NCBI RefSeq assembly: GCF_031180885.1
Contig: NZ_JAPSLK010000032.1
Coordinates: 1-64,000 of the forward strand
Direction of reading: 5' to 3'
DNA from: Saccharothrix sp.
Lineage (GTDB): Bacteria; Actinomycetota; Actinomycetes; Mycobacteriales; Pseudonocardiaceae
Length of the DNA stretch: 64,000 bases
How positions within the stretch are numbered: the stretch's first letter is position 1; every line of letters starts with the position of its first letter. The position numbers and the translations under genes were made by a program. Of this stretch, positions 1 to 64,000 are shown piece after piece. Under the pieces are notes generated by a model. The model was not told the DNA's origin, ran no database searches, and saw only the letters and a program-made list of their open reading frames with translations.

Positions 1-74
1 GCACAGCCCGGCAGAGCCGGGCTGTGCGAGCCGAGTGCGCAGCGCTCGGGTCTGCGCGCGGAGCGCGCTTGGCG
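1..74. repeat. REP-like intergenic element, copy 1 (three consecutive hairpins)
   Basis: Three hairpins lie in a row. The first is a perfect 11-bp stem, GCACAGCCCGG at 1-11 pairing with 17-27 around a 5-base loop. The second is CCGAG(T)G...CGCTCGG at 31-49. The third is GCGCGC-GGA-GCGCGC at 54-68, of the compact GCGNAGC hairpin type. A second 74-bp copy is at 18287-18360. Positions 24-74 match 18310-18360 at 48 of 51 bases, and the differences keep or nearly keep the stems. It may continue left of the window. Confidence 0.7.
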
Positions 75-102
75 CGCGCCGCGCGCCTGGCTTGTGCCAG
101 GG

Positions 103-128
103 GGCCTGGGAGGGGGTGGGTGGGCGGA
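103..128 (+). repeat. G-rich 26-bp block, inverted copy at 18208-18233
   Basis: The block starting GGCCTGGGAGGGGGTGGG matches the reverse complement of 18208-18233 with two mismatches in 26 bases. Both blocks lie within about 60 bp of a copy of the REP-like element, but on opposite sides and in opposite orientation relative to it. Confidence 0.6.
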
Positions 129-240
129 ACGCCCAACGCGAGATGAACAGGCCGTCCCCGCAAAGCCGAGCCGAACCGCCGAGCCGGCCAACCTCCGAGC
201 CGGCCAACCCCCGAGCCCGCCGCCCCAGTCCGCCACCCCA

Positions 241-315
241 GCCGGCCACCCCTGAGCCGGCCACCCCTGAGCCGGCCACCCCTGAGCCGGCCGACCCCGA
301 GCCGGCCGACCCCGA
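241..315. repeat. 15-bp tandem repeat, 5 units
   Basis: The unit GCCGGCCACCCCTGA occurs at 241, 256 and 271, and the variant GCCGGCCGACCCCGA at 286 and 301. Two 16-bp degenerate units precede it at 183-214. An open frame across it reads Pro-Glu-Pro-Ala-Thr repeats, but nothing else supports a protein. Confidence 0.75.
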
Positions 316-899
316 ACGCGAGTCGAACCCCGATCCGACCAGCGCCCGAACCGCAAAACCGGGAGGGGCCGCCCAGCGCGTGAGGCAGCCCCTCCCGGGC
401 CCCGGAACATGAACGACCCGCGGACATCCGCACGGGGGAGCGCACGGACGTCCACGGGTCGTTGGTGGTCACCCGGCGGGTCTGCCGGAGCCCGGTACGC
501 CACCCCCCTGAATGACGACGCACCCTGCTCCGACCCACCGTCCCAGGACTGCGGCACCCCCCGTGTCGCCGACCGCCGTCCTGACCCGGAACCGCCCCGC
601 GGTGAACGCTGTCCACTGTGCCCGGTCCCGCTCACACTCGACTCACGCCGGCGGCTGGGGTCCGCGGGGTGGCCGGGAGTGCGGTTGGGAGGTGGGACCC
701 GGGGCCGGGGGGTCCAGGTCCCACCTGGCGGACCAGTGATCAGTCCACGGGGTGAAACCGGGCGACGGACCACCTCCTCCGAAGCGGGACGGTTCGCCGT
801 CTCACGAACCATCCTGTCGACGAGCCCTCACACCTCTGTCACGCGCACCTCACGCGCTGCGGCGGCCGGTCGTAAACTGTGCCCCGCTCGGAGGGGGAT

Positions 900-3115
900 A
901 TGAGGACTGCGTTCAAGGTGCTCGGTCCCCTCGAGGTCTGGCGCGACGGCGAGCCGGTGCAGGTCCCGGCGGGCAGGGCCCGGGTCCTGCTGGCGTCGCT
1001 GCTCCTGCACGCCAACGAACCGGTTTCCGTCGACACCCTCGTCGAACGCCTCTGGGACGGCGCCCCGCCCAGCCCCCACCGCGCCCGCGCCACCCTCCAG
1101 ATGGTGATGACCCGCCTCCGCCAAGCCCTCGGCGACGTGAACGTGGTCCGCACCACGCCCAACGGCTACGTCGCCGACGTCGGACCGGGCGAACTGGACC
1201 TGCACGTCTTCCGCACCCTCACCGAGCAGGGCCGATACGCCGACGCCCTGGCGCTCTACCGGGGCGAGCCGCTGTCCGACGTGCGCTCCGACGTCCTGCG
1301 CGCCGAGGAGGTCGAGCCGCTGCTGGAGGAGCGCCTCACCGTCCTCGAACGCCGCATCGACGCCGACCTGGACGCGGGCCGGTCCGCCGAACTGCGCGCG
1401 CTGACCACCCGCCACCCCCTCCGGGAGCGGCTCTGGGACAGCTCATGCTCGCCCTGTCCCGCTCCGGCCGCCAGGCCGACGCCCTGGCCACCTACCGCTC
1501 GGTGACCAGGCTGCTGAACGAGGAACTCGGCGTCCACGGGAAACCAAAGCCGCCAAGTCGATCGTCGAGGCCACCGGCGGCCTGCCACTCGCTATGCGCA
1601 TCGTCGGCGCCCGCCTGGCACCCGCCCGAGCCTGCCGCTGAGCGTCCTCGCGATCCGCCTGTCCGACGAACGCCGCCGCCTGGACGAACTGTCCACGGCG
1701 GACATGGAGGTCCGCGCCGGCTTCGAGCTGAGCTACGCCGCGCTGGACGACCACGTGGCCGTCGCGTTCCGCAGACTGGGACTCCTGGGCCCCTTGGACT
1801 TCGCGGCCTGGTCGGTCTCCGTCCTGACCGACGGCGACGGCGAGCGCCTGGTGGAACACCTGGTCAACGCCAACCTCCTCCAGGAAGCAGGCGTGGACGC
1901 CACCGGCGAACCCCGCTACCGCCTGCACGACCTGCCGGCCGTCTACGCGGCCGAACTGGTCGCGAAGGACGACCCAACGGAGACCCGCACCCGCTCCGCC
2001 GCCACGCCGAAGCCCTGCTCCGCCTCTCCGACAAGGCCCAACACGACACCCGCGTCTACGTCGACATGCTCCCGATGCGCCCCATCCACGTCGACGAACC
2101 CGCCCTCACCAACGACTTCGCCCGCCTGACCCGCAACGGCGCCGCGTGGCTGGTCTCCGAACAGCGCCAGATCGTCCGCGCCGTGGAGGTGGCCGCGGCC
2201 GAGGGCTGGCCGGACATCGCCGCCGACCTGGCCGACCGCGCCAGCCACCTGGACCTCGACGTGTTCATCGGCAGCGCCGGCCTGGCCCGCCTGCACGCAC
2301 TGTCCAACGCCGCCGCCCGCGCCGCCGGCGACACCAACCTGGCGCTGCGCATGGAACACCACCGCCTGAGCGAGGCCGCAAAAGACGTCGTGGACGCCGC
2401 CCTCATCGAGGACTTCCGCACCTGCGCCGAGGGCCTGGAAACGATCGGCGACACCCTCACCCTGGCCTGCCACCTGGCCACATGGGCGTACTACCAATCC
2501 GTCTTCGACGGCAAACCCGCCATCGACCTGGCCAAACGCGCCGCCACCCTCGCAGAGGGCGCGGGCGACGAGTCCGTCTACCTCTCCGCCCTGCGCGAGC
2601 ACGCGTCGATGGTGGCCTGGAGCGGCCGGATGGCCGACGCCCTCCCACTGTTCGAGAAAGCCATCGCGCTCAGCCGCACCCAACCGGACAAACTGTCCGA
2701 AGCCCAAGTCCGCCACCGGATCTCCATGTACGCCCTCCGCAACGACGACCTGCCCCTGGCCGCCGAGTCCTCCCGCAGGACCCTGGAACTCCTCGCCGAC
2801 ACCCACGACCTCCGCGCCACCGCCTACGTCCTCACCCACGCGTCCAGAGTGGACGCCGCCCTGGGCAACCACGACAGCGCCGTCGAACGAGCCCAACGCG
2901 CCTACGAGATGTTCACCGGCCTGGCCGAGGGCATCGGCTCCGCCACCGCCGCCGCCAACCTCGCCGAGAGCTACCTCGCCGCCGACCGCCCGTCCGAAGC
3001 AGTCGCCTTCCTCGAACAGGCCCTACCCGCCCACGAGGGCGTCGGCGCCGCGGAGGCGTTGGAACGCATGGCGGAGGCCTTGGTTAGGGCGCGTCAAGCC
3101 CTGGACGGACCCTGA
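900..3115 (+). pseudogene. Decayed AfsR/SARP-family transcriptional regulator
   Basis: It begins at ATG 900 behind GGAGGGGG with the SARP N-terminus (MRTAFKVLGPLEVW), then a winged-helix DNA-binding region and BTAD domain, and ends in a TPR-rich C-terminal part closely like the intact paralogue at 3146-5713. Reading is broken by about three single-base losses: near 1437 (TGG GAC AGC where TGG GGA CAG is expected), near 1619 and near 1985. A deletion near 1540 of roughly 640 bp relative to the paralogue removes the NB-ARC P-loop. No full-length regulator can be made. The C-terminal frame from about 1990 to 3115 is still open. Neighbouring genes are intact, which favours real decay over poor sequence. 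Confidence 0.85.
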
Positions 3116-3145
3116 CCGCCATCATCAACACCAGGGGGGAAGTTG

Positions 3146-5713
3146 ATGGCCACCGAATTCAAAGTGCTGGGCTCGTTGGAGGTCTGGCACCACGGCAACC
3201 GCGTGTCGGTGCCCGCCGGCCGCGCCAAGGTGCTGCTGGCAACGTTGCTGTTGCGCGCCAACGAAGTCGTGTCCGCGGACACCCTGGTCGACCGCGTCTG
3301 GGACGGCGCACCCGCCAACCCCGCCCGCGCCCGCGCGACCCTCCACATGGTCGTGACCCGCCTGCGCCAGGCGCTGGGCCCGGCGAACGTCGTGCGCACC
3401 ACCTCCGGCGGCTACCGGGCGGTCGTCCCCGAGGGGACGCTCGACCTGCACCGCTTCCGCGTCCTGGTGTCCACCGGCCGGTTCGCCGAGGCGCTGGACC
3501 TGTGGCGCGGCGAACCGCTGGCCGACGTCCGGTCCGACGCGCTCCAGGTTGAGGTCGAAGCCCTTGAGGAGGAGCGCCTGGCCGCCTTGGAACGGCGAGT
3601 CGACGCCGACCTGGAGCGGGGCGGGTCCGCGGAACTGGTGCCCGAACTGCGCACCCTCACCGCCCGATACCCGCTGCGCGAACGCTTCTGGGGCCAGTTG
3701 ATGCTCGCCCTCTACCGCTCGGGCCGCCAAGCGGACGCCCTTGCCACGTACCGCACCGTCGCGAAGCTCTTGGACGACGAGCTGGGCGTCGTGCCGGGCA
3801 GGGAATTGCACGACATCCACCAAGCGGTGCTCTCCGGCGAACCGGTGGCCGTTTCCGGCTCCGCGGCCTGGCCCACACCCCGCCAACTCCCCCCGACCAC
3901 CGCCGACTTCGTGGGCCGAGAAGACCTCCACCGCGAGGCTGAGCAGGCCCTGGTCACCGCCACACCCGCGAGCGCCGTCCCGATCGCGGTGGTCACCGGA
4001 CCGCCCGGTTCGGGCAAGAGCGCGCTGACCGTCCGCATCGCGCACCGCCTGAGTGACCGTTTCCCCGACGGCCAACTCTTCGTCAACCTCGGCGACGGCA
4101 CCCCGGAGCCCCGCGATCCGGGTGAGGTGCTCGCCGAACTGCTCACCGCTGTCGGCGTGCCGATCACATCCATCCCCGAGGACGTCCGAGCCCGCTCGGC
4201 AGCCTTCCGGTCCCGCGTGGTCGACCGCGCGGTGCTGCTCGTCCTCGACGGCGCCGTGGACGCCGAACAAGTGCGCCACCTGCTGCCGGGCAGCGCGTCC
4301 TGCGCGGTCCTGATCAGCAGCCGGCACCTGATGACCGGGCTGGAGGGCGCCAGGTTGATGCGGCTTCGCCCACTGGACGACGACGAAGGCCTCGGACTCC
4401 TGTCGCGGATGATCGGCAACGACCGCGTGACCCGCGAACCCGGTGCGGCACGGCGGATCGTCGCCGCGACCGGCGGCCTGCCCTTGGCGCTGCGCATCGT
4501 GGGAGCCCGCCTGGCCACCCGCCCGAGCCTGCCGCTGGACGTGCTCGCCACCCGACTGTCCGACGAACACCGCAGGCTGGACGAACTGTCCACCGCGCAC
4601 ATGGAGGTGCGGGCGAGCTTCGACCTCAGCTACGCGGCCCTGGCCGACGAGGTTGCCGTCGCGTTCCGCCGCCTCGGCTTGCTGGGCACGTTGGACTTCG
4701 CGCCGTGGGTGGTGTCCGTGCTGACCGGCGCCGACGGAGACCGCCTGGTCGAGCGGCTGCTGGAGGCCAACCTGCTTGAAGAGCTGGGTGTGGACGCGAC
4801 CGGCGAACCCCGCTACCGCCTGCACGACCTGCTGGCGGTCTACGCGGCGGAACTGGTGGTCGACGACGGCGTGGAGGACAACCGCGTCCACCTGCGTCGC
4901 TTCGTGGACGCGCTCCTGCAGCTGGCAGACGCCGCGAACAGCCAGGTCCCGGGCTACCACGACATGCCGCCGCTCACCGAGATCGACGTCGACGTGTCGG
5001 AGCAGTTCCGGGCCTGCGCGGAAGGGCTGGCGGCGGTGGACGACCGGGCCTGGCTCGCCGGCCACCTGGCTGCGTGGTCCTACTACCAGTCGATCTACGA
5101 CGGGAAGCCGGCCATGGAACTGGCCGAGCGCGCCGTGACCATCGCGCGGGAGGCGGGTGACCAACAGGTCTACTACTCGGCGCTGCGGGAGCACGCCTCG
5201 ATGATCGCTTGGGACGGCCGCTTGGAAGACGCCATGCCGCTGTTCGAAGAGGTCCTCGCGCACGGCAGGAACGTGGGGGCACCGGTCGCGGAAGCGGCTG
5301 TCCACTTCCGCATCTCCTCGTACGCTCTGCGCCACGGCGACCTCGACCGCGCCGCGACGGCGTCCCGGCGGATGCTGGACCTGATGGAGCGATCGGACGA
5401 CCTGCGCGGCAAGGCACATGTCATCAGTCACGCGTCACGCGTGGCGTCGGCCCTGGGCAACCACACCGAAGCCATCGCCCTGGCCGAACGCGCCTACCTG
5501 ATCTTCCAGGAGCTGTCCGAGGGATTGGGCTCGGCGAACGCCGCCGCGAACCTGGGCGAGAGCTACCTGGCGGCCGGTCCCGCCGTCGATGCGGTGCGGT
5601 TCCTGACGGAGGCGATCCCGGCGCACGAGGGCGTGGGTGCGACCGAGGCGCTCGAACGCATGGAGGAGTCCCTGCGTCGGGCGAAGGCCGTGCGCGACCA
5701 GTCGCGACCGTGA
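3146..5713 (+). CDS. AfsR/SARP-family transcriptional regulator (wHTH-BTAD-NB-ARC-TPR), intact copy
   Basis: An 855-residue cytoplasmic activator. An OmpR-type winged helix comes first (residues about 1-95, FKVLGSLEVW), then a BTAD domain (about 97-245). The STAND/NB-ARC ATPase follows, with P-loop GPPGSGKS near residue 286, Walker B LLVLDGA near 362 and a GLPLALR motif near 445. TPR-like helical repeats run to the end. ATG 3146 is preferred over the in-frame TTG at 3143 because AGGGGGGA ends 5 bases upstream of it. AfsR-type proteins bind direct heptamer repeats next to promoters and often activate secondary metabolism; the target here is unknown. It is the only complete member of a run of five related sequences between 900 and 7879. 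Confidence 0.9.
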   Translation: MATEFKVLGSLEVWHHGNRVSVPAGRAKVLLATLLLRANEVVSADTLVDRVWDGAPANPARARATLHMVVTRLRQALGPANVVRTTSGGYRAVVPEGTLDLHRFRVLVSTGRFAEALDLWRGEPLADVRSDALQVEVEALEEERLAALERRVDADLERGGSAELVPELRTLTARYPLRERFWGQLMLALYRSGRQADALATYRTVAKLLDDELGVVPGRELHDIHQAVLSGEPVAVSGSAAWPTPRQLPPTTADFVGREDLHREAEQALVTATPASAVPIAVVTGPPGSGKSALTVRIAHRLSDRFPDGQLFVNLGDGTPEPRDPGEVLAELLTAVGVPITSIPEDVRARSAAFRSRVVDRAVLLVLDGAVDAEQVRHLLPGSASCAVLISSRHLMTGLEGARLMRLRPLDDDEGLGLLSRMIGNDRVTREPGAARRIVAATGGLPLALRIVGARLATRPSLPLDVLATRLSDEHRRLDELSTAHMEVRASFDLSYAALADEVAVAFRRLGLLGTLDFAPWVVSVLTGADGDRLVERLLEANLLEELGVDATGEPRYRLHDLLAVYAAELVVDDGVEDNRVHLRRFVDALLQLADAANSQVPGYHDMPPLTEIDVDVSEQFRACAEGLAAVDDRAWLAGHLAAWSYYQSIYDGKPAMELAERAVTIAREAGDQQVYYSALREHASMIAWDGRLEDAMPLFEEVLAHGRNVGAPVAEAAVHFRISSYALRHGDLDRAATASRRMLDLMERSDDLRGKAHVISHASRVASALGNHTEAIALAERAYLIFQELSEGLGSANAAANLGESYLAAGPAVDAVRFLTEAIPAHEGVGATEALERMEESLRRAKAVRDQSRP

Positions 5714-5732
5714 CAATTTGGCGGAGGATCAG

Positions 5733-5864
5733 GTGGACACGAGGTTCGAAGTCCTGGCGGCCGCTGCGGGTGCGGCACCTCGGTGCGCAAGTCCCCGTGC
5801 CCGCCGGGCGAGTGCGGGTGCTGTTGGCGTCGTTGTTGCGCGCCGAACTCGAGGTGGTCGGGTG
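5733..5864 (+). pseudogene. SARP N-terminal fragment
   Basis: GTG 5733 follows GGAGG and starts a SARP-like N-terminus (TRFEVL). One base is then lost, and the next frame continues PLRVRHLGAQVPVPAGR before stopping at about 5864. It covers only the beginning of the winged-helix domain. The next fragment begins the same domain again, so the run looks like tandem duplication followed by deletion. Confidence 0.7.
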
Positions 5865-6650
5865 AGGCACCGCGTTCAAGGTCCTCGGCCCGCTGGAGGT
5901 GTGGCACGACGGCGTCCTCGTGCCGGTGCCCGCCGGGCGGTCGCGCGTTGTCCTGGCGTCGTTGTTGCTGTCGGCAACCGGCAGGTGTCGGCGGACACCC
6001 TGGTCGAGCACGTCTGGGACGGCGCCCCGCCGAACCCGGCGCGGGCGCGCGCCTCGCTCCAGAGGGTTGTGACCCGGCTCCGGCAGGCGTTGGGACCCGC
6101 GAACGTGGTGCACGCGAACACGGCCGGCGCGCCGGCCTCCAGTACCCCTGCGCAGCAGCGCTTCGGTGCTGCACCTGCTGGGCCGGTACGAGGAGGCCGT
6201 CGAGCGGTTCGAGAAGGCGTTGGCGATCAGCAGGGAGTTGGCCGACAGCCACGCCGAAGCCACCTGCCTCATGGAACTCGCTGGTCCCTGATCGCGATCG
6301 ACCGGGACGCCGAGGCGACGGAAGCCGCGCGGGAGAGCTGTCGGACGCTGGAGGACCAGGGTGACGCGGTGGCGCTGGCCGAGGCGCTGGTGGTGCTCGG
6401 CGAGATCCACCTCAAGCTCGACCGCGTCGTCGAGGCGTCGACCAGCCTGGAGCGCGCGCTCGACCTGGTGGACGAGACCACGGTCCCGTGGGTCCACGGG
6501 GCGGCGCTGGTCGGGATGGGCGACGTGACCGAACGACAGGGTGATCCGCGGCGGCGCGGCGGCACTGGGAGCAGGCTCTGGTCCGGTACGACCGGGTTGG
6601 ACGCTGTCCGGGCCGATGCCGTGCGGGCGAAGCTGGGGGAGGTCGGGTGA
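5865..6650 (+). pseudogene. SARP remnant: winged helix joined to TPR tail
   Basis: It restarts the DNA-binding domain (TAFKVLGPLEVWHDG at about 5866, then SADTLVEHVWDGAPPNPARA in another frame to about 6120). It then jumps to TPR-type sequence (LLGRYEEAVERFEKALAISR from about 6170). BTAD and NB-ARC are missing and at least two frame changes are needed. The TPR part resembles the C-terminal region of AfsR-like proteins. No start codon or complete frame would give a working product. Confidence 0.7.
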
Positions 6651-7373
6651 CCACCGGGTTCAAGGTCCTGGGACCGCTGGAGGTGTGGCACGACGGCGTC
6701 CGCGTGCCGGTGCCCGCCGGACGGGTGCGGGTGGTGCTTGCGTCCTTGCTGCTGCGGTCCGGTGAGGTCGTGGCGGCCCGACCTCGCTCATGGCGCTGAT
6801 CCGGCGCTGGTGGCTGAACTTCAGGCGTTGACCCGGGCACACGCCCTGCACGAGCCGTTCTGGGCACTTCTCGTCCGCGTCCTGCACCGGACCGGTCGAC
6901 GTGCCGACGCCCTCGCCGCCTACCGGGAAGCCGCGAACCTGCCGGCCCGTGAACTGGACGCGACACCAGGACCGGAATTGCGCGCCGCCCAGGAAATGGT
7001 GTTGCAGGAGGACCACAGCGAGTCGACCACCCTCGTTCCGCGCATCCGCGCCGCGCAGGCGATCGGTGACGTCGAGGGCCAAGTGCGTTTGCGCCGATCA
7101 CTCGGCAGCCACCACCTGGCCATGCGGGAGTTCCCGGAGGCCATCCGCGAGTTGGAGGAGGCGCTGACCCTCGTGGTGTCCACGGGCGACCGCTCCGGCG
7201 AAGCCTTCACTCGTTGGGGACTTGGCGCCACGTTTTGCGAGGCCGGTGATCAAGGCAAGGCTTTGTACCGGGCCCGCCGATCACTCGCGCTCTACACGGA
7301 ACTCGGTGACAGCGAGAAGCGCGCGATCGTCCTGAGCCTGGTCGGCGTCGTCAGCATGGGTGTCGGAGACAGG
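6647..7373 (+). pseudogene. SARP remnant with partial BTAD and TPR
   Basis: GTG 6647 opens TTGFKVLGPLEVWHDG and runs about 50 codons to a stop near 6797. A second frame then carries the end of a BTAD domain (ALHEPFWALLVRVLHRTGRR) and TPR-like helices to about 7370. Most of the winged helix and the first half of BTAD are deleted. It is the fourth member of the array. Confidence 0.7.
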
Positions 7374-7879
7374 GCCGGCTTCCACCCACCTGCCGGCGCT
7401 CGTCGACGAACTGTCCACCGCAGTGGCCGAAGGGTTCCCACTCCTGGCCGTTGTGGGGCCGCCGGGCGCGGGGAAGACCACCCTCGCGGTGCACTGGGCC
7501 CGAACCGTGCGCGGGCGCTATCCCGACGGCACGTTCTTCCTGGACTTTCGCGGTCATCACCCGAAACCCGGTCGACGCGGTGGACGCGGCTCGATCGGTG
7601 CTGGTCGCATGCGGGCTGCCGGTGGAACGGGTGCCGCACGACCCGGAGGAGCGCTTCTCGCTGTACCGCAGCGTGCTGGCCGACCGCAGGGTGCTTCTGG
7701 TGCTGGACGCCGCTCGGGACGCCGATCACGTGCGTCCTCTGCTGCCCGGCACACCTTCGTGTGTTGTCGTGGTCACCAGTAGGCACCAGTCAGTGAGCCT
7801 GGTCGCCACGCACGGTGCCCATCCGATCGCGATCGGCGCACGAGGCGCGGAGATGAGCGATGACGGCGCTCGATCCTGA
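7360..7879 (+). pseudogene. NB-ARC remnant of an AfsR-type regulator
   Basis: It contains a clear nucleotide-binding P-loop (VVGPPGAGKTTLAVHWA, near 7455), a frame change near 7563 and then the Walker B segment (RRVLLVLDAARDADHVRPLL) followed by a CVVVVTSRH-type motif. This is the same order as residues about 280-400 of the intact regulator at 3146-5713. No DNA-binding or TPR part is attached in frame, and it ends just before the Hsp70-like gene. Confidence 0.7.
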
Positions 7880-7925
7880 TATGCATGTGCGTGCACGCCG
7901 ACCCCGGCGGACGAGGGGATGACCG

Positions 7926-9707
7926 ATGAGCCTGCGCGTGGCGGTGGACTTCGGCACGTCCAGCACCTGCGTGGCGATCTCGGTCGACAACCGGGAACCG
8001 CAGGTCGTGGTGGTGGACGGCCAGCCCATCGTGCCCTCCGCCGTGTTCGCCGCCGCCGACGGGACGCTGTTCGTCGGGCAGGAGGCGGAGCGGCAGGCGG
8101 CCGTGGACCCCGCCCGGTACGAGCCCCACCCCAAGCGCCGGGTCGATGAAGGTGAGCTGCTGCTCGGCACGTCGGTGTTGCCGGTGGTCGACGTGGTCCG
8201 GGCCGTGTTGTCGCGGGCGGTGGGTGAGGCTCGGCATGTCGCGGGTGGTGCCCAGGTCGACTTGCTGGTGCTGACCCACCCGGCGGACTGGGGAGCGATC
8301 CGGACTCGGGTGTTGTTGCAGGCCGCGCATCGGCTGGGCCAGGAGGTCCGGCTGGTGCCGGAGCCGGTCGCGGCGGCGGTGTTCCACTCGGCCACGCATG
8401 CGATCGCCGAAGGGGCGGCGTTGGCCGTGCTCGACCTGGGTGGCGGGACGGTGGACGCCAGTGTCGTGGCGCGGTCCGGTGGGACGTTCCGGGTGCTGGC
8501 CACGAAGGGCGATCCGAGTTTTGGTGGCGCGGACATCGATCAGGCGTTGTTGGAGCACATCGGGACGTTGGTCGGGCCCGGTGATCCGGACGCTTGGCGG
8601 CAGCTCGTCGAAGGTCGGGAGATGGCCGACCGGCGCAAGAGGCGGGTATTGCGGCAGGACGTTCGGGGTGCCAAGGAAACGCTTTCGAGGCATTCCTACA
8701 CCGATGTGCCGATGCCGCCGCCATTTCCCGATGCCCATGTGACACGGGCCGACTTGGAACGGTTGATCGACGCGCCGTTGCACCGGGCCGCCGCACTGGT
8801 GACGTCGGTGGTTCGAGACGCGGGGCTTGATCCGCGTGCGCTGGCCGGGGTGTTCCTGGTGGGTGGATCCAGCCGGATTCCGCTGGTCGCGCGGCTCGTG
8901 TTGGAGCAGTCCGGGGTGGTGCCGACCAGCATCGACCAGCCGGAGACGGTGGTCGCCCGGGGCGCGTTGCGTGCGGTCAGCACCGATCCGCTGCGGACCG
9001 GTGCGCTGCCCAGCCAGGGTGATGTCACGCAGAAGATCACGACGGACGACTCGACCCGCAAGATCACTCGGCGGATCACGGCGTCCCCGCCTGGTGGTTT
9101 TTCCCAGCCCGCGTACTTCCCGCAGACCCCGCCACCTGTGCGGAAGAAGAGTCGGGTGCCGCTGGTCGTTGTCGGAGCGGTGCTGCTGCTGGCCGTGATC
9201 GGGGCGTCTGTGGCCTATGCACTGACCCGCAAGGAGAACACGGGCACACCCACGACGACGCCGTCCAGCGCGGCGCAGGGCAAGTTGATCGCGCAGTACG
9301 ACTACACCTTCACCGCGCCCGTCGACTGGACCCAGACCGGTGGCGATCCCAAGAAGCGCGAAGTGCTGCTCAAGCCGGAGGCGCCGGAGTCCCCGCTGGC
9401 CGTGATCGCGGTCAACGAGCAGAAGCTCACATACAACGCGACCGAGGACCGTGCGCGGGCCGAGCGGGAGCTGCGGGACGGGTACGACAAGCGGCAGAAC
9501 GTGTCCGGTTTCGACGCTTCCGCCGACTTCGGGGGCAAGAGTGTCGTTTACTACCGGGAAGAGGCGGAGACCTTCACGGTCGACTGGTACGTGGTGCTCC
9601 AGGGTGACGCCCAGGTGAGCGTCGGGTGCCAGTTCCCGGCTTCCGGTGAGGAGCGGGTCCGCCCGGCGTGCGAGCAGGTGGTCCGCACGCTGACCGTGAC
9701 CAGTTAG
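7926..9707 (+). CDS. Hsp70-like membrane protein, type VII secretion-associated (Rv3446c-type)
   Basis: A 593-residue protein. Residues 1 to about 360 form an Hsp70/actin-like ATPase: phosphate loop VDFGTSSTCVAI near the N-terminus, DLGGGTVDAS near 171 and VGGSSRIPLV near 316. A single membrane helix lies at about 411-434. The exported C-terminal domain (about 450-593) ends with a VSVGCQFP-containing segment. This layout, and the place just before a WXG100 pair and rplM, match the Rv3446c family of the ESX-4 locus (known family; orthology inferred). ATG 7926 follows GAGGGG. The peptide-binding and lid domains of true DnaK are absent, so it is unlikely to be a general chaperone. Its role in secretion is not established. 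Confidence 0.85.
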   Translation: MSLRVAVDFGTSSTCVAISVDNREPQVVVVDGQPIVPSAVFAAADGTLFVGQEAERQAAVDPARYEPHPKRRVDEGELLLGTSVLPVVDVVRAVLSRAVGEARHVAGGAQVDLLVLTHPADWGAIRTRVLLQAAHRLGQEVRLVPEPVAAAVFHSATHAIAEGAALAVLDLGGGTVDASVVARSGGTFRVLATKGDPSFGGADIDQALLEHIGTLVGPGDPDAWRQLVEGREMADRRKRRVLRQDVRGAKETLSRHSYTDVPMPPPFPDAHVTRADLERLIDAPLHRAAALVTSVVRDAGLDPRALAGVFLVGGSSRIPLVARLVLEQSGVVPTSIDQPETVVARGALRAVSTDPLRTGALPSQGDVTQKITTDDSTRKITRRITASPPGGFSQPAYFPQTPPPVRKKSRVPLVVVGAVLLLAVIGASVAYALTRKENTGTPTTTPSSAAQGKLIAQYDYTFTAPVDWTQTGGDPKKREVLLKPEAPESPLAVIAVNEQKLTYNATEDRARAERELRDGYDKRQNVSGFDASADFGGKSVVYYREEAETFTVDWYVVLQGDAQVSVGCQFPASGEERVRPACEQVVRTLTVTS

Positions 9708-9718
9708 AGGGAAGTGTG

Positions 9719-10144
9719 ATGACCGGCATCCCGGAGGCGTTCGCCAAGTTCCGCTCCGATGTCGAGGCGGCGGTGACGAGAGGGCGTCGGGCGGCGTCCG
9801 CGGCCTCGGCGGCGAACGCCGCTCAGCGCAACCGGAACCGGGAGCTGGCCGACCAAGCCCGGGCCAAGCAGGTCGGGCCGGACACCCAGCGGCCCACCTC
9901 CGAGGACGTCCGTCGGGTGGCCACCGGGTTCCGCGAGGACCGCGGTCTGCCGATCGACCGCCTGCCTTCGGGCGCCGAACTCCTCGCGCCGGCCGAAGAA
10001 TCGCAGAAGCGAACGGACGCGAATGCAAATCCCGCGCCGCCACCGCCTGTGTCCGGATCGCGCGCCGTCGCCGGCCCGAGTGGCCAGCTGCCCCCGGAAA
10101 GGGGCGATGACGAGGACTTTTCGCAAGCGCGAATCCTCTACTGA
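9719..10144 (+). CDS. Small charged protein with acidic C-terminal tail, secretion-linked hypothetical
   Basis: A 141-residue protein with no recognised domain. The first about 60 residues are Ala/Arg/Gln-rich and probably helical (AASAASAANAAQRNRNRELA). The middle is Pro-rich and disordered. The end reads DDEDFSQARILY. A similar tail (DDDDDFGGQSWLT) closes the protein at 17602-18075, also next to WXG100-type genes. ATG 9719 is chosen because GAGGGA lies 6 bases upstream. It sits 11 bases after the Hsp70-like gene and ahead of the WXG100 pair, so it is probably part of the same operon. A role as chaperone or substrate of type VII secretion is inference only. Confidence 0.7.
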   Translation: MTGIPEAFAKFRSDVEAAVTRGRRAASAASAANAAQRNRNRELADQARAKQVGPDTQRPTSEDVRRVATGFREDRGLPIDRLPSGAELLAPAEESQKRTDANANPAPPPPVSGSRAVAGPSGQLPPERGDDEDFSQARILY

Positions 10145-10296
10145 CTGCCCGGTTCCACCGGCTTGCGTTTACTACCGCAACTACTTCCGAAGAACTCGCG
10201 ACAGGGCGGAACCGACCGTGGCAGGGTCTGCGTCGGAAGAGGCGTACCAAGCAAGAACGGGTACGACCTGATCTCTGATGAAGGGGGTTTCTCCCA

Positions 10297-10614
10297 ATGT
10301 CTGGTTACGGTACCGGGACTGACGAGCTGGTCCAGGCTGCGAAGGACATCGTGAGCGTGGACGAGTCCGTTCAGGGCATCCTGAACCAGGTCCGCAGCAC
10401 CGTCGACACCGTCAGCGGCAGCTGGAAGGGCGCGGCGGCCACGGCGTTCAACACGCTGATGACGCGCTTCGACGAGGACGCCCGCAAGCTCCAGGAGGCG
10501 CTGCGCGCGATCGCCGAGCAGATGTCCGGCAGCGCCGACATCTACGCCCGCCAGGAAGAGGAGCAGAACCAGTCCATGAGCAGCCTGACCAGCCGCCTCG
10601 CCGGTGGGTTCTGA
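10297..10614 (+). CDS. esxU: WXG100-family ESX protein, first of pair (EsxU position)
   Basis: A 105-residue two-helix protein with the WXG turn (GSWKGAAA) in the middle and no signal peptide, as expected for a small type VII secretion substrate. It starts SGYGTGTDELVQAA. ATG 10297 follows a purine-rich GAAGGGGG. It forms a pair with the next gene, 80 bases downstream, and such proteins normally fold as heterodimers before export. The place between an Rv3446c-type gene and rplM matches esxU-esxT of M. tuberculosis. The symbol is given by position and family, not by a search. Confidence 0.85.
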   Translation: MSGYGTGTDELVQAAKDIVSVDESVQGILNQVRSTVDTVSGSWKGAAATAFNTLMTRFDEDARKLQEALRAIAEQMSGSADIYARQEEEQNQSMSSLTSRLAGGF

Positions 10615-10694
10615 TCTGCTCCGACTGCTTCGGCAGCTCTTCGCTTTCTGTTTCCGCACGCGCTCGGCACCATTGACTTTTAGGTAGGGGAGAA

Positions 10695-10985
10695 ATGAAC
10701 GACGGCCGTATTGAAGTCAACTTCGGCGAGCTCGCCAACGCCGCGAGCAACATCTCGAGCCAGGCCAGCCAGGTCCAGCAGCAGCTGGACGACTTGAAGC
10801 AGCGCCTCAGCCCGGTCATCGCCCAGTGGCAGGGTGGCGCGTCCGAGGCGTACCAGGAGGCGCAGCGGAAGTGGGACACCTCCGCCGCCGACCTCCAGTC
10901 GGTGCTCGCCTCCATCGGTGTCGCCGTGCAGCAGGCCACCGAGGCCTACGAGGCCGCCGAGAACACGAACCGCGGCCGTTGGTGA
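10695..10985 (+). CDS. esxT: WXG100-family ESX protein, second of pair (EsxT position)
   Basis: A 96-residue protein with a WQG turn (VIAQWQGGASEAY) between two predicted helices. ATG 10695 is preceded by AGGTAGGGGAG. The C-terminal half contains Y-x3-E (YEAAE), close to the Yxxx[D/E] export signal known for type VII substrates. It is probably the heterodimer partner of the preceding gene. A strong hairpin follows, so the secretion genes appear to be transcribed separately from rplM-rpsI. Confidence 0.85.
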   Translation: MNDGRIEVNFGELANAASNISSQASQVQQQLDDLKQRLSPVIAQWQGGASEAYQEAQRKWDTSAADLQSVLASIGVAVQQATEAYEAAENTNRGRW

Positions 10986-11012
10986 ACTGCGCCATCACCG
11001 TGTGACTCTCGC

Positions 11013-11045
11013 GAGACCCCGGGCTCTTCGAAGGCCCGGGGTCTC
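11013..11045 (+). terminator. Hairpin terminator after the WXG100 pair
   Basis: GAGACCCCGGGC (11013-11024) pairs perfectly with 11034-11045 around a 9-base loop. There is no T-run, which is common in high-GC actinobacteria. Confidence 0.75.
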
Positions 11046-11108
11046 GTCCTGTTCGGGCCGCTCCGCGCGGTGTGAACGGGTGTTCCAGGCCGGTGGGCGG
11101 GGGTCGTT

Positions 11109-11138
11109 TTGACCTGGACATGGGCCTACCGGTATCTT
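11109..11138 (+). promoter_or_regulatory. Likely rplM-rpsI promoter
   Basis: TTGACC (11109-11114) and TATCTT (11133-11138) are 18 bp apart, close to the housekeeping -35/-10 pattern. It would give a leader of about 125 bases before the GTG of rplM. A leader of this size could hold ribosomal-protein autoregulation, but no specific structure was identified. Confidence 0.5.
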
Positions 11139-11269
11139 CCTACGTTGTTGTGCGGTACCCGGTGCGCTTCCGCGTGCCTCGTGTTCTGGTCCACCTGCCC
11201 GACTGGGGTGTCTGGAGCCTGAGCAGCCGCCGCAATGACCCCAGACGCAAGTGACGACGAGGTAGACCC

Positions 11270-11713
11270 GTGCGCACGTACAGCCCGAAGCCCGGCGAGG
11301 TGACCCGAGCCTGGCACGTGATCGACGCCCAGGACGTGGTGCTCGGCCGGCTCGCCACCCAGGCCGCGACGCTGCTGCGCGGCAAGCACAAGCCGACTTA
11401 CGCCCCCCACGTTGACACCGGTGACTTCGTCATCATCATCAACGCGGACAAGGTGGCGCTGACCGGCAACAAGCGTGACCAGGAGTTCGTGTACCGGCAC
11501 TCCGGCCACCCGGGCGGTCTTCGCCAGAAGTCGTTCGGCGAGGTGCTCGACACCCGGGCCGACCGGCTGGTCGAGAAGGCCATCAAGGGCATGCTGCCCA
11601 AGAACCGCCTGGGCCGTGTGATCGCCGGCAAGCTCAAGGTCTACACGGGCCCGACCCACCCGCACGCGGCGCAGCAGCCGCAGCCGTTCGAGATCAAGAA
11701 GGTCGCCCAGTGA
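11270..11713 (+). CDS. rplM: 50S ribosomal protein L13
   Basis: A 147-residue protein of normal length for L13. It has [16 protein letters not shown] near the N-terminus, [12 protein letters not shown] in the middle and RAVKGMLPKN-like [12 protein letters not shown] followed by [11 protein letters not shown]. It is an early-assembly protein of the large subunit. The GTG start overlaps nothing upstream. The stop overlaps the GTG of rpsI (GTGA), the usual translational coupling of this conserved pair. Confidence 0.97.
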
Positions 11714-12270
11714 CCGAGCCGTACTCCGAGGAAAACGACGTGACCACCCCTGAGGTCGAGACCGAGGCCGTCGAAGCCGTCGAGGCGGAGACCGCCGTCG
11801 AGTCCGATGTCGACGGTGCCCAGGACGAGGCCGCCGAGCCCGCCCCCGCGCCCGTCGTGCGCCCCGTGCTCAGCGCCGGCGCCCACCACCTCGCGCAGAC
11901 CGTCGGCCGCCGCAAGGAGGCCATCGTCCGCGTGCGCCTGCTGCCCGGCACCGGCAAGTTCACCCTGAACGGGAAGTCCCTCGAGACGTACTTCCCGAAC
12001 AAGGTGCACCAGCAGCTCATCCGCGAGCCCCTGGTGACCACGGAGAAGCCGGAGACGTTCGACGTCATCGCCAACCTCAGCGGCGGCGGCATCACCGGCC
12101 AGGCCGGCGCGCTGCGCCTCGCGATCGCCCGCGCGCTCGTCGCCGTGGACTCCGAGGATCGCCCGGTGCTGAAGAAGGCCGGCTTCCTCACCCGTGACCC
12201 GCGGGTCAAGGAGCGGAAGAAGTACGGTCTCAAGAAGGCCCGCAAGGCGCCTCAGTACAGCAAGCGCTGA
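11710..12270 (+). CDS. rpsI: 30S ribosomal protein S9
   Basis: A 186-residue protein. The S9 domain begins near residue 64 ([16 protein letters not shown]) and ends with the conserved basic tail [10 protein letters not shown], whose last residues reach the ribosomal P site. The first about 60 residues are an acidic Glu/Ala-rich extension, as in other actinobacteria. It starts at GTG 11710, overlapping the rplM stop by four bases. A long hairpin terminator follows. Confidence 0.97.
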
Positions 12271-12296
12271 CCTCGCGGTCGGCACCACAGCACTAC

Positions 12297-12339
12297 CTGC
12301 GGGAGCAGTCAGTTCTTCGTCGAACTGCTGCTCCCGCAG
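12297..12339 (+). terminator. Terminator of rplM-rpsI
   Basis: CTGCGGGAGCAG (12297-12308) pairs with 12328-12339. Inside, CAGTTC (12310-12315) pairs with GAACTG (12322-12327) around TTCGTC. Together they form an 18-bp stem with one bulged base. Confidence 0.85.
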
Positions 12340-12388
12340 TGCTTTCCACCCGATGTTGTGTGGTTGATCACGAAAGGTCATGGCGATC

Positions 12389-13723
12389 ATGGGTCGGCTG
12401 TTCGGCACTGACGGTGTGCGTGGTCTGGCGAATGCGGACCTGACCCCGGAGCTGGCGCTGTCGCTGGCCGCCGCCGCCGCTCGCGTGCTGGCCGAGCACG
12501 ACCGGTCGCACCGGCCGGTCGCCGTCGTCGGGCGCGACCCGCGGGCCAGCGGTGAGATGCTGGAGGCCGCCGTGGTGGCGGGGCTCACGGCGGCGGGCGC
12601 GGACGTGCTGCGGGCGGGCGTGCTGCCGACCCCGGCGGTCGCCTACCTGGTCGCGGCGCTGGGCGCGGACGTCGGTGTGATGATCTCCGCCTCGCACAAC
12701 CCGATGCCGGACAACGGCATCAAGCTGTTCGCGGCGGGCGGGCACAAGCTGCCGGACTCCGTCGAGGACGAGATCGAGCAGAAGCTGGGCGTGCAGGACC
12801 ACCGCCCGACCGGCGCGGGCATCGGCCGCGTCCGGGACGTCGAGGACGCCGAGGGCCAGTACGTGCAGCACCTGCTGAAGGTGACGCCGCACCGCCTGGA
12901 CGGCATCAAGGTCGTCGTGGACTGCGCGAACGGCGCCGCGTCCGTGGCCGCGCCGGACGCCTACCGCCGCGCGGGCGCAGAGGTCGTCGAGATCCACACC
13001 TCGCCGGACGGCCTGAACATCAACGACGGCTGCGGCTCCACCCACCTGGACGAGATCCGCAGGGCCGTCCGAGAGCACGGCGCCGACCTGGGCATCGCGC
13101 ACGACGGCGACGCCGACCGCTGCCTTGCCGTGGATGCGGACGGCAACGAGGTCGACGGCGACCAGATCATGGCGGTCCTGGCGATCGGCATGAAGGAGTC
13201 CGGTGAGCTGACCGACGACACCCTGGTCGCCACCGTGATGAGCAACCTCGGCCTGCACCTGGCGATGCGGGAGCACGGCATCACGCTGCGCACCGCCGCC
13301 GTGGGCGACCGGTACGTGCTGGAGGAGCTGCGGGCCGGCGGGTACGCGCTGGGCGGCGAGCAGTCCGGCCACGTGGTCCTGCCCGCGCACGCCACCACCG
13401 GCGACGGCCTGCTGACCGCGTTGCGCCTGATGTCCCGCATGGCGGAGACCGGCAAGTCGCTGGCCGAGCTGGCGGGCGTGATGCGGCGGCTGCCGCAGGT
13501 GCTGGTCAACGTCGTGGTCGCGGACAAGGCGCGGGTGGCGAAGGACACGGCGGTCAGCGAGGCCGTGGCGGCGGTCGAGGCGGAGCTGGGCGACACCGGC
13601 CGCGTCCTGCTGCGCCCGTCCGGGACGGAGCAGCTCGTCCGGGTGATGGTCGAGGCCCCCACCCACGAACTGGCGGAGTCGGCGGCGCAGCGCCTGGCGG
13701 GTGTGGTTTCCTCGGTGGGCTGA
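12389..13723 (+). CDS. glmM: Phosphoglucosamine mutase
   Basis: It converts glucosamine-6-phosphate to glucosamine-1-phosphate for peptidoglycan precursor synthesis. The 444-residue protein has the phosphoserine loop [13 protein letters not shown] near residue 100, the metal-binding DGDADR and the sugar-binding GGEQSGH. ATG 12389 gives [12 protein letters not shown], the usual GlmM start. An in-frame ATG at 12380 is only two bases from the GAAAGG ribosome site and is less likely. Its place after rpsI and in the same region as glmS is typical of actinobacteria. Confidence 0.96.
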
Positions 13724-13745
13724 TTCTCGACCTCCGGGGGCACCC

Positions 13746-14120
13746 ATGGTGATCGACCTGCTGATCCTCCTCGTCCTGATCGGGGTGGTGGTCGGGATCG
13801 TCCTGATCGTCAAGTCGACCAAGAAGAACCGGCAGAACAACCCCTACGGTCACGGCCCGCAGCCGCCCTACGGGCAGCAGCAGCCGCCTTACGGGCACCC
13901 GGGTCAGCAGCAGCCGTACGGCCCGCCCGGCCAGTTCGGCCCGCCCGGGCAGCAGCCGCCCTACGGCCAGCCGGGGCCGGTCCCGCCCGGTCAGGTCCCG
14001 CCGGGGCAGCAGCCGTTCGGCCAACCGGGTCAGCCCGGCCCGTACGGCCAGCCGCCGCAGGGTCCGCCGCCCGGCCAGTTCCCGCCGCCCGGACCGGGTC
14101 AGCCGCCGCATCGGGGATGA
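13746..14120 (+). CDS. Small membrane-anchored Pro/Gly/Tyr/Gln-rich protein
   Basis: A 124-residue protein. One N-terminal hydrophobic helix (VIDLLILLVLIGVVVGIVLI, residues about 2-21) is followed by a short basic stretch (KSTKKNRQ). About 90 residues of PPYGQ/PPGQ-type low-complexity repeat then run to the end. ATG 13746 sits 23 bases after glmM, so it may be cotranscribed. No enzyme motif is present. Comparable short tethered proteins occur in many actinobacteria, but I do not recognise a function. The repeats could interact with the cell wall or act as a flexible tail (inference). Confidence 0.7.
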   Translation: MVIDLLILLVLIGVVVGIVLIVKSTKKNRQNNPYGHGPQPPYGQQQPPYGHPGQQQPYGPPGQFGPPGQQPPYGQPGPVPPGQVPPGQQPFGQPGQPGPYGQPPQGPPPGQFPPPGPGQPPHRG

Positions 14121-14282
14121 GCACCCGCGGTGGCGTTTACACCTGCAAGGAACGCGTCCGAACAGCCGTCGGACGGCCCCGCAGGCTGCCACGATGGGAA
14201 CCGGGCGCCGAAGCGTCGCGTCGTAACGGACGAGTTCGGTAGAGGGTCGTGGCCGTCGCGCCACGGAGGGGAGTGAAGCGCC

Positions 14283-14585
14283 GTGGCCGGTTACGGCACC
14301 AGTACCGAGGCCATGCAAAAGGCCTCCAAGGCTATTTCCGACACCGCTAAGGACACGGCGGAAGAACTCCAGAAGGTGGGCCAGACCGAAACGGTCGACG
14401 CCGATTTCGGCGAAGCGCACAAGCAGCACTTCGCGAAGTACAAGTCGGGCGTCGAGAACTTCGGCAAGGGCATCACGAACATGTCGACGACGCTCGGTTC
14501 CTTCGCGGGCAAGATCGCCGCCGGCGCCTCGACCTACGGTGACGTCGAGTCCCAGAACGCCGGCAACGTGGGGAGCAAGTACTGA
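14283..14585 (+). CDS. WXG100-size helical protein lacking the WXG motif
   Basis: A 100-residue predicted helix-turn-helix protein. It starts AGYGTSTEAMQKAS, resembling the start of the ESX protein at 10297 (SGYGTGTDELVQAA), but has DFGEAH where the WXG turn would be. GTG 14283 follows GGAGGGGAG. Its stop overlaps the ATG of the next gene by one base (TGATG), so the two are translationally coupled. Position between glmM and glmS, ahead of a larger protein, matches Rv3440c-Rv3439c of M. tuberculosis (from memory). It probably partners the large protein that follows. Confidence 0.75.
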   Translation: MAGYGTSTEAMQKASKAISDTAKDTAEELQKVGQTETVDADFGEAHKQHFAKYKSGVENFGKGITNMSTTLGSFAGKIAAGASTYGDVESQNAGNVGSKY

Positions 14586-17500
14586 TGGCCGAGCCAGGCT
14601 GGAACGAGGTCAAGGCCCTCCTCGACGACCCGAACGTCTCCGAGGAGAAGAAGAAGGCGCTGCTGCGCGAGTACACCAACTCCACCGCGCCCTGGAACAT
14701 CCCCGACGAGGCCGAGACCTACCAGGACCGCTACGACTACGACAGCTGGGACGTCAGCCTCTACAACCGCGCCACCAGCGACCTCGAAGGCGTCTACAAC
14801 GAGGCCAAGGCCGAGTCCGACACCAAGAGCTACAACAGCCGCGAGCAGACCAAGGCCGTCAACGAGGGCCAGAAGTCGTTGGACGGCAAGCAGCCGCCGT
14901 CGGCGTCCGGCGCGGGCACGAAGAACTCGAACGAGCTGTTCGACGCCGGCAAGGCGGGCCTGAAGGTCTTCGAGAAGTTCATGCCGATCTGGAACAACCG
15001 GCCCGGCGACTGCCTCGGCAACACGACCAACCTGGACTACGCGAACCACATCGAGAAGCCGTACAACGAGCAGCGGAACATCAACTTCCACAAGCTGCTC
15101 ATGGAGGCCGACGAGTTCAGCACGGCCAAGACCAAGATCGACGAGATGCGCGGGGACGTCGACGCGCAGCTCAAGGGCCTGTACGGCGAGTGGAAGGGCC
15201 AGGCGGCCGACAAGTCGCACGAGCACTACAACGACCAGATCGTCCCCAAGATCAACGAGCTGGGCGAGGGCCTGGACGGCGCGGCCAAGCTCACCCGGAC
15301 CGCGGTGACCGGCGTCTACCAGCTCTGCAAGAGCAAGGCCGACGAGGTCCTGGAGATGTACCGGGAGCAGATCGCGCAGGCGGACACGTACATGGCCGAG
15401 AAGGTCGTGTCGTTCGCCCGCGGCGAGGGCGACTACTCCAAGGACCGCGTGCTGGAGATCGCCGGCTGGGTCGACTCGAAGATGGGCAGCAACATCGCGG
15501 ACCGCATCAACAGCGATGACTGCTACCTCAACGACGAGAACAAAGAATACGCGATCAACCAGTGCAAGCGGTGGATCCAGCAGTCGTTCAACACCGAGTT
15601 CTGGGGCCTGTACACGCAGTTCAAGAACCTGTGCGAGACGACGAAGTCCTCTGTGGACCAGAAGTGGGAGGCGCTGGCCTCCTACATGTCCGGCTTCGAG
15701 AACCCGTTCCCGGCCGCGTCCGGCGGTGACGACAAGGGCGGCAACGACGGCAACGGCAACGGCAACGGGAGCGGCACCCCGCCCGGCGGTGGTGGCGGCA
15801 CGCCCGGTGGCGGTGGTGGCGGCACGCCCGGCGGTGGCGGCGGCATGCCGGAGGTCCCGAAGCCGGAGAACCCGCTGGACAAGGACGGCGACGGCAAGCC
15901 CGACGACGTCAAGATCCCCGGCGACACCGACGGCGACGGCAAGATCGACGACCTGGACGGGGACGGCAAGAAGGACGACCTCGACGGCGACGGCAAGCCC
16001 GACGGGCTCAAGGGCGAGGAGGAGCCCGAGACCGTCACCATCAAGAGCGGCGACAACGAGATCAAGATCACGGAGCCGGACGAGCGCGGCCACGTGCAGA
16101 TCACCGTCGACACGCCGACCAGCGAGCCGAAGACCTACGACGTCGACTTCAGCAACAACCCGGATGCGTTGAAGGCGTTGACCGGCCAGAACGGCGCAGC
16201 GGCGCTCGCGGGTGCGCTGGCCGGCGCGACCCCGGTGTCCGGCGGTGCTCCCGGTGGCACGCCCGGTGCTCCTGGCGGTCCGGCCGGTGGTCCGGCGGTC
16301 GGGGCTACGGCGGGTGGCGCCGAGGGAGGCGCGATCCCGATCGAGGCCGGTGCGGACGGCAAGGCCCTCATCGAGGTGGACGGCCTGGCGATCACCGCCG
16401 AGGTCGACCCGCTGACCGGTGAGATCAACCTGACCGTGGACAACGGCGACGGCACGCCCGAGGAGTACGGCGTCGAGTTCGGCGAGGACAAGGCCGACGA
16501 CGGCAAGGCGGGCATCCCGACCATCGACGACGCGGTCCCCATGCCCGCCGAGGTGCCGCCGGGCCAGCCGGACGTGCGCGCGATGCCGTTCGAGGGCGGC
16601 GCGGAGACGCTCATCGGGCAGGAGTCCGGGGTGGGTGTCGCGGTGGGTGGTGCGGTCGGCGAGCCGTTGATCGCGTCGCCCGACACCGGGTTCGGCGGTG
16701 GCGGTTTCAGCGGTGGCCCGACCGCGCCTGACCCTGGTTTTGGTGGTGGGTTCGGTGGTGGCGGGACGGCCCCCGACCCGGGCTTTGGTGGCGGGTTCGG
16801 GCCGGGTGGCGGTGCGGAGCCGTTGATCGGGCAGCCGGAGCCGGCGATCGGGTTCGTGGACCCGGCCGGCGTCGCGCCCGACCCCGGGCTCTCCGCGCCG
16901 GGCACGCCGGGTGGCGGCTTCACGACCATGCCGGCGGCTGATCCCGGTTTCGCGCCGGGTGCGCCGGGTCAGGGTGGCTTCACGACCATGCCGGCGGCCG
17001 ACCCCGGTTTTGCGCCCGGTCAGGGTGGTGCGCCGGGCGGTGGCTTCGGCCATGGCGGCGGTGGTGGCTTCGCCGGCGGCGGTGGCGGTGGCTTCGCCGG
17101 GGACGTCGGCCAAGGTGGCGGCGGTGGCGGTTTCGGTGGTGGGGGTCCGCAGTTCGCCCACCACGAGCAGACGTTCACCGCGCCCGACACCAGCGGCACG
17201 ACCACGACGTCCGGTGCCTCGGTGTTCGGTGGCGGCGGGTCGGCCGGGTTCGGCGGTGCGGACTCCGTGTGGGGCGCGCCGACGTCGGACAACACGTGGA
17301 GCAGCCCGTCCGGCAGTGCGGACCAGGGTCTGGCGTCCAACATGAACACGTCCGAGGCGGGCCAGCCGGGCGCGGCGACGCTGCCGTCCATGACCGAGTC
17401 GCACGGGCAGTCGTCCGGGTCGCCGATGGGTGGCGGCATGATGGGCGGCGGTATGCCGATGGGTGGCGGCATGGCGGGCGGCGGCCAGCAGGGCGGTGGC

Positions 17501-17605
17501 GACACCGAGCGCAGCCCCGGCCAGTGGCGCACCACCGGCTCGCTGTTCGACGACGACGTGAACCTCAGCCGCGTCCAGGGCGTGCTGGGTGAGGAGGGTC
17601 GATGA
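14585..17605 (+). CDS. Large putative type VII-linked protein with WXG-like segment, calcium-type repeats and Gly-rich tail
   Basis: A 1006-residue protein without a signal peptide. Residues 1 to about 375 are helical and charged, with a WXG-like turn (LYGEWKGQAADK) near 202. A poly-Gly linker (about 380-420) follows. Next come four or five DxDGDGxxDD repeats at about 430-476 (DTDGDGKIDD, DLDGDGKKDD), the type-3 thrombospondin/EF-hand-like calcium pattern. Two similar beta segments (VTIKSGDNEIKI and ALIEVDGLAITA) come after these, and then about 400 residues of Gly-rich sequence with repeated PDPGFGGGFG and FTTMPAADPGFAPG units. It is coupled to the preceding WXG100-size gene. An exported effector or surface protein is a reasonable inference, but no toxin domain is visible. 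Confidence 0.7.
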   Translation: MAEPGWNEVKALLDDPNVSEEKKKALLREYTNSTAPWNIPDEAETYQDRYDYDSWDVSLYNRATSDLEGVYNEAKAESDTKSYNSREQTKAVNEGQKSLDGKQPPSASGAGTKNSNELFDAGKAGLKVFEKFMPIWNNRPGDCLGNTTNLDYANHIEKPYNEQRNINFHKLLMEADEFSTAKTKIDEMRGDVDAQLKGLYGEWKGQAADKSHEHYNDQIVPKINELGEGLDGAAKLTRTAVTGVYQLCKSKADEVLEMYREQIAQADTYMAEKVVSFARGEGDYSKDRVLEIAGWVDSKMGSNIADRINSDDCYLNDENKEYAINQCKRWIQQSFNTEFWGLYTQFKNLCETTKSSVDQKWEALASYMSGFENPFPAASGGDDKGGNDGNGNGNGSGTPPGGGGGTPGGGGGGTPGGGGGMPEVPKPENPLDKDGDGKPDDVKIPGDTDGDGKIDDLDGDGKKDDLDGDGKPDGLKGEEEPETVTIKSGDNEIKITEPDERGHVQITVDTPTSEPKTYDVDFSNNPDALKALTGQNGAAALAGALAGATPVSGGAPGGTPGAPGGPAGGPAVGATAGGAEGGAIPIEAGADGKALIEVDGLAITAEVDPLTGEINLTVDNGDGTPEEYGVEFGEDKADDGKAGIPTIDDAVPMPAEVPPGQPDVRAMPFEGGAETLIGQESGVGVAVGGAVGEPLIASPDTGFGGGGFSGGPTAPDPGFGGGFGGGGTAPDPGFGGGFGPGGGAEPLIGQPEPAIGFVDPAGVAPDPGLSAPGTPGGGFTTMPAADPGFAPGAPGQGGFTTMPAADPGFAPGQGGAPGGGFGHGGGGGFAGGGGGGFAGDVGQGGGGGGFGGGGPQFAHHEQTFTAPDTSGTTTTSGASVFGGGGSAGFGGADSVWGAPTSDNTWSSPSGSADQGLASNMNTSEAGQPGAATLPSMTESHGQSSGSPMGGGMMGGGMPMGGGMAGGGQQGGGDTERSPGQWRTTGSLFDDDVNLSRVQGVLGEEGR

Positions 17606-18075
17606 GCGCTTCTGCCGAGCGCCTCGCCGCGGCGATGAACCGCATGGACCAGATCGACCGGGAGGCCGCCGACCTGCGCGAGCTGCGGGAACGGCACTCC
17701 CGGGAGGCGCGGGACAAGGCGGGTGACGCCTTCTCCAAGCAGGCGCAGATCGCGGAGAAGACGATCGAGCGCATCCAGGAGGCGGGCAAGGCCCAGAAGG
17801 CCGCCGGCGGCTGGGGCACGACCGCGGCGACCCAGAAGAAGGGCGGCGAGTTCCAGTTCGGGACCGAGGACGACGAGCCGACGTACGAGGCGCAGCAGCA
17901 ACCGGGGTATGGGTGGTCCTCGGCCCAGCCGGCTCCTGTTGCCGCGCCCGTGCCGCCTCCGGTCACACCTCCGCCGGCCCCGACGCCGCCGCCACCTCCG
18001 GCTCGGCCCGCGGCTCGGAGGCCCGCACCGGTGGATGACGATGACGATTTCGGCGGCCAGAGCTGGCTGACGTGA
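17602..18075 (+). CDS. Small coiled-coil protein with proline-rich middle and acidic FGGQSWL tail
   Basis: A 157-residue protein. Residues about 5-75 are a charged coiled-coil-like helix (MNRMDQIDREAADLRELRER). The middle is Gln/Pro/Ala-rich, and the end is DDDDDFGGQSWLT. It starts at ATG 17602 inside the last codons of the large protein (ATGA overlap), so it is coupled to it. The tail resembles that of the 9719-10144 protein. I infer a shared docking or export role with type VII-type proteins; there is no direct evidence. Confidence 0.75.
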   Translation: MSASAERLAAAMNRMDQIDREAADLRELRERHSREARDKAGDAFSKQAQIAEKTIERIQEAGKAQKAAGGWGTTAATQKKGGEFQFGTEDDEPTYEAQQQPGYGWSSAQPAPVAAPVPPPVTPPPAPTPPPPPARPAARRPAPVDDDDDFGGQSWLT

Positions 18076-18079
18076 CGGG

Positions 18080-18120
18080 GAACGGCCCCCGCCTGAATGA
18101 GGTGGGGGCCGTTCTTTCTT
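18080..18120 (+). terminator. Rho-independent terminator of the second secretion-like cassette
   Basis: GAACGGCCCCCGCC (18080-18093) pairs with 18101-18114 with one G-T wobble. TTTCTT follows (18115-18120). Confidence 0.85.
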
Positions 18121-18207
18121 GGCCGCGTTGATCTGGCGGAGGTTTGACCGGGGCGGCGTTGGTGGGCGGGTGCCGGGCTGTGGGCTGGGCTTTGCTGCCG
18201 GTAGGTG

Positions 18208-18233
18208 TCCACCCACCCACCTCCTCCCAGGCC
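18208..18233 (-). repeat. G-rich 26-bp block, inverted copy of 103-128
   Basis: On the minus strand it reads GGCCTGGGAGGAGGTGGG and continues to 24 of 26 matches with 103-128. It lies 53 bp left of the second REP-like element. Confidence 0.6.
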
Positions 18234-18286
18234 ACCTCGCAAAAGCCCGAAAAGCACCCGCCTGCGTGCGGCCGCCTGCGGTGGCG

Positions 18287-18360
18287 GCACGGCCCGGCTC
18301 CGCCGGTCCGTGCGACCCGAGCGCGCAGCGCTCGGGTCTGCGCGCGAAGCGCGCTTGGCG
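18287..18360. repeat. REP-like intergenic element, copy 2
   Basis: It has the same three-hairpin layout as copy 1. Hairpin 1 is GCACGGCCCGGC/GCCGGTCCGTGC (18287-18313, one mismatch). Hairpin 2 is CCGAGCG-CGCAG-CGCTCGG. Hairpin 3 is GCGCGC-GAA-GCGCGC, containing the unusually stable GCGAAGC mini-hairpin. It is also 74 bp long and lies between converging genes. Confidence 0.75.
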
Positions 18361-18432
18361 ACCGCCGGCCCCCGGTATCCATTGTCCCAGAGGGGTCCGA
18401 CAATCTTCGGCGTGCGGGTCGCGGAAGATCTG

Positions 18433-19248
18433 TCAGCGCAGTGTCAAGGCAGCTCGCTGATAAGCCAGAGGCGCGCCCTTGACGTCCTCCTCCAGCAAGG
18501 CGTTCCACTTCTTCTCGCCCTTCAGCACCCGCAACAAGAACGCCGTCAGCATCGCCCGCGCCAACCGCTGCGCCGCCCGCTCGCCCTTCCCGTCCAGCAC
18601 CAGCTCACTCCAATGCCGTCCCTCGGCGAACCCCAAATGGCTGGTCTTCGGCAGCACCCGGTACTGCACCGGCCCCGTCCACGCCTGCGCGATCGCCTCC
18701 GCGTGACCGACCGGCGGCGCGATCCGGTCTTCGCCCCCGGCCAAGTGCAAACCCGGCACAGTCACCCGGCGAGCCGCGTCCAAAGCAGACGGACGTACTT
18801 CCGACGCCGCCAAAGTCACCACCGCGCGCACCCGCGAGTCATCAGCAGCCGCCAGCACCGCCGCCCCGCCACCCATCGAGTGCCCGGCCACCGCCAGCCG
18901 TTCCGGGTCAACGCTGATGGCACCCTCGCCCAACCGCACCCCGGTGCACACGTCCAGCGCCGTCCGCAGGTTGCCGGCCAGCAGCCTCGACGACATCAAC
19001 GGCCCGCGTTGCGTCCCCGGAGCCGCCGCGACGATGCCCCACGACGCCAGGTGCCGCAGCAGCGCCCGGTACCGGGTCACCGGTTGCAGCCAGCCGTGGC
19101 CGAACGCGACAGCGGGCAGTCCCAGACCCGACGCGGGGGTGTAGACGAGGCCGGGGAGGCCCACCAGGGCGAGGTCGCCGCGCAGCACGGGGTGTTCACC
19201 GGGCCTGCTGAGCTGGTCGAGCACCTGCTTCGCCGAGTAGCCGCTCAC
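18433..19248 (-). CDS. Alpha/beta-hydrolase, dienelactone hydrolase/lipase-like
   Basis: A 271-residue cytoplasmic hydrolase. The nucleophile elbow is GHSMGGG near residue 124 (catalytic Ser). A candidate acid lies in GGEDRIAPP and a candidate catalytic His in SHLGFAEG. The overall layout (AVAFGHGWLQPVTRY early, HSMGGGAAVLAAADD later) resembles chlorophyllase/dienelactone-hydrolase-like esterases. It starts at GTG 19248. It points left, away from glmS, so it is independently transcribed. The substrate is unknown. Confidence 0.8.
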   Translation of the reverse strand: MSGYSAKQVLDQLSRPGEHPVLRGDLALVGLPGLVYTPASGLGLPAVAFGHGWLQPVTRYRALLRHLASWGIVAAAPGTQRGPLMSSRLLAGNLRTALDVCTGVRLGEGAISVDPERLAVAGHSMGGGAAVLAAADDSRVRAVVTLAASEVRPSALDAARRVTVPGLHLAGGEDRIAPPVGHAEAIAQAWTGPVQYRVLPKTSHLGFAEGRHWSELVLDGKGERAAQRLARAMLTAFLLRVLKGEKKWNALLEEDVKGAPLAYQRAALTLR

Positions 19249-19382
19249 CGCGTGAACGGTAGTCGATCGCGGTGAACCCGCGCACGCCCCGATTGGTCTA
19301 CACCAATAAAGCCCTCGACCAGCGCAAACGCGACGAAGTGGCCCGTTCGGGTGACGCCGCTGGTCTGGTTACGCTGTGCGGC

Positions 19383-21245
19383 GTGTGCGGAATCGTGGGA
19401 TACGTGGGCCACCGGCCGGCGCTGGACGTCGTCCTCGACGGGCTGCGGCGGCTGGAGTACCGGGGCTACGACTCGGCCGGTGTCGCCGTGCTGGACGGTG
19501 ACGGCGGCCTGGCCGTCGAGCGCAAGGCCGGGCGGCTGAGCAACCTGGAGGAACGGCTCGACGAGGTCGGTCGCGAGGCGTTCACCGGCACCGCCGGCAT
19601 GGGCCACACGCGCTGGGCCACGCACGGCGCGCCGGTCGACCGCAACTCCCACCCGCACCGCGACGTGACCGGCCGGGTCGCCGTGGTGCACAACGGGATC
19701 ATCGAGAACTTCGCCGCCCTGCGCGCCGAGCTGGAAGCGCGCGGCGTCGAGATGGCCAGCGACACCGACACCGAGACCACCGCCCACCTGATCGCGATCG
19801 CCTACACCGAGGGCGACACCGCGGGCGACCTCGCGGCCAGCGTCCGCGCCGTGGTCCGCCGGCTGGAGGGCGCGTTCACCCTCGTCGTCACGCACGCCGA
19901 CCAGCCGGACACCGTCGTCGCCGCCCGCCGCTCCTCGCCGCTGGTGGTGGGCGTGGGCGAGGGGGAGACGTTCGTCGCATCGGACGTGTCCGCGTTCATC
20001 GAGCACACCCGCGAGGCCGTCGAGCTGGGCCAGGACCAGGTCGTCGTGATCACCCGCGACGGCTACGAGGTCACCGACTTCGAAGGCGGGCCCGCGCAGG
20101 CCAAGCCGTTCACGGTGAACTGGGACCTGTCCGCCGCCGAGAAGGGCGGCCACGAGTACTTCATGCTCAAGGAGATCGAGGAGCAGCCGGACGCGCTGGC
20201 CAACACCCTGCGCGGCCACTTCGTCGGCGGCCGGATCGTCCTGGACGAGCAGCGGCTGTCCGACCAGGACCTCCGGGACGTGGACAAGGTCTTCGTCGTG
20301 GCCTGCGGTTCGGCCTACCACTCCGGCCTGGTCGCCAAGTACGCGATCGAGCACTGGACCCGGCTGCCCGTCGAGGTCGAGCTGGCCTCCGAGTTCCGCT
20401 ACCGCGACCCGGTGCTGGACCGCGACACCCTGGTCGTCGCGGTGTCCCAGTCCGGTGAGACGGCCGACACGCTGGAGGCCGTGCGGCACGCCCGGTCCCA
20501 GAAGGCCCGCGTGCTGGCGGTGTGCAACACCAACGGCGCGCAGATCCCGCGCGAGTCCGACGCCGTCCTCTACACGCACGCCGGTCCGGAGATCGGGGTC
20601 GCGTCCACCAAGGCGTTCCTGGCCCAGATCGCGGCGAACTACCTGGTCGGCCTGGCGCTGGCGCAGGCGCGCGGCACCAAGTACCCCGACGAGGTGGCCC
20701 GCGAGTTCCACGAGCTGGAGGCCATGCCGAAGGCCGTGCAGCAGGTGCTGGGCACCGTCGACCGGGTCCGCGCGCTCGGCCGCGAGCTGGCCGACTCGAA
20801 GGCCGTGCTGTTCCTGGGCCGCCACGTCGGCTACCCGGTGGCGCTGGAAGGCGCGTTGAAGCTCAAGGAACTGGCGTACATGCACGCCGAGGGCTTCGCC
20901 GCGGGCGAGCTGAAGCACGGCCCGATCGCCCTGATCGAGGAGGGCCTGCCGGTCGTCGTCGTCATGCCGTCGCCGAAGGGGCGGGCGGTGCTGCACTCGA
21001 AGCTGGTGTCCAACATCAGCGAGATCCAGGCGCGGGGCGCGCGGACCATCGTGATCGCCGAGGAGGGCGACGAGACGGTCCGGCCGTTCGCCGACCACCT
21101 GATCGAGGTGCCCGCGGTGTCCACGCTGCTCCAGCCGCTGGTGTCGACCGTCCCGTTGCAGGTCCTGGCCGCCGAGATCGCGCGCAGCCGGGGCTACGAC
21201 GTGGACAAGCCGCGCAACCTGGCCAAGTCCGTCACCGTCGAGTAG
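19383..21245 (+). CDS. glmS: Glutamine--fructose-6-phosphate aminotransferase (isomerizing)
   Basis: It makes glucosamine-6-phosphate from fructose-6-phosphate and glutamine, the step before GlmM. GTG 19383 places Cys as residue 2 (VCGIVGYVG), the N-terminal nucleophile exposed after removal of Met. A longer upstream frame would bury it and is rejected. The class II glutaminase domain (RLEYRGYDSAGV, GHTRWATHG) covers about 1-240. Two SIS sugar-isomerase domains follow (VVACGSAYHSG, VAVSQSGETADT), with the usual end NLAKSVTVE. Length is 620 residues, normal for the family. Confidence 0.97.
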   Translation: MCGIVGYVGHRPALDVVLDGLRRLEYRGYDSAGVAVLDGDGGLAVERKAGRLSNLEERLDEVGREAFTGTAGMGHTRWATHGAPVDRNSHPHRDVTGRVAVVHNGIIENFAALRAELEARGVEMASDTDTETTAHLIAIAYTEGDTAGDLAASVRAVVRRLEGAFTLVVTHADQPDTVVAARRSSPLVVGVGEGETFVASDVSAFIEHTREAVELGQDQVVVITRDGYEVTDFEGGPAQAKPFTVNWDLSAAEKGGHEYFMLKEIEEQPDALANTLRGHFVGGRIVLDEQRLSDQDLRDVDKVFVVACGSAYHSGLVAKYAIEHWTRLPVEVELASEFRYRDPVLDRDTLVVAVSQSGETADTLEAVRHARSQKARVLAVCNTNGAQIPRESDAVLYTHAGPEIGVASTKAFLAQIAANYLVGLALAQARGTKYPDEVAREFHELEAMPKAVQQVLGTVDRVRALGRELADSKAVLFLGRHVGYPVALEGALKLKELAYMHAEGFAAGELKHGPIALIEEGLPVVVVMPSPKGRAVLHSKLVSNISEIQARGARTIVIAEEGDETVRPFADHLIEVPAVSTLLQPLVSTVPLQVLAAEIARSRGYDVDKPRNLAKSVTVE

Positions 21246-21275
21246 GCATCCGCCCGCGCGCCTAGGCTTCCCGCT

Positions 21276-22676
21276 ATGCGGGGACTGTGGACCACGGAGC
21301 GGGTGAAGGCGGCCGAGGAACGGGTCATGGCGCGGGTGCCCGAGGGGGCGCTCATGCGGCGGGCCGCGTTCGGGGTGGCGACGGTGGCGCTGGAGCACCT
21401 GGCCGGGCGGCGGCGGGTCGGCCTGCTGGTCGGGGCGGGCAACAACGGCGGCGACGCGCTGTGGGCGGGCTACTTCCTGCGCCGGCGCGGGGTCGCCGTC
21501 TCCGCCGTGCTGCTCAACCCGGCCAAGGCGCACGCCGCCGGGCTGGCCGCGTTCCGCCGGGTCGGCGGTCGGGTCGTCGACCGGCTGGGTGATGTCGACC
21601 TCGTGATCGACGGCATCGTGGGCCTGTCCGCCCGCGGTCCGCTGCGGCCCGACGCGGCCGAGCACGTGGCGCACCTCGACGCGCCGGTGCTGTCGGTGGA
21701 CCTGCCCAGCGGCGTCGACCCGGACACCGGGGCGGTGGACGGTCCGCACGTCCGGCCGGCGATCACGGTCACGTTCGGGTGCCTCAAGCCCGTGCACGCG
21801 CTGGCCGACTGCGGCGATGTGCGGCTGGTGGACATCGGCCTTGGCCCCGAGCTGGCCGGGCCGGACCTGCTGGCGCTGGAGGTCGAGGACGTCGGCGCGG
21901 CGTGGCCGGTGCCGGGGCCGACCGACGACAAGTACACCCAGGGCGTGACCGGGATCGCGGCCGGGTCGGCGACCTACCCCGGCGCGGCCGTGCTGGCCAC
22001 CGGCGCGGCACTGCTGGCGACCTCCGGGCTGGTCCGGTACGCGGGCGCGGCGGCGGAGGGCGTGCGGGCGCGGTGGCCGGAGGCGATCTGCACGGGGACG
22101 ATCACCGACGCGGGCCGCGTGCAGTCGTGGGTGGTCGGCCCGGGCCTGGGCACCGGGCTGGGCGCGGAGTCGGTGCTGCGGACCGTGCTGGAGGCGGGCG
22201 TGCCGGTGTGCGCGGACGCGGACGCGATCACCATGCTGGCCAACAACCCCGACCTGTGGGACGCGCGCGACCCGGACACCCCGCTCGTGCTCACCCCGCA
22301 CGACCGCGAGTACGAACGGCTGGCCGGCGAGGTCGGCACCGACCGGGTGACGGCGGCGAAGCGGGCAGCGGACAAGTTCGACGCCGTGGTCCTCCTCAAG
22401 GGCCACACCACTGTCATCGCCTCGCCGGACGGCCGCGTCCTGGTCAACCGCGCCCGCACCTCCTGGGCCGCCACGGCGGGCTCCGGAGACGTCCTGTCGG
22501 GCTTGATCGGCGCCCTCCTCGCGGCCGGCCTGGACCCGCTCCTGGCGGCGGGCTGCGCGGCCCGCGTGCACGTCCTGGCGGCGGAACTGGCCGCCGACGG
22601 GGCGCCCATCCCGGCCACCTCCCTGCTGGCCGCCGTCCCCGACGCGATCCGGGCCGTCCGCCCGCCGACCACCTGA
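21276..22676 (+). CDS. nnr: Bifunctional NAD(P)H-hydrate repair enzyme (epimerase/dehydratase)
   Basis: It repairs hydrated NADH/NADPH. The N-terminal YjeF_N epimerase domain has GLLVGAGNNGGDALWAG near residue 50. The C-terminal ADP/ATP-dependent dehydratase of the ribokinase fold has the nucleotide motif TAGSGDVLSGLIGALLA near 410 and LTPHDREYERL. The fusion is 466 residues, as in many bacteria. It lies 30 bases after glmS and ahead of alr, a common actinobacterial order. Confidence 0.93.
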   Translation: MRGLWTTERVKAAEERVMARVPEGALMRRAAFGVATVALEHLAGRRRVGLLVGAGNNGGDALWAGYFLRRRGVAVSAVLLNPAKAHAAGLAAFRRVGGRVVDRLGDVDLVIDGIVGLSARGPLRPDAAEHVAHLDAPVLSVDLPSGVDPDTGAVDGPHVRPAITVTFGCLKPVHALADCGDVRLVDIGLGPELAGPDLLALEVEDVGAAWPVPGPTDDKYTQGVTGIAAGSATYPGAAVLATGAALLATSGLVRYAGAAAEGVRARWPEAICTGTITDAGRVQSWVVGPGLGTGLGAESVLRTVLEAGVPVCADADAITMLANNPDLWDARDPDTPLVLTPHDREYERLAGEVGTDRVTAAKRAADKFDAVVLLKGHTTVIASPDGRVLVNRARTSWAATAGSGDVLSGLIGALLAAGLDPLLAAGCAARVHVLAAELAADGAPIPATSLLAAVPDAIRAVRPPTT

Positions 22677-22709
22677 CCCCGACCGGCCCCGACCGGCCCC
22701 TGTGTCACC

Positions 22710-23822
22710 ATGAACGGTGTTATGGCTGCTCCTCGCGCTGAGGTCGTGATCGACCTCGACAACCTCCGGCACAACGTCGCGCTCCTGGCCGGCCTCGCGC
22801 CCGCCGCCGCGACCATGGCCGTCGTCAAGGCGGACGGGTACGGGCACGGCGCGGTCGAGGTGGCGAGAGCGGCCCTGGAGGCGGGCGCGACCTGGCTCGG
22901 CTCGTGCTCCCTGGCCGAGGCCCTGGCGCTGCGCAGCGCCGGCATCACCGCGCCCACCCTCGCCTGGCTGGACCCGGTCGGCACCGACTACGCGCCCGGC
23001 ATCGAGCAGGACGTCGACCTCTCGGCGGCGAGCATCCGGCAGCTGTGCGAGATCGCGGACGCCGCCCGGCGCGCGGGCCGGACCGCCCGGGTCCACCTCA
23101 AGATCGACACGGGCCTGTCCCGCAACGGCTGCCCGCCCGACGAGTGGTCCGCCCTGGTCGAGAAGGCCGTGGCCACGCCCGAGGTCCGGGTCGTCGCGGT
23201 CTGGTCGCACCTGGCGTGCGCCGACGAGATCGGCCACCCGGCCACCGACGCCCAGGCCGAGCGGTTCGACGACGCCTACCGCACCGCCGTCGCCGCCGGC
23301 CTCGACCCGATGCGCCACCTGGCCAACTCGGCCGCCCTGCTCACCCGCCCGGACCTGCACTTCGACCTGGTCCGGCCGGGCATCGCGATCTACGGGCTCA
23401 ACCCCGTGCCGGAGCCGTTCGACCTGCGCCCGGTCATGACGTTCCGCTCCACGGTCGCCCTGACCAAGCGCATCGCGGCCGGCGAGTCGGTCTCCTACGG
23501 CCTGAGCTGGACCGCCAAGGACGACACCACGCTGGCCCTGGTGCCGGTCGGCTACGCGGACGGCGTGCCGCGCAGCCTGTCCAACCGCATGCACGTCCTG
23601 CTGGCCGGCAAACGGCGCCCGGTCGTGGGCCGGGTGTGCATGGACCAGGTCGTGGTGGACTGCGGTGACGACCGCGTGGCGGAGGGGGACGAGGTCGTGC
23701 TGTTCGGCACCGGCGAGCACGGCGAGCCGACCGCCCGCGAGTGGGCGGACACCACCGGGACCATCGACTACGAGATCGTCACCGGCATGTACCGGCCGCG
23801 CGTGGCCAGGACGTACCGGTGA
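22710..23822 (+). CDS. alr: Alanine racemase
   Basis: A PLP enzyme making D-alanine for peptidoglycan. The Schiff-base lysine is in AVVKADGYGHGA (Lys40 from this start). The second catalytic base is probably the Tyr in SVSYGLSWT, and GRVCMDQVVVD is present. It is 370 residues, typical. ATG 22710 is used; ATG 22722 (MAAPRAEV) is also possible because neither has a clear ribosome site. Its stop overlaps the GTG of the next gene (GTGA). Confidence 0.95.
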   Translation: MNGVMAAPRAEVVIDLDNLRHNVALLAGLAPAAATMAVVKADGYGHGAVEVARAALEAGATWLGSCSLAEALALRSAGITAPTLAWLDPVGTDYAPGIEQDVDLSAASIRQLCEIADAARRAGRTARVHLKIDTGLSRNGCPPDEWSALVEKAVATPEVRVVAVWSHLACADEIGHPATDAQAERFDDAYRTAVAAGLDPMRHLANSAALLTRPDLHFDLVRPGIAIYGLNPVPEPFDLRPVMTFRSTVALTKRIAAGESVSYGLSWTAKDDTTLALVPVGYADGVPRSLSNRMHVLLAGKRRPVVGRVCMDQVVVDCGDDRVAEGDEVVLFGTGEHGEPTAREWADTTGTIDYEIVTGMYRPRVARTYR

Positions 23823-24922
23823 ACGCGCTGTGGAAGGCCGTCGGGTGGGCCGGCGGCGTGCTGGGCGCGGCGGCGACGGGTGTCGCGGTCGGCGTCGCGG
23901 CCAACCACAAGAAGGTCGCCAAGGACCGCAGCCAGGACGACCCGCTGGCCGACGAACCCCTGGGCAAGCTGACCCCGAACCGCGAGTCCACGGTGGCCGC
24001 CGACGACGGCGTGCCCCTGTCGGTCGAGGAGGTCGACCCGGCGGACGGCGGTGCCCCCGAGCTGACCGTGGTCCTGGTGCACGGCTTCGCGCTGGACCGC
24101 CGCTGCTGGCACTTCCAACGCCGTGACCTGGCCAAACTCACCGAACCCAGGGTCCGCCAGGTCCTCTACGACCAGCGCGGCCACGGCCGGTCCGGCCGGG
24201 GGAAGGCCGAGTCGAGCACCATCGACCAGTGCGCCCGCGACCTGGACGAGGTGCTGCGCGCGGTCGCCCCTGAAGGCCCGGTCGTCCTGGTCGGCCACTC
24301 CATGGGCGGCATGACGATCATGGCCCTCGCCGAGCGGCAGCCCGAGCTGTTCGCCGACCGCGTCCGGGGCGTGGCCCTGGTCGGCACGGCGGCCGGCGCG
24401 GTCGGCGGCGCGGGCCTGCCCAAGAGCGTGTTGTCCCGCTACAACCCGGTGACCCTCGGCGTGGGCCGGCTGGCCGGCCTCCAGCCCGGTCTCGTGGAGT
24501 GGGTCCGCCGCCGGGCGAACACGCTCACGTGGAGCGGCATCCGGGCGCTGGCCTTCGGCGACCGGGGGACCAGCGCGTCCCTGGTCGACCTGATGGAGCA
24601 GATGATCGGCGGGACCACCGTGCAGGTGCTCACCGAGTTCCTGGAAACCTTGGGCACGCACAACAGGTACAAGGCGCTGGCCGGCCTGCGGCACTGCGAG
24701 GTCCTCGTGATCAGCGGTGACGCGGACAAGCTGACGCCGTTCTCGCACGCCGAGCGGATGGCCGAGGAGATGCCGCACGGCGAACTGGTCCGCGTCCCGG
24801 GTGCGGGCCACATGGTGATGATGGAGCAGCCCGACCTGGTGACGGGACACCTGGTGGGCCTGGTCCGGCGCAGCGCGGTCGAACGGGTGGAAAGCAGGCG
24901 GCGGTGGTGGCGACGAGCGTGA
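23819..24922 (+). CDS. Alpha/beta-fold hydrolase with N-terminal hydrophobic segment
   Basis: A 367-residue protein. An N-terminal Ala/Gly/Val-rich segment (residues about 8-28, WAGGVLGAAATGVAVGVA) could anchor it. The hydrolase core has an oxyanion HGF motif (VLVHGFALDRR), YDQRGHGRS, the nucleophile GHSMGGM and the catalytic GAGHMVMMEQP. GTG 23819 overlaps the alr stop, giving coupling. It is commonly found between alr and tsaE in actinobacteria; the substrate is unknown. It overlaps the start of tsaE by 19 bases. Confidence 0.88.
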   Translation: MNALWKAVGWAGGVLGAAATGVAVGVAANHKKVAKDRSQDDPLADEPLGKLTPNRESTVAADDGVPLSVEEVDPADGGAPELTVVLVHGFALDRRCWHFQRRDLAKLTEPRVRQVLYDQRGHGRSGRGKAESSTIDQCARDLDEVLRAVAPEGPVVLVGHSMGGMTIMALAERQPELFADRVRGVALVGTAAGAVGGAGLPKSVLSRYNPVTLGVGRLAGLQPGLVEWVRRRANTLTWSGIRALAFGDRGTSASLVDLMEQMIGGTTVQVLTEFLETLGTHNRYKALAGLRHCEVLVISGDADKLTPFSHAERMAEEMPHGELVRVPGAGHMVMMEQPDLVTGHLVGLVRRSAVERVESRRRWWRRA

Positions 24923-25368
24923 CCCTCCCCAGGGTGGAGGACACGGAGGAATTCGGGCGCAGGCTCGGCGGCCTGGTGCGCGGCGGCGACCTGCTGCTGC
25001 TGGCTGGCCCCTTGGGCGCGGGCAAGACGGCCCTGGTGCGCGGCCTGGCGGACGGCCTGGGTGTGACCGGCCGGGTCAGCTCGCCGACGTTCGTCATCGC
25101 GCGCGTGCACGAACCCGCGCCCGAGGGCCGGGGCGTGCCGCTGGTGCACGTCGACGCCTACCGGCTGGGCGGTCACCTGGACGAGCTGGACGACCTGGAC
25201 CTGGACACCGACCTGGTGGACGCGGTGGTGGCCGTCGAGTGGGGCGAGGGCATGGCCGAACGCCTGTCCGAGGACCACCTGCTGATCCGGCTGGAACGCC
25301 ATGAGGACGACGTCCGCACGGCCCACCTGGTCCCGCACGGGTCGTGGACGACCCGTGAACTGCCCTAG
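24904..25368 (+). CDS. tsaE: tRNA threonylcarbamoyladenosine biosynthesis ATPase TsaE
   Basis: A 154-residue P-loop ATPase that drives the TsaB-TsaD complex in t6A37 synthesis on tRNA. It has the Walker A motif LAGPLGAGKTAL near residue 40, SPTFVIARVHE and HVDAYRLG, then VAVEWGEG, all typical of TsaE. The GTG start lies inside the end of the preceding hydrolase. Its partners tsaB, rimI and tsaD are downstream at 28709-30886, separated by a block of opposite-strand genes. Confidence 0.94.
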   Translation: MVATSVTLPRVEDTEEFGRRLGGLVRGGDLLLLAGPLGAGKTALVRGLADGLGVTGRVSSPTFVIARVHEPAPEGRGVPLVHVDAYRLGGHLDELDDLDLDTDLVDAVVAVEWGEGMAERLSEDHLLIRLERHEDDVRTAHLVPHGSWTTRELP

Positions 25369-26579
25369 GCCTCGGCGATCCCGCGCACGATCCCCAGTCG
25401 GACCAGGTCCTGGGGCCGCAGCATCAGGTCGTCGGCCAGTTCCCGCACGTCGTCGCGCTTGAGGATCGCGGCGGCGAGTTCGGGCGCGATCACCGAGAAG
25501 TAGGCGTCCGGCGCGATCCACGTGTGGTCGGGCGAGGACAGCGCCAACGCTCCACCGGACCCGCCCTCGCCGACCACCAGCGTCGTGATCGGCACCCGCG
25601 TCTCGGCGACCACCGCGAACAGCTCGGCGATGGCCGCGCCGACCCCGGCCCGCTCGGCGGCGGCGTCGTTGGCCGCGCCGGGCGTGTCCACCAGGGTCAA
25701 CACCGGCAGCGCGAGCCGCCCGGCCAACCGGATGACCCGGCTCGCGGTCCGGAACCCGGCGGGTGTGGTGGCCGTGCCGGTCTGGGCGACGTAGGCGATG
25801 GACCGCCCGTGCCGCGACCCGATCCCGCACAGCAGCCCGGGATCGACCCCACCGGCCCGGTCCCCGCTCAAGGCCACCCGGTGGTCGAAGTAGTCGTCCA
25901 GATAGGCCGAAGCCCGTGGCCGCTCCACCGCCCGCGCCCGCTCGACCGCGCTCCACCCGTCCACCGGCAGATCGGTCGCCCCCAACGCCCGAGGCACCTC
26001 GGCCGGCACCGCCCCACCACCGACCAACAACCCCAACAGCCGCCCGACAACAGGGTCGACCTCGTCCTCACCCACCACCATGTCCACGGTGCCCGCCGCG
26101 AACTGCCCTTCGGCGGTGTAAGCAGGATCGTTCGCGGGCCGAACCCGACTACCCGCGAACCCGACCTGCGCGCCCGCCACTCCCACCACCACGTCCGCAC
26201 CCGCACCCAGCGACGCCCACAGCCCACCGGTGGTCGGATCCCTGAGCACGGACACGTGGGGCAACCCGGCCTCCCGGTGCACCGCGCACAGCCGAGCCAC
26301 CCGCTGGAGCTGCCGCAACGACAGCATCCCCTCCTGCATCCGACTGCCACCGGTCGCGATCGACGACACCACCGGCAGGCCCCATGCCAACGCCTCGCCG
26401 AACGCCTCCTCGATCACCTCCCCGGTGGCCGTGCCGACCGACCCGCCCAGGAACCGGAAGTCGAACGTGATCACGACGGCGTCCGCGTTCCGCCGCCACG
26501 ACACCGATTCCGCGCCCCCGGTCCGCTCCCGCGCCCGCCGCAACTGGTCGCCGTACCCCGGCCAGCCCAGCGGGTTCAC
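25365..26579 (-). CDS. Acyl-CoA carboxyltransferase, fused beta/alpha (AccD-AccA-like)
   Basis: A 404-residue protein with two crotonase-fold halves. The N-terminal half resembles AccD without its zinc finger (VVITFDFRFLGGSVGTATGE, SIATGGSRMQEGMLSL). The C-terminal half resembles AccA (LPVLTLVDTPGAANDAAAER, VVGEGGSGGALAL, YFSVIAPELAAAIL). Such proteins transfer carboxyl from biotin to acyl-CoA. No biotin carboxylase or carrier is nearby. Its 3' end overlaps tsaE by four bases on the other strand. It overlaps the start of its own stop-start partner (the ligase at 26576-27901), so the two are coupled. A malonyl-CoA-related role fits both. Confidence 0.8.
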   Translation of the reverse strand: MNPLGWPGYGDQLRRARERTGGAESVSWRRNADAVVITFDFRFLGGSVGTATGEVIEEAFGEALAWGLPVVSSIATGGSRMQEGMLSLRQLQRVARLCAVHREAGLPHVSVLRDPTTGGLWASLGAGADVVVGVAGAQVGFAGSRVRPANDPAYTAEGQFAAGTVDMVVGEDEVDPVVGRLLGLLVGGGAVPAEVPRALGATDLPVDGWSAVERARAVERPRASAYLDDYFDHRVALSGDRAGGVDPGLLCGIGSRHGRSIAYVAQTGTATTPAGFRTASRVIRLAGRLALPVLTLVDTPGAANDAAAERAGVGAAIAELFAVVAETRVPITTLVVGEGGSGGALALSSPDHTWIAPDAYFSVIAPELAAAILKRDDVRELADDLMLRPQDLVRLGIVRGIAEA

Positions 26580-27901
26580 CGCAACTCCCGCTTCAACACC
26601 TTGCCCATGTCGTTGCGCGGCAAGGACTCCACGAACCGCACCACCCGGGGCCTCTTGTGCGGCGTCAAGAGTCGGGCCACGTGATCGGCCAACTCCTCGC
26701 CTGTCGTGGGCACTCCCGTCGACACGACCCAGGCCACCACCCGCTCACCCAGGTCCTCGTCGGGCTCGCCGGTCACGGCCACCTCGGCCACCCCAGGGTG
26801 CTCCAACAGGGCGTTCTCGATCTCGCCGGCCCCGATCTTGTACCCGCCGCTCTTGATCAGGTCCGTGGCGCGCCGCCCCACGATCCGCAGGTACCCGTCC
26901 GGCTCGACCACCGCGAGGTCCCCCGTCCGGAACCACCCGTCCACGAACGCCTCACGCGTGGCGTCCGGCCGGTTCAGGTACTCCAGGAACAGGTTCGGCC
27001 CCCGCACCGCGATCTCCCCGGGCTCGTCCCCGACCACCCGCACCTCGACCCCGTCGAGCGGCAACCCCACGGTCCCCGGCCGCCGGTCGCCGGACGCCCG
27101 CACGCTGGTGTTCATCAACGTCTCGGTCATCCCGTACCGCTCGACCACCCGCTGCCCGGTGAGCCGTTCGAGCTGCTCGTGGACGGTGGCCGGCAACGCC
27201 GCCGACCCCGACACCAACAACCGGGCCTTCGCGAACGCCGCCGCGTGCTCGGGCGCCTGGACGATCCGGTGGTACATGGTCGGAACCCCGAACATCATCG
27301 TCCCGACCGACGCCATCGCCTCGGCCGCGCTCGCCACGCTGAAGGTCCCCAGGTGGTGCACCGTCCCACCCCGCCGCAACGGCCCGAGCACCCCGATGCC
27401 CAACCCGTGCACGTGGAACAGCGGCAACCCGTGCACGACCACGTCATCGGCGGTCCACTCCCAGGCTTGCGCGAGGGCGTCCAGGTTCGAAGCCAACGCC
27501 CGCCGGGGCAGCACCACCCCCTTGGGCGGCCCGGTGGTCCCGGAGGTGTAGATGATCAGCGCCGGCGCTTCCCCGTCGGGCTCCGGCAACGGCACCTCGA
27601 CCCCGGACGGCAGTTCGTCGTCCACCACCAGATCCGGCTCGCTGTCCGACAGGATGTGCGCCAACTCCCGCTCACCCAACTTGGGGTTGAGCGGCACGAC
27701 GGGCACCCCGGCCAACAACGCACCGACCACCGCAACGCAGGTCCGCACGTCCGACCGCGCCCACACCGCGATCCGCCGCTTCCCCACCAGCCCGTACGCC
27801 ACCTGCCGCGCCCGAGCGGCCAGTTCGGCGTAGGTCAACTCGTGGCCGGGGAACCGGATGGCCACTTTGGCGGTGGGGGAAGCCAAGGCAGGCAGCAACA
27901 T
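26576..27901 (-). CDS. AMP-forming acyl-CoA synthetase, malonyl-CoA synthetase (MatB)-like
   Basis: A 441-residue ANL-superfamily ligase. Adenylation motifs include LIIYTSGTTGPPKGVVLP (A3) near residue 115, YGMTETLMN (A5), GWFRTGDLA (A7) and the C-terminal lysine in RNDMGKVLKREL (A10). The stretch VHGLPLFHVHGLGIGVLGPL is characteristic of MatB-type malonate/methylmalonate:CoA ligases. It is short for the superfamily but normal for MatB. Overlapping and coupled to the carboxyltransferase, it may feed malonyl-CoA to fatty-acid or polyketide synthesis. Substrate specificity is inferred. Confidence 0.82.
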   Translation of the reverse strand: MLLPALASPTAKVAIRFPGHELTYAELAARARQVAYGLVGKRRIAVWARSDVRTCVAVVGALLAGVPVVPLNPKLGERELAHILSDSEPDLVVDDELPSGVEVPLPEPDGEAPALIIYTSGTTGPPKGVVLPRRALASNLDALAQAWEWTADDVVVHGLPLFHVHGLGIGVLGPLRRGGTVHHLGTFSVASAAEAMASVGTMMFGVPTMYHRIVQAPEHAAAFAKARLLVSGSAALPATVHEQLERLTGQRVVERYGMTETLMNTSVRASGDRRPGTVGLPLDGVEVRVVGDEPGEIAVRGPNLFLEYLNRPDATREAFVDGWFRTGDLAVVEPDGYLRIVGRRATDLIKSGGYKIGAGEIENALLEHPGVAEVAVTGEPDEDLGERVVAWVVSTGVPTTGEELADHVARLLTPHKRPRVVRFVESLPRNDMGKVLKRELR

Positions 27902-27961
27902 CCACCCACCTTGACCAAGAACCCGCCGAACCGCATCACAACTGTGCTCCGAGCCACCCCC

Positions 27962-28267
27962 CTACAAGTGGGGCTCCAGCCACTTCATCAGCTGGGCCTT
28001 GGGCCGCGCCCCCACCAGCTGGGCCACCAGTTCCCCGCGCCGGTACAGCTGCAACGTCGGCATCCCCATGATCCCCAGGTCGCGGGCCGTCCGGGGATGC
28101 GCGTCCGTGTCGATCTTCGCGAACGACACCGACTCCAGCTCGGCGTCCAGCTCCGCCAGCACCGGCTCGATCATCCGGCAAGGCGGGCACCAGGCCGCCG
28201 TGAACTCCACGAGCACCGCGTCCCCGGTGATCGCCTCCGCGAACGTCTCGTCCGTCAACGCGCGCAC
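27962..28267 (-). CDS. trxA: Thioredoxin
   Basis: A 101-residue thioredoxin with the active site FTAAWCPPCRMIEP near residue 28 (a CPPC variant of CGPC) and the conserved cis-proline in GIMGMPTLQLYRRGE. GTG 28267 is chosen because it gives the standard N-terminus; a longer frame upstream belongs to the MerR gene. It overlaps the MerR stop by 13 bases, so the two form an operon. It reduces protein disulfides in the cytoplasm and is possibly under control of that regulator. Confidence 0.9.
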   Translation of the reverse strand: MRALTDETFAEAITGDAVLVEFTAAWCPPCRMIEPVLAELDAELESVSFAKIDTDAHPRTARDLGIMGMPTLQLYRRGELVAQLVGARPKAQLMKWLEPHL

Positions 28268-28626
28268 GGCCGACTCCTCTTCTCCGCCTCCGCCAACTGC
28301 GTGCGCACCCGGCTCCGCGCGGCCTCCAGCCGCTCGATGCACTCGTCCAGCTCGGCGAGCTTGCGCCGGTACACCGCGACCGACGCCGGACAGGCGTCCC
28401 CGCTCGGGTGGCCGTCCCGCAGGCACTCGACGAACGGCCGGGTGTCCTCCAACGCGAACCCGATCCCGGTCAACGACCTGATCTCGGCCACCAGCCGCAG
28501 GTCGGCCTCGTCGTACTCGCGCTGCCCGTTGGCCCCGCGCCGCGCCGTCAACAGGCCCAGCGACTCGTAATACCGCAGCGCCCGGGTGGTGGTCCCGCCC
28601 AGCCGCGCCAGTTCTCCGATGCGCAC
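28255..28626 (-). CDS. MerR-family transcriptional regulator of the thioredoxin operon
   Basis: A 123-residue regulator. The MerR winged helix (VRIGELARLGGTTTRALRYY) is followed by a long dimerisation helix (residues about 85-118). Two cysteines (ECLRDGH and DACPAS, about 14 residues apart) sit at the junction, where metal- or redox-sensing MerR proteins carry their ligands. GTG 28626 is used because it starts exactly at the HTH. A dyad at 28643-28660 lies just upstream and is probably its own operator. Sensing of thiol or metal stress is inferred from the thioredoxin partner. Confidence 0.87.
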   Translation of the reverse strand: MRIGELARLGGTTTRALRYYESLGLLTARRGANGQREYDEADLRLVAEIRSLTGIGFALEDTRPFVECLRDGHPSGDACPASVAVYRRKLAELDECIERLEAARSRVRTQLAEAEKRSRPCAR

Positions 28627-28642
28627 GGCACCGATCCTCGCC

Positions 28643-28660
28643 CTTGACGCCGACGTCAAG
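28643..28660 (-). promoter_or_regulatory. MerR-type operator upstream of merR-trx
   Basis: CTTGACG (28643-28649) and CGTCAAG (28654-28660) form a dyad with a 4-base spacer. It lies 17 bp before the merR start. On the minus strand its left arm also supplies a TTGACG -35, so the dyad would fall in the -35/-10 spacer as in MerR promoters. Confidence 0.7.
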
Positions 28661-28708
28661 TCCAGTGTGCTTCAGCCCACGGACGCGGCACCCGTACCCT
28701 TGACTACC

Positions 28709-29383
28709 GTGCTAGTGCTCGCCTTGGACACCGCGACCCCCGCCGTCACCGCCGGAGTGGTCGAGTTGACGCCCGACGCGCCGCCCCGCCTGCTCGCGCA
28801 GCGGGTGACGGTGAACGCGAAGGCGCACGGCGAGCTGCTCACACCCCACCTCCAGGAAGCCCTGGCCGAGGCCGGCCACACGCTCCAGGACCTGGACGCC
28901 ATCGTCTGCGGCTCGGGCCCCGGCCCGTTCACCGGGCTCCGCGTGGGCCTGGTCACCGCCGCCGCGCTGGGCCAGGCGCTCAACCGCCCGGTCTACCCGG
29001 TCCCCACCCCCGACGCCATCGCGCTGGACGCGAACACCGGCCACCCGCTCCTCGTGGCGACCGACGCGCGCCGCAAGGAGGTCTACTGGGCCGCCTACGA
29101 CGCCGCCGGCCGCCGCACCGACGGCCCGCACGTCGACAAGCCCGCCGACGTCCTCGACAAGCTCGACACAGCCGTCACCGCGGCGGCCGGCGAAGGTGCC
29201 CGCATCTACGCCGACGTCCTGGACCTCCCCGTGGTGGACGCCCGGTACCCGTCCCCGACCTCGCTGGTCGCGGCCGCCGCCGAGGAACTCCTGGCCGGCG
29301 CCCGCCCCGCCGCCCTCACCCCGCTCTACCTGCGCCGACCCGACGCCGTCGAGCCGGTGGGCCGCAAGAGGGTGACCAGGTGA
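28709..29383 (+). CDS. tsaB: tRNA threonylcarbamoyladenosine biosynthesis protein TsaB
   Basis: A 224-residue ASKHA-fold partner of TsaD. It starts VLVLALDTATPAVTAG and has CGSGPGPFTGLRVG near residue 70, the signature of TsaB. GTG 28709 is preferred over a longer upstream frame because it begins directly with the conserved strand. Its stop overlaps the GTG of rimI. It scaffolds the t6A-forming TsaB-TsaD-TsaE complex. Confidence 0.94.
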   Translation: MLVLALDTATPAVTAGVVELTPDAPPRLLAQRVTVNAKAHGELLTPHLQEALAEAGHTLQDLDAIVCGSGPGPFTGLRVGLVTAAALGQALNRPVYPVPTPDAIALDANTGHPLLVATDARRKEVYWAAYDAAGRRTDGPHVDKPADVLDKLDTAVTAAAGEGARIYADVLDLPVVDARYPSPTSLVAAAAEELLAGARPAALTPLYLRRPDAVEPVGRKRVTR

Positions 29384-29841
29384 CCCCGCGCACGGTCACC
29401 ATCGCGCCGCTGCGCCACGAGGACGCGGCCCGCTGCGCCGAGATCGAGCGGGACCTGTTCCCGGGCGACGACCCGTGGAGCGAGAACGCGTTCCACAGCG
29501 AACTCGACCACGGCAACTTCTACGTCGGCGCCTACACGGACGACGACGCCCTCATCGGCTACGCGGGCCTGGCCCTCACCGACTTCGAGTCGAGCGTCCA
29601 CACCATCGCCGTCGACCGCGCCCACCAGGGCAGCGGCGTCGGCAAGACCCTCCTGCGCACCCTGCTGGCCAAGGCCGACGAGCTGGGCCTGCCGGTGTTC
29701 CTGGAGGTCCGCACGGACAACGTCCCCGCGATCTCGCTCTACCTGGCGCACGGCTTCGAGCACCTGGGCCTGCGCCGCCGCTACTACCAGCCGTCGGGTG
29801 CCGACGCGTACACGATGGGAAGGCCCGCGAACCGTGACTGA
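29380..29841 (+). CDS. rimI: Ribosomal protein S18-alanine N-acetyltransferase (GNAT)
   Basis: A 153-residue GNAT protein. It has an acetyl-CoA loop [15 protein letters not shown] near residue 85, [20 protein letters not shown] and an [14 protein letters not shown] ending, all typical of RimI. GTG 29380 overlaps the tsaB stop and its own stop overlaps tsaD. The tsaB-rimI-tsaD order is widespread in Actinobacteria. It acetylates the N-terminus of S18 and perhaps other proteins. Confidence 0.93.
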
Positions 29842-30886
29842 CCGGCTCATCCTCGGCATCGAGAGCTCCTGCGACGAGACGGGCGTCGGCATCGTCCGCC
29901 TCGGCCCGGACGGCGCGCTGGAACTGCTCGCCGACGAGGTCGCCTCCAGCGTCGAGGAGCACGCGCGCTTCGGCGGCGTGGTCCCGGAGGTGGCGTCGCG
30001 CGCCCACCTGGAGGCGATGGTGCCCACCATGCGCCGCGCGGTGGAGAAGGCCGGGATCGAACTGTCCGACATCCACTCGATCGCCGTCACCGCGGGTCCC
30101 GGCCTCGCCGGCGCCCTCCTGGTCGGCACTTCGGCGGCCAAGGCGTACGCCGCCGCGCTCGACAAGCCGCTCTTCGGCGTCAACCACCTCGCGGGCCACG
30201 TCGCCGCCGACACCCTCCAGCACGGCCCGCTGCCCAAGCGGTGCGTGGCGCTGCTGGTGTCCGGTGGCCACTCCCAGTTGCTGCTGGTCGAGGGCCTGGC
30301 GGAGAAGATCACCGAGATCGGCTCGACCGTGGACGACGCGGCCGGCGAGGCCTACGACAAGGTCGCCCGCCTGCTCGACCTGCCCTACCCGGGCGGTCCG
30401 CCGATCGACAAGCTGGCCAAGCAGGGCAACGGGTGCGCCATCGCGTTCCCGCGCGGCCTGACCGGTCCGCGTGACGCGAAGTACGACTTCTCGTTCTCCG
30501 GCCTGAAGACGTCCGTCGCGCGGTGGGTGGAGAAGCGGGAGAAGGCCGGCGAGGAGATCCCGCTCGCCGACGTGGCCGCGTCGTTCCAGGAGGCGGTGGC
30601 GGACGTGCTGACCGCCAAGGCCATCCGGGCGTGCCAGGACTTCGGCGTGGACACCCTGGTGATCTCCGGCGGGGTCGCGGCGAACTCGCGGCTGTCCGGC
30701 CTGGCCGCCGAGCGTTGTGCCGAGGCGGGCATCGAACTGCGCGTGCCCCGTCCCCGGCTGTGCACCGACAACGGTGCGATGATCGCCGCCCTGGGCGCGC
30801 ACCTGGTGGCGGCCGGCGCGAAGCCGTCCCCGCTCGACCTGTCCACCGTCCCGGGGCTACCCGTCGGCACCGTCCAGGTCTTCTAG
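29834..30886 (+). CDS. tsaD: tRNA N6-adenosine threonylcarbamoyltransferase TsaD
   Basis: A 350-residue ASKHA-fold catalytic subunit that transfers threonylcarbamoyl to A37 of ANN-decoding tRNAs. It has [16 protein letters not shown] at the start, metal-binding [18 protein letters not shown] and [21 protein letters not shown] 29834 overlaps rimI by 8 bases. Its last 30 bases overlap the 3' end of the opposing SARP gene. Confidence 0.96.
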
Positions 30887-33796
30887 CCCTTCTTCACAGG
30901 CGAGCCGGAACCGCTCGTCGCCCAGGACCTCCCGGGCGGCGGCGGTGATCCGGTCCACGTCGTGGCGCTCACCGTCCGGCAGCGGCACCCCGACCGACCG
31001 CCGGTGCCCGGTGGCGACCCCGAGCAGCCGCGCCGCCTCCTCGTGCCGACCGGCCAACGCCTCGGCGCCCGCCAACCCCTCGCACGCCAGCGCCACCGCC
31101 CGCGGGTCCCCGACCCGACGCGCCAACTCCAGCCCGGCCCTTTGCAGCCGAAGCGCTTTGTCGACATCTCCCCGTTGTTCGGCCACGAACCCCTGCTCGG
31201 CCAGCACCAGCGTCGCCCCGGCCTCGAACCCGACCTGCCGGTGCCAGTCGTGCAGCCGCGCCAGCAGCCGGTCCGCTTCGTCGAGGTCCCCGACCCGCCG
31301 CGCGACCAGCGCCAACCCGGTCTCCGCGTACATCTCGCCGGGGGAGAAGCCCTGGTCGGCCGCGATCCGCCGGGCCTGCTCGTGCAGCGCGCGGGCCTCG
31401 GCGAAGTCGCCGGTCAGGAGTGCGACCCGGCCCAACCAGGACAGCGTGTAGGACACCTCCGGCCACGAGCGCAGTTCACGCGCCAGCTCCAGCCCCTGCC
31501 GGTGGACCCGCGCCGCCGTGTCGTAGTCGCCGCGCAACTGGGCGAGCGTCCCGAGCGCGAACGAAGCCTGGAGCCGCCCCCACCGATCGCCCAGCCTGAC
31601 GAACGTCCGCTCAGCCCTCTCGGCAGCGTCCCGAGCGGTGTCGAAGTCCCCTCGCGCCATCGCCTGGCTGAACCGGTCCGACAGCGCCGCCGCCACACCC
31701 CACTCGTCCCCCTCCGCGACGAACTCCTCCAGCGCCGAGTCCGTCAGCTTCTCCCCGGCGACCATGTCCCCGACGGTCGAGAACACGTACCCGAGGAACC
31801 ACCGCGCCCGCGGGTCCGCCACGACCCCGGGGTCCTGCACCGGCCCACCGGCCAGCACCGAGAACCCCAGCCGCCACGGACCGTCCAACGCGTCCCGCGC
31901 CTCCCGGACCCGCCCGCGCAGGAACCAGTACCAGGCCAACGCCCGAGCCGCGCCCGCGTCACCCGCCACGGCCGCCCGCAGGTTCGCCGCGTCGGCGTCC
32001 AACCGCGCCAACCACCGCAGCTGGTCTGGACCGCGCAGCTCAGGCCCGGCCCGCTCGGCCAACGCCCGGTAGTGGTCCGCGTGCCGCGCCCGCACCGCGT
32101 CCCACTCACCCGCCTCGACCAGCCGCTCACGCCCGTAATCGGCCACCGACTCCAACAACCGGTACCGCACCCGATCGCCGGGCGACACCACCACCAGCGA
32201 CCGGTCGACCAGCTTGCTCAGGCTCTCCAGCACGTCATCCACGCCGTCCCCCGCGCAGATCGCCTCGGCCGCCTCCAGATCACACCCCTCGACCACCACC
32301 GCCAGCCGCCGCAACACCGCCCGCTCAGCCGGCCCGAGCAGGTCCCAACTCCAGTCGATCATCGCCCGCAAGGCCCGCTGCCGGGCCGGCGCGTCCCGAG
32401 GCCCGCCGGACAACACCCGAAACCGGTCGTCCAACCGCTCAAGCAGCCCTTCGACCCCCAGCGCCCGCACCCGGGTCGCCGCCAACTCCAACGCCAACGG
32501 CAACCCGTCCAGCCGCCCGCAGATCCGCTCGACGACGGCTCGGTTCCCGGCCGTCACCGAGAACCCCGGCACCGCCGCCGAAACCCGTTCCGCGAACAAC
32601 CGCACCGCATCCGCAGGTTCCAGCGGCGGCACCACCCAGACGCTCTCGCCGGCGATCCCCAACGGCTCCTGACTGGTCGCCAACACCCGCAACCCCGGCA
32701 CCGCCCGCAACAGCCGCGCCACCACCCCGGCAACCGCCCCCACCAGCCGCTCGCAGTTGTCCAGCACCAGCAAGACGTCCCGCCCCCGAAACGCCTCCGC
32801 GACCCGATCCACCAGCCCAGCGGCCAAACCGGGCGCAACCTCCTCCCGCACCCCCACCACAGCCGCCACCGCCCCGGCCACCCGGTCACCCTCGACCCCG
32901 TCACCGTCGACGCGGTCCAGTCCGGCCAGCTCGACCAGCCACACCCCGTCCGCCACGCCGGGAACCAGCGACCGCGCCACCTCCACCGCGAGGCTGGTCT
33001 TCCCCACCCCGCCCGGCCCCGTCAACGTCACCAGCCGCGACGACCCCAGCAGCGCCGACACCGACGCCACCGCCCCCGCCCGCCCCACCAACGACGTCAC
33101 CGGCGCGGGCAGGTTCGTCCGCGGCCGCTCCACCTCGTGCCGCAGCAGAGCCCGCTGCAACTCCACCAACTCAGGCCCCGGCGCCAGCCCCTGCTCCTCC
33201 GCCAGCACCCGCCGGTAAGCCGCGAAGCTCTCCAGCGCCGCCACCTGCTGCCCACCCAGGTACAGCGACCGCATGTGCAGGCCCCGCAACCGTTCCCGCA
33301 CCGGGTGCCGCGCCACCTCCTCCGCCAGCGACACCGGCCGCCCGGCAGCCAACAACGCCTCAGCCCGGTCCTCCACGACCGCCAGCCGCTCCAAAGCCGC
33401 CCGTTCCGCGAACCCCACCGCGAACGGTTCCGCCCCGAACTCCGCCAGCGGCTCACCCCGCCACAGCGCCAGCGCCTCGTCGAACGAACCCGCCGCAGCC
33501 AACTCCCGGAACGCCACCACGTCCAGCCACGAGTACCGCACCGCGTACCCCGGCGGCTCCCACACCACCGCGTCCCGCCCCAACACCTTCCGCAAAGCGG
33601 ACACCTTGGTCTGCAACGTGTTCCTGTCCGGCGGGTGCGCGCCCCACAGCGCCGCGCCCAGCGCGTCCACCGGCACCGGCCGGCCCTCGGCGACCAGCAG
33701 CCGCGCGAGCAGCGCCCGCACCTTCGCCTCCGGCACCCGCACCGGGGTCCCGTCCGCCGTCCACACCGCCAGGGGACCCAGCACGCCGAATCGCAC
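30857..33796 (-). CDS. AfsR/SARP-family transcriptional regulator with NB-ARC and TPR domains
   Basis: A 979-residue regulator. The winged helix ([15 protein letters not shown], about 1-90) and BTAD (about 95-240) are followed by an NB-ARC ATPase with P-loop [17 protein letters not shown] near 270, Walker [13 protein letters not shown] near 345 and [12 protein letters not shown] near 440. A TPR-rich region starts at about 690. GTG 33796 starts directly with the conserved strand. It is divergent from the imine-reductase-like gene. Three heptamers of 11-bp period lie between them, so autoregulation and control of the reductase are likely (inference). Confidence 0.9.
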
Positions 33797-33808
33797 GACC
33801 TGAAGTCA

Positions 33809-33837
33809 ACCAGCAGCGGACCCGCAGTGAACCCGCA
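33809..33837. promoter_or_regulatory. Candidate SARP operator: three heptamers at 11-bp spacing
   Basis: ACCAGCA (33809-33815), ACCCGCA (33820-33826) and ACCCGCA (33831-33837) repeat exactly every 11 bp on one face of the helix. This is the known layout of SARP binding sites. They lie between the SARP gene and the gene it faces, about 45 bp before the latter's ATG. Confidence 0.7.
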
Positions 33838-33881
33838 GCGCCCGCCGACAACCTGGTCCCGACACCGAACGAAGGAGCAAC

Positions 33882-34745
33882 ATGAGCACGCCGCTGACCT
33901 TGATCGGCCTCGGCCCCATGGGGCAGGCCATGGTCCGCAAGTTCCTCGCCGCCGGCCACCCGGTCACCGTCTGGAACCGCACCGCGAGCCGCGCCGACGC
34001 CCTGGTCGAGCAGGGCGCCACCCGCGCCGGCACCCCGCAGGCCGCCGTCGACGCGGCCAAGCTGGTCCTGCTCAGCCTGACCGACTACGCCGCGATGCAC
34101 GAGATCCTGGGCGAGGTCGACCTGGCCGGGAAGACCGTCGTCAACCTCAGCTCCGACACCCCGGACAAGACCCTGAAGGCCGCCGCCTGGCTCGCCGAGC
34201 GGGGCGCGGAACTGCTGGTGGGCGGGGTGATGGCGCCCGCGCCGATGGTCGGCGAGGAGGGCGCGTACATCTTCTACAGCGGCCCGAAGGACGTGTTCGA
34301 GGCGCACAAGGACGTGCTGGCGGTCATCGGCCGGCCGGACTACCTCGGGGAGGACCACTCCCTGGCGCAGCTGTTCTACCAGGCGCAGCTCGACTACTTC
34401 CTGACCGCGCTGGCCGGTGTCCTGCACAGCGTGGCCCTGGTGAAGACCGCCGGCGTCCCGGCCGCCGCGTTCGCCCCGTACCTGCGGGACAACCTGGACT
34501 CGATCGCGATGTACCTGGACGAGACCGTGCAGGCGGTCGACTCGGGCGAACATCCGGGCGACGAGGCGAACATCCTCATGATGGGCGCGACCGCCGACCA
34601 CATCGTCGGGGCCAGCGACGCGACCGGACTGGACGCCGAACTGCCGAGGGCGGTCCAGTCGCTCTACCGGCGCGGCATCGAGGCCGGGCTCGGTCGCAGC
34701 AGCTGGACCGCCCTCTACGAAGTGATCAACGGCAAGCGGAATTAA
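33882..34745 (+). CDS. NAD(P)-dependent imine reductase/6-phosphogluconate dehydrogenase-like oxidoreductase
   Basis: A 287-residue protein. The Rossmann motif IGLGPMGQAMVRKFLAAGH and the NADP-type WNRTASRADAL are at the N-terminus. A helical dimerisation domain follows (LDYFLTALAGVLHSVALVKT). This resembles imine reductases (IRED) and beta-hydroxyacid dehydrogenase relatives. GAAGGAG precedes ATG 33882. The natural substrate is unknown; IREDs reduce cyclic imines and some act in natural-product pathways. It is probably controlled by the divergent SARP. Its stop overlaps the stop of the opposing phosphatase gene. Confidence 0.82.
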   Translation: MSTPLTLIGLGPMGQAMVRKFLAAGHPVTVWNRTASRADALVEQGATRAGTPQAAVDAAKLVLLSLTDYAAMHEILGEVDLAGKTVVNLSSDTPDKTLKAAAWLAERGAELLVGGVMAPAPMVGEEGAYIFYSGPKDVFEAHKDVLAVIGRPDYLGEDHSLAQLFYQAQLDYFLTALAGVLHSVALVKTAGVPAAAFAPYLRDNLDSIAMYLDETVQAVDSGEHPGDEANILMMGATADHIVGASDATGLDAELPRAVQSLYRRGIEAGLGRSSWTALYEVINGKRN

Positions 34746-36247
34746 ACGCTGTTAAGGCCGGGGTTGCGGTCCTCCACCACAAAGGACTTCAGGGTGGTGG
34801 CCGCGGCCCCGGGAGTGCGCACCGCGGGCAACGTGCGGAAGTCCGCGCGCATTTCCCGCGCGGTGAACCGGGTCCGCACGTACCCGCGCCGCCGGCTGTG
34901 CAGCTTGATGTGCGGGTTGAGCCGGAGCTGGGTCTGGTCCACGGTGTCGTTGCCGTCGCCGCCGGAGGTGACGGACGTGCAGACCAGCTCCGTCCCGACG
35001 GTCCGCGACGACGCCGGGTCGTTCCAGTCGGCCTTGATGTCGGCGGCGTAGTGGGCGTGCACGTCACCGGTCAGCACGACGGTGTTGCGCACGCCCGCGT
35101 CGACCCAGCCGCGGGTGATCCGGTCGCGCGAGGCCAGGTAGCCGTCCCACCCGTCCATCGAGACCTCCTTCACCGGGCCGTCCTTGCGGTCGCGCTCGGC
35201 GAAGAAGACCTGCTGGCCCAGGACGTCCCAGCGGGCGCGGGACCGGCGGAACCCGTCCAGCAGCCACGCCTCCTGCTCCGCGCCGGTGATGCTGCGGGTC
35301 GGGTTGCCCGCCTCGGTGCACGTCTTCCAGCCGTCGCCGCACGCCTGGTCGTCGCGGTACTGGCGGGTGTCGAGCATGTGGAAGTTGGCCAGCGCGCCCC
35401 ACTGGACCCGGCGGTAGAGCTGCATGTCGACGCCGTTCGGGCGGGCGGACCGGCGCAGCGGCATGTTCTCGTAGTACGCCTGGAACGCCGCCGCGCGCCG
35501 GTCGAGGAAGCTCGGGTCCGGCTGCTCGGGCACCTCGTCCGCCCAGTTGTTCTCGAGTTCGTGATCGTCCCAGACGACCAGCCACGGGGCGGCGGCGTGC
35601 GCGAACTGGAGGTCCGCGTCGGTCTTGTACTGGGCGTGGCGGAGCCGGTAGTCGGCGAGGGTGCGGGTCTCCGGGCCGACCACGGTGCGCACGTCGGCCG
35701 CCTTGGCCGCGTACTCGTACTGGTAGTCGCCCAGGTGCAGGACCAGGTCCGGGTCGTCCTCGGCGAGGCGGCGGTAGGCGGTGAAGTAGCCCTCGCCGTA
35801 GTGCGCGCAGGAGGCGAAGCACATGGTCAGGTCCTGCACCTCCCACGGCGCGGGCGCGGTGCGGGTGCGACCGACCGGCGAGACGTGGTCACCGGCCCGG
35901 AACCGGTAGAAGTACTCCGCGCCGGGCCGCAACCCGAAGGGTTCGACGTGCACGCTGTGCGCGCTGTCCGGCCGCGCGACCTCCGTACCGCGCCGCACGA
36001 CCCGCCGGAACCGCTCGTCCTCGGCGATCTCCCAGTGCACGGGGACCATCCGGTTGGGCATGCCGCCGAGGCCGTCCTCGTTGAGCGGCTTCGGGGCGAG
36101 GCGCGTCCAGAGGACGACCCCGTCCGGCCGCGGGTCGCCGCTGGCCACGCCGAGGGTGAACGGGTCGTCGAGCGTGGGGAAGCCCGCCCCGGCCGTGGCC
36201 AGAGCGACACCGCCGATGAGCAGGGTCCGTCGCGTCACGGTGTTCAT
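34742..36247 (-). CDS. phoD: PhoD-type alkaline phosphatase, Tat-exported
   Basis: A 501-residue protein with a twin-arginine signal peptide (TRRTLLIGGVALATAGAG, residues about 5-22). It has the PhoD metal-centre motifs FASCAHYGEGYFTAY, HLGDYQYEY, WDDHELENNWADE and TGDVHAHYAAD. It would be exported folded and hydrolyse phosphate mono- or diesters outside the cell using Fe/Ca. A single PHO-box-like GTTCACC lies upstream on its strand near 36280. Phosphate control is possible but weakly supported. Confidence 0.92.
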   Translation of the reverse strand: MNTVTRRTLLIGGVALATAGAGFPTLDDPFTLGVASGDPRPDGVVLWTRLAPKPLNEDGLGGMPNRMVPVHWEIAEDERFRRVVRRGTEVARPDSAHSVHVEPFGLRPGAEYFYRFRAGDHVSPVGRTRTAPAPWEVQDLTMCFASCAHYGEGYFTAYRRLAEDDPDLVLHLGDYQYEYAAKAADVRTVVGPETRTLADYRLRHAQYKTDADLQFAHAAAPWLVVWDDHELENNWADEVPEQPDPSFLDRRAAAFQAYYENMPLRRSARPNGVDMQLYRRVQWGALANFHMLDTRQYRDDQACGDGWKTCTEAGNPTRSITGAEQEAWLLDGFRRSRARWDVLGQQVFFAERDRKDGPVKEVSMDGWDGYLASRDRITRGWVDAGVRNTVVLTGDVHAHYAADIKADWNDPASSRTVGTELVCTSVTSGGDGNDTVDQTQLRLNPHIKLHSRRRGYVRTRFTAREMRADFRTLPAVRTPGAAATTLKSFVVEDRNPGLNSV

Positions 36248-36587
36248 GCGGCTGACCGTCCGCCACGGTGTTGGCGATCAGGTGAACATCAACACTCGCC
36301 CAAACGACACTCCCATGAGCGCCACCCTCCACCCCCACCGTCCCCATCCCCCTCCACCCACCCCACCTCCACCCGCCTCCTCCACCCGAGGGCAAGCAGG
36401 GTCACCGCGGCGTGGGTTCCGGGTGGTCGCCGGGACGAGTGACGGGGGTCGTTGAAGCGTTGGCACTCGCGTGGGTAGAGTGCTAGATGCACGGCACCAG
36501 CAACCGCCCCGACCCCCGCGACGGCGGGGTGGCAGGAGCCGTAAACGCAACCTGCCAACGCTTTCGACGACCGTGGAGGTCAGCCCG
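36248..36587. other. Divergent promoter region phoD/groES with polypyrimidine tract
   Basis: About 340 bases with no gene. It holds the phoD 5' region, a C/T/A-rich low-complexity tract at about 36318-36395 (CCACC/CCTCC runs), the CIRCE element at 36460-36486 and the groES leader with GGAGGT at 36575-36580. Confidence 0.7.
36460..36486 (+). promoter_or_regulatory. CIRCE operator (HrcA binding site) of groES-groEL
   Basis: TTGGCACTC (36460-36468), nine bases, then GAGTGCTAG (36478-36486) match the CIRCE consensus TTAGCACTC-N9-GAGTGCTAA with the GCACTC/GAGTGC core intact. It predicts HrcA heat-shock repression of the groESL transcript. Confidence 0.93.
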
Positions 36588-36881
36588 GTGAGCGTGAACA
36601 TCAAGCCGCTCGAGGACAAGATCGTCGTCCAGGCCAGCGAGGCCGAGACCACGACCGCTTCCGGCCTCGTGATCCCGGACACCGCGAAGGAGAAGCCCCA
36701 GGAGGGCAAGGTCCTCGCGGTCGGTCCCGGCCGGATCGACGACAAGGGCAACCGCATCCCCGTGGACGTGGCTGTCGGCGACGTCGTCATCTACTCCAAG
36801 TACGGCGGCACCGAGGTCAAGTACAACGGCGAGGAGTACCTGATCCTCTCCGCCCGCGACGTGCTGGCCGTCATCAACTGA
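36588..36881 (+). CDS. groES: Co-chaperonin GroES
   Basis: A 97-residue co-chaperonin forming the heptameric lid of GroEL. It has [12 protein letters not shown] at the start, the mobile-loop region [20 protein letters not shown] and [19 protein letters not shown] 36588 follows GGAGGT 7 bases upstream; longer frames lack this. It lies behind CIRCE. An 11-bp intercistronic hairpin (36903-36913 with 36937-36947) separates it from groEL1 and may adjust the GroES:GroEL ratio. Confidence 0.97.
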
Positions 36882-36902
36882 CGTTCCGGCCGGACACGTG
36901 GA

Positions 36903-36947
36903 GAACGCCCCGGCGGCCTCGGTTCACCGGGGGCACCCGGGGCGTTC
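36903..36947 (+). other. Intercistronic hairpin groES-groEL1
   Basis: GAACGCCCCGG (36903-36913) pairs with CCGGGGCGTTC (36937-36947). No T-run follows, so it is more likely an mRNA processing, stabilising or attenuating element than a full terminator. Confidence 0.6.
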
Positions 36948-36958
36948 CGCGCATCTGA

Positions 36959-38596
<1,638 letters not shown>

Positions 38597-38624
38597 GCCC
38601 GACCGGCTCCACGCCGCTCGAACT

Positions 38625-38664
38625 CGAAGGGGGCGGCACCCACCCGCGGGTGCCGCCCCCTTCG
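38625..38664 (+). terminator. Strong terminator of groES-groEL1
   Basis: A perfect 17-bp stem (38625-38641 with 38648-38664) closes a 6-base loop. It begins CGAAGGGGGCGGCACC. Confidence 0.88.
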
Positions 38665-38805
38665 GCGTGCCGGGGCCACACCCGAACGTGCTCGGGGGCG
38701 CGCACGCCTGGAACTGTCGTACCCCCGTGGTTGGCTGTTTCGTAGGGGCGCTCCGAGCGGGGGTACGCCCGCACGAGCCTTCCCACCCGCGCAAACCCCC
38801 GCACT

Positions 38806-38885
38806 GGCACCGGCCTCACGCCAGCCCGGCACCGGCCTCATGTCGGCCCGGCACCGGCCTCACGCCAGCCCCGGCACCGGCCGCC
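38806..38885. repeat. 22-bp tandem repeat, about 3.5 units
   Basis: The unit begins GGCACCGGCCTCACGCCAGC. Units start at 38806, 38828 (variant CATGTCGG), 38850 and a partial one at 38873. Confidence 0.7.
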
Positions 38886-38920
38886 CTGCGCACCTGCCCA
38901 CCCCGCATCGCCCGGCCCTG

Positions 38921-38988
38921 CGCCCCGCTCTGGGCACCGCCCCGCTCTGGGCACCGCCCCGCTCTGGGCACCGCCTTGCTCTGGGCAC
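38921..38988. repeat. 17-bp tandem repeat, 4 units
   Basis: CGCCCCGCTCTGGGCAC occurs at 38921, 38938 and 38955 without change, and at 38972 with CGCCTTGC. The three identical units suggest recent expansion. Confidence 0.85.
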
Positions 38989-39171
38989 CGGCCCGCCCCG
39001 CACCAGCCAGCCCCGCGCACCGGCCCGCCTCGCCTCGGCCCGCCCGGCACCGGCCGACCGCGTCCCGCACGGCCCACGCCGCACCGGCCCACCCCACCCC
39101 AGCCCCGGACATGGGGAGGGGCGGCGTGCGGATCGCCGTCCCTCCGGCCGGAGGTGGTCTCCCGGCTCGCG

Positions 39172-39468
39172 TCAGGCCATCGCGGGCTGGCGCTTGCGGG
39201 CCTTGATGATGCTGTCCCGTTCGGACTCCGAGAGACCACCCCAGATCCCGTACGGCTCCTGTACCGCCAGCGCGTGGCGCCGGCACATCTCCAGCACCGG
39301 GCACGTCAGGCACACGGCCTTGGCCCGTGCCTCCCGCCGCGCCCGCGCCGGACCGCGTTCACCGTCCGGGTGGAAGAAGAACGCGCTGTCCATCCCGCGG
39401 CACGAGCCGCGCATCTGCCAGTCCCACAGGTCGGCGTTGGGACCGGGAAGCCTTCGGGTGTCCGCCAT
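39172..39468 (-). CDS. whiB3: WhiB-family iron-sulfur regulator, WhiB3/WhiD type
   Basis: A 98-residue protein with the four cluster-ligand cysteines Cys23, Cys53, Cys56 and Cys62 (C-x29-C-x2-C-x5-C). It also has the G(I)WGG turn (GIWGGLSESER, about 74-84) and a basic tail. The N-terminal LPGPNADLWDWQ and MDSAFFFHPDGERG closely resemble M. tuberculosis WhiB3 and Streptomyces WhiD. AAGGAGG precedes its ATG. Such proteins carry a 4Fe-4S cluster, sense redox/NO and bind the principal sigma factor. The location after groEL1 on the opposite strand matches Rv3416. Confidence 0.94.
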   Translation of the reverse strand: MADTRRLPGPNADLWDWQMRGSCRGMDSAFFFHPDGERGPARARREARAKAVCLTCPVLEMCRRHALAVQEPYGIWGGLSESERDSIIKARKRQPAMA

Positions 39469-39656
39469 CGAGACCGCCTCCTTGGCCCACTGACGAGAAC
39501 TGCTCCATTCGGCTTAACGATGATCCACCGTAGAACCGCGCCAAAACTTGTTCAAGGGGGTGGGTGGCATAAATGCGGAATTCATTCGATGGGTGATCAG
39601 TCGAGGCCACCCCCGGAGTTGCCCGTGACGTCAGGTGAACGGACGATGTCAGCGTG

Positions 39657-40679
39657 ATGACGCCCCCCGAGCCCACCGCCGCGCCGCCCGACGGTGCCCA
39701 GGAAACCGTTGCGGCAGAAGACGATCCTGCGCATTCGGTGACCCTGTCGGTGGCCGCGGTCGCGCGCCGGCTGGGGGTCGCGCCGGCTACTTTGCGCACG
39801 TGGGACCGGCGGTACGGCCTCGGACCCAGTGATCACACCACCGGGCGACACCGCAAGTACGCACCGCACGACGTGGCCCGCCTGGAGCTGATGCAGCGGG
39901 CCCTGCTGCGGGGCGCGTCCAGCGCCGAGGCGGCCAAGTACGCCCTTGCCACGCCCGTCCCGCAGCCCCGCGTGGTGCGCAAGACCGTGGCCCCGCCGCC
40001 CGTGCTGACCGGGGGCGAGTTCGACACCGGCTCACCGCCCGCCGGCGGCCGGGGCCTGAAGCTGCCCGGGGCGAGCCGGTTGGCGCGCGGGGTCGGGCGG
40101 GCGGCGCTCGCGATGGACTCGGCCGCCGTCCAGGTGCTGCTCGCCGACTCGATCGCCCAGGACGGCGTGATCGCCACGTGGGACGACGTCGTCCGCCCGG
40201 TGCTCGCCGCGATCGCCGCGCGCTGGGAGCACTCCGGCGCCGGGGTCGAGGTCTCGCACCTGCTGGACGAGTGCGTGCTGGCCGCGATGGTCCGCGCGAC
40301 CCCGATCGTCGCCGAGCCGCGCAACCACCGGCCGGTGCTGCTGGCGTGCATGCCGGAGGAGCGGCACAACCTGCCGCTGTACCCGTTGGCCGCGGTGCTG
40401 GCCGAGCGGGGGATCGGCATCCGGCAACTCGGCGCCGCGCTGCCGCTGGACGCCCTGGCGTCGGCGGTGCGCCGGACCGCGCCCGCCGCCGTGGTGCTGT
40501 GGGCGCAACTGCCGCGTTACGCCGATCCGGGTGCGGTGACGGCGCTGCCGCGGACCCGGCAGCAGGTGCGGGTGTTCGTCGGCGGACCGGGCTGGGAGCG
40601 CGGTGTCGTGCCGTCGCCCGCGGAGCGGATCAACGGCCTGGCCGAGGCGGCGGACGCCGTCGAACGGGCAGTGTGCTGA
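39657..40679 (+). CDS. MerR-type HTH regulator with B12-binding-like C-terminal domain
   Basis: A 340-residue regulator. The MerR-like HTH (SVAAVARRLGVAPATLRTWD and RYGLGPSDHTTGRHRKY, about 20-65) is followed by a linker. A helical bundle then joins an alpha/beta domain resembling cobalamin-binding regulators of the CarH/LitR type. The cobalamin His motif DxHxxG appears only as a degenerate EERHNLPL, and the W-x9-EH light-sensor motif is incomplete (ARWEHSGAGVEVSH). B12 binding is therefore doubtful. The start is ATG 39657 or GTG 39654. It is divergent from whiB3 and upstream of bldM and sigD. Confidence 0.8.
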   Translation: MTPPEPTAAPPDGAQETVAAEDDPAHSVTLSVAAVARRLGVAPATLRTWDRRYGLGPSDHTTGRHRKYAPHDVARLELMQRALLRGASSAEAAKYALATPVPQPRVVRKTVAPPPVLTGGEFDTGSPPAGGRGLKLPGASRLARGVGRAALAMDSAAVQVLLADSIAQDGVIATWDDVVRPVLAAIAARWEHSGAGVEVSHLLDECVLAAMVRATPIVAEPRNHRPVLLACMPEERHNLPLYPLAAVLAERGIGIRQLGAALPLDALASAVRRTAPAAVVLWAQLPRYADPGAVTALPRTRQQVRVFVGGPGWERGVVPSPAERINGLAEAADAVERAVC

Positions 40680-40720
40680 ACGCCTCGCCGAGCCGTCAGG
40701 TCGTCTGAAGACTGCATACA

Positions 40721-41713
40721 GTGGCCGACGTGGAGGACATGGGTGACCGGGCGGCACTGCTGCGCGCGGCGGCGTTCGGCGACCGGCCGGGCGCGGAGGT
40801 GTGGTGGGCGCTGACCGGGACGCCGCGCGAGCGGTGGCTGGCGGCGGTGGCGCTGGGCGGGCAGGGGCACTACGCGGCGGCGGCCACGGCGCTCGGGGCA
40901 CTCCTCCGGTCCGGTGATCACTTGATCGTCTCCCTGGCCGCCTCGACCCTCGCCTCCCACCGCCGCCAACTGGGTGGCCACACCGCCGCCCGCAAACTCG
41001 ACGCCCTGGCCCTGTCCGCCGCCCGCGCCGCCACCGCCGGCCCGGCCGCTGCCGGCCCGGCCGGCACTGCCCCAGCCGTCCCCACAGAGACCGCCGGCTC
41101 GGTCGACCCGGACGGCGTCGACCCCGCCGGTGCCCGCGCCGACGCCCTCCTCGGCCTCGCCGCCGACGCCCTGGGCGCGGGTCGCATCCCCGAAGCCCGC
41201 CGCCTCCACGCCCGCGTCACCCCCCACACCTGGCGCACCCACGTCCGCAGCGGCTGGGTCGCCGCCGAGATCGAGCTGGCCGACGGCCACGCGGGGCGAG
41301 CGGTGGCACCCGCCGAGACCGCCCTCCAGCACGCCGAGGCGGCCGGCGCAACGCGACACGTCCTCAAGTCCCAGCTCGTCCTGGGGACCGCGTTAGTGGT
41401 GTGGGGGACACCCGAAAGCGTCGATCGGGGCGTCCGCCTGCTACAGTGTGACCTAAATCACACCAACCACCACGGCCTCTCCTCGTTGATCTGGCCAACG
41501 GCGCTCGTGCTCCTGGGCGGCCCGGCAGTCCGCAATAGTGCGGAGACCGCCAAGCTCCGGGAGACCGCCGCCAACGCTCTGAGCTGCGTGTTACGGAGAG
41601 CTGATCCGATCAGCCGACGAATCGCCGCCCGTTCGCCGTGGATCCCGGGAGCGCTGCTCCGTTCCGGGGAACCCCCGAACGCAGACGCTGAGACGAACTT
41701 CTTGACGGATTAA
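40721..41713 (+). CDS. Conserved hypothetical helical (TPR-like) protein, Rv3415c position
   Basis: A 330-residue Ala/Leu/Arg-rich protein with repeated helix pairs (AAATALGALLRSGDHLIVSL, AGRAVAPAETALQHAEAAGA) resembling TPR repeats. A Pro/Ala/Thr-rich linker lies around residues 105-140. No signal peptide or membrane helix is visible. GTG 40721 is used; GTG 40730 or ATG 40739 are alternatives. Gene order (whiB3, this gene, sigD) matches Rv3415c of M. tuberculosis from memory. Function is unknown; by position it may act in the same stress/development network. Confidence 0.75.
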   Translation: MADVEDMGDRAALLRAAAFGDRPGAEVWWALTGTPRERWLAAVALGGQGHYAAAATALGALLRSGDHLIVSLAASTLASHRRQLGGHTAARKLDALALSAARAATAGPAAAGPAGTAPAVPTETAGSVDPDGVDPAGARADALLGLAADALGAGRIPEARRLHARVTPHTWRTHVRSGWVAAEIELADGHAGRAVAPAETALQHAEAAGATRHVLKSQLVLGTALVVWGTPESVDRGVRLLQCDLNHTNHHGLSSLIWPTALVLLGGPAVRNSAETAKLRETAANALSCVLRRADPISRRIAARSPWIPGALLRSGEPPNADAETNFLTD

Positions 41714-41737
41714 GCACCGGATCGTGTCAAGGTTCCG

Positions 41738-41757
41738 CCCCTAGCGTCCGATAGGGG
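41738..41757. promoter_or_regulatory. Inverted repeat upstream of bldM
   Basis: CCCCTA (41738-41743) and TAGGGG (41752-41757) are separated by 8 bases and lie 37 bp before the bldM GTG. This is a plausible operator, but the protein that binds is unknown. Confidence 0.4.
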
Positions 41758-41793
41758 ATATGGAACGTCACTCGGCTGCAGGAAGGAGTCCCC

Positions 41794-42390
41794 GTGACCA
41801 CGGTCCTTATTTGCGACGACCGGCGCAGTGTGCGGGAGGGTCTCACCCGCGTGATGTCGGCTGTCCCCGGGGTTAGCCGCATCGACTGCGTAGCGCACGG
41901 TGACGAGTTGTTGGCGCGCTTCTCCCGGCAGCCGGTCGACGTGGTGCTGGTGGGAACCCAGCGCGCCGTCCCGACCGGGGTCGAAGCGACCCGGCGGCTC
42001 GTCTCGGCCAACCCGCAGGCAAACGTCATCGTCTTCGGGGCGCCCGACGACGCGGGCAGCATCGCCGCGGCCATCGCCGGCGGCGCCCGCGGCTACCTCC
42101 GCTGGGACGCCTCGCGCCCCGAGCTGGTGGCCGCGCTCGCCCACACCCTCGCGAGCACGTCCGTGCCCGCGCCGCGCCAGCCGTCCGACCCGGGCGTGCA
42201 GCTCACCGAGCGGGAGCTCCAGGTGCTGCGCGGGATGAGCCAGGGCAAGTCCAACGGGCAGATCGGCCGCGAGCTGTACCTGTCCGAGGACACCGTCAAG
42301 ACCCACGCGCGCCGGCTGTTCCGCAAGCTCGGCGTCCGCGACCGCGCCCAGGCCGTCGCGCACGGCTTCCGCCGCGGCCTGGTGTCCTAG
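41794..42390 (+). CDS. bldM: BldM-type LuxR-family response regulator with degenerate receiver
   Basis: A 198-residue regulator. A receiver-like domain (1 to about 120) is followed by a LuxR HTH (LTERELQVLRGMSQGKSNGQ, EDTVKTHARRLFRKLG, about 133-190), very close to Streptomyces BldM. The acidic pair Asp8-Asp9 remains. The phosphoacceptor site (residue 54) is Gly (GGA codon), and Gly82 and Trp104 replace the switch Thr/Ser and the catalytic Lys. Phosphorylation is therefore not possible. GTG 41794 follows AAGGAG. BldM controls aerial development in Streptomyces, alone or as a heterodimer with WhiI. Confidence 0.9.
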   Translation: MTTVLICDDRRSVREGLTRVMSAVPGVSRIDCVAHGDELLARFSRQPVDVVLVGTQRAVPTGVEATRRLVSANPQANVIVFGAPDDAGSIAAAIAGGARGYLRWDASRPELVAALAHTLASTSVPAPRQPSDPGVQLTERELQVLRGMSQGKSNGQIGRELYLSEDTVKTHARRLFRKLGVRDRAQAVAHGFRRGLVS

Positions 42391-42429
42391 CGCACGCGGG
42401 ACTCCATCCTTTCGCCGATTCGACTGATT

Positions 42430-42459
42430 CGGCCCGGTGACGTCACCGTCGCCGGGCCG
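42430..42459 (+). terminator. Hairpin after bldM
   Basis: CGGCCCGG (42430-42437) pairs with CCGGGCCG (42452-42459). The loop begins with the palindrome TGACGTCA. Confidence 0.6.
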
Positions 42460-42627
42460 TGTCGTTGTCAGGGCGTGTCGGCAGGTCAGATGGGGTCCAA
42501 AGACCCCATTTGCGTGCATCCGGTCCCGCGACCGGTACGGTGAGTGTCACCGGTACGGGCGACGTCCGTCGCGCCGTGCTGTTCGTTGTCGGTACGCCTA
42601 CACGTAACACCAGGGCTGTTGTCTGCG

Positions 42628-43200
42628 ATGACCAACTTGGGGGACGGACTGGACGCCGAAGTGGGCGCGGCCGTCGATGGCGACCGCCACGCGATCGAGC
42701 GGCTGCTGGCATCCATTCGTCCCCTGGTGGTGCGGTACTGCCGCGCCCGAGTCGGAAGGCAGGAGAGGTCTTTCGCTTCGGCGGACGACGTGGCCCAGGA
42801 GGTGTGTCTCGCGGTGCTGACGGCCCTGCCCAGCTATCGCGACCAGGGTCGGCCGTTCTTGGCGTTCGTCTACGGGATCGCAGCGCACAAGGTGGCCGAC
42901 GCGCATCGCTCAGCTGCCCGGAACCGGTCCGAACCGGTGCCGGAGGTGCCCGACGCCCCCGAGACGGAAGCCGGTCCCGAGCAGCGCGCCATGCAGGGCG
43001 AGCTGTCCGGCCGGATGGCCCAGCTCCTGAAGATCCTTCCGGAGAAGCAGCGGGAGATCCTCCTGCTTCGCGTGGTCGTCGGCCTGTCGGCCGAGGAGAC
43101 CGCCGACGCCGTCGGCTCCACGCCGGGTGCGGTTCGAGTGGCGCAGCACCGCGCCTTGGCCCGCCTCCGCAAGTCGTTGGCAGCGGAGGAGGTGGTCTGA
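42628..43200 (+). CDS. sigD: RNA polymerase sigma factor SigD/ShbA type
   Basis: A 190-residue ECF-type sigma factor. Region 2 spans about residues 20-90 (SADDVAQEVCLAVLTALPSY, FVYGIAAHKVADAHR). Region 4 spans about 130-182 (LPEKQREILLLRVVVGLSAE, TPGAVRVAQHRALARLR). ATG 42628 is chosen over an upstream GTG frame because it gives the usual N-terminus (MTNLGDGLDAEVGAAVDGDR). It is followed without a gap by its anti-sigma factor. Orthologues are SigD of M. tuberculosis and ShbA of Streptomyces, which drives transcription of the principal sigma gene there. Confidence 0.94.
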   Translation: MTNLGDGLDAEVGAAVDGDRHAIERLLASIRPLVVRYCRARVGRQERSFASADDVAQEVCLAVLTALPSYRDQGRPFLAFVYGIAAHKVADAHRSAARNRSEPVPEVPDAPETEAGPEQRAMQGELSGRMAQLLKILPEKQREILLLRVVVGLSAEETADAVGSTPGAVRVAQHRALARLRKSLAAEEVV

Positions 43201-44097
43201 GTGGCCGACCAGCACGAGAAGGGCGATGGAGAAGTCGTGCGCGGACGAGATGAGAGAACCCCGCTCACCTCGGATGACTCCTTGGTGGAGCCCGGCGACG
43301 ACCTCGCGGGCATCCGGGCGGATGACGCTTTGCTGGACGCGCTGGGCGGGCGCGGCCACGCTGAAGGGCTCGTCGAGGACGAGCTGAACGCACTGCTGCT
43401 CGCGTGGCGGCGGGAGGTCGACAGCCGCCCGGTGGGCGAACTTGTCGACACCGACACCGCGGTGGCCACGATCGCCGCGGCCCAGCCCCAGCAGCGGGGC
43501 CGGCACCGGTTCCTGATCCCGCTCGCGAGCGCCGCCGCCGTGCTGGCGATCGCGTTCACCGGGGTGAGCCTGGTGGCCCGCGACGCCCAGCCGGGTGACG
43601 CGCTGTGGGGCCTGACCCGGGTCCTGTACTCCGACCACGCCCGGTCCGTGGAAGCTGCCGTGACGGTCCGCACCGACCTGGAGACCGCCCGCGCCGCGCT
43701 GCGCGAGGGCCGCTACACCGAGGCCCGCGAGCTGCTGGACAAGGCGAGCACGGTCCTGCCGTCCATCTCCGCCGACGACGGCAAGGCCGACCTGGCGCAG
43801 AAGCACGAGTCCCTGGTCCGCGAGCTGACCAGCACGAACCCGGCGCCGACGAACCCACCGGCGAGCCACTCGCCGTCGACGACGCCCACGACGCCGACCT
43901 CGCCGAGCGAGCCGTCCTCCACGTCGCCGACCACGACGACCCCGGAGTCGACCACGACCACGGCGCCGACCACGACGACGACCACCACCACCAACGGCAC
44001 CGCCGCGCCGCCGCCGAGCAACGAGCCGCCATCGGGCGGCGAGACCCGCAAAGCGCCGGGCTCCGACACGCCGAACGTGGACCCGACCGGCAATTGA
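43201..44097 (+). CDS. rsdA: Anti-sigma-D factor RsdA
   Basis: A 298-residue membrane protein. The cytoplasmic N-terminus holds a short SigD-binding segment (ADDALLDALGGRG, LNALLLAWRREVDSRP, about 40-85). One membrane helix lies at about 105-126 (PLASAAAVLAIAFTGVSLVA). The outer part has a short helical region and then a long Thr/Ser/Pro-rich tail. It starts at GTG 43201, immediately after the sigD stop. It holds SigD inactive at the membrane until released, probably by proteolysis. The matching M. tuberculosis gene is Rv3413c. Confidence 0.9.
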   Translation: MADQHEKGDGEVVRGRDERTPLTSDDSLVEPGDDLAGIRADDALLDALGGRGHAEGLVEDELNALLLAWRREVDSRPVGELVDTDTAVATIAAAQPQQRGRHRFLIPLASAAAVLAIAFTGVSLVARDAQPGDALWGLTRVLYSDHARSVEAAVTVRTDLETARAALREGRYTEARELLDKASTVLPSISADDGKADLAQKHESLVRELTSTNPAPTNPPASHSPSTTPTTPTSPSEPSSTSPTTTTPESTTTTAPTTTTTTTTNGTAAPPPSNEPPSGGETRKAPGSDTPNVDPTGN

Positions 44098-44123
44098 GAC
44101 GAGCCTGCCCGGCAATTGAGACG
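44087..44123. repeat. 15-bp direct repeat across the rsdA stop
   Basis: CCGGCAATTGAGACG occurs at 44087-44101, covering the rsdA stop codon, and again at 44109-44123. It looks like a small local duplication. Confidence 0.6.
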
Positions 44124-44129
44124 CAAAAC

Positions 44130-44162
44130 GAAGCCCGCCCCAGCCAGCCGGGGGCGGGCTTC
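44130..44162 (+). terminator. Terminator of sigD-rsdA
   Basis: GAAGCCCGCCCC (44130-44141) pairs perfectly with 44151-44162 around a 9-base loop. It can act on both strands between converging genes. Confidence 0.85.
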
Positions 44163-44296
44163 GTCACATCCGAGCCGAGTCCTTGCTCACACCGCGAGGC
44201 CGCGTCGGCTTGTCATGTCGCCTTTCCCGACGATCACGCTTTTCGACCGGCGGGAAACGCGGCGTGACGAGCCGACTACAGGCGGCGCAATCCAAC

Positions 44297-46328
<2,032 letters not shown>

Positions 46329-46375
46329 GCTAGAGTCCACGGGTTCCGCAGGCTCAGAGGAGAGGACGACACAAG

Positions 46376-47509
46376 GTGCGCGATCTGGTCGAGATCGGCA
46401 TGGGCCGGACCGCGAGGCGGGCCTACGAGCTGGACGACATCGAGATCATCCCGTCCCGCAGGACCCGTTCGTCGAAGGACGTCTCGACGGCGTGGCAGAT
46501 CGACGCCTACCGCTTCGAGATCCCGCTGATCACCCACCCGACGGACGCGATCGTCTCGCCGGGCACGGCGGTGGCGGTGGGCGAGCTGGGCGGTCTGGGC
46601 GTCCTCAACGCCGAGGGTTTGTGGGCGCGGCACGGCGACGTGGAAGAGGCGCTGTTCCGGCTGGTGCAGTCGGTGGAGGACACCGACGACCCGGCCGCGC
46701 CGGTCAAGGTGCTCCAGGAGCTGCACCAGGCCCCGGTGCGGATGGACCTGATCGCCGAGGCGATCAAGCAGGTGCGCGAGTCGGGCGTGACGGTCGCGGT
46801 GCGGGTGAGCCCGCAGCGGGCCGCCGAGCTGACCCCGGACCTGCTCGCGGCGGGCGTGGAGATCCTGGTCGTGCAGGGCACGATCATCTCCGCCGAGCAC
46901 GTGTCGCGCGACGGCGAGCCGCTGAACCTCAAGTCGTTCATCGCGGACCTGGACATCCCGGTCATCGCCGGCGGTGTCGGCGACTACCGGACGGCCATGC
47001 ACCTGATGCGCACCGGCGCGGCGGGCGTGATCGTCGGCTACGGCTACACGCCGGGCGTCACCACGACGGACTCGGTGCTGGGCATCGGCGTGCCGATGGC
47101 CACGGCCATCGCGGACGCGGCGGCGGCGCGCCGGGACTACCTGGACGAGACCGGTGGCCGGTACGTGCACGTCATCGCCGACGGCGGCGTGCTGACCAGC
47201 GGTGACGTCGCCAAGTCGATCGCGTGCGGCGCGGACGCGGTGATGCTCGGCGAGCCGCTCGCGGCGGCGGCCGAGGCGCCGGGGCAGGGCCTGTACTGGA
47301 CGGCGGCGTCGGCGCACCCGTCGGTGCCGCGCAGCCACGTGTCCACGGGCGTGGACCAGGTGGTGGACCTGCGCAGCCTGCTGTTCGGGCCGTCGGTGGA
47401 CCCGCGGGGCGTGACGAACCTGTTCGGTTCGCTCAAGCGCGCGATGGCCAAGACCGGCTACTCGGACATCAAGGAGTTCCAGAAGGTCGGTCTGACCGTC
47501 CGCGGCTGA
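46376..47509 (+). CDS. guaB3: GuaB3-family IMP dehydrogenase-related protein
   Basis: A 377-residue TIM-barrel protein without CBS domains (RTARRAYELDDIEIIPSRR at the start, then VIAGGVGDYRTAMHLMRTGA). It lacks the catalytic Cys loop of true IMPDH. GuaB3 proteins are conserved in actinobacteria and cyanobacteria. The cyanobacterial protein has been reported to have GMP-reductase activity, so purine salvage is a plausible role, but the activity here is not proven. GTG 46376 follows GGAGAGGA. A small terminator follows at 47524-47549. Confidence 0.9.
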   Translation: MRDLVEIGMGRTARRAYELDDIEIIPSRRTRSSKDVSTAWQIDAYRFEIPLITHPTDAIVSPGTAVAVGELGGLGVLNAEGLWARHGDVEEALFRLVQSVEDTDDPAAPVKVLQELHQAPVRMDLIAEAIKQVRESGVTVAVRVSPQRAAELTPDLLAAGVEILVVQGTIISAEHVSRDGEPLNLKSFIADLDIPVIAGGVGDYRTAMHLMRTGAAGVIVGYGYTPGVTTTDSVLGIGVPMATAIADAAAARRDYLDETGGRYVHVIADGGVLTSGDVAKSIACGADAVMLGEPLAAAAEAPGQGLYWTAASAHPSVPRSHVSTGVDQVVDLRSLLFGPSVDPRGVTNLFGSLKRAMAKTGYSDIKEFQKVGLTVRG

Positions 47510-47523
47510 CCTCTTCCGTGCGG

Positions 47524-47549
47524 ACCCCTCGCCTTCGTGCGGGGGGTTT
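47524..47549 (+). terminator. Terminator after guaB3
   Basis: ACCCCTCGC (47524-47532) pairs with GCGGGGGGT (47539-47547) with one wobble, followed by TT. Confidence 0.6.
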
Positions 47550-47585
47550 CGTGCGTTCGAGAGACTGAACCGATTGGGACTAGCT

Positions 47586-47609
47586 GTTACTTCGGGTAAC
47601 GCCTAATCT
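47586..47609 (+). promoter_or_regulatory. Leaderless promoter and palindrome upstream of the choD-like gene
   Basis: TAATCT (47604-47609) lies 7 bases before ATG 47617, the spacing of leaderless actinobacterial transcripts. There is no ribosome site. Directly upstream, GTTAC-TTCGG-GTAAC (47586-47600) is a perfect 5-bp-arm inverted repeat placed where a repressor would block the promoter. Confidence 0.6.
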
Positions 47610-47616
47610 GCCCCTC

Positions 47617-49341
47617 ATGGGTGAACTCGCCGGTAACATCCGCACGGACTACGACGTCGTCGTCATCGGCTCGGGCTTCGGCGGCAGCGTCGCCGCCCTC
47701 CGGCTGACCGAGAAGGGTTACCGGGTCGCCGTGCTGGAGGCCGGTCGCCGGTTCGCCGACGACGAGTTCGCCAAGACGTCGTGGGACCTCAAGCGGTACC
47801 TGTGGGCGCCCGCGCTGGGCTGCTACGGCATCCAGCGCATCCACGCGCTGCGCAACGTGATGATCCTGGCCGGCTCCGGCGTCGGCGGCGGGTCGTTGGT
47901 GTACGCGAACACCCTGTACCGGCCGCTGAAGCCGTTCTACAGCGACCGGCAGTGGGCGCACATCACGGACTGGGAGTCCGAGCTGGCGCCGTTCTACGAC
48001 CAGGCCAGCCGGATGCTGGGGGTCGTGGAGAACCCGACCACCACGCCGTCCGACGAGGTCATGAAGACCGTCGCCGAGCGCATGGGCGTGGCCGAGTCCT
48101 ACCACGCGACCCCGGTAGGCGTGTTCTTCGGCGAGCCGGGCAAGCCCGCCGAGGACCCGTACTTCGGCGGCGCGGGGCCGCAACGCACCGGGTGCACCGA
48201 GTGCGGCGAGTGCATGACGGGGTGCCGGGTCGGCGCGAAGAACACCCTGGTCAAGAACTACCTGTACCTGGCCGAGCGCAACGGCGCCGAGGTGCTGCCG
48301 CTGACCACCGTCACCGGCCTGCGCCAGGCGTCCGACGGCACGTGGTCCGTCGACACCCGCCGCACCGGTGCCAAGCTGCGGCGTGGCCGGCGCACCATCA
48401 CCGCTGGTCAGGTGGTGTTGGCGGCCGGGACGTGGGGCACCCAGCAGCTCTTGCACCGGATGCGCGACGAAGGTGCCCTGCCCAAGCTGTCGCCCAAGCT
48501 GGGCGAGCTGACCCGGACGAACTCCGAGGCCATCGTCGGCGCGGGCCGCTTCACCGTGGACGAGGAGCGCAACTTCAGCCAGGGCGTGGCCATCACGTCG
48601 TCCATCCACCCCGACGAGCAGACCCACATCGAACCCGTGCGGTACGGCAAGGGCAGCAACGCCATGGGCCTGCTCCAGACCCTGGCCACCGACGGCGCGA
48701 AGTCCACGCCGAGGCTGTTGCAGTTCCTGTGGCAGGCGGTGCGGCACCCCGTGCGGCTGGCACGGCTGCTGTCCGTGCACCGGTGGAGCGAGCGGACCGT
48801 GATCCTGCTGGTCATGCAGAGCCTGGACAACTCGATCACGACGTACACCAAGAAGGGCGTCTTCGGTCGGAAGCTGACCTCGAAGCAGGGCCACGGCGAA
48901 CCCAACCCGGCCTTCATCCCGGCCGGTCACCGGGCGAACCTGCTGGCCGCGGAGACCATCGACGGCGTGGCCGGCGGCACGTGGGGCGAACTGTTCAACA
49001 TCCCCCTGACCGCCCACTTCATCGGTGGCTGCCCGATCGGCTCGGACGAGCGGTCGGGCGTGATCGACCCGTACCACCGGGTGTACGGGTACCCGGGGCT
49101 GTCGGTGGTGGACGGGGCGGCGATCTCGGCCAACCTGGGCGTGAACCCGTCCCTGACCATCACCGCCCAGGCGGAGCGCGCGTTCTCCCTGTGGCCGAAC
49201 AAGGGCGAGGCCGACCAGCGCCCGGCCCAGGGCGAGGGCTACCGGCGGGTGCCCGCGGTCGCCCCGGTGAAGCCGGCTGTTCCGTCCGACGCTCCGGGCG
49301 CGTTGAGGCTGCCGATCGTGGAGGTCCGCACCAAGGTGTGA
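47617..49341 (+). CDS. choD: GMC-family oxidoreductase, ChoD (cholesterol oxidase)-like
   Basis: A 574-residue flavoprotein. It has the FAD-binding motif VVVIGSGFGGSVAALRL near residue 16 and the GMC motif GSGVGGGSLVYANTLYRP. A Cys-rich segment (TGCTECGECMTGCRVGAKN) at about 190-208 and HFIGGCPIGSD complete it. No Tat signal is present, as in Rv3409c (annotated choD), where sterol oxidase activity is uncertain. It follows guaB3 as in M. tuberculosis. The Cys cluster of this subfamily could hold an Fe-S centre or structural metal (inference). Confidence 0.85.
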   Translation: MGELAGNIRTDYDVVVIGSGFGGSVAALRLTEKGYRVAVLEAGRRFADDEFAKTSWDLKRYLWAPALGCYGIQRIHALRNVMILAGSGVGGGSLVYANTLYRPLKPFYSDRQWAHITDWESELAPFYDQASRMLGVVENPTTTPSDEVMKTVAERMGVAESYHATPVGVFFGEPGKPAEDPYFGGAGPQRTGCTECGECMTGCRVGAKNTLVKNYLYLAERNGAEVLPLTTVTGLRQASDGTWSVDTRRTGAKLRRGRRTITAGQVVLAAGTWGTQQLLHRMRDEGALPKLSPKLGELTRTNSEAIVGAGRFTVDEERNFSQGVAITSSIHPDEQTHIEPVRYGKGSNAMGLLQTLATDGAKSTPRLLQFLWQAVRHPVRLARLLSVHRWSERTVILLVMQSLDNSITTYTKKGVFGRKLTSKQGHGEPNPAFIPAGHRANLLAAETIDGVAGGTWGELFNIPLTAHFIGGCPIGSDERSGVIDPYHRVYGYPGLSVVDGAAISANLGVNPSLTITAQAERAFSLWPNKGEADQRPAQGEGYRRVPAVAPVKPAVPSDAPGALRLPIVEVRTKV

Positions 49342-49344
49342 CGG

Positions 49345-49485
49345 TCAGCCGCGGCTGCGCTCGCACGGGTCGTCGTCGGGGGCGAAGAACTCCTCGGCTT
49401 CACGCCTCATGCGGTCGTGGCCGACGCGCGGCAACTCCCGGTGCCGCGCGACCAGTTCCTCGGCGGTCAGACCTGTCCCGTCCAC
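49345..49485 (-). CDS. Small hypothetical protein
   Basis: A 46-residue acidic/basic peptide (VDGTGLTAEELVARHRELPR and MRREAEEFFAPDD segments) with an amphipathic helix. It starts at GTG 49485, divergent from the MBL-fold gene and convergent with choD. The composition looks like a real short protein, but no family is recognised, and it could be a chance frame in high-GC sequence. Confidence 0.4.
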   Translation of the reverse strand: MDGTGLTAEELVARHRELPRVGHDRMRREAEEFFAPDDDPCERSRG

Positions 49486-49546
49486 GACGCCGACCGTAGC
49501 TCTGCGTGCGGCGCTTCCCGATCGCCCTATGGTGGGAGGCGTGGCA

Positions 49547-50500
49547 GTGAAGCCGTTTGCGTCCAGTGCCGACCTCGCACCCAAGGACGAGGAGTTCGTC
49601 CGGCTCGCCGACGGCGTCTACGCCCTCACCGCCGAAGGCGACCCGAACGTCGGGGCGATCGAGGGCGAGGACTTCCTGGTCTGCGTCGAGGCGAGGGCGA
49701 CCCCGGTGGCCGCCCGCCGCTGGCTCGACCGACTCCGCGAGCACACCGACAAACCCGTCCGCTACCTGGTCCTCAGCCACTACCACGCGGTCCGCACGCT
49801 GGGCGCGAGCGCGTTCGGGGCCGAGGAGATCATCGCCCACGAGAACACCAGGACGTTGATCGCCGAACGCGGCCGGCAGGACTGGGAGAGCGAGTACGCC
49901 CGCATGCCCCGCCTGTTCGAGGACCCGGCTTCGATCCCCGGCCTGACCTGGCCGACCATGACGTTCTCCGACCGCCTCACCATCCCGCTCGGCGGCGACC
50001 GCGGTGACCTGGAACTGCGCTTCTGCGGACGCGGCCACACGGCGGGCGACATCGTGGCCTGGCTGCCGCACCAGCGCGTCCTGTTCGCCGGCGACCTGGT
50101 CGAGAGCCGTGCCGCGCTCTACACCGGCGACGCCTTCCACGACGAGTGGGCGACCACCACCCTCGACACCGTCGCCGCCCTCGGCGCGGAGCAGTTGGTC
50201 GGCGGACGGGGCGCGGTGGCCCGGGACCGGGGCGAGGTGGAGGCGGCGATCGCCCAGTCCCGGCACTTCCTGGACGAACTGCGCCGCACCGTCGGCACCG
50301 TCCACCGCTCCGGCGGCACGGTCAAGGAGGCGTTCCGGGCCGCCCATGACGCCCTCGCCCCGCGCTACGGCCGGTGGCCGATCTTCGAGCACTGCATGCC
50401 GTTCAACGTGCAGCGGTACTGGGACGAGTGCGACGGCGTCGACTGGCCGAGGATCTGGACGGCCGCGCGCGACCAAGAGGTGTGGGCGGCGTTGCGGTGA
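49547..50500 (+). CDS. MBL-fold metallo-hydrolase, SoxH-like
   Basis: A 317-residue beta-lactamase-fold protein. The usual metal motif HxHxDH is seen as SHYHAVRTLGAS, keeping the two first His but lacking Asp-His. Later motifs GRGHTAGDIVAWLP and LFAGDLVES are intact. This HYHAVR variant is known from a SoxH/quinoprotein-relay-like subgroup. GTG 49547 is chosen because GGGAGG lies 7 bases upstream. Its stop overlaps the GTG of the FAD monooxygenase, so the two are coupled and may act on the same compound. Confidence 0.8.
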   Translation: MKPFASSADLAPKDEEFVRLADGVYALTAEGDPNVGAIEGEDFLVCVEARATPVAARRWLDRLREHTDKPVRYLVLSHYHAVRTLGASAFGAEEIIAHENTRTLIAERGRQDWESEYARMPRLFEDPASIPGLTWPTMTFSDRLTIPLGGDRGDLELRFCGRGHTAGDIVAWLPHQRVLFAGDLVESRAALYTGDAFHDEWATTTLDTVAALGAEQLVGGRGAVARDRGEVEAAIAQSRHFLDELRRTVGTVHRSGGTVKEAFRAAHDALAPRYGRWPIFEHCMPFNVQRYWDECDGVDWPRIWTAARDQEVWAALR

Positions 50501-51792
50501 AGCCGGTCGTGGTGGTCGGTGGCGGTCCGGTGGGCATGACCGCGGCCCTCCTGCTGGCCCGCGCGGGCGTGCCGACTGTCGTGTTGGAGGCGGCGGAAGC
50601 CCGGACAGCCGTGGGCAGTCGGTCGATCTGCGTGCAGCACGACGTTCTGCACGTGTTGGAACGGGTCGGCGTGGGCAAGTCCGTGGTCGAGGCGGGTGTC
50701 ACCTGGTACCGGGGCAGGACTTTCTTCCGCGGCCGCGAGGTGCTGACTCTGGAGTTGCCCAGGCGCCCCGGATTTCCCCCTTTCGTCAACACGCCCCAAA
50801 CCGAGGTGGAACGCATCCTGGAAGCCCGGGTGCGCGCCGAGCCTTCGATCGATCTCCGCTACGGACAACGGGTTGTAGGCGTCTCGCAGGATGTCGATGG
50901 CGTTCAAGTGTCCACAGCAGACAGTGTGGTTGAGGGCACCCACTGCATCGCCGCCGACGGCGTGAAGTCCACCATCCGCGACCTGCTGGGCATCACCTTC
51001 GAGGGGCACTCCTTCGACGACCTGTTCGTGATCGCCGACATCCGCGTCGACCTGGGCCATGCCGCACCCGAGCGCCTGTTCCACTTCGACCCGCCGTGGA
51101 ACCCGGGCCGTCAGGTCTTGCTGCACCCGCAACCCGGTGGGGTGTACCGCATCGACTGGCAGGTCCCCGAGGGTTTCCACCTGACCGACGAGCACATCAG
51201 GCGCATCACCGGCGACCGCCCGTACGAGGTCCTGTGGCAGTCCACGTACCGCTTCCACCAGCGCAGGGCCGACCGTTTCCGGGTGGGCCGGGTGCTCCTG
51301 GTGGGCGATGCCGCACACGTGATGAGCCCGTTCGGCGCACGGGGTCTGAACTCGGGGATCTGCGACGCCGACAACGCCACGTGGAAGATCGCCCTGGACC
51401 GCGCGGGCGAGGCCGGTCCCAACCTCCTCCCGTCGTACGAGATCGAACGCGCGGCGGCGGCCGACGAGAACCTCCGGGTCACCGGCAACACCATGCGCTT
51501 CCTGGTCCCACGAACAGAAGCCGACCGCCGGTACCGCTTGGACGTGCTGGAACGCGCCGACAAAGCCAAGATCGACTCAGGAAAACTCTTCGAACCCTTC
51601 GCGTACCAAGACTCCCCGCTCACCAGCCCGGGTTGCGACGGCACCTTGGCCCCCGACAGCAGCCGCTTCGGCCCCACCTTCACCGTCGAAAACGGCAACC
51701 TGATCCGCCCGGACGGCCACTACGCCTCCTTCGCCCCTACCGACCCAGCGGTCGCCCTTCACCGCGCTAAAGGTTTTACTTCAGTGAACTAA
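50497..51792 (+). CDS. FAD-dependent aromatic-type monooxygenase (PHBH family)
   Basis: A 431-residue flavoprotein. The dinucleotide-binding motif VVVVGGGPVGMTAALLLARA is at the start. CIAADGVKSTIRDLLG is the mid NADPH/FAD motif. GDAAHVMSPFGARGLNSGIC (about 270-290) is the second FAD motif. It lacks the C-terminal thioredoxin-like domain of long aromatic hydroxylases. GTG 50497 overlaps the MBL-fold stop by four bases. The substrate is probably a phenol or related aromatic; it is not identified. Confidence 0.85.
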   Translation: MKPVVVVGGGPVGMTAALLLARAGVPTVVLEAAEARTAVGSRSICVQHDVLHVLERVGVGKSVVEAGVTWYRGRTFFRGREVLTLELPRRPGFPPFVNTPQTEVERILEARVRAEPSIDLRYGQRVVGVSQDVDGVQVSTADSVVEGTHCIAADGVKSTIRDLLGITFEGHSFDDLFVIADIRVDLGHAAPERLFHFDPPWNPGRQVLLHPQPGGVYRIDWQVPEGFHLTDEHIRRITGDRPYEVLWQSTYRFHQRRADRFRVGRVLLVGDAAHVMSPFGARGLNSGICDADNATWKIALDRAGEAGPNLLPSYEIERAAAADENLRVTGNTMRFLVPRTEADRRYRLDVLERADKAKIDSGKLFEPFAYQDSPLTSPGCDGTLAPDSSRFGPTFTVENGNLIRPDGHYASFAPTDPAVALHRAKGFTSVN

Positions 51793-51865
51793 AATTTTCT
51801 CTGGTGGTGGCTGAACCCGGAAACGATCCCGGCCTAGCGCCTGACCAGGCGATACGGCAGGTTTA

Positions 51866-51910
51866 CCCACCAGCCCACCAGCCCACCAGCCCACCAGCCC
51901 ACCAGCCCAC
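51866..51910. repeat. 8-bp tandem repeat, 5.6 units
   Basis: CCCACCAG is repeated without change from 51866 to 51910. Confidence 0.9.
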
Positions 51911-51960
51911 AGCCGCAGCCGCAGCCCGGCAGGCTGCCAGCCCTGGTAGCCCGCCAGCCC

Positions 51961-52025
51961 GCCAGCCCGGCAGGCCCGCCAGCCCGGCAGGCCCGCCAGC
52001 CCGGCAGGCCCGCCAGCCTGGCAGC
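51961..52025. repeat. 17-bp tandem repeat, 3.8 units
   Basis: GCCAGCCCGGCAGGCCC occurs at 51961, 51978 and 51995 exactly, then decays (GCCAGCCTGGCAGC) from 52012. Confidence 0.88.
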
Positions 52026-52189
52026 ACGCCAGTCCGGCAGCGCGATAGCCGCCGGTCGGCGAGTGAGTCAGCGCCGCCTGCCGCTGCCCGGCTGCTCGGC
52101 CGCTCCGGCTGCCTGGCTGCCCGGCGTGATCAGGGTTGCCTGGCCCGGCGGCTTGGCGGCCTGATGTGGTCGGGCGGCGCAGCCTGGCT

Positions 52190-52370
52190 GGCGCGACCCG
52201 ACCCGGCGCGGCGCGGCCCGACCCTGCGCGACCCGGCGCGGCGCGGCGCGACCCGGCGCGGCCCAACTCGGCCCGACCCAACTCGACGCGACCCCGCGCG
52301 GCCCAACTCGGCGCGGCCTGGCGTGGCTCGACCCAGCGCGGCCCGACCCGACGTGCCCCGGTCCAGCCAG
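52190..52370. repeat. Degenerate GC-rich 5/10-bp array
   Basis: Interleaved units of CGGCGCGG, CCCGACC, CCCAACTCGG and GACCCGGCG repeat with substitutions over about 180 bp. It is likely an older minisatellite than the exact repeats just to its left. Confidence 0.6.
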
Positions 52371-52405
52371 GCAGCCTGCCGGCCGCTGACCCTTGTGGGA
52401 GGAGG

Positions 52406-53770
52406 TCAGCGGCGGTGGATGGTCAGGGTGAAGCCGGCTGGTTTCAGGGTGAGCATTTCGGTTATTTGCAAGCGGTAGCCCGGGTCGGGGGTCAGGTTGT
52501 AGCGGCGGAGGACGGTGGCCAGGGCCAGGGTTGCCTCGTGCAGGGCGAACTGCCGCCCGATGCACGCCCGCTCCCCCGTCCCGAACGGCTTGTACACGTG
52601 CCCCGGCCGCGCCCTCACCTGGTCCGGCGCGAAACGGTCCGGGTCAAACCGCTCCGGGTCCGGCCACACGCTCGGGTCCCGGTGCACCAGCGGCAGCAAG
52701 ACCAGCGCCCACTGGCCCGCCTTCATCGGGTACCGCTCACCCAGCACGGTGTCCGCCTTCGCCTCGCGCGCATAACCCGGCGCAGTCGGCCACAACCGAA
52801 GAGCCTCGTCCAAGATCCGCCGCACGTACCGCAGCTTGGTCACCTGCTCGAACGCCGGCACCTCCGCCCCGCCCCACACCGCGTCGATCTCCTCCCGCGC
52901 CTTCTCCACCACGGAAGGGTTGCGGGACAGGTAATACAGCGCGAACGACAACGCCCCCGAGGTCGTCTCATGACCAGCGATCAAGAACGTGATCACCTGG
53001 TTCCGGACGTTCACCTCGTCCAACGCCCCCGACGCCAGCATCAGGTCCAGCAGGTCGATCCGGTCCGCCGAGGGACCGGACGCCACCCGCGCGCGGATCA
53101 CCTCGTCCACGACCTCCGCCAGGTACGCCACGTCCGCCCGGTACCGCTCCTCCGCACCCCGCCCGAACAGCCTGGCCACCAACGGGAACTGGAAGCCCTT
53201 CCGCTGCGCGTGCCGCAACGACCCGATCATCGCCCGCACGAACGGGTGCGCCTCCGACCGCCGGAACGAGTCGAACGGGTAGCCGAACCCCACCCGCCCG
53301 ATGGTCTCCAGCGTCAGGTTCGTCATGTCCGCCGACACGTCGACCACGCCGCCCCGGTCCCACTTCCCGACCAACTCCTGCACGACGTCCACCATCGCCG
53401 GGTGGTAAGCCCGCATGGCGCTCTGCGTGAACGCCGGCATCAGGACGTCGTGCGCGGTCTTCCAGTTCGGTTCCTCGTTGTACGCGGTGAACAACCCGTC
53501 CCCGCCGATGACCCGCAGTTCCTCCACGCCCAGCGCCAGGTGCTTGGCGAACCGCTTCTCGTCGGCCAGTTCTGCCGTCAACCCGGCACCGCCGATGAAG
53601 ACGATCTCCCGGTCCAGGAACCGCCGGGTGAAGATCGGGCCGAGGTCCCTGCCCTGGCGCATGGTGTCCTGCACGGGCGTGCGCAGGGACGTGCCGATCA
53701 CATCGCCCAGCAACGGCACCCGCCAGCGTGGGCGGGGGATGGCCGACGTGTCCATCACCGGGGCGGCCAT
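52406..53770 (-). CDS. Cytochrome P450, CYP102-like stand-alone heme domain
   Basis: A 454-residue P450. It has the I-helix AGHETTSGAL near residue 267, the K-helix ExxR (DEALRLWP) near 323 and the heme loop FGTGERACIGRQFA with the axial Cys near 402. Sequence style (GPIFTRRFLDREIVFIGGAG, LFTAYNEEPNWKTAHDVLMP) resembles the heme domain of CYP102/P450 BM3 fatty-acid hydroxylases. No reductase domain or ferredoxin gene is attached. Its ATG overlaps the last base of the SDR stop, so the two are one operon facing the TetR gene. Confidence 0.92.
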   Translation of the reverse strand: MAAPVMDTSAIPRPRWRVPLLGDVIGTSLRTPVQDTMRQGRDLGPIFTRRFLDREIVFIGGAGLTAELADEKRFAKHLALGVEELRVIGGDGLFTAYNEEPNWKTAHDVLMPAFTQSAMRAYHPAMVDVVQELVGKWDRGGVVDVSADMTNLTLETIGRVGFGYPFDSFRRSEAHPFVRAMIGSLRHAQRKGFQFPLVARLFGRGAEERYRADVAYLAEVVDEVIRARVASGPSADRIDLLDLMLASGALDEVNVRNQVITFLIAGHETTSGALSFALYYLSRNPSVVEKAREEIDAVWGGAEVPAFEQVTKLRYVRRILDEALRLWPTAPGYAREAKADTVLGERYPMKAGQWALVLLPLVHRDPSVWPDPERFDPDRFAPDQVRARPGHVYKPFGTGERACIGRQFALHEATLALATVLRRYNLTPDPGYRLQITEMLTLKPAGFTLTIHRR

Positions 53771-54561
53771 CAGCGCTTCGCCTTGTTCGACAACGACATC
53801 TGCGCCATCACGTCGTCCCCGCCGATCCGCCGCTGCAACGCCTCCGCGAACCCCGGGAACGCCCCACCGACCGTGCTCGCCACCCGCAGCTCCACCGGCG
53901 CCACGTTGACCTCGGCCCGGTTCTTCTCGATGGCCTCCACCACACCCGCCGCGACCTGCTCCGGCGACACCGTCCGCATCCCGGCCGGCGGCTTGGCCCC
54001 GGTGTCGGCGAACATCCCCGCGTCCCGCACGAACCCCGGCTGCACCACCGACACCCCGACCCCGGTCCCCGCCAGGTCCTGCCGAACCCCCAACCCGAAG
54101 CCGCGCAGACCGAACTTGGTGGCGTTGTAGAGCGACGCGTACGGCGAAGTCACCTTGCCCGCCAAAGACCCGATGAGCACCACGTGCCCCCGCCGACGCT
54201 CGACCATGCCCGGCAGGAGGGCGTGGGTGAGGGCGATCGGGGCGTCGAGGTTCACGCCCAGCGCCCGCCGGACCTCCTCCGCCGTGAAGTCGGTGAGCTT
54301 CCCGTTGGCCGGCAACGCGGCGTTCGCGATCAGCACGTCGACCTGACCCGCCTGCTTGACCAGCGCGCGAACCCCGTCCGCGTCAGCGAGATCAGCGACC
54401 AGCGCACGCCCACCGGTCTCCTCGGCCAGGGCCTTCAGCTCGGCCTCCTTCCGCCCCGTGAGCACGAGCTTCGCCCCCTGCGTGGCGAGCGCACGCGCGA
54501 TGGCGTGCCCCAGCCCGCCGGTCGCGCCGGTCAACAGGACGGTGCTTCCCCTGACGTGCAT
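53770..54561 (-). CDS. Short-chain dehydrogenase/reductase
   Basis: A 263-residue classical SDR. It has the cofactor motif LLTGATGGLGHAIARAL, the NAG-type ANAALPA, the catalytic Ser in LIGSLAGK and Y-x3-K in SLYNATKFGLRG. TGRKEAEL after the second strand suggests NADP preference (inference). It is first in the operon with the P450. The 28-bp palindrome lies 17 bp upstream of its ATG. It probably oxidises or reduces the alcohol/ketone related to P450 chemistry or to lipid detoxification. Confidence 0.9.
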   Translation of the reverse strand: MHVRGSTVLLTGATGGLGHAIARALATQGAKLVLTGRKEAELKALAEETGGRALVADLADADGVRALVKQAGQVDVLIANAALPANGKLTDFTAEEVRRALGVNLDAPIALTHALLPGMVERRRGHVVLIGSLAGKVTSPYASLYNATKFGLRGFGLGVRQDLAGTGVGVSVVQPGFVRDAGMFADTGAKPPAGMRTVSPEQVAAGVVEAIEKNRAEVNVAPVELRVASTVGGAFPGFAEALQRRIGGDDVMAQMSLSNKAKR

Positions 54562-54578
54562 CGCGGTCCTCCCCGGTG

Positions 54579-54606
54579 GATACTGTTCGTTCGAACGAAC
54601 AGTATC
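54579..54606. promoter_or_regulatory. 28-bp perfect palindrome, TetR operator
   Basis: GATACTGTTCGTTC (54579-54592) is followed directly by its exact reverse complement (54593-54606). It lies between the divergent SDR-P450 operon and the TetR gene and is very likely the TetR binding site. GTTCG and CGAAC half-sites are internal repeats. Confidence 0.88.
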
Positions 54607-54662
54607 GGAAATCGCACGCCACGACGACCGGCCGGCACGACCGATGCGGGAAGATGTGAGTC

Positions 54663-55253
54663 ATGACCAGACCGGCCGAGACCCGGCAGCGGATCATCAG
54701 CGCGGTGCTGCGGATCATCGGCGACGACGGCGTCGCGGGCGTCACCAACCGCCGCATCGCCCAGGTGGCCGGCGTCTCGCTGGGTTCGGTGACCTACCAC
54801 TTCGCCACCCAGCAGGACCTGCTCCGGGCCAGCATGCTGCACTTCGTGGACTGCGAGACCAGGCACTTCGGCGAACTGGCCAAGCAGTCCCAGACCGGCA
54901 GCGCGGACCTGGAGAAGGTCGTCGAACTGGTCCGCGAAGTGGCCAACACCGTGCCCCAGGACAGCGAACGGATCGCCCCGTACGAGCTGTACCTCCACGC
55001 CGGCCGGGACCCGGAACTCCAGGACGCGGCCTCCGACTGCTTCACCGCCTACGACAAGCTGGCGGCGACGGTGCTGACGGCCCTGGGCGTGCCGGACGCG
55101 GACAAGGTCGCGGGCGTGGTGGTGGGCCTGATCATGGGCATGAAGCTGCGCGCCCTCGCCACCGGATCGGGCACCACCGACGACCTGGTGGACGGACTGT
55201 TGATGCTGGTCAAGGGCGCGGCAGCGGGCAGCGAAGGACCCCGCAACCCCTAG
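54663..55253 (+). CDS. TetR-family transcriptional regulator
   Basis: A 196-residue repressor. The N-terminal HTH (GVAGVTNRRIAQVAGVSLGS, VTYHFATQQDLL, about 22-62) and a helical ligand domain are typical. It is divergent from the SDR-P450 operon with the perfect palindrome between them, so autoregulation and operon repression are expected. The effector is unknown, possibly a fatty acid or hydrophobic xenobiotic given the CYP102-like partner. Its stop overlaps that of the opposing response regulator. Confidence 0.92.
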   Translation: MTRPAETRQRIISAVLRIIGDDGVAGVTNRRIAQVAGVSLGSVTYHFATQQDLLRASMLHFVDCETRHFGELAKQSQTGSADLEKVVELVREVANTVPQDSERIAPYELYLHAGRDPELQDAASDCFTAYDKLAATVLTALGVPDADKVAGVVVGLIMGMKLRALATGSGTTDDLVDGLLMLVKGAAAGSEGPRNP

Positions 55254-55915
55254 ACCAGACGGCGGTCCGAAGCCCAGCGGGAGAGTTCGTAGCGGTTCGA
55301 GAGCTGGGTCTTGCGCAGCACGCTCGACACGTGCGTCTCCACCGTCTTCACCGAGATGAACAGCTCCGACGCGATCTCCTTGTACGCGTACCCGCGCGCC
55401 AGCAGCCGCAGCACGTCCCGCTCCCGGGGCGTCAACAGGTCCAGCTCTGGGTCGCTGATCGGCGCCGCGCCCGGCCGGTCCGCGAACGCGTCCAGCACGA
55501 ACCCGGCCAACCGGGGGCTGAACACCGCGTCGCCCTCCGCCACGCGCACCACCGCGCGCACCAGCTCCTGACTGGAGATCGTCTTCGTCACGTACCCGCG
55601 CGCACCGGCCCGGATCACCGCGATCACGTCCTCGGCCGCGTCGGACACCGACAGCGCCAGGAAGACCACCTCGGGCAGGCTCGTGCGAACTTGGCGCAGG
55701 ACCTCCGCCCCACCGCCGTCGGGCATGTGCACGTCCAGCAGGACCACGTCCGGCCGCACGTGGTTGATGCCGACGACCGCCTCGCCGACCGAGCCCGCCT
55801 CGCCGACCACGTCGATCTCGTCGGTGATCGAGTCCAGTTCGGCGCGCACCCCGGCGCGGAACAGCGCGTGGTCGTCCACGAGGAACACCCGCACCGGCGT
55901 CTCCCGGCCTGTCAC
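55250..55915 (-). CDS. NarL/LiaR-type response regulator
   Basis: A 221-residue response regulator. The receiver has VFLVDDHALFRAG, the phosphoacceptor in VVLLDVHMPDGG, LSVSD and the Lys in GYVTKTISS, all intact. The LuxR HTH (LTPRERDVLRLLARGYAYKE, ISVKTVETHVSSVLRK) is at the C-terminus. GTG 55915 follows AGGAGGGG on its strand. It lies 13 bases after the sensor kinase and is its partner. The targets probably include the divergent PspC gene and envelope-stress functions (inference). Confidence 0.93.
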   Translation of the reverse strand: MTGRETPVRVFLVDDHALFRAGVRAELDSITDEIDVVGEAGSVGEAVVGINHVRPDVVLLDVHMPDGGGAEVLRQVRTSLPEVVFLALSVSDAAEDVIAVIRAGARGYVTKTISSQELVRAVVRVAEGDAVFSPRLAGFVLDAFADRPGAAPISDPELDLLTPRERDVLRLLARGYAYKEIASELFISVKTVETHVSSVLRKTQLSNRYELSRWASDRRLV

Positions 55916-55928
55916 GTCCGCACCCCTC

Positions 55929-57179
55929 CTAGTTCCCGGACCTCGGCATGCACAGCTGCACTTCCGTCCCCTCGCCGGGGGTGGTGCGCAGCCGGACCTC
56001 GCCGCCGTGCCGGTCCATCCTCCCCCGGATCGAGTCCGCGAGGCCATGCCGGTCCTCGGGAACGGTGTCCGGGTCGAAGCCCTTGCCGCGGTCGCGCACG
56101 AACACGGTCACCCGTTCGGGTTCCACCTCACCGTAGACGCTGATCTCGCCCACCCCGGCGTGCTTGGCCGCGTTGACCATGGCCTCGCGGGCCGCCTGGA
56201 TCAGGGCCAGCAGGTTCGGGTCCAGCTCGCAGTCGCCGACGACGACCTGCTGGACGGTCAGCGCGAAGTGGTCCTCGACCTCGCCGGAGGCCTTGGCGAT
56301 CGCGGCGGACAGCGTGGTCGGCTGGGTGTTGTCCTCGACGTTGCGCCCGTACAGCCACTCGCGCAGCTGGCGCTCCTGCCCCCGGGCCAACCGCTTGACC
56401 TCGCGCGGGTTCTCGGACTGCTTCTGGATCAGCGCAAGCGTTTGCAGGACGGAGTCGTGCAGGTGGGCGGCGATCTCGGCGCGTTCCTCGGTCCGGATGC
56501 GGACCCGGCGCTCCTCGCCCAGGTCGTTGATCAGCTTGATCCACAGCGGCACGGTGAGCACCGCCACGCCGCCCAGGGTCGCGACCACGGCGAGCAGCGC
56601 GAACCGCAGCTGGTCGATGCCGTAGCTGTTGACCAGCAGCACGCCGATGCCGATGGCGACCAGCGCCACGCCCGCGAGCACCCGGACCACGGCCGACCGG
56701 CCGCTGCCCAGCAGCCCGGACCGCGCCCCGTCCCGCCAGCGCCGCCGCTGCGCCTCGTCCGCCTCGCGCCACACCACGGCCGCGCCGACCAGGGCCACCG
56801 CGAGCGGCCCGACGATCCAGCCGCTGACCGGGCCGGACATCAGCCCGCTGATCACCGCCGCGCCGATGCCCAGCGCGACCAGGCCCAGCGCCTGCTGGCG
56901 CTCCTTGGACCCGGACGGCCGCTCCGGCGCGTCGACCTCCCGCTGCGGCACGAACAGCCACAGCAGGCCGTACGCGACGACGCCGACGCCGTTGAGCGCG
57001 GTCAGGGCCGCGAACACCGCGCGCACCCAGAACACGTCCACGCCGAGGTGGTCGGCCACGCCCCCGGCCACGCCCGCGACGACCCGGCCGCCGCGCCGCC
57101 TGCGCACCGGCTCGGGGTAGCGGGACTGCCTGGCCGCGGTCGGTTGCCTGTCCACGGTCTCCACCACCTGCGCTGTCAC
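55929..57179 (-). CDS. PspC-domain sensor histidine kinase (HisKA_3)
   Basis: A 416-residue membrane kinase. An N-terminal PspC domain (VVAGVAGGVADHLGVDVFWV, VVAYGLLWLFVPQ, about 30-90) is followed by further membrane helices to about 230. The HisKA_3 dimerisation/phosphoacceptor helix (AEIAAHLHDSVLQTLALIQK, His near 255) and a HATPase_c domain (REAMVNAAKHAGV, DRGKGFD, about 310-415) complete it. GTG 57179 is the start before the PspC block. The order kinase-regulator with a divergent PspC/LiaF-like protein suggests a LiaFSR-type cell-envelope stress system. Confidence 0.92.
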   Translation of the reverse strand: MTAQVVETVDRQPTAARQSRYPEPVRRRRGGRVVAGVAGGVADHLGVDVFWVRAVFAALTALNGVGVVAYGLLWLFVPQREVDAPERPSGSKERQQALGLVALGIGAAVISGLMSGPVSGWIVGPLAVALVGAAVVWREADEAQRRRWRDGARSGLLGSGRSAVVRVLAGVALVAIGIGVLLVNSYGIDQLRFALLAVVATLGGVAVLTVPLWIKLINDLGEERRVRIRTEERAEIAAHLHDSVLQTLALIQKQSENPREVKRLARGQERQLREWLYGRNVEDNTQPTTLSAAIAKASGEVEDHFALTVQQVVVGDCELDPNLLALIQAAREAMVNAAKHAGVGEISVYGEVEPERVTVFVRDRGKGFDPDTVPEDRHGLADSIRGRMDRHGGEVRLRTTPGEGTEVQLCMPRSGN

Positions 57180-57290
57180 GGTCCGATCGTCACACGAGCG
57201 GTTTTCCGATTCATCAGGGTTCCACCCGATGCCGGGTTCAGGGTGGGTCCCCGATGCGCATCGTGCCCGGCAACGGCGATGCTCGTCACC

Positions 57291-58499
57291 GTGAGCGGGA
57301 ACCTGAGCACAGCCGGCGTCGAGCAGACGCTGAAGGACTTCTGGGCCAGCAGGCCCAGGCGGCCGCACGAGGGGCGCAAGGTCGCCGGTGTCGCCGCCGG
57401 TATCGCGGAGCGGTACCAGATCGACCCGGTGATCGTCCGGGTGGCGTTCGTGGCCATGGCGCTGTGCAACGGCGCGGGCATTTTGATCTACCTGTTGGGG
57501 TGGTTGTTCCTCGCCCAGGAGGGTGACGAGGCGTCCGCCGCGGAGGCGCTGGTCGGCCGCGGCCGCAGTTCCACGCCCGCGCCGCTGACCGTGCTGCTGG
57601 GGCTGGCGGTGCTGCCGGCGTCGGGGCTGTTCGTGGACGGCGGCTTCACCATGGTCGGCGGGCTCCTGCTGTCCGTCGGCGCCATCTACGCGCTGCACCG
57701 CGGCCGCGGGCAGTTGAACCGACCCGCCCCGAGCCCCGAGGTGAGCCCCGTGGACCCCGCAGACGCCCCGACGACCCGCGTCACGCCGCCCGCCTGGGAC
57801 CCGCTGGGCGCCGCGCCGTTCGCGTGGGACCTGCCCGAGCCGACCCCGACCACCCCGCCGGTGCCGGTCGCCCCGGCCCGCCCGCGGCGCCGCAAGTCCC
57901 GCGTGGGCGGGATGACGTTCGGCCTGGCGCTGGTCGTGCTGGCCGGCTCGATGGTGGCCGCCGAGTACAGCGACTGGTTCACCGCGCCGCACGTCATCGG
58001 CCTGGTTGTCGCGACGCTCGGCCTGGGGATGCTGGTCGGCGCGCTGCGCGGGGGCGGCGGCAAGGGCCTGATCGGCCTGGTCGTGCCGCTGAGCGTGGCG
58101 GGGGTCGTGATGACCACGGTGGACTTCCCGGAGTGGAACGACTCCGACCGGTACGGCGACCTGTCCGCGCGGCCGACGGCCGTCGTGGACGTGCTGCCCA
58201 AGTACGACTCGAACATCGGCACCGTGGACGTCGACCTGACCGGTCTGCCCGCGTCCGGCACGGTGAAGACGGCGGTCGAGATCGGCCTGGGCGAGGCCCG
58301 GGTGATCGTGCCGAAGGGCGCGGACGTGGTCGCGGTCTGCCACGCCGACCTCGGCGTGGTGAAGTGCCTGGACAAGCAGGCGGACGGGAAGGGCCCCACC
58401 GAGCGGGTGACCGACAACGGCGCCGACGGCGAGGGCGGGCTGAAGATCGAGCTGGACGTGAAGGCCGGCATGGGAGAGGTGGTGGTGAGCCGTGGCTGA
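57291..58499 (+). CDS. PspC-domain membrane protein with LiaF-like C-terminal domain
   Basis: A 402-residue protein. The N-terminal PspC domain (RKVAGVAAGIAERYQIDPVI, ILIYLLGWLFLAQ) and several membrane helices are split by a Pro-rich linker (about 155-200). The last about 110 residues form a beta-rich domain (NIGTVDVDLTGLP, AVEIGLGEARVIVPKGADVV) like LiaF/toast-rack domains. GTG 57291 is used, with ATG 57279 possible. It is divergent from the kinase across about 110 bases and overlaps the next gene by 8 bases. It may act as the signal input or inhibitor of the kinase. Confidence 0.85.
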   Translation: MSGNLSTAGVEQTLKDFWASRPRRPHEGRKVAGVAAGIAERYQIDPVIVRVAFVAMALCNGAGILIYLLGWLFLAQEGDEASAAEALVGRGRSSTPAPLTVLLGLAVLPASGLFVDGGFTMVGGLLLSVGAIYALHRGRGQLNRPAPSPEVSPVDPADAPTTRVTPPAWDPLGAAPFAWDLPEPTPTTPPVPVAPARPRRRKSRVGGMTFGLALVVLAGSMVAAEYSDWFTAPHVIGLVVATLGLGMLVGALRGGGGKGLIGLVVPLSVAGVVMTTVDFPEWNDSDRYGDLSARPTAVVDVLPKYDSNIGTVDVDLTGLPASGTVKTAVEIGLGEARVIVPKGADVVAVCHADLGVVKCLDKQADGKGPTERVTDNGADGEGGLKIELDVKAGMGEVVVSRG

Positions 58500-58692
58500 C
58501 CGTGAAGTGCAAGAGAAGCGTGGCGTCGACGTGGTGGGACTGGTGTTCGGGGTCGCGGCCCTGGTCGCCGCCGCCTACATGCTGTCCGACGGCGCGGCGT
58601 GGCCGGACTTCCTGGACCTGCGCTGGGTCCTCGCGGGCGGCGCGATGGTGATCGGCCTGGGCCTCCTGGCCGGCTCCGCCCGCCGCCGCTGA
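58492..58692 (+). CDS. Small two-helix membrane protein
   Basis: A 66-residue protein with two hydrophobic helices (VVGLVFGVAALVAAAYML and WVLAGGAMVIGLGLLAG). It starts at GTG 58492, 8 bases inside the end of the PspC/LiaF-like gene, so the two are coupled. There is no known domain. It is probably a subunit of the same envelope-stress module. Confidence 0.75.
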   Translation: MADREVQEKRGVDVVGLVFGVAALVAAAYMLSDGAAWPDFLDLRWVLAGGAMVIGLGLLAGSARRR

Positions 58693-58710
58693 CACCCGCC
58701 GCCACTGAGG

Positions 58711-58743
58711 CCCGACAACGCTCACGCCCGACAACGCTCACAA
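58711..58743. repeat. 16-bp direct duplication
   Basis: GCCCGACAACGCTCAC is repeated head to tail (first copy from about 58712, second to about 58742), just before the terminator. Confidence 0.55.
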
Positions 58744-58747
58744 TCCG

Positions 58748-58780
58748 AAGGGCCGCTCCTCACCACGAGGAGCGGCCCTT
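58748..58780. terminator. Bidirectional terminator between PspC operon and guaA
   Basis: AAGGGCCGCTCCTC (58748-58761) pairs perfectly with 58767-58780 around ACCAC, with CTT following on the plus strand and AA-rich start on the other. Confidence 0.88.
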
Positions 58781-58817
58781 CTTCACGACCGCGTCGTGCT
58801 CGGCGGGCGCGGCGGGA

Positions 58818-60386
58818 TCACTCCCACTCGATGGTGCCCGGCGGCTTGCTCGTCACGTCCAGCACCACCCGGTTGACCTCCGCCACCTCGTTGGTGATCC
58901 GGGTCGAGATGCGCTCCAGCACGTCGTACGGCAGGCGGGTCCAGTCGGCGGTCATCGCGTCCTCCGAGGACACCGGCCGCAGCACGACCGGGTGACCGTA
59001 GGTCCGCCCGTCGCCCTGCACGCCCACGCTGCGCACGTCCGCCAGCAGGACCACCGGGCACTGCCAGATCGTGCGGTCCAGGCCGGCCGAGGTCAGCTCC
59101 TCGCGGGCGATCGCGTCGGCCTTGCGCAGCACGTCCAGCCGCTCCGCGGTCACCTCGCCGATGATCCGGATGCCCAGCCCCGGCCCCGGGAACGGCTGCC
59201 GCTGCACGATCGTCTCCGGCAGGCCCAGCTCCGTGCCGACCCGGCGCACCTCGTCCTTGAACAGCGCCCGCAGCGGCTCGACCAGGGTGAACTGGAGGTC
59301 CTCGGGCAGCCCGCCGACGTTGTGGTGGCTCTTGATGTTCGCGGTGCCCGCGCCGCCGCCGGACTCGACCACGTCCGGGTACAGCGTCCCCTGCACGAGG
59401 AACCGGTAGTCGCCCTCGGCCTTCAGGTCCCGCTCGGCCTGCTCGAACACGCGGATGAACTCGCGGCCGATGATCTTGCGCTTCTCCTCCGGGTCCGTGA
59501 CGCCCTTCAACGCCCCCAGGAACCGCTCGCGCGCGTCCACGGTGACCAGGTTCACGCCGGTCGCGGCCACGTAGTCGCGCTCGACCTGCGCCCGCTCACC
59601 CGCCCGCAGCAGCCCGTGGTCGACGAACACGCAGGTCAGCCGGTCGCCGATGGCGCGCTGCACCAGCGCCGCCGCGACCGCGGAGTCCACGCCGCCGGAC
59701 AGGCCGCAGATCGCCTTGCCGTCCCCGATCTGCTCGCGGATGCGCGCGACCTGCTCGTCCACGATCGACGACGTCGTCCACTGCGGCCGGATGCCCGCGA
59801 TCTCGTGCAGGAACCGCCGCAGCACCTCCTGGCCGTGCGGCGAGTGGCCGACCTCCGGGTGGTACTGCACGCCCGCGAACCGGCGCTCCCGGTCCTCGAA
59901 CGCGGCCACCGGCGCGCCGTCGCTGGACGCGGTCACGGTGAAGCCCTGCGGGGCCGCGGTGACGCAGTCGCCGTGGCTCATCCACACCGGGTGGCTGCCG
60001 GGCAGCTCCTCGTGCAGCAGACCGCCGTCGGCCCGCACGTTCACCTCGGTGCGGCCGTACTCGCGGGTGCCGGTGTGCTCGACGGTGCCGCCGAGGGCGC
60101 CCGCCATGGCCTGGAAGCCGTAGCAGATGCCGAACACCGGCACGCCCACCTCGAACAGCTTCGGGTCCACCTGCGGGGCGCCCGGCTCGTAGACGCTGGA
60201 CGGACCGCCGGAGAGCACGATGGCCGCCGGGTCCTTCTCCAGCAGCTCGGCCACGCTCGCGGTGTGCGGCACGACCTCGGAGTACACCTGCGCTTCGCGC
60301 ACGCGACGGGCGATCAGCTGCGCGTACTGCGCACCGAAGTCGACGACCAGAACGGGGCGGCTGCTGCTCTCAGACACGGCTGACAT
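58818..60386 (-). CDS. guaA: GMP synthase (glutamine-hydrolysing)
   Basis: It converts XMP to GMP with ATP and glutamine. The 522-residue protein has a class I glutaminase (Cys in [11 protein letters not shown] near 88, catalytic HPEVGHS near 175). An ATP-pyrophosphatase with P-loop [13 protein letters not shown] near 230 follows, and the dimerisation domain ends KPPGTIEWE. The start is ATG 60386. With guaB and guaB3 it completes the guanine branch within about 16 kb, although it is transcribed separately and leftward. Confidence 0.97.
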
Positions 60387-60420
60387 CGTCTCAGACCTGC
60401 ACCGGGTGCTCAGAACGGCC

Positions 60421-60433
60421 TAGGTTGTGCCCC
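60421..60433 (+). promoter_or_regulatory. Leaderless -10 element of the aldehyde dehydrogenase gene
   Basis: TAGGTT (60421-60426) is followed by 7 bases and then ATG 60434. No ribosome site is present. This is the spacing expected for transcription starting at the A of the ATG. No good -35 was found. Confidence 0.55.
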
Positions 60434-61879
60434 ATGGACGCGTTCACCCCGCAGCCACGGCCCTGCTGGATCGCCGGACGTCCGGAGCAGGGCACGGGGG
60501 CCATCACCGTCACCCACCCCTACGACGGCACGGAGGTGGCGTCGGTCGCCGTACCCGGCCCCGACCAGGTGGAACGGGCCGTCGCCGGCGCGGCGGCGGT
60601 GGCCAAGGCATTCCGCCGCACCCCCGCGCACGTCCGCGCGAAGGCCCTCCTGCACGTGTCCCAGACCCTCGCCGAACGCGCCGAGGAGATCGCCGAGACC
60701 ATCACCGCCGAGAACGGCAAGCCGCTCAAGTGGGCGAACATCGAGGTCCAGCGCGCGGTGAACACGTTCCGGTTCGCCGCCGAGGAGGCCCGCCGGTTCA
60801 CCGGCGACCTCCAGCGCCTGGACACCGACGCCAACGGCGAGGGCCGCATGGCGGTGGTCCGCCGGGTCCCGCGCGGCCCGGTGCTCGCGGTCGCCCCGTT
60901 CAACTTCCCGCTCAACCTGGTGGCGCACAAGGTGGCCCCGGCGCTGGCCGTGGGCGCCCCGGTCATCGTGAAACCCGCCTCGGCGACCCCGCTGTCGGCG
61001 TTGCTGCTCGGCGAGGTGCTGGCCGAGGCCGACCTGCCCGAGGGCGCCTTCTCGGTGCTGCCGGTGCGCGGCTCGGACATGAAGTCGCTGGTCACCGACG
61101 AGCGGCTGCCGGTCATCTCGTTCACCGGCTCGACCTCGGTGGGCTGGTCGCTGACCGACAGCGCGCCGCGCAAGCACGTGCTGATGGAGCTGGGGTCCAA
61201 CAGCGCCGCCATCGTGTGCCCGGACTGGCCCGACCTGGGGTGGGCGGCGTCCCGGATCGCGACCTTCGGCAACTACCAGGCCGGCCAGTCGTGCATCGCG
61301 GTCCAGCGGGTGCTGGTGCATCGGGAGGTGGCGGACGAGTTCGTGCCGAAGCTGGTGGCGGCGGTGCGGGCGTTGAAGACCGGCGACCCGCACGACCCGG
61401 AGGTCGAGGTCGGCCCGCTCATCGACGAGGACAACGCCCGCCGGGTCGAGGAGTGGATCTCCGAAGCCGTGTCCGGTGGCGCGGTCCTGCACGTCGGCGG
61501 CGGCCGGAAGGGCACCTCGATCGAGCCCGCCGTGCTGCAGGACGTGCCGGCGGAGGCCCGGTTGTGGCACCAGGAGGTCTTCGGGCCGGTGCTGGCGGTG
61601 TCCGTGGTGGAGTCGGTCGGGGAGGCGTTCGCGCAGGCCAACGCCACCGAGTACGGCTTGCAGGCGGGTGTGTTCACCCGTGACGTGACGGTGGCGTTCG
61701 AGGCGGCGGCCGAGCTGGAAGTCGGCGGCGTGATCATCGGCGACGTGCCGTCGTACCGGGCGGACCAGATGCCTTACGGCGGCGTGAAGGGGTCGGGGAC
61801 CGGGCGGGAGGGGGTGCGTTCGGCGATGGAGGACTTCACCGAGGAACGCACCATGGTCCTGACCGGCATCACCCTCTGA
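60434..61879 (+). CDS. NAD(P)-dependent aldehyde dehydrogenase
   Basis: A 481-residue ALDH-superfamily enzyme. It has cofactor-binding APFNFPLNLVAHKVAPAL near residue 150 and ISFTGSTSVGW near 232. The catalytic Glu is in LMELGSNSAAIV, the nucleophile Cys in NYQAGQSCIAVQRV near 285, and EVFGPVLAV follows. ATG 60434 is chosen because it fits a leaderless promoter; a GTG 9 bases upstream is less likely. It is closest in style to succinate-semialdehyde/lactaldehyde-type dehydrogenases, but substrate cannot be assigned. Its stop directly abuts the stop of the opposing kinase gene. Confidence 0.88.
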   Translation: MDAFTPQPRPCWIAGRPEQGTGAITVTHPYDGTEVASVAVPGPDQVERAVAGAAAVAKAFRRTPAHVRAKALLHVSQTLAERAEEIAETITAENGKPLKWANIEVQRAVNTFRFAAEEARRFTGDLQRLDTDANGEGRMAVVRRVPRGPVLAVAPFNFPLNLVAHKVAPALAVGAPVIVKPASATPLSALLLGEVLAEADLPEGAFSVLPVRGSDMKSLVTDERLPVISFTGSTSVGWSLTDSAPRKHVLMELGSNSAAIVCPDWPDLGWAASRIATFGNYQAGQSCIAVQRVLVHREVADEFVPKLVAAVRALKTGDPHDPEVEVGPLIDEDNARRVEEWISEAVSGGAVLHVGGGRKGTSIEPAVLQDVPAEARLWHQEVFGPVLAVSVVESVGEAFAQANATEYGLQAGVFTRDVTVAFEAAAELEVGGVIIGDVPSYRADQMPYGGVKGSGTGREGVRSAMEDFTEERTMVLTGITL

Positions 61880-63151
61880 TCAAGCGACCCGTTCCGAAGA
61901 GATGATCTGGAGGTGGTCGTCCACCGGCCGCACCCGCAGCCGGTAGGTCTCCACGGACTGCGCGGACCCCTGCACGAAGGCCAACTCCACGTCCGCGGTG
62001 AACACGTCGTCCTCGCGCAGGACACCGACGCTCGTCACGTGGACGTTGTCGTAGGCCACCCAGAACCGGGTGTAGTCGGGCAGGTCCGGCCGGAAGTCGG
62101 GGGAGAGGTTCTCCCAGGCCAGCGACGGGTCGTTGGTCACCTGCGCGTAGTGGGCGCGGATGAAGTCGACCACCGCCTGGTCGTCGAACAGCGGCGGGGC
62201 GACCTGGACGTCGCTCTGCGCCGGCGGCGGGCCGGTCACCGAAGGTTCGGCGGTCAGGGAGGCGGCGGCGATCGCGCCGGCGGCCACCACCAGGATCGCC
62301 GTGGCGATGGCGGGCGCCATCCAGCCCGGCCGGGGGCGGTCGACCGGGGGGTTCGCCAGCAGGTCCGCGGCGTCGGCGGCGGACGGGCGTTCGGCGGGGT
62401 CGCCGGCCAGCAGCCGGGAGATCACACCGGACAGCGGACCCGGTGCGGGCGGGTCGATGTCGCCTTTGGCCGCCTTGTACAGCAGCGCCAGGCTGTTCTC
62501 GGTCGCCCCGTAGGGCGGTCGGCCCTCGGTGGCCGCGTACAGGGTCGCGCCCAGCGAGAAGACGTCGGCGGCGGTCCCCGGCTGTTCGCCGCGCGCCACC
62601 TCGGGAGCCAGGTACGCGGGGGTGCCGGTGATCATGCCGGTGTCGGTGAGGGTGCCGTCGTTCACCGAGCGGGAGATGCCGAAATCGGTCAGCTTCACCG
62701 CGCCGTCGTGGCCGATGAGGACGTTGGACGGCTTCACGTCGCGGTGGACGATGCCCGCCGCGTGCGCCGCGGCCAGCGCCGCCGCCACGTGGCCGCCGAT
62801 GCGGGCCGCCTCCGCGTGGTCCAGCGCGCCGCGCTCCACCAGCAGCTCGGCCAGGCTGCGTGCGGGCACGTACTCCATGACCAACCAGGGCCGGTCGTCC
62901 TCGACCACCACGTCGAACACCGCGACGGCGTTCGGGTGGTGCAGCCGGGCCGCGTTGCGCGCCTCGCGCAGCGCCCGGGCCCCGGCCACCCGGGCCTCGT
63001 CGGGCGTCAGGTCGGGCCAGCGGAGCTGCTTGACGGCCACCTCGCGGTCCAGCAGCGCGTCGAGCGCCCGCCAGACGACGCCCATGGCGCCGCTGCCGAC
63101 CCGCTCGACCAGCGCGTACCGACCGCCGACCGCAGCCCCCGACTCGTGCAC
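61880..63151 (-). CDS. Membrane Ser/Thr protein kinase (PknB type)
   Basis: A 423-residue Hanks-type kinase. It has the glycine loop RVGSGAMGVVW, Lys in EVAVKQLRW, the catalytic loop VHRDVKPSNVLI near 137, DFGISRS and GTPAYLAPEVARGE. A membrane helix lies at about 277-300 (PAIATAILVVAAGAIAAASL). The extracellular part is about 120 residues with no PASTA repeats. GTG 63151 is the start. It ends on the base after the aldehyde dehydrogenase stop. It follows an SsgB-like gene, which hints at a role in cell division or sporulation control (inference). Confidence 0.9.
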   Translation of the reverse strand: MHESGAAVGGRYALVERVGSGAMGVVWRALDALLDREVAVKQLRWPDLTPDEARVAGARALREARNAARLHHPNAVAVFDVVVEDDRPWLVMEYVPARSLAELLVERGALDHAEAARIGGHVAAALAAAHAAGIVHRDVKPSNVLIGHDGAVKLTDFGISRSVNDGTLTDTGMITGTPAYLAPEVARGEQPGTAADVFSLGATLYAATEGRPPYGATENSLALLYKAAKGDIDPPAPGPLSGVISRLLAGDPAERPSAADAADLLANPPVDRPRPGWMAPAIATAILVVAAGAIAAASLTAEPSVTGPPPAQSDVQVAPPLFDDQAVVDFIRAHYAQVTNDPSLAWENLSPDFRPDLPDYTRFWVAYDNVHVTSVGVLREDDVFTADVELAFVQGSAQSVETYRLRVRPVDDHLQIISSERVA

Positions 63152-63173
63152 GGGAGGAGGGTAGCGACCGGGC

Positions 63174-63584
63174 TCAGTTGGTCGAGACGAGCTTGGCCAA
63201 CTCGCGGTCGAAGTCGATCCACAGGTCCTCCTCGCCGGGCTGGACCACGTCGTAGGTGAGGTCCAGGAACTCGGCGATGTCCTCGGCCTGGGCGGACAGG
63301 ATCGCGAACCCGGTCGGCGCGTTCAGCTCCAGCAGGACCCGCTCCGGGTCGTCGGCGGCCGGGCGGACCAGGATGTCGCCCTCTCCGGACGCGGTCAGCA
63401 GGCCGTCGGCCAGCAGGTCGCGGGCGAAGATCCACTCGACCTTGCCCTGCCCGGTGTGGAACAGGACGGCGACCGCGTACGGGTCCTCCGGTTCGTAGTG
63501 CAGCTCGGCTTCCACCGGGGCCGGCGGGACGCCGGGGACCAGGAGGTGGAACGTCGTCGTGGTGGTGATGCTCTCGGCGCTCAT
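63174..63584 (-). CDS. SsgA/SsgB-like sporulation and cell-division regulator (SALP)
   Basis: A 136-residue protein with the SALP pattern: LHYEPEDPYAVAVLFHTGQG, VEWIFARDLLADGLL and an acidic end (DLWIDFDRELAKLV). Length and motifs resemble SsgB, which positions FtsZ during sporulation-specific division in Streptomyces. ATG 63584 follows AAGGGA on its strand. It lies 22 bases before the Ser/Thr kinase on the same strand, so cotranscription is likely. Its presence supports a filamentous, sporulating or fragmenting actinomycete. Confidence 0.9.
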   Translation of the reverse strand: MSAESITTTTTFHLLVPGVPPAPVEAELHYEPEDPYAVAVLFHTGQGKVEWIFARDLLADGLLTASGEGDILVRPAADDPERVLLELNAPTGFAILSAQAEDIAEFLDLTYDVVQPGEEDLWIDFDRELAKLVSTN

Positions 63585-63684
63585 GGCTGTGGGATTCCCT
63601 TCTCGGTTCGACCCTCTCAGGAGAGGAGACGTCCGGAAAGGTGAATCGGGACGTGGTTCGCCTGAACACCACGCGATCGGGGGA

Positions 63685-63701
63685 GACCTGCGTCGCAGGT
63701 C
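63685..63701. other. Short hairpin in the ssgB-like upstream region
   Basis: GACCTGC (63685-63691) pairs with GCAGGTC (63695-63701) around GTC. It may help terminate the transporter transcript or act as an operator. Confidence 0.4.
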
Positions 63702-63747
63702 CACCCGTTTGCCCACACCGCCCGTCTCAACTGGCCGTACCGGCGAG

Positions 63748-63760
63748 TAACACAGTGTTA
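63748..63760. promoter_or_regulatory. 13-bp palindrome next to the transporter 3' end
   Basis: TAACAC-A-GTGTTA is a perfect palindrome. It is one of the few AT-rich spots here and could be an operator for the leftward ssgB-like gene or part of a transporter terminator. Confidence 0.4.
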
Positions 63761-63767
63761 TCGCAGG

Positions 63768-64000
63768 TCACTTGAGCGTAGTCACGGGCTCCTTCTGGGG
63801 CGGGACGATCGCCGTCGCGGGCTGCTTGCGGGTAAGCCCGACGCCCACGAGGACCACGACCATGCCCAGCACGACCCGGAGGTTGAGGTCCTCGCCCAGG
63901 AACGCGGCCCCGAGCAGGACCGACACCACGGGCAGCAGGTAGCCGACCGTCGTGGCGTTCGTCGGGCCCTCGTCCTCGACGATCCGGTAGTTGATGATGA
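63768..64000 (-). CDS. DMT-superfamily (EamA) transporter, C-terminal part, truncated by the window edge
   Basis: The last about 77 codons of a leftward gene whose start is outside the window. They read INYRIVEDEGPTNATTVGYL, then LPVVSVLLGAAFLGEDLNLR and VVLGMVVVLVGVGLTRK, followed by a short polar tail ending in TGA (63768-63770). The two hydrophobic helices and the LLPVVSVLLGAAFLGE segment are typical of the last repeat of EamA/DMT metabolite exporters. The substrate is unknown. Confidence 0.8.
   Translation of the reverse strand, partial: IINYRIVEDEGPTNATTVGYLLPVVSVLLGAAFLGEDLNLRVVLGMVVVLVGVGLTRKQPATAIVPPQKEPVTTLK

Follow-up and report, generated by a model that had tools for sequence, protein, structure and literature searches.

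The window, by which we mean the whole stretch of 64,000 nucleotides of DNA analysed, comes from Saccharothrix, a member of the Pseudonocardiaceae. Near its end lie a gene for an SsgA-like protein (SALP) and, 22 bp downstream and also on the minus strand, a gene for a membrane Ser/Thr kinase. The features of the locus are as follows.

61880..63151, minus strand: membrane Ser/Thr kinase, 423 aa (GTG at 63151, stop at 61880), beginning 22 bp after the SALP stop
61889..62182, minus strand: predicted NTF2-like domain of the kinase, residues 324-421, taken as extracytoplasmic
62255..62320, minus strand: predicted helix of the kinase, residues 278-299, taken from its sequence as transmembrane
62369..63118, minus strand: kinase domain, residues 12-261 (PF00069)
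63158..63163, minus strand: TACCCT, a -10 box of the form TANNNT, 6 nt upstream of the kinase GTG (12 nt counted from its first T), putative leaderless promoter
63174..63584, minus strand: SALP (SsgA/SsgB family, PF04686), 136 aa (ATG at 63584, stop at 63174), an SsgB-related paralogue and presumptive orthologue of Actinosynnema pretiosum ssgA_6663
63585..63766, minus strand: non-coding leader of the SALP gene, downstream of the EamA transporter gene, putative SALP promoter region
63597..63602, minus strand: SD-like GAAGGG before the SALP ATG, spacing 12 nt

Beyond the kinase, a convergent aldehyde dehydrogenase gene ends at 61879, followed by guaA; the kinase and dehydrogenase genes abut stop to stop at 61879/61880. 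Upstream of the SALP gene are an EamA transporter gene, a LysR regulator gene and then, just past the window end, two Ser/Thr kinase genes. In locus L035 these two kinase genes stand in tandem at 10659-13725. The order cluster kinases, LysR, EamA, SALP is kept in the loci examined, local inversions aside. In the window's genome, the segment with guaA and the dehydrogenase has the opposite orientation to that in relatives such as G016, with the breakpoint just after the kinase; in L039 (genome G009), by comparison with other genomes, it is the LysR-EamA-SALP block that is flipped with respect to the guaA side and the cluster kinases. In L087 (Umezawaea endophytica), two tandem kinases follow the SALP gene, at approximately 6425-9222.

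The SALP product scores 106 bits against the Pfam family PF04686 (SsgA; cut-off 25) and covers positions 1-98 of the 98 in the profile, a whole-domain match above the curated cut-off that places it in the SsgA-like family. Its neighbour scores 170 bits against PF00069 (Pkinase; cut-off 31.7, Pfam). The gene families, the strand and the 22-base spacing given by an earlier sequence-only reading are thereby borne out, with exact coordinates. That reading had also called the first protein SsgB-like. Its place in the SALP family stands; the SsgB-type protein of this organism is, most likely, another one. Two SALPs are found in the source genome at E<=0.001, the window copy and a copy on contig C40, and they are 54% identical. 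The C40 SALP is the family-wide one, being 78-96% identical across the seven other genomes compared. In a FastTree tree of 63 SALPs (75 sequences less one duplicate and 11 near-identical SALPs), the window type forms a single clade (local support 0.997) within a larger one (0.998) that also contains the C40 type and six further sequences.

Comparison with solved structures is less uniform. PDB 3cm1, which we take to be the SsgB of T. fusca, matches both proteins about equally well (102.2 bits for the window SALP and 100.5 for the C40 SALP), and this equality speaks against the paralogue assignment. PDB 6slc scores 113.6 bits with the C40 SALP and 85.9 bits with the window SALP. Over the 124 residues used, 6slc is 97.6-100% identical to the best-matching SALP in each of 13 genomes of one genus, which have 3-10 SALP matches each. 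This near-identity agrees with the statement, in a section of PMC3814722, that streptomycete SsgB orthologues hardly vary; we infer that this genus is Streptomyces and that the protein of 6slc, entered as SsgA, is SsgB. On sequence grounds, the window SALP is most probably an SsgB paralogue, and the C40 SALP looks like the SsgB orthologue. Identity of the window SALP with SsgB itself was rejected, since the C40 protein is the family-wide type and the window type has its own clade. The SsgD equivalog NF052496 was likewise rejected (94.7 bits, below the cut-off of 185), and three weak pieces of match to the WD-repeat protein PkwA, of 4-11 bits, were taken as chance.

All 25 genomes of the genus, the window's own included, have the window-type SALP, at an identity of at least 92%. 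The taxa at 38 loci with this type are Saccharothrix, Actinosynnema, Umezawaea and Lentzea; one of the 38 carries the name Nocardia sp. NRRL S-836. The leader of the gene is also conserved. A core, CTCCCCC[AG] (window 63679-63686), is kept in 50/50 loci with a placeable SALP start, that is, in all of the 51 except L101, whose start was not placed. The segment 63585..63766 is the probable SALP promoter region. Between the EamA stop and the SALP gene, at window 63748-63760, lies a perfect 13-bp inverted repeat, TAACACAGTGTTA, which is partly kept in relatives.

The downstream gene encodes a Hanks-type Ser/Thr kinase. Hanks-type kinases use a lysine and the HRD, asparagine and DFG motifs in catalysis, and the corresponding K41, HRD 136-138, N143 and DFG 156-158 are invariant in 32/32 aligned sequences (an alignment smaller than the full set of 42 retained kinases described below); the protein thus has the lysine, HRD and DFG that define the type. 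The hydrophobic helix at residues 278-299 probably crosses the membrane. No PASTA family matched the kinase at E<=0.001, and a PASTA kinase identity was rejected because NF033483 stays below its cut-off (246 of 450 bits) and aligns over residues 5-259 only. The description of the protein as a membrane kinase with a non-PASTA outer domain therefore holds, with the membrane helix as a prediction.

Compared with the PDB, a structure model of the ectodomain (pLDDT 93.6) comes closest to a designed NTF2 fold (TM 0.73, E 4e-4). The first seven matches include an NTF2-like protein, Bd1075 and the NTF2 domain of RsgI9; many of the matches listed are NTF2-like, and only three reach E<=0.001. The model thus predicts an NTF2-like ectodomain. 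By sequence, no Pfam NTF2 family matched, and a search for solved relatives gave 0 at E<=1. Other Pfam families gave nothing for the window member and scattered weak matches in a few of 26 others. The domain varies widely: the copies of 26 relatives are 19-33% identical to that of the window (the SALP has 79-99% in 8). An ectodomain-only search of 60 relatives matched its own genome and G016 and nothing else; since the domain is too variable for such a search, this is no evidence of absence. Its relatives are found close by. The C-terminal domain of the nearer cluster kinase is related to the window ectodomain (E 7e-6), as is a domain of a membrane protein encoded in the cluster (E 2e-6); a control stretch gave 0.52. 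The two cluster kinases are the best-scoring matches of the window kinase within its own genome. A kinase on contig C62 was considered as sharing the ectodomain and set aside (E 0.18).

The two genes begin in different ways. According to passages in PMC3160421, leaderless genes carry TANNNT about 12 bp before the start codon, and PMC3898074 has the same -10 signal centred 7-12 bp before transcription starts. In 42/42 retained kinases, which are related sequences and so do not amount to 42 independent trials, the start is a GTG and a TANNNT box ends 6-8 nt upstream of it, with the first T 12-14 nt upstream. An SD-like core before the kinase is found in 0/42, so that both sequence marks of a leaderless gene are there in every case. 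The box precedes other GTG triplets of the same loci in 24 of 11240 cases (0.2%), and the starts of the sister cluster kinases in 0/27 and 0/15, these being the starts located by motif search among 50 loci. SALP starts show the reverse, with TANNNT in 0/49 and an SD-like core in 49/49 (L105 left out, L101 not placed). A slightly larger set of SD words was used for SALP starts than for kinase starts; the added words are, by eye, absent from the kinase leaders. For L105, in which a contig end cuts the kinase, the kinase start was placed by hand in the box and gap counts, and the second tandem kinase of U. endophytica lies outside the start counts. This signature suggests that the kinase has its own leaderless promoter at its GTG. 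Separate promoters, together with no effect of the kinase on division, were what the sequence-only reading had named as telling against its proposal, and at the level of the DNA sequence the two starts do differ in this way.

The spacing of the genes points in the same direction. Outside Lentzea, 21-37 bp separate the genes in the 19 loci that have the kinase. Of the 23 Lentzea-type loci, one has a gap of 9 bp, 14 have gaps of 159-346 bp and eight have gaps of 677-1161 bp; every one of them, even at the widest gaps, keeps the box next to the kinase. The claim that the SALP and kinase genes form one operon thus lacks support, though some read-through may occur. In L109, two overlapping opposite-strand genes (116 and 162 aa) lie between SALP and kinase, at 6548-7383, and the long gaps of L091, L092, L094, L097, L098, L099 and L111 hold similar stretches, some of them apparently broken (by eye). 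The inserted pair looks like the toxin-antitoxin type; assignment to a named family failed, one protein having no Pfam match and the 162-aa one matching DUF6247 below the cut-off.

We consider it quite probable that SALP and kinase are two conserved neighbours and not one operon. Some observations stand against this view. The gap of 21-37 bp outside Lentzea allows co-transcription, and a scan of 61700-64000 found no terminator, with a consensus poorly suited to this GC content; read-through from SALP into kinase is thus possible in Saccharothrix. The -10 box is itself a reading of the sequence, and a sigma-70 scan of 61700-64000 found no promoter, with a consensus stricter than TANNNT. Finally, the pairing is kept more often than a useless neighbour needs, as follows.

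The comparison set has 51 distinct genomes, 25 of the genus and 26 more (S. coeruleofusca, two Umezawaea and 23 Lentzea-type loci); 12 further loci belong to genomes already among the 25 and were not counted twice. A same-strand kinase follows the window-type SALP in 42/51, and the pairing is not chance. In the other nine (G023, G009, G010, G006, G013, G011, G004, G018 and U. beigongshangensis), no such kinase lies within some 6-8 kb of the SALP gene on either side. On a flanking-gene tree of 50 genomes (IQ-TREE; L105 left out, G020 represented by three of the five genes in the stretch compared, and some nodes weak, one at 39%), Fitch and Dollo reconstructions both give six losses of the adjacent kinase. 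G010 retains a clear decayed kinase remnant, and G023 and G009 have shorter degenerate stretches (by eye). Within the genus, SALP identity to the window copy comes to 92-97% for the eight genomes that lack the kinase, and to 93-99% for the remaining 16. By ungapped count, the SALPs of 9/9 kinase-less genomes retain the two Thr residues preceding F12, and those of 8/9 retain T7, which is Ser in U. beigongshangensis.

These losses bear on the proposal that the two genes form an operon whose kinase phosphorylates the SALP, or partners on the FtsZ side, upon an envelope signal. Besides the shared strand, the 22-bp gap and the pairing in 42/51 genomes, this proposal can point to the Thr-rich N-terminus of the SALP, in which T7, T10 and T11 are invariant in 9/9 aligned sequences, and to precedent, since parts of PMC9823044 list FtsZ among the proteins phosphorylated by PkaE and describe modulation of DivIVA activity by AfsK. 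The kinase's own leaderless signature argues against it, as do the 159-1161 bp between the genes in 22/23 Lentzea-type loci and about six kinase losses that leave the SALP little changed and its N-terminal Thr residues mostly in place. The divergence of the ectodomain, set beside the conservation of the SALP, counts against it as well. Phosphorylation of the SALP by this kinase is possible, but nothing supports it specifically, and we judge the operon with its signalling pair unlikely.

A looser partnership has somewhat better prospects. Both genes might serve envelope or hyphal morphogenesis, with occasional read-through helping and no direct phosphorylation. What speaks most for a role in common is that 42 of the 51 genomes have retained the kinase, and the conserved order of cluster kinases, LysR, EamA and SALP can be cited beside it. 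The whole LysR-EamA-SALP block is also syntenic, however, so gene order alone is weak evidence, and the frequent kinase losses weigh against a partnership of this kind too. We hold it to be a possible, though doubtful, account. Since the kinase seems to have a promoter of its own and is often lost, the two genes are probably just ordinary neighbours and not a functional unit.

Further information on the SALP comes from A. pretiosum, which has ssgA_6663 and ssgB_2072, as reported in sections of PMC9687425. A mutant deleted for ssgA_6663 has short aerial hyphae and a dispersed mycelium, and the promoter of the gene is bound by AdpA at the site TGGCCGGAAC, according to the same sections (PMC9687425). 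This site lies 78-79 bp upstream of the window-type SALP gene in 3/3 Actinosynnema-clade genomes. In one of these genomes, an exact-word search gave it as the only match in 16 kb, and in the two tested, it was not found in the 1.1 kb around the other SALP gene. The clade has two SALPs per genome, at chromosome positions matching the A. pretiosum genes, approximately 7.5-7.7 and 2.2 Mb of 8.1-8.2 Mb in two single-contig genomes. From the positions and the AdpA site, we infer that the window SALP is orthologous to ssgA_6663. With this orthology and the mutant phenotype, the likely orthologue of the window SALP serves hyphal morphology in a clade that has no kinase next to it.

The AdpA consensus TGGCSNGWWY occurs about 79 bp before the SALP gene in 5/9 kinase-less genomes and in 0/41 kinase-bearing genomes with a placeable SALP start. 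The five loci (L039, L042, L049, L050 and L051) have it at the same place in the conserved leader. They belong to two lineages, both kinase-less (G009 with G010, and the Actinosynnema clade), so the association is weak and was made after the fact. One could read this as a regulatory swap, in which the kinase would serve as an auxiliary brake or trigger for the morphogenesis that the SALP drives and some lineages without it would have put the SALP gene under AdpA instead; we regard this as very improbable.

To return to the two-neighbour view, we propose the following arrangement. The SALP would be a lineage-specific SsgB paralogue that, like other SALPs, most likely marks or recruits cell-wall and division machinery in hyphae; its family and phylogeny come from the comparisons above, and this role is taken from the A. 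pretiosum ssgA_6663 mutant. It would be driven by its own conserved upstream region and an SD-led start. The kinase is related to the local cluster of receptor-type Ser/Thr kinases about 2 kb upstream, and would be transcribed mainly from its own leaderless promoter beginning at the GTG, a transcription start deduced from the observed signature. Read-through from the SALP gene may occur but would not be needed. The predicted NTF2-like outer domain probably binds an envelope ligand or dimerises and thereby switches on the Hanks-type kinase; the SALP need not be among the targets of that kinase. The safest reading of the neighbourhood is that it is inherited, ordinary and made of known kinds of genes.

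It follows from this view that close, conserved, same-strand actinomycete genes may be separate units if the downstream gene starts leaderless. The analysis also sets the SALP paralogue of Saccharothrix, Actinosynnema, Umezawaea and Lentzea apart from SsgB, and the natural kinase-loss strains offer a place to test the kinase-SALP question. Among the papers listed by the literature searches, none was seen to treat a SALP with a kinase next to it.

Compared with known systems, the window SALP is a full-length family member (102 bits to 3cm1 and 86 to 6slc), yet is most likely distinct from SsgB, sharing 54% identity with the SsgB-type SALP of its genome and belonging to a separate clade (0.997). 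The ssgA_6663 clade has no kinase beside the SALP in 3/3 genomes, whereas the window SALP has one, and the AdpA consensus upstream of the Actinosynnema-clade SALP is absent upstream of the window SALP gene. The site is called reversed in the relevant section of PMC9687425, whereas in our analysis it runs in the SALP's own direction. The window kinase shares the Hanks-type domain of the PASTA kinases PknB and StkP, to which NF033483 aligns over residues 5-259, but has no PASTA match and stays below the equivalog cut-off. It also resembles the Ser/Thr kinases with NTF2-like extracellular domains described in excerpts of PMC3924330, in which small-ligand binding is thought likely: like them, it has an intracellular kinase domain and, by prediction, a membrane helix and an outer NTF2-like domain. 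Unlike a Pfam-assigned NTF2 domain, that of the window kinase is assigned by its predicted fold.
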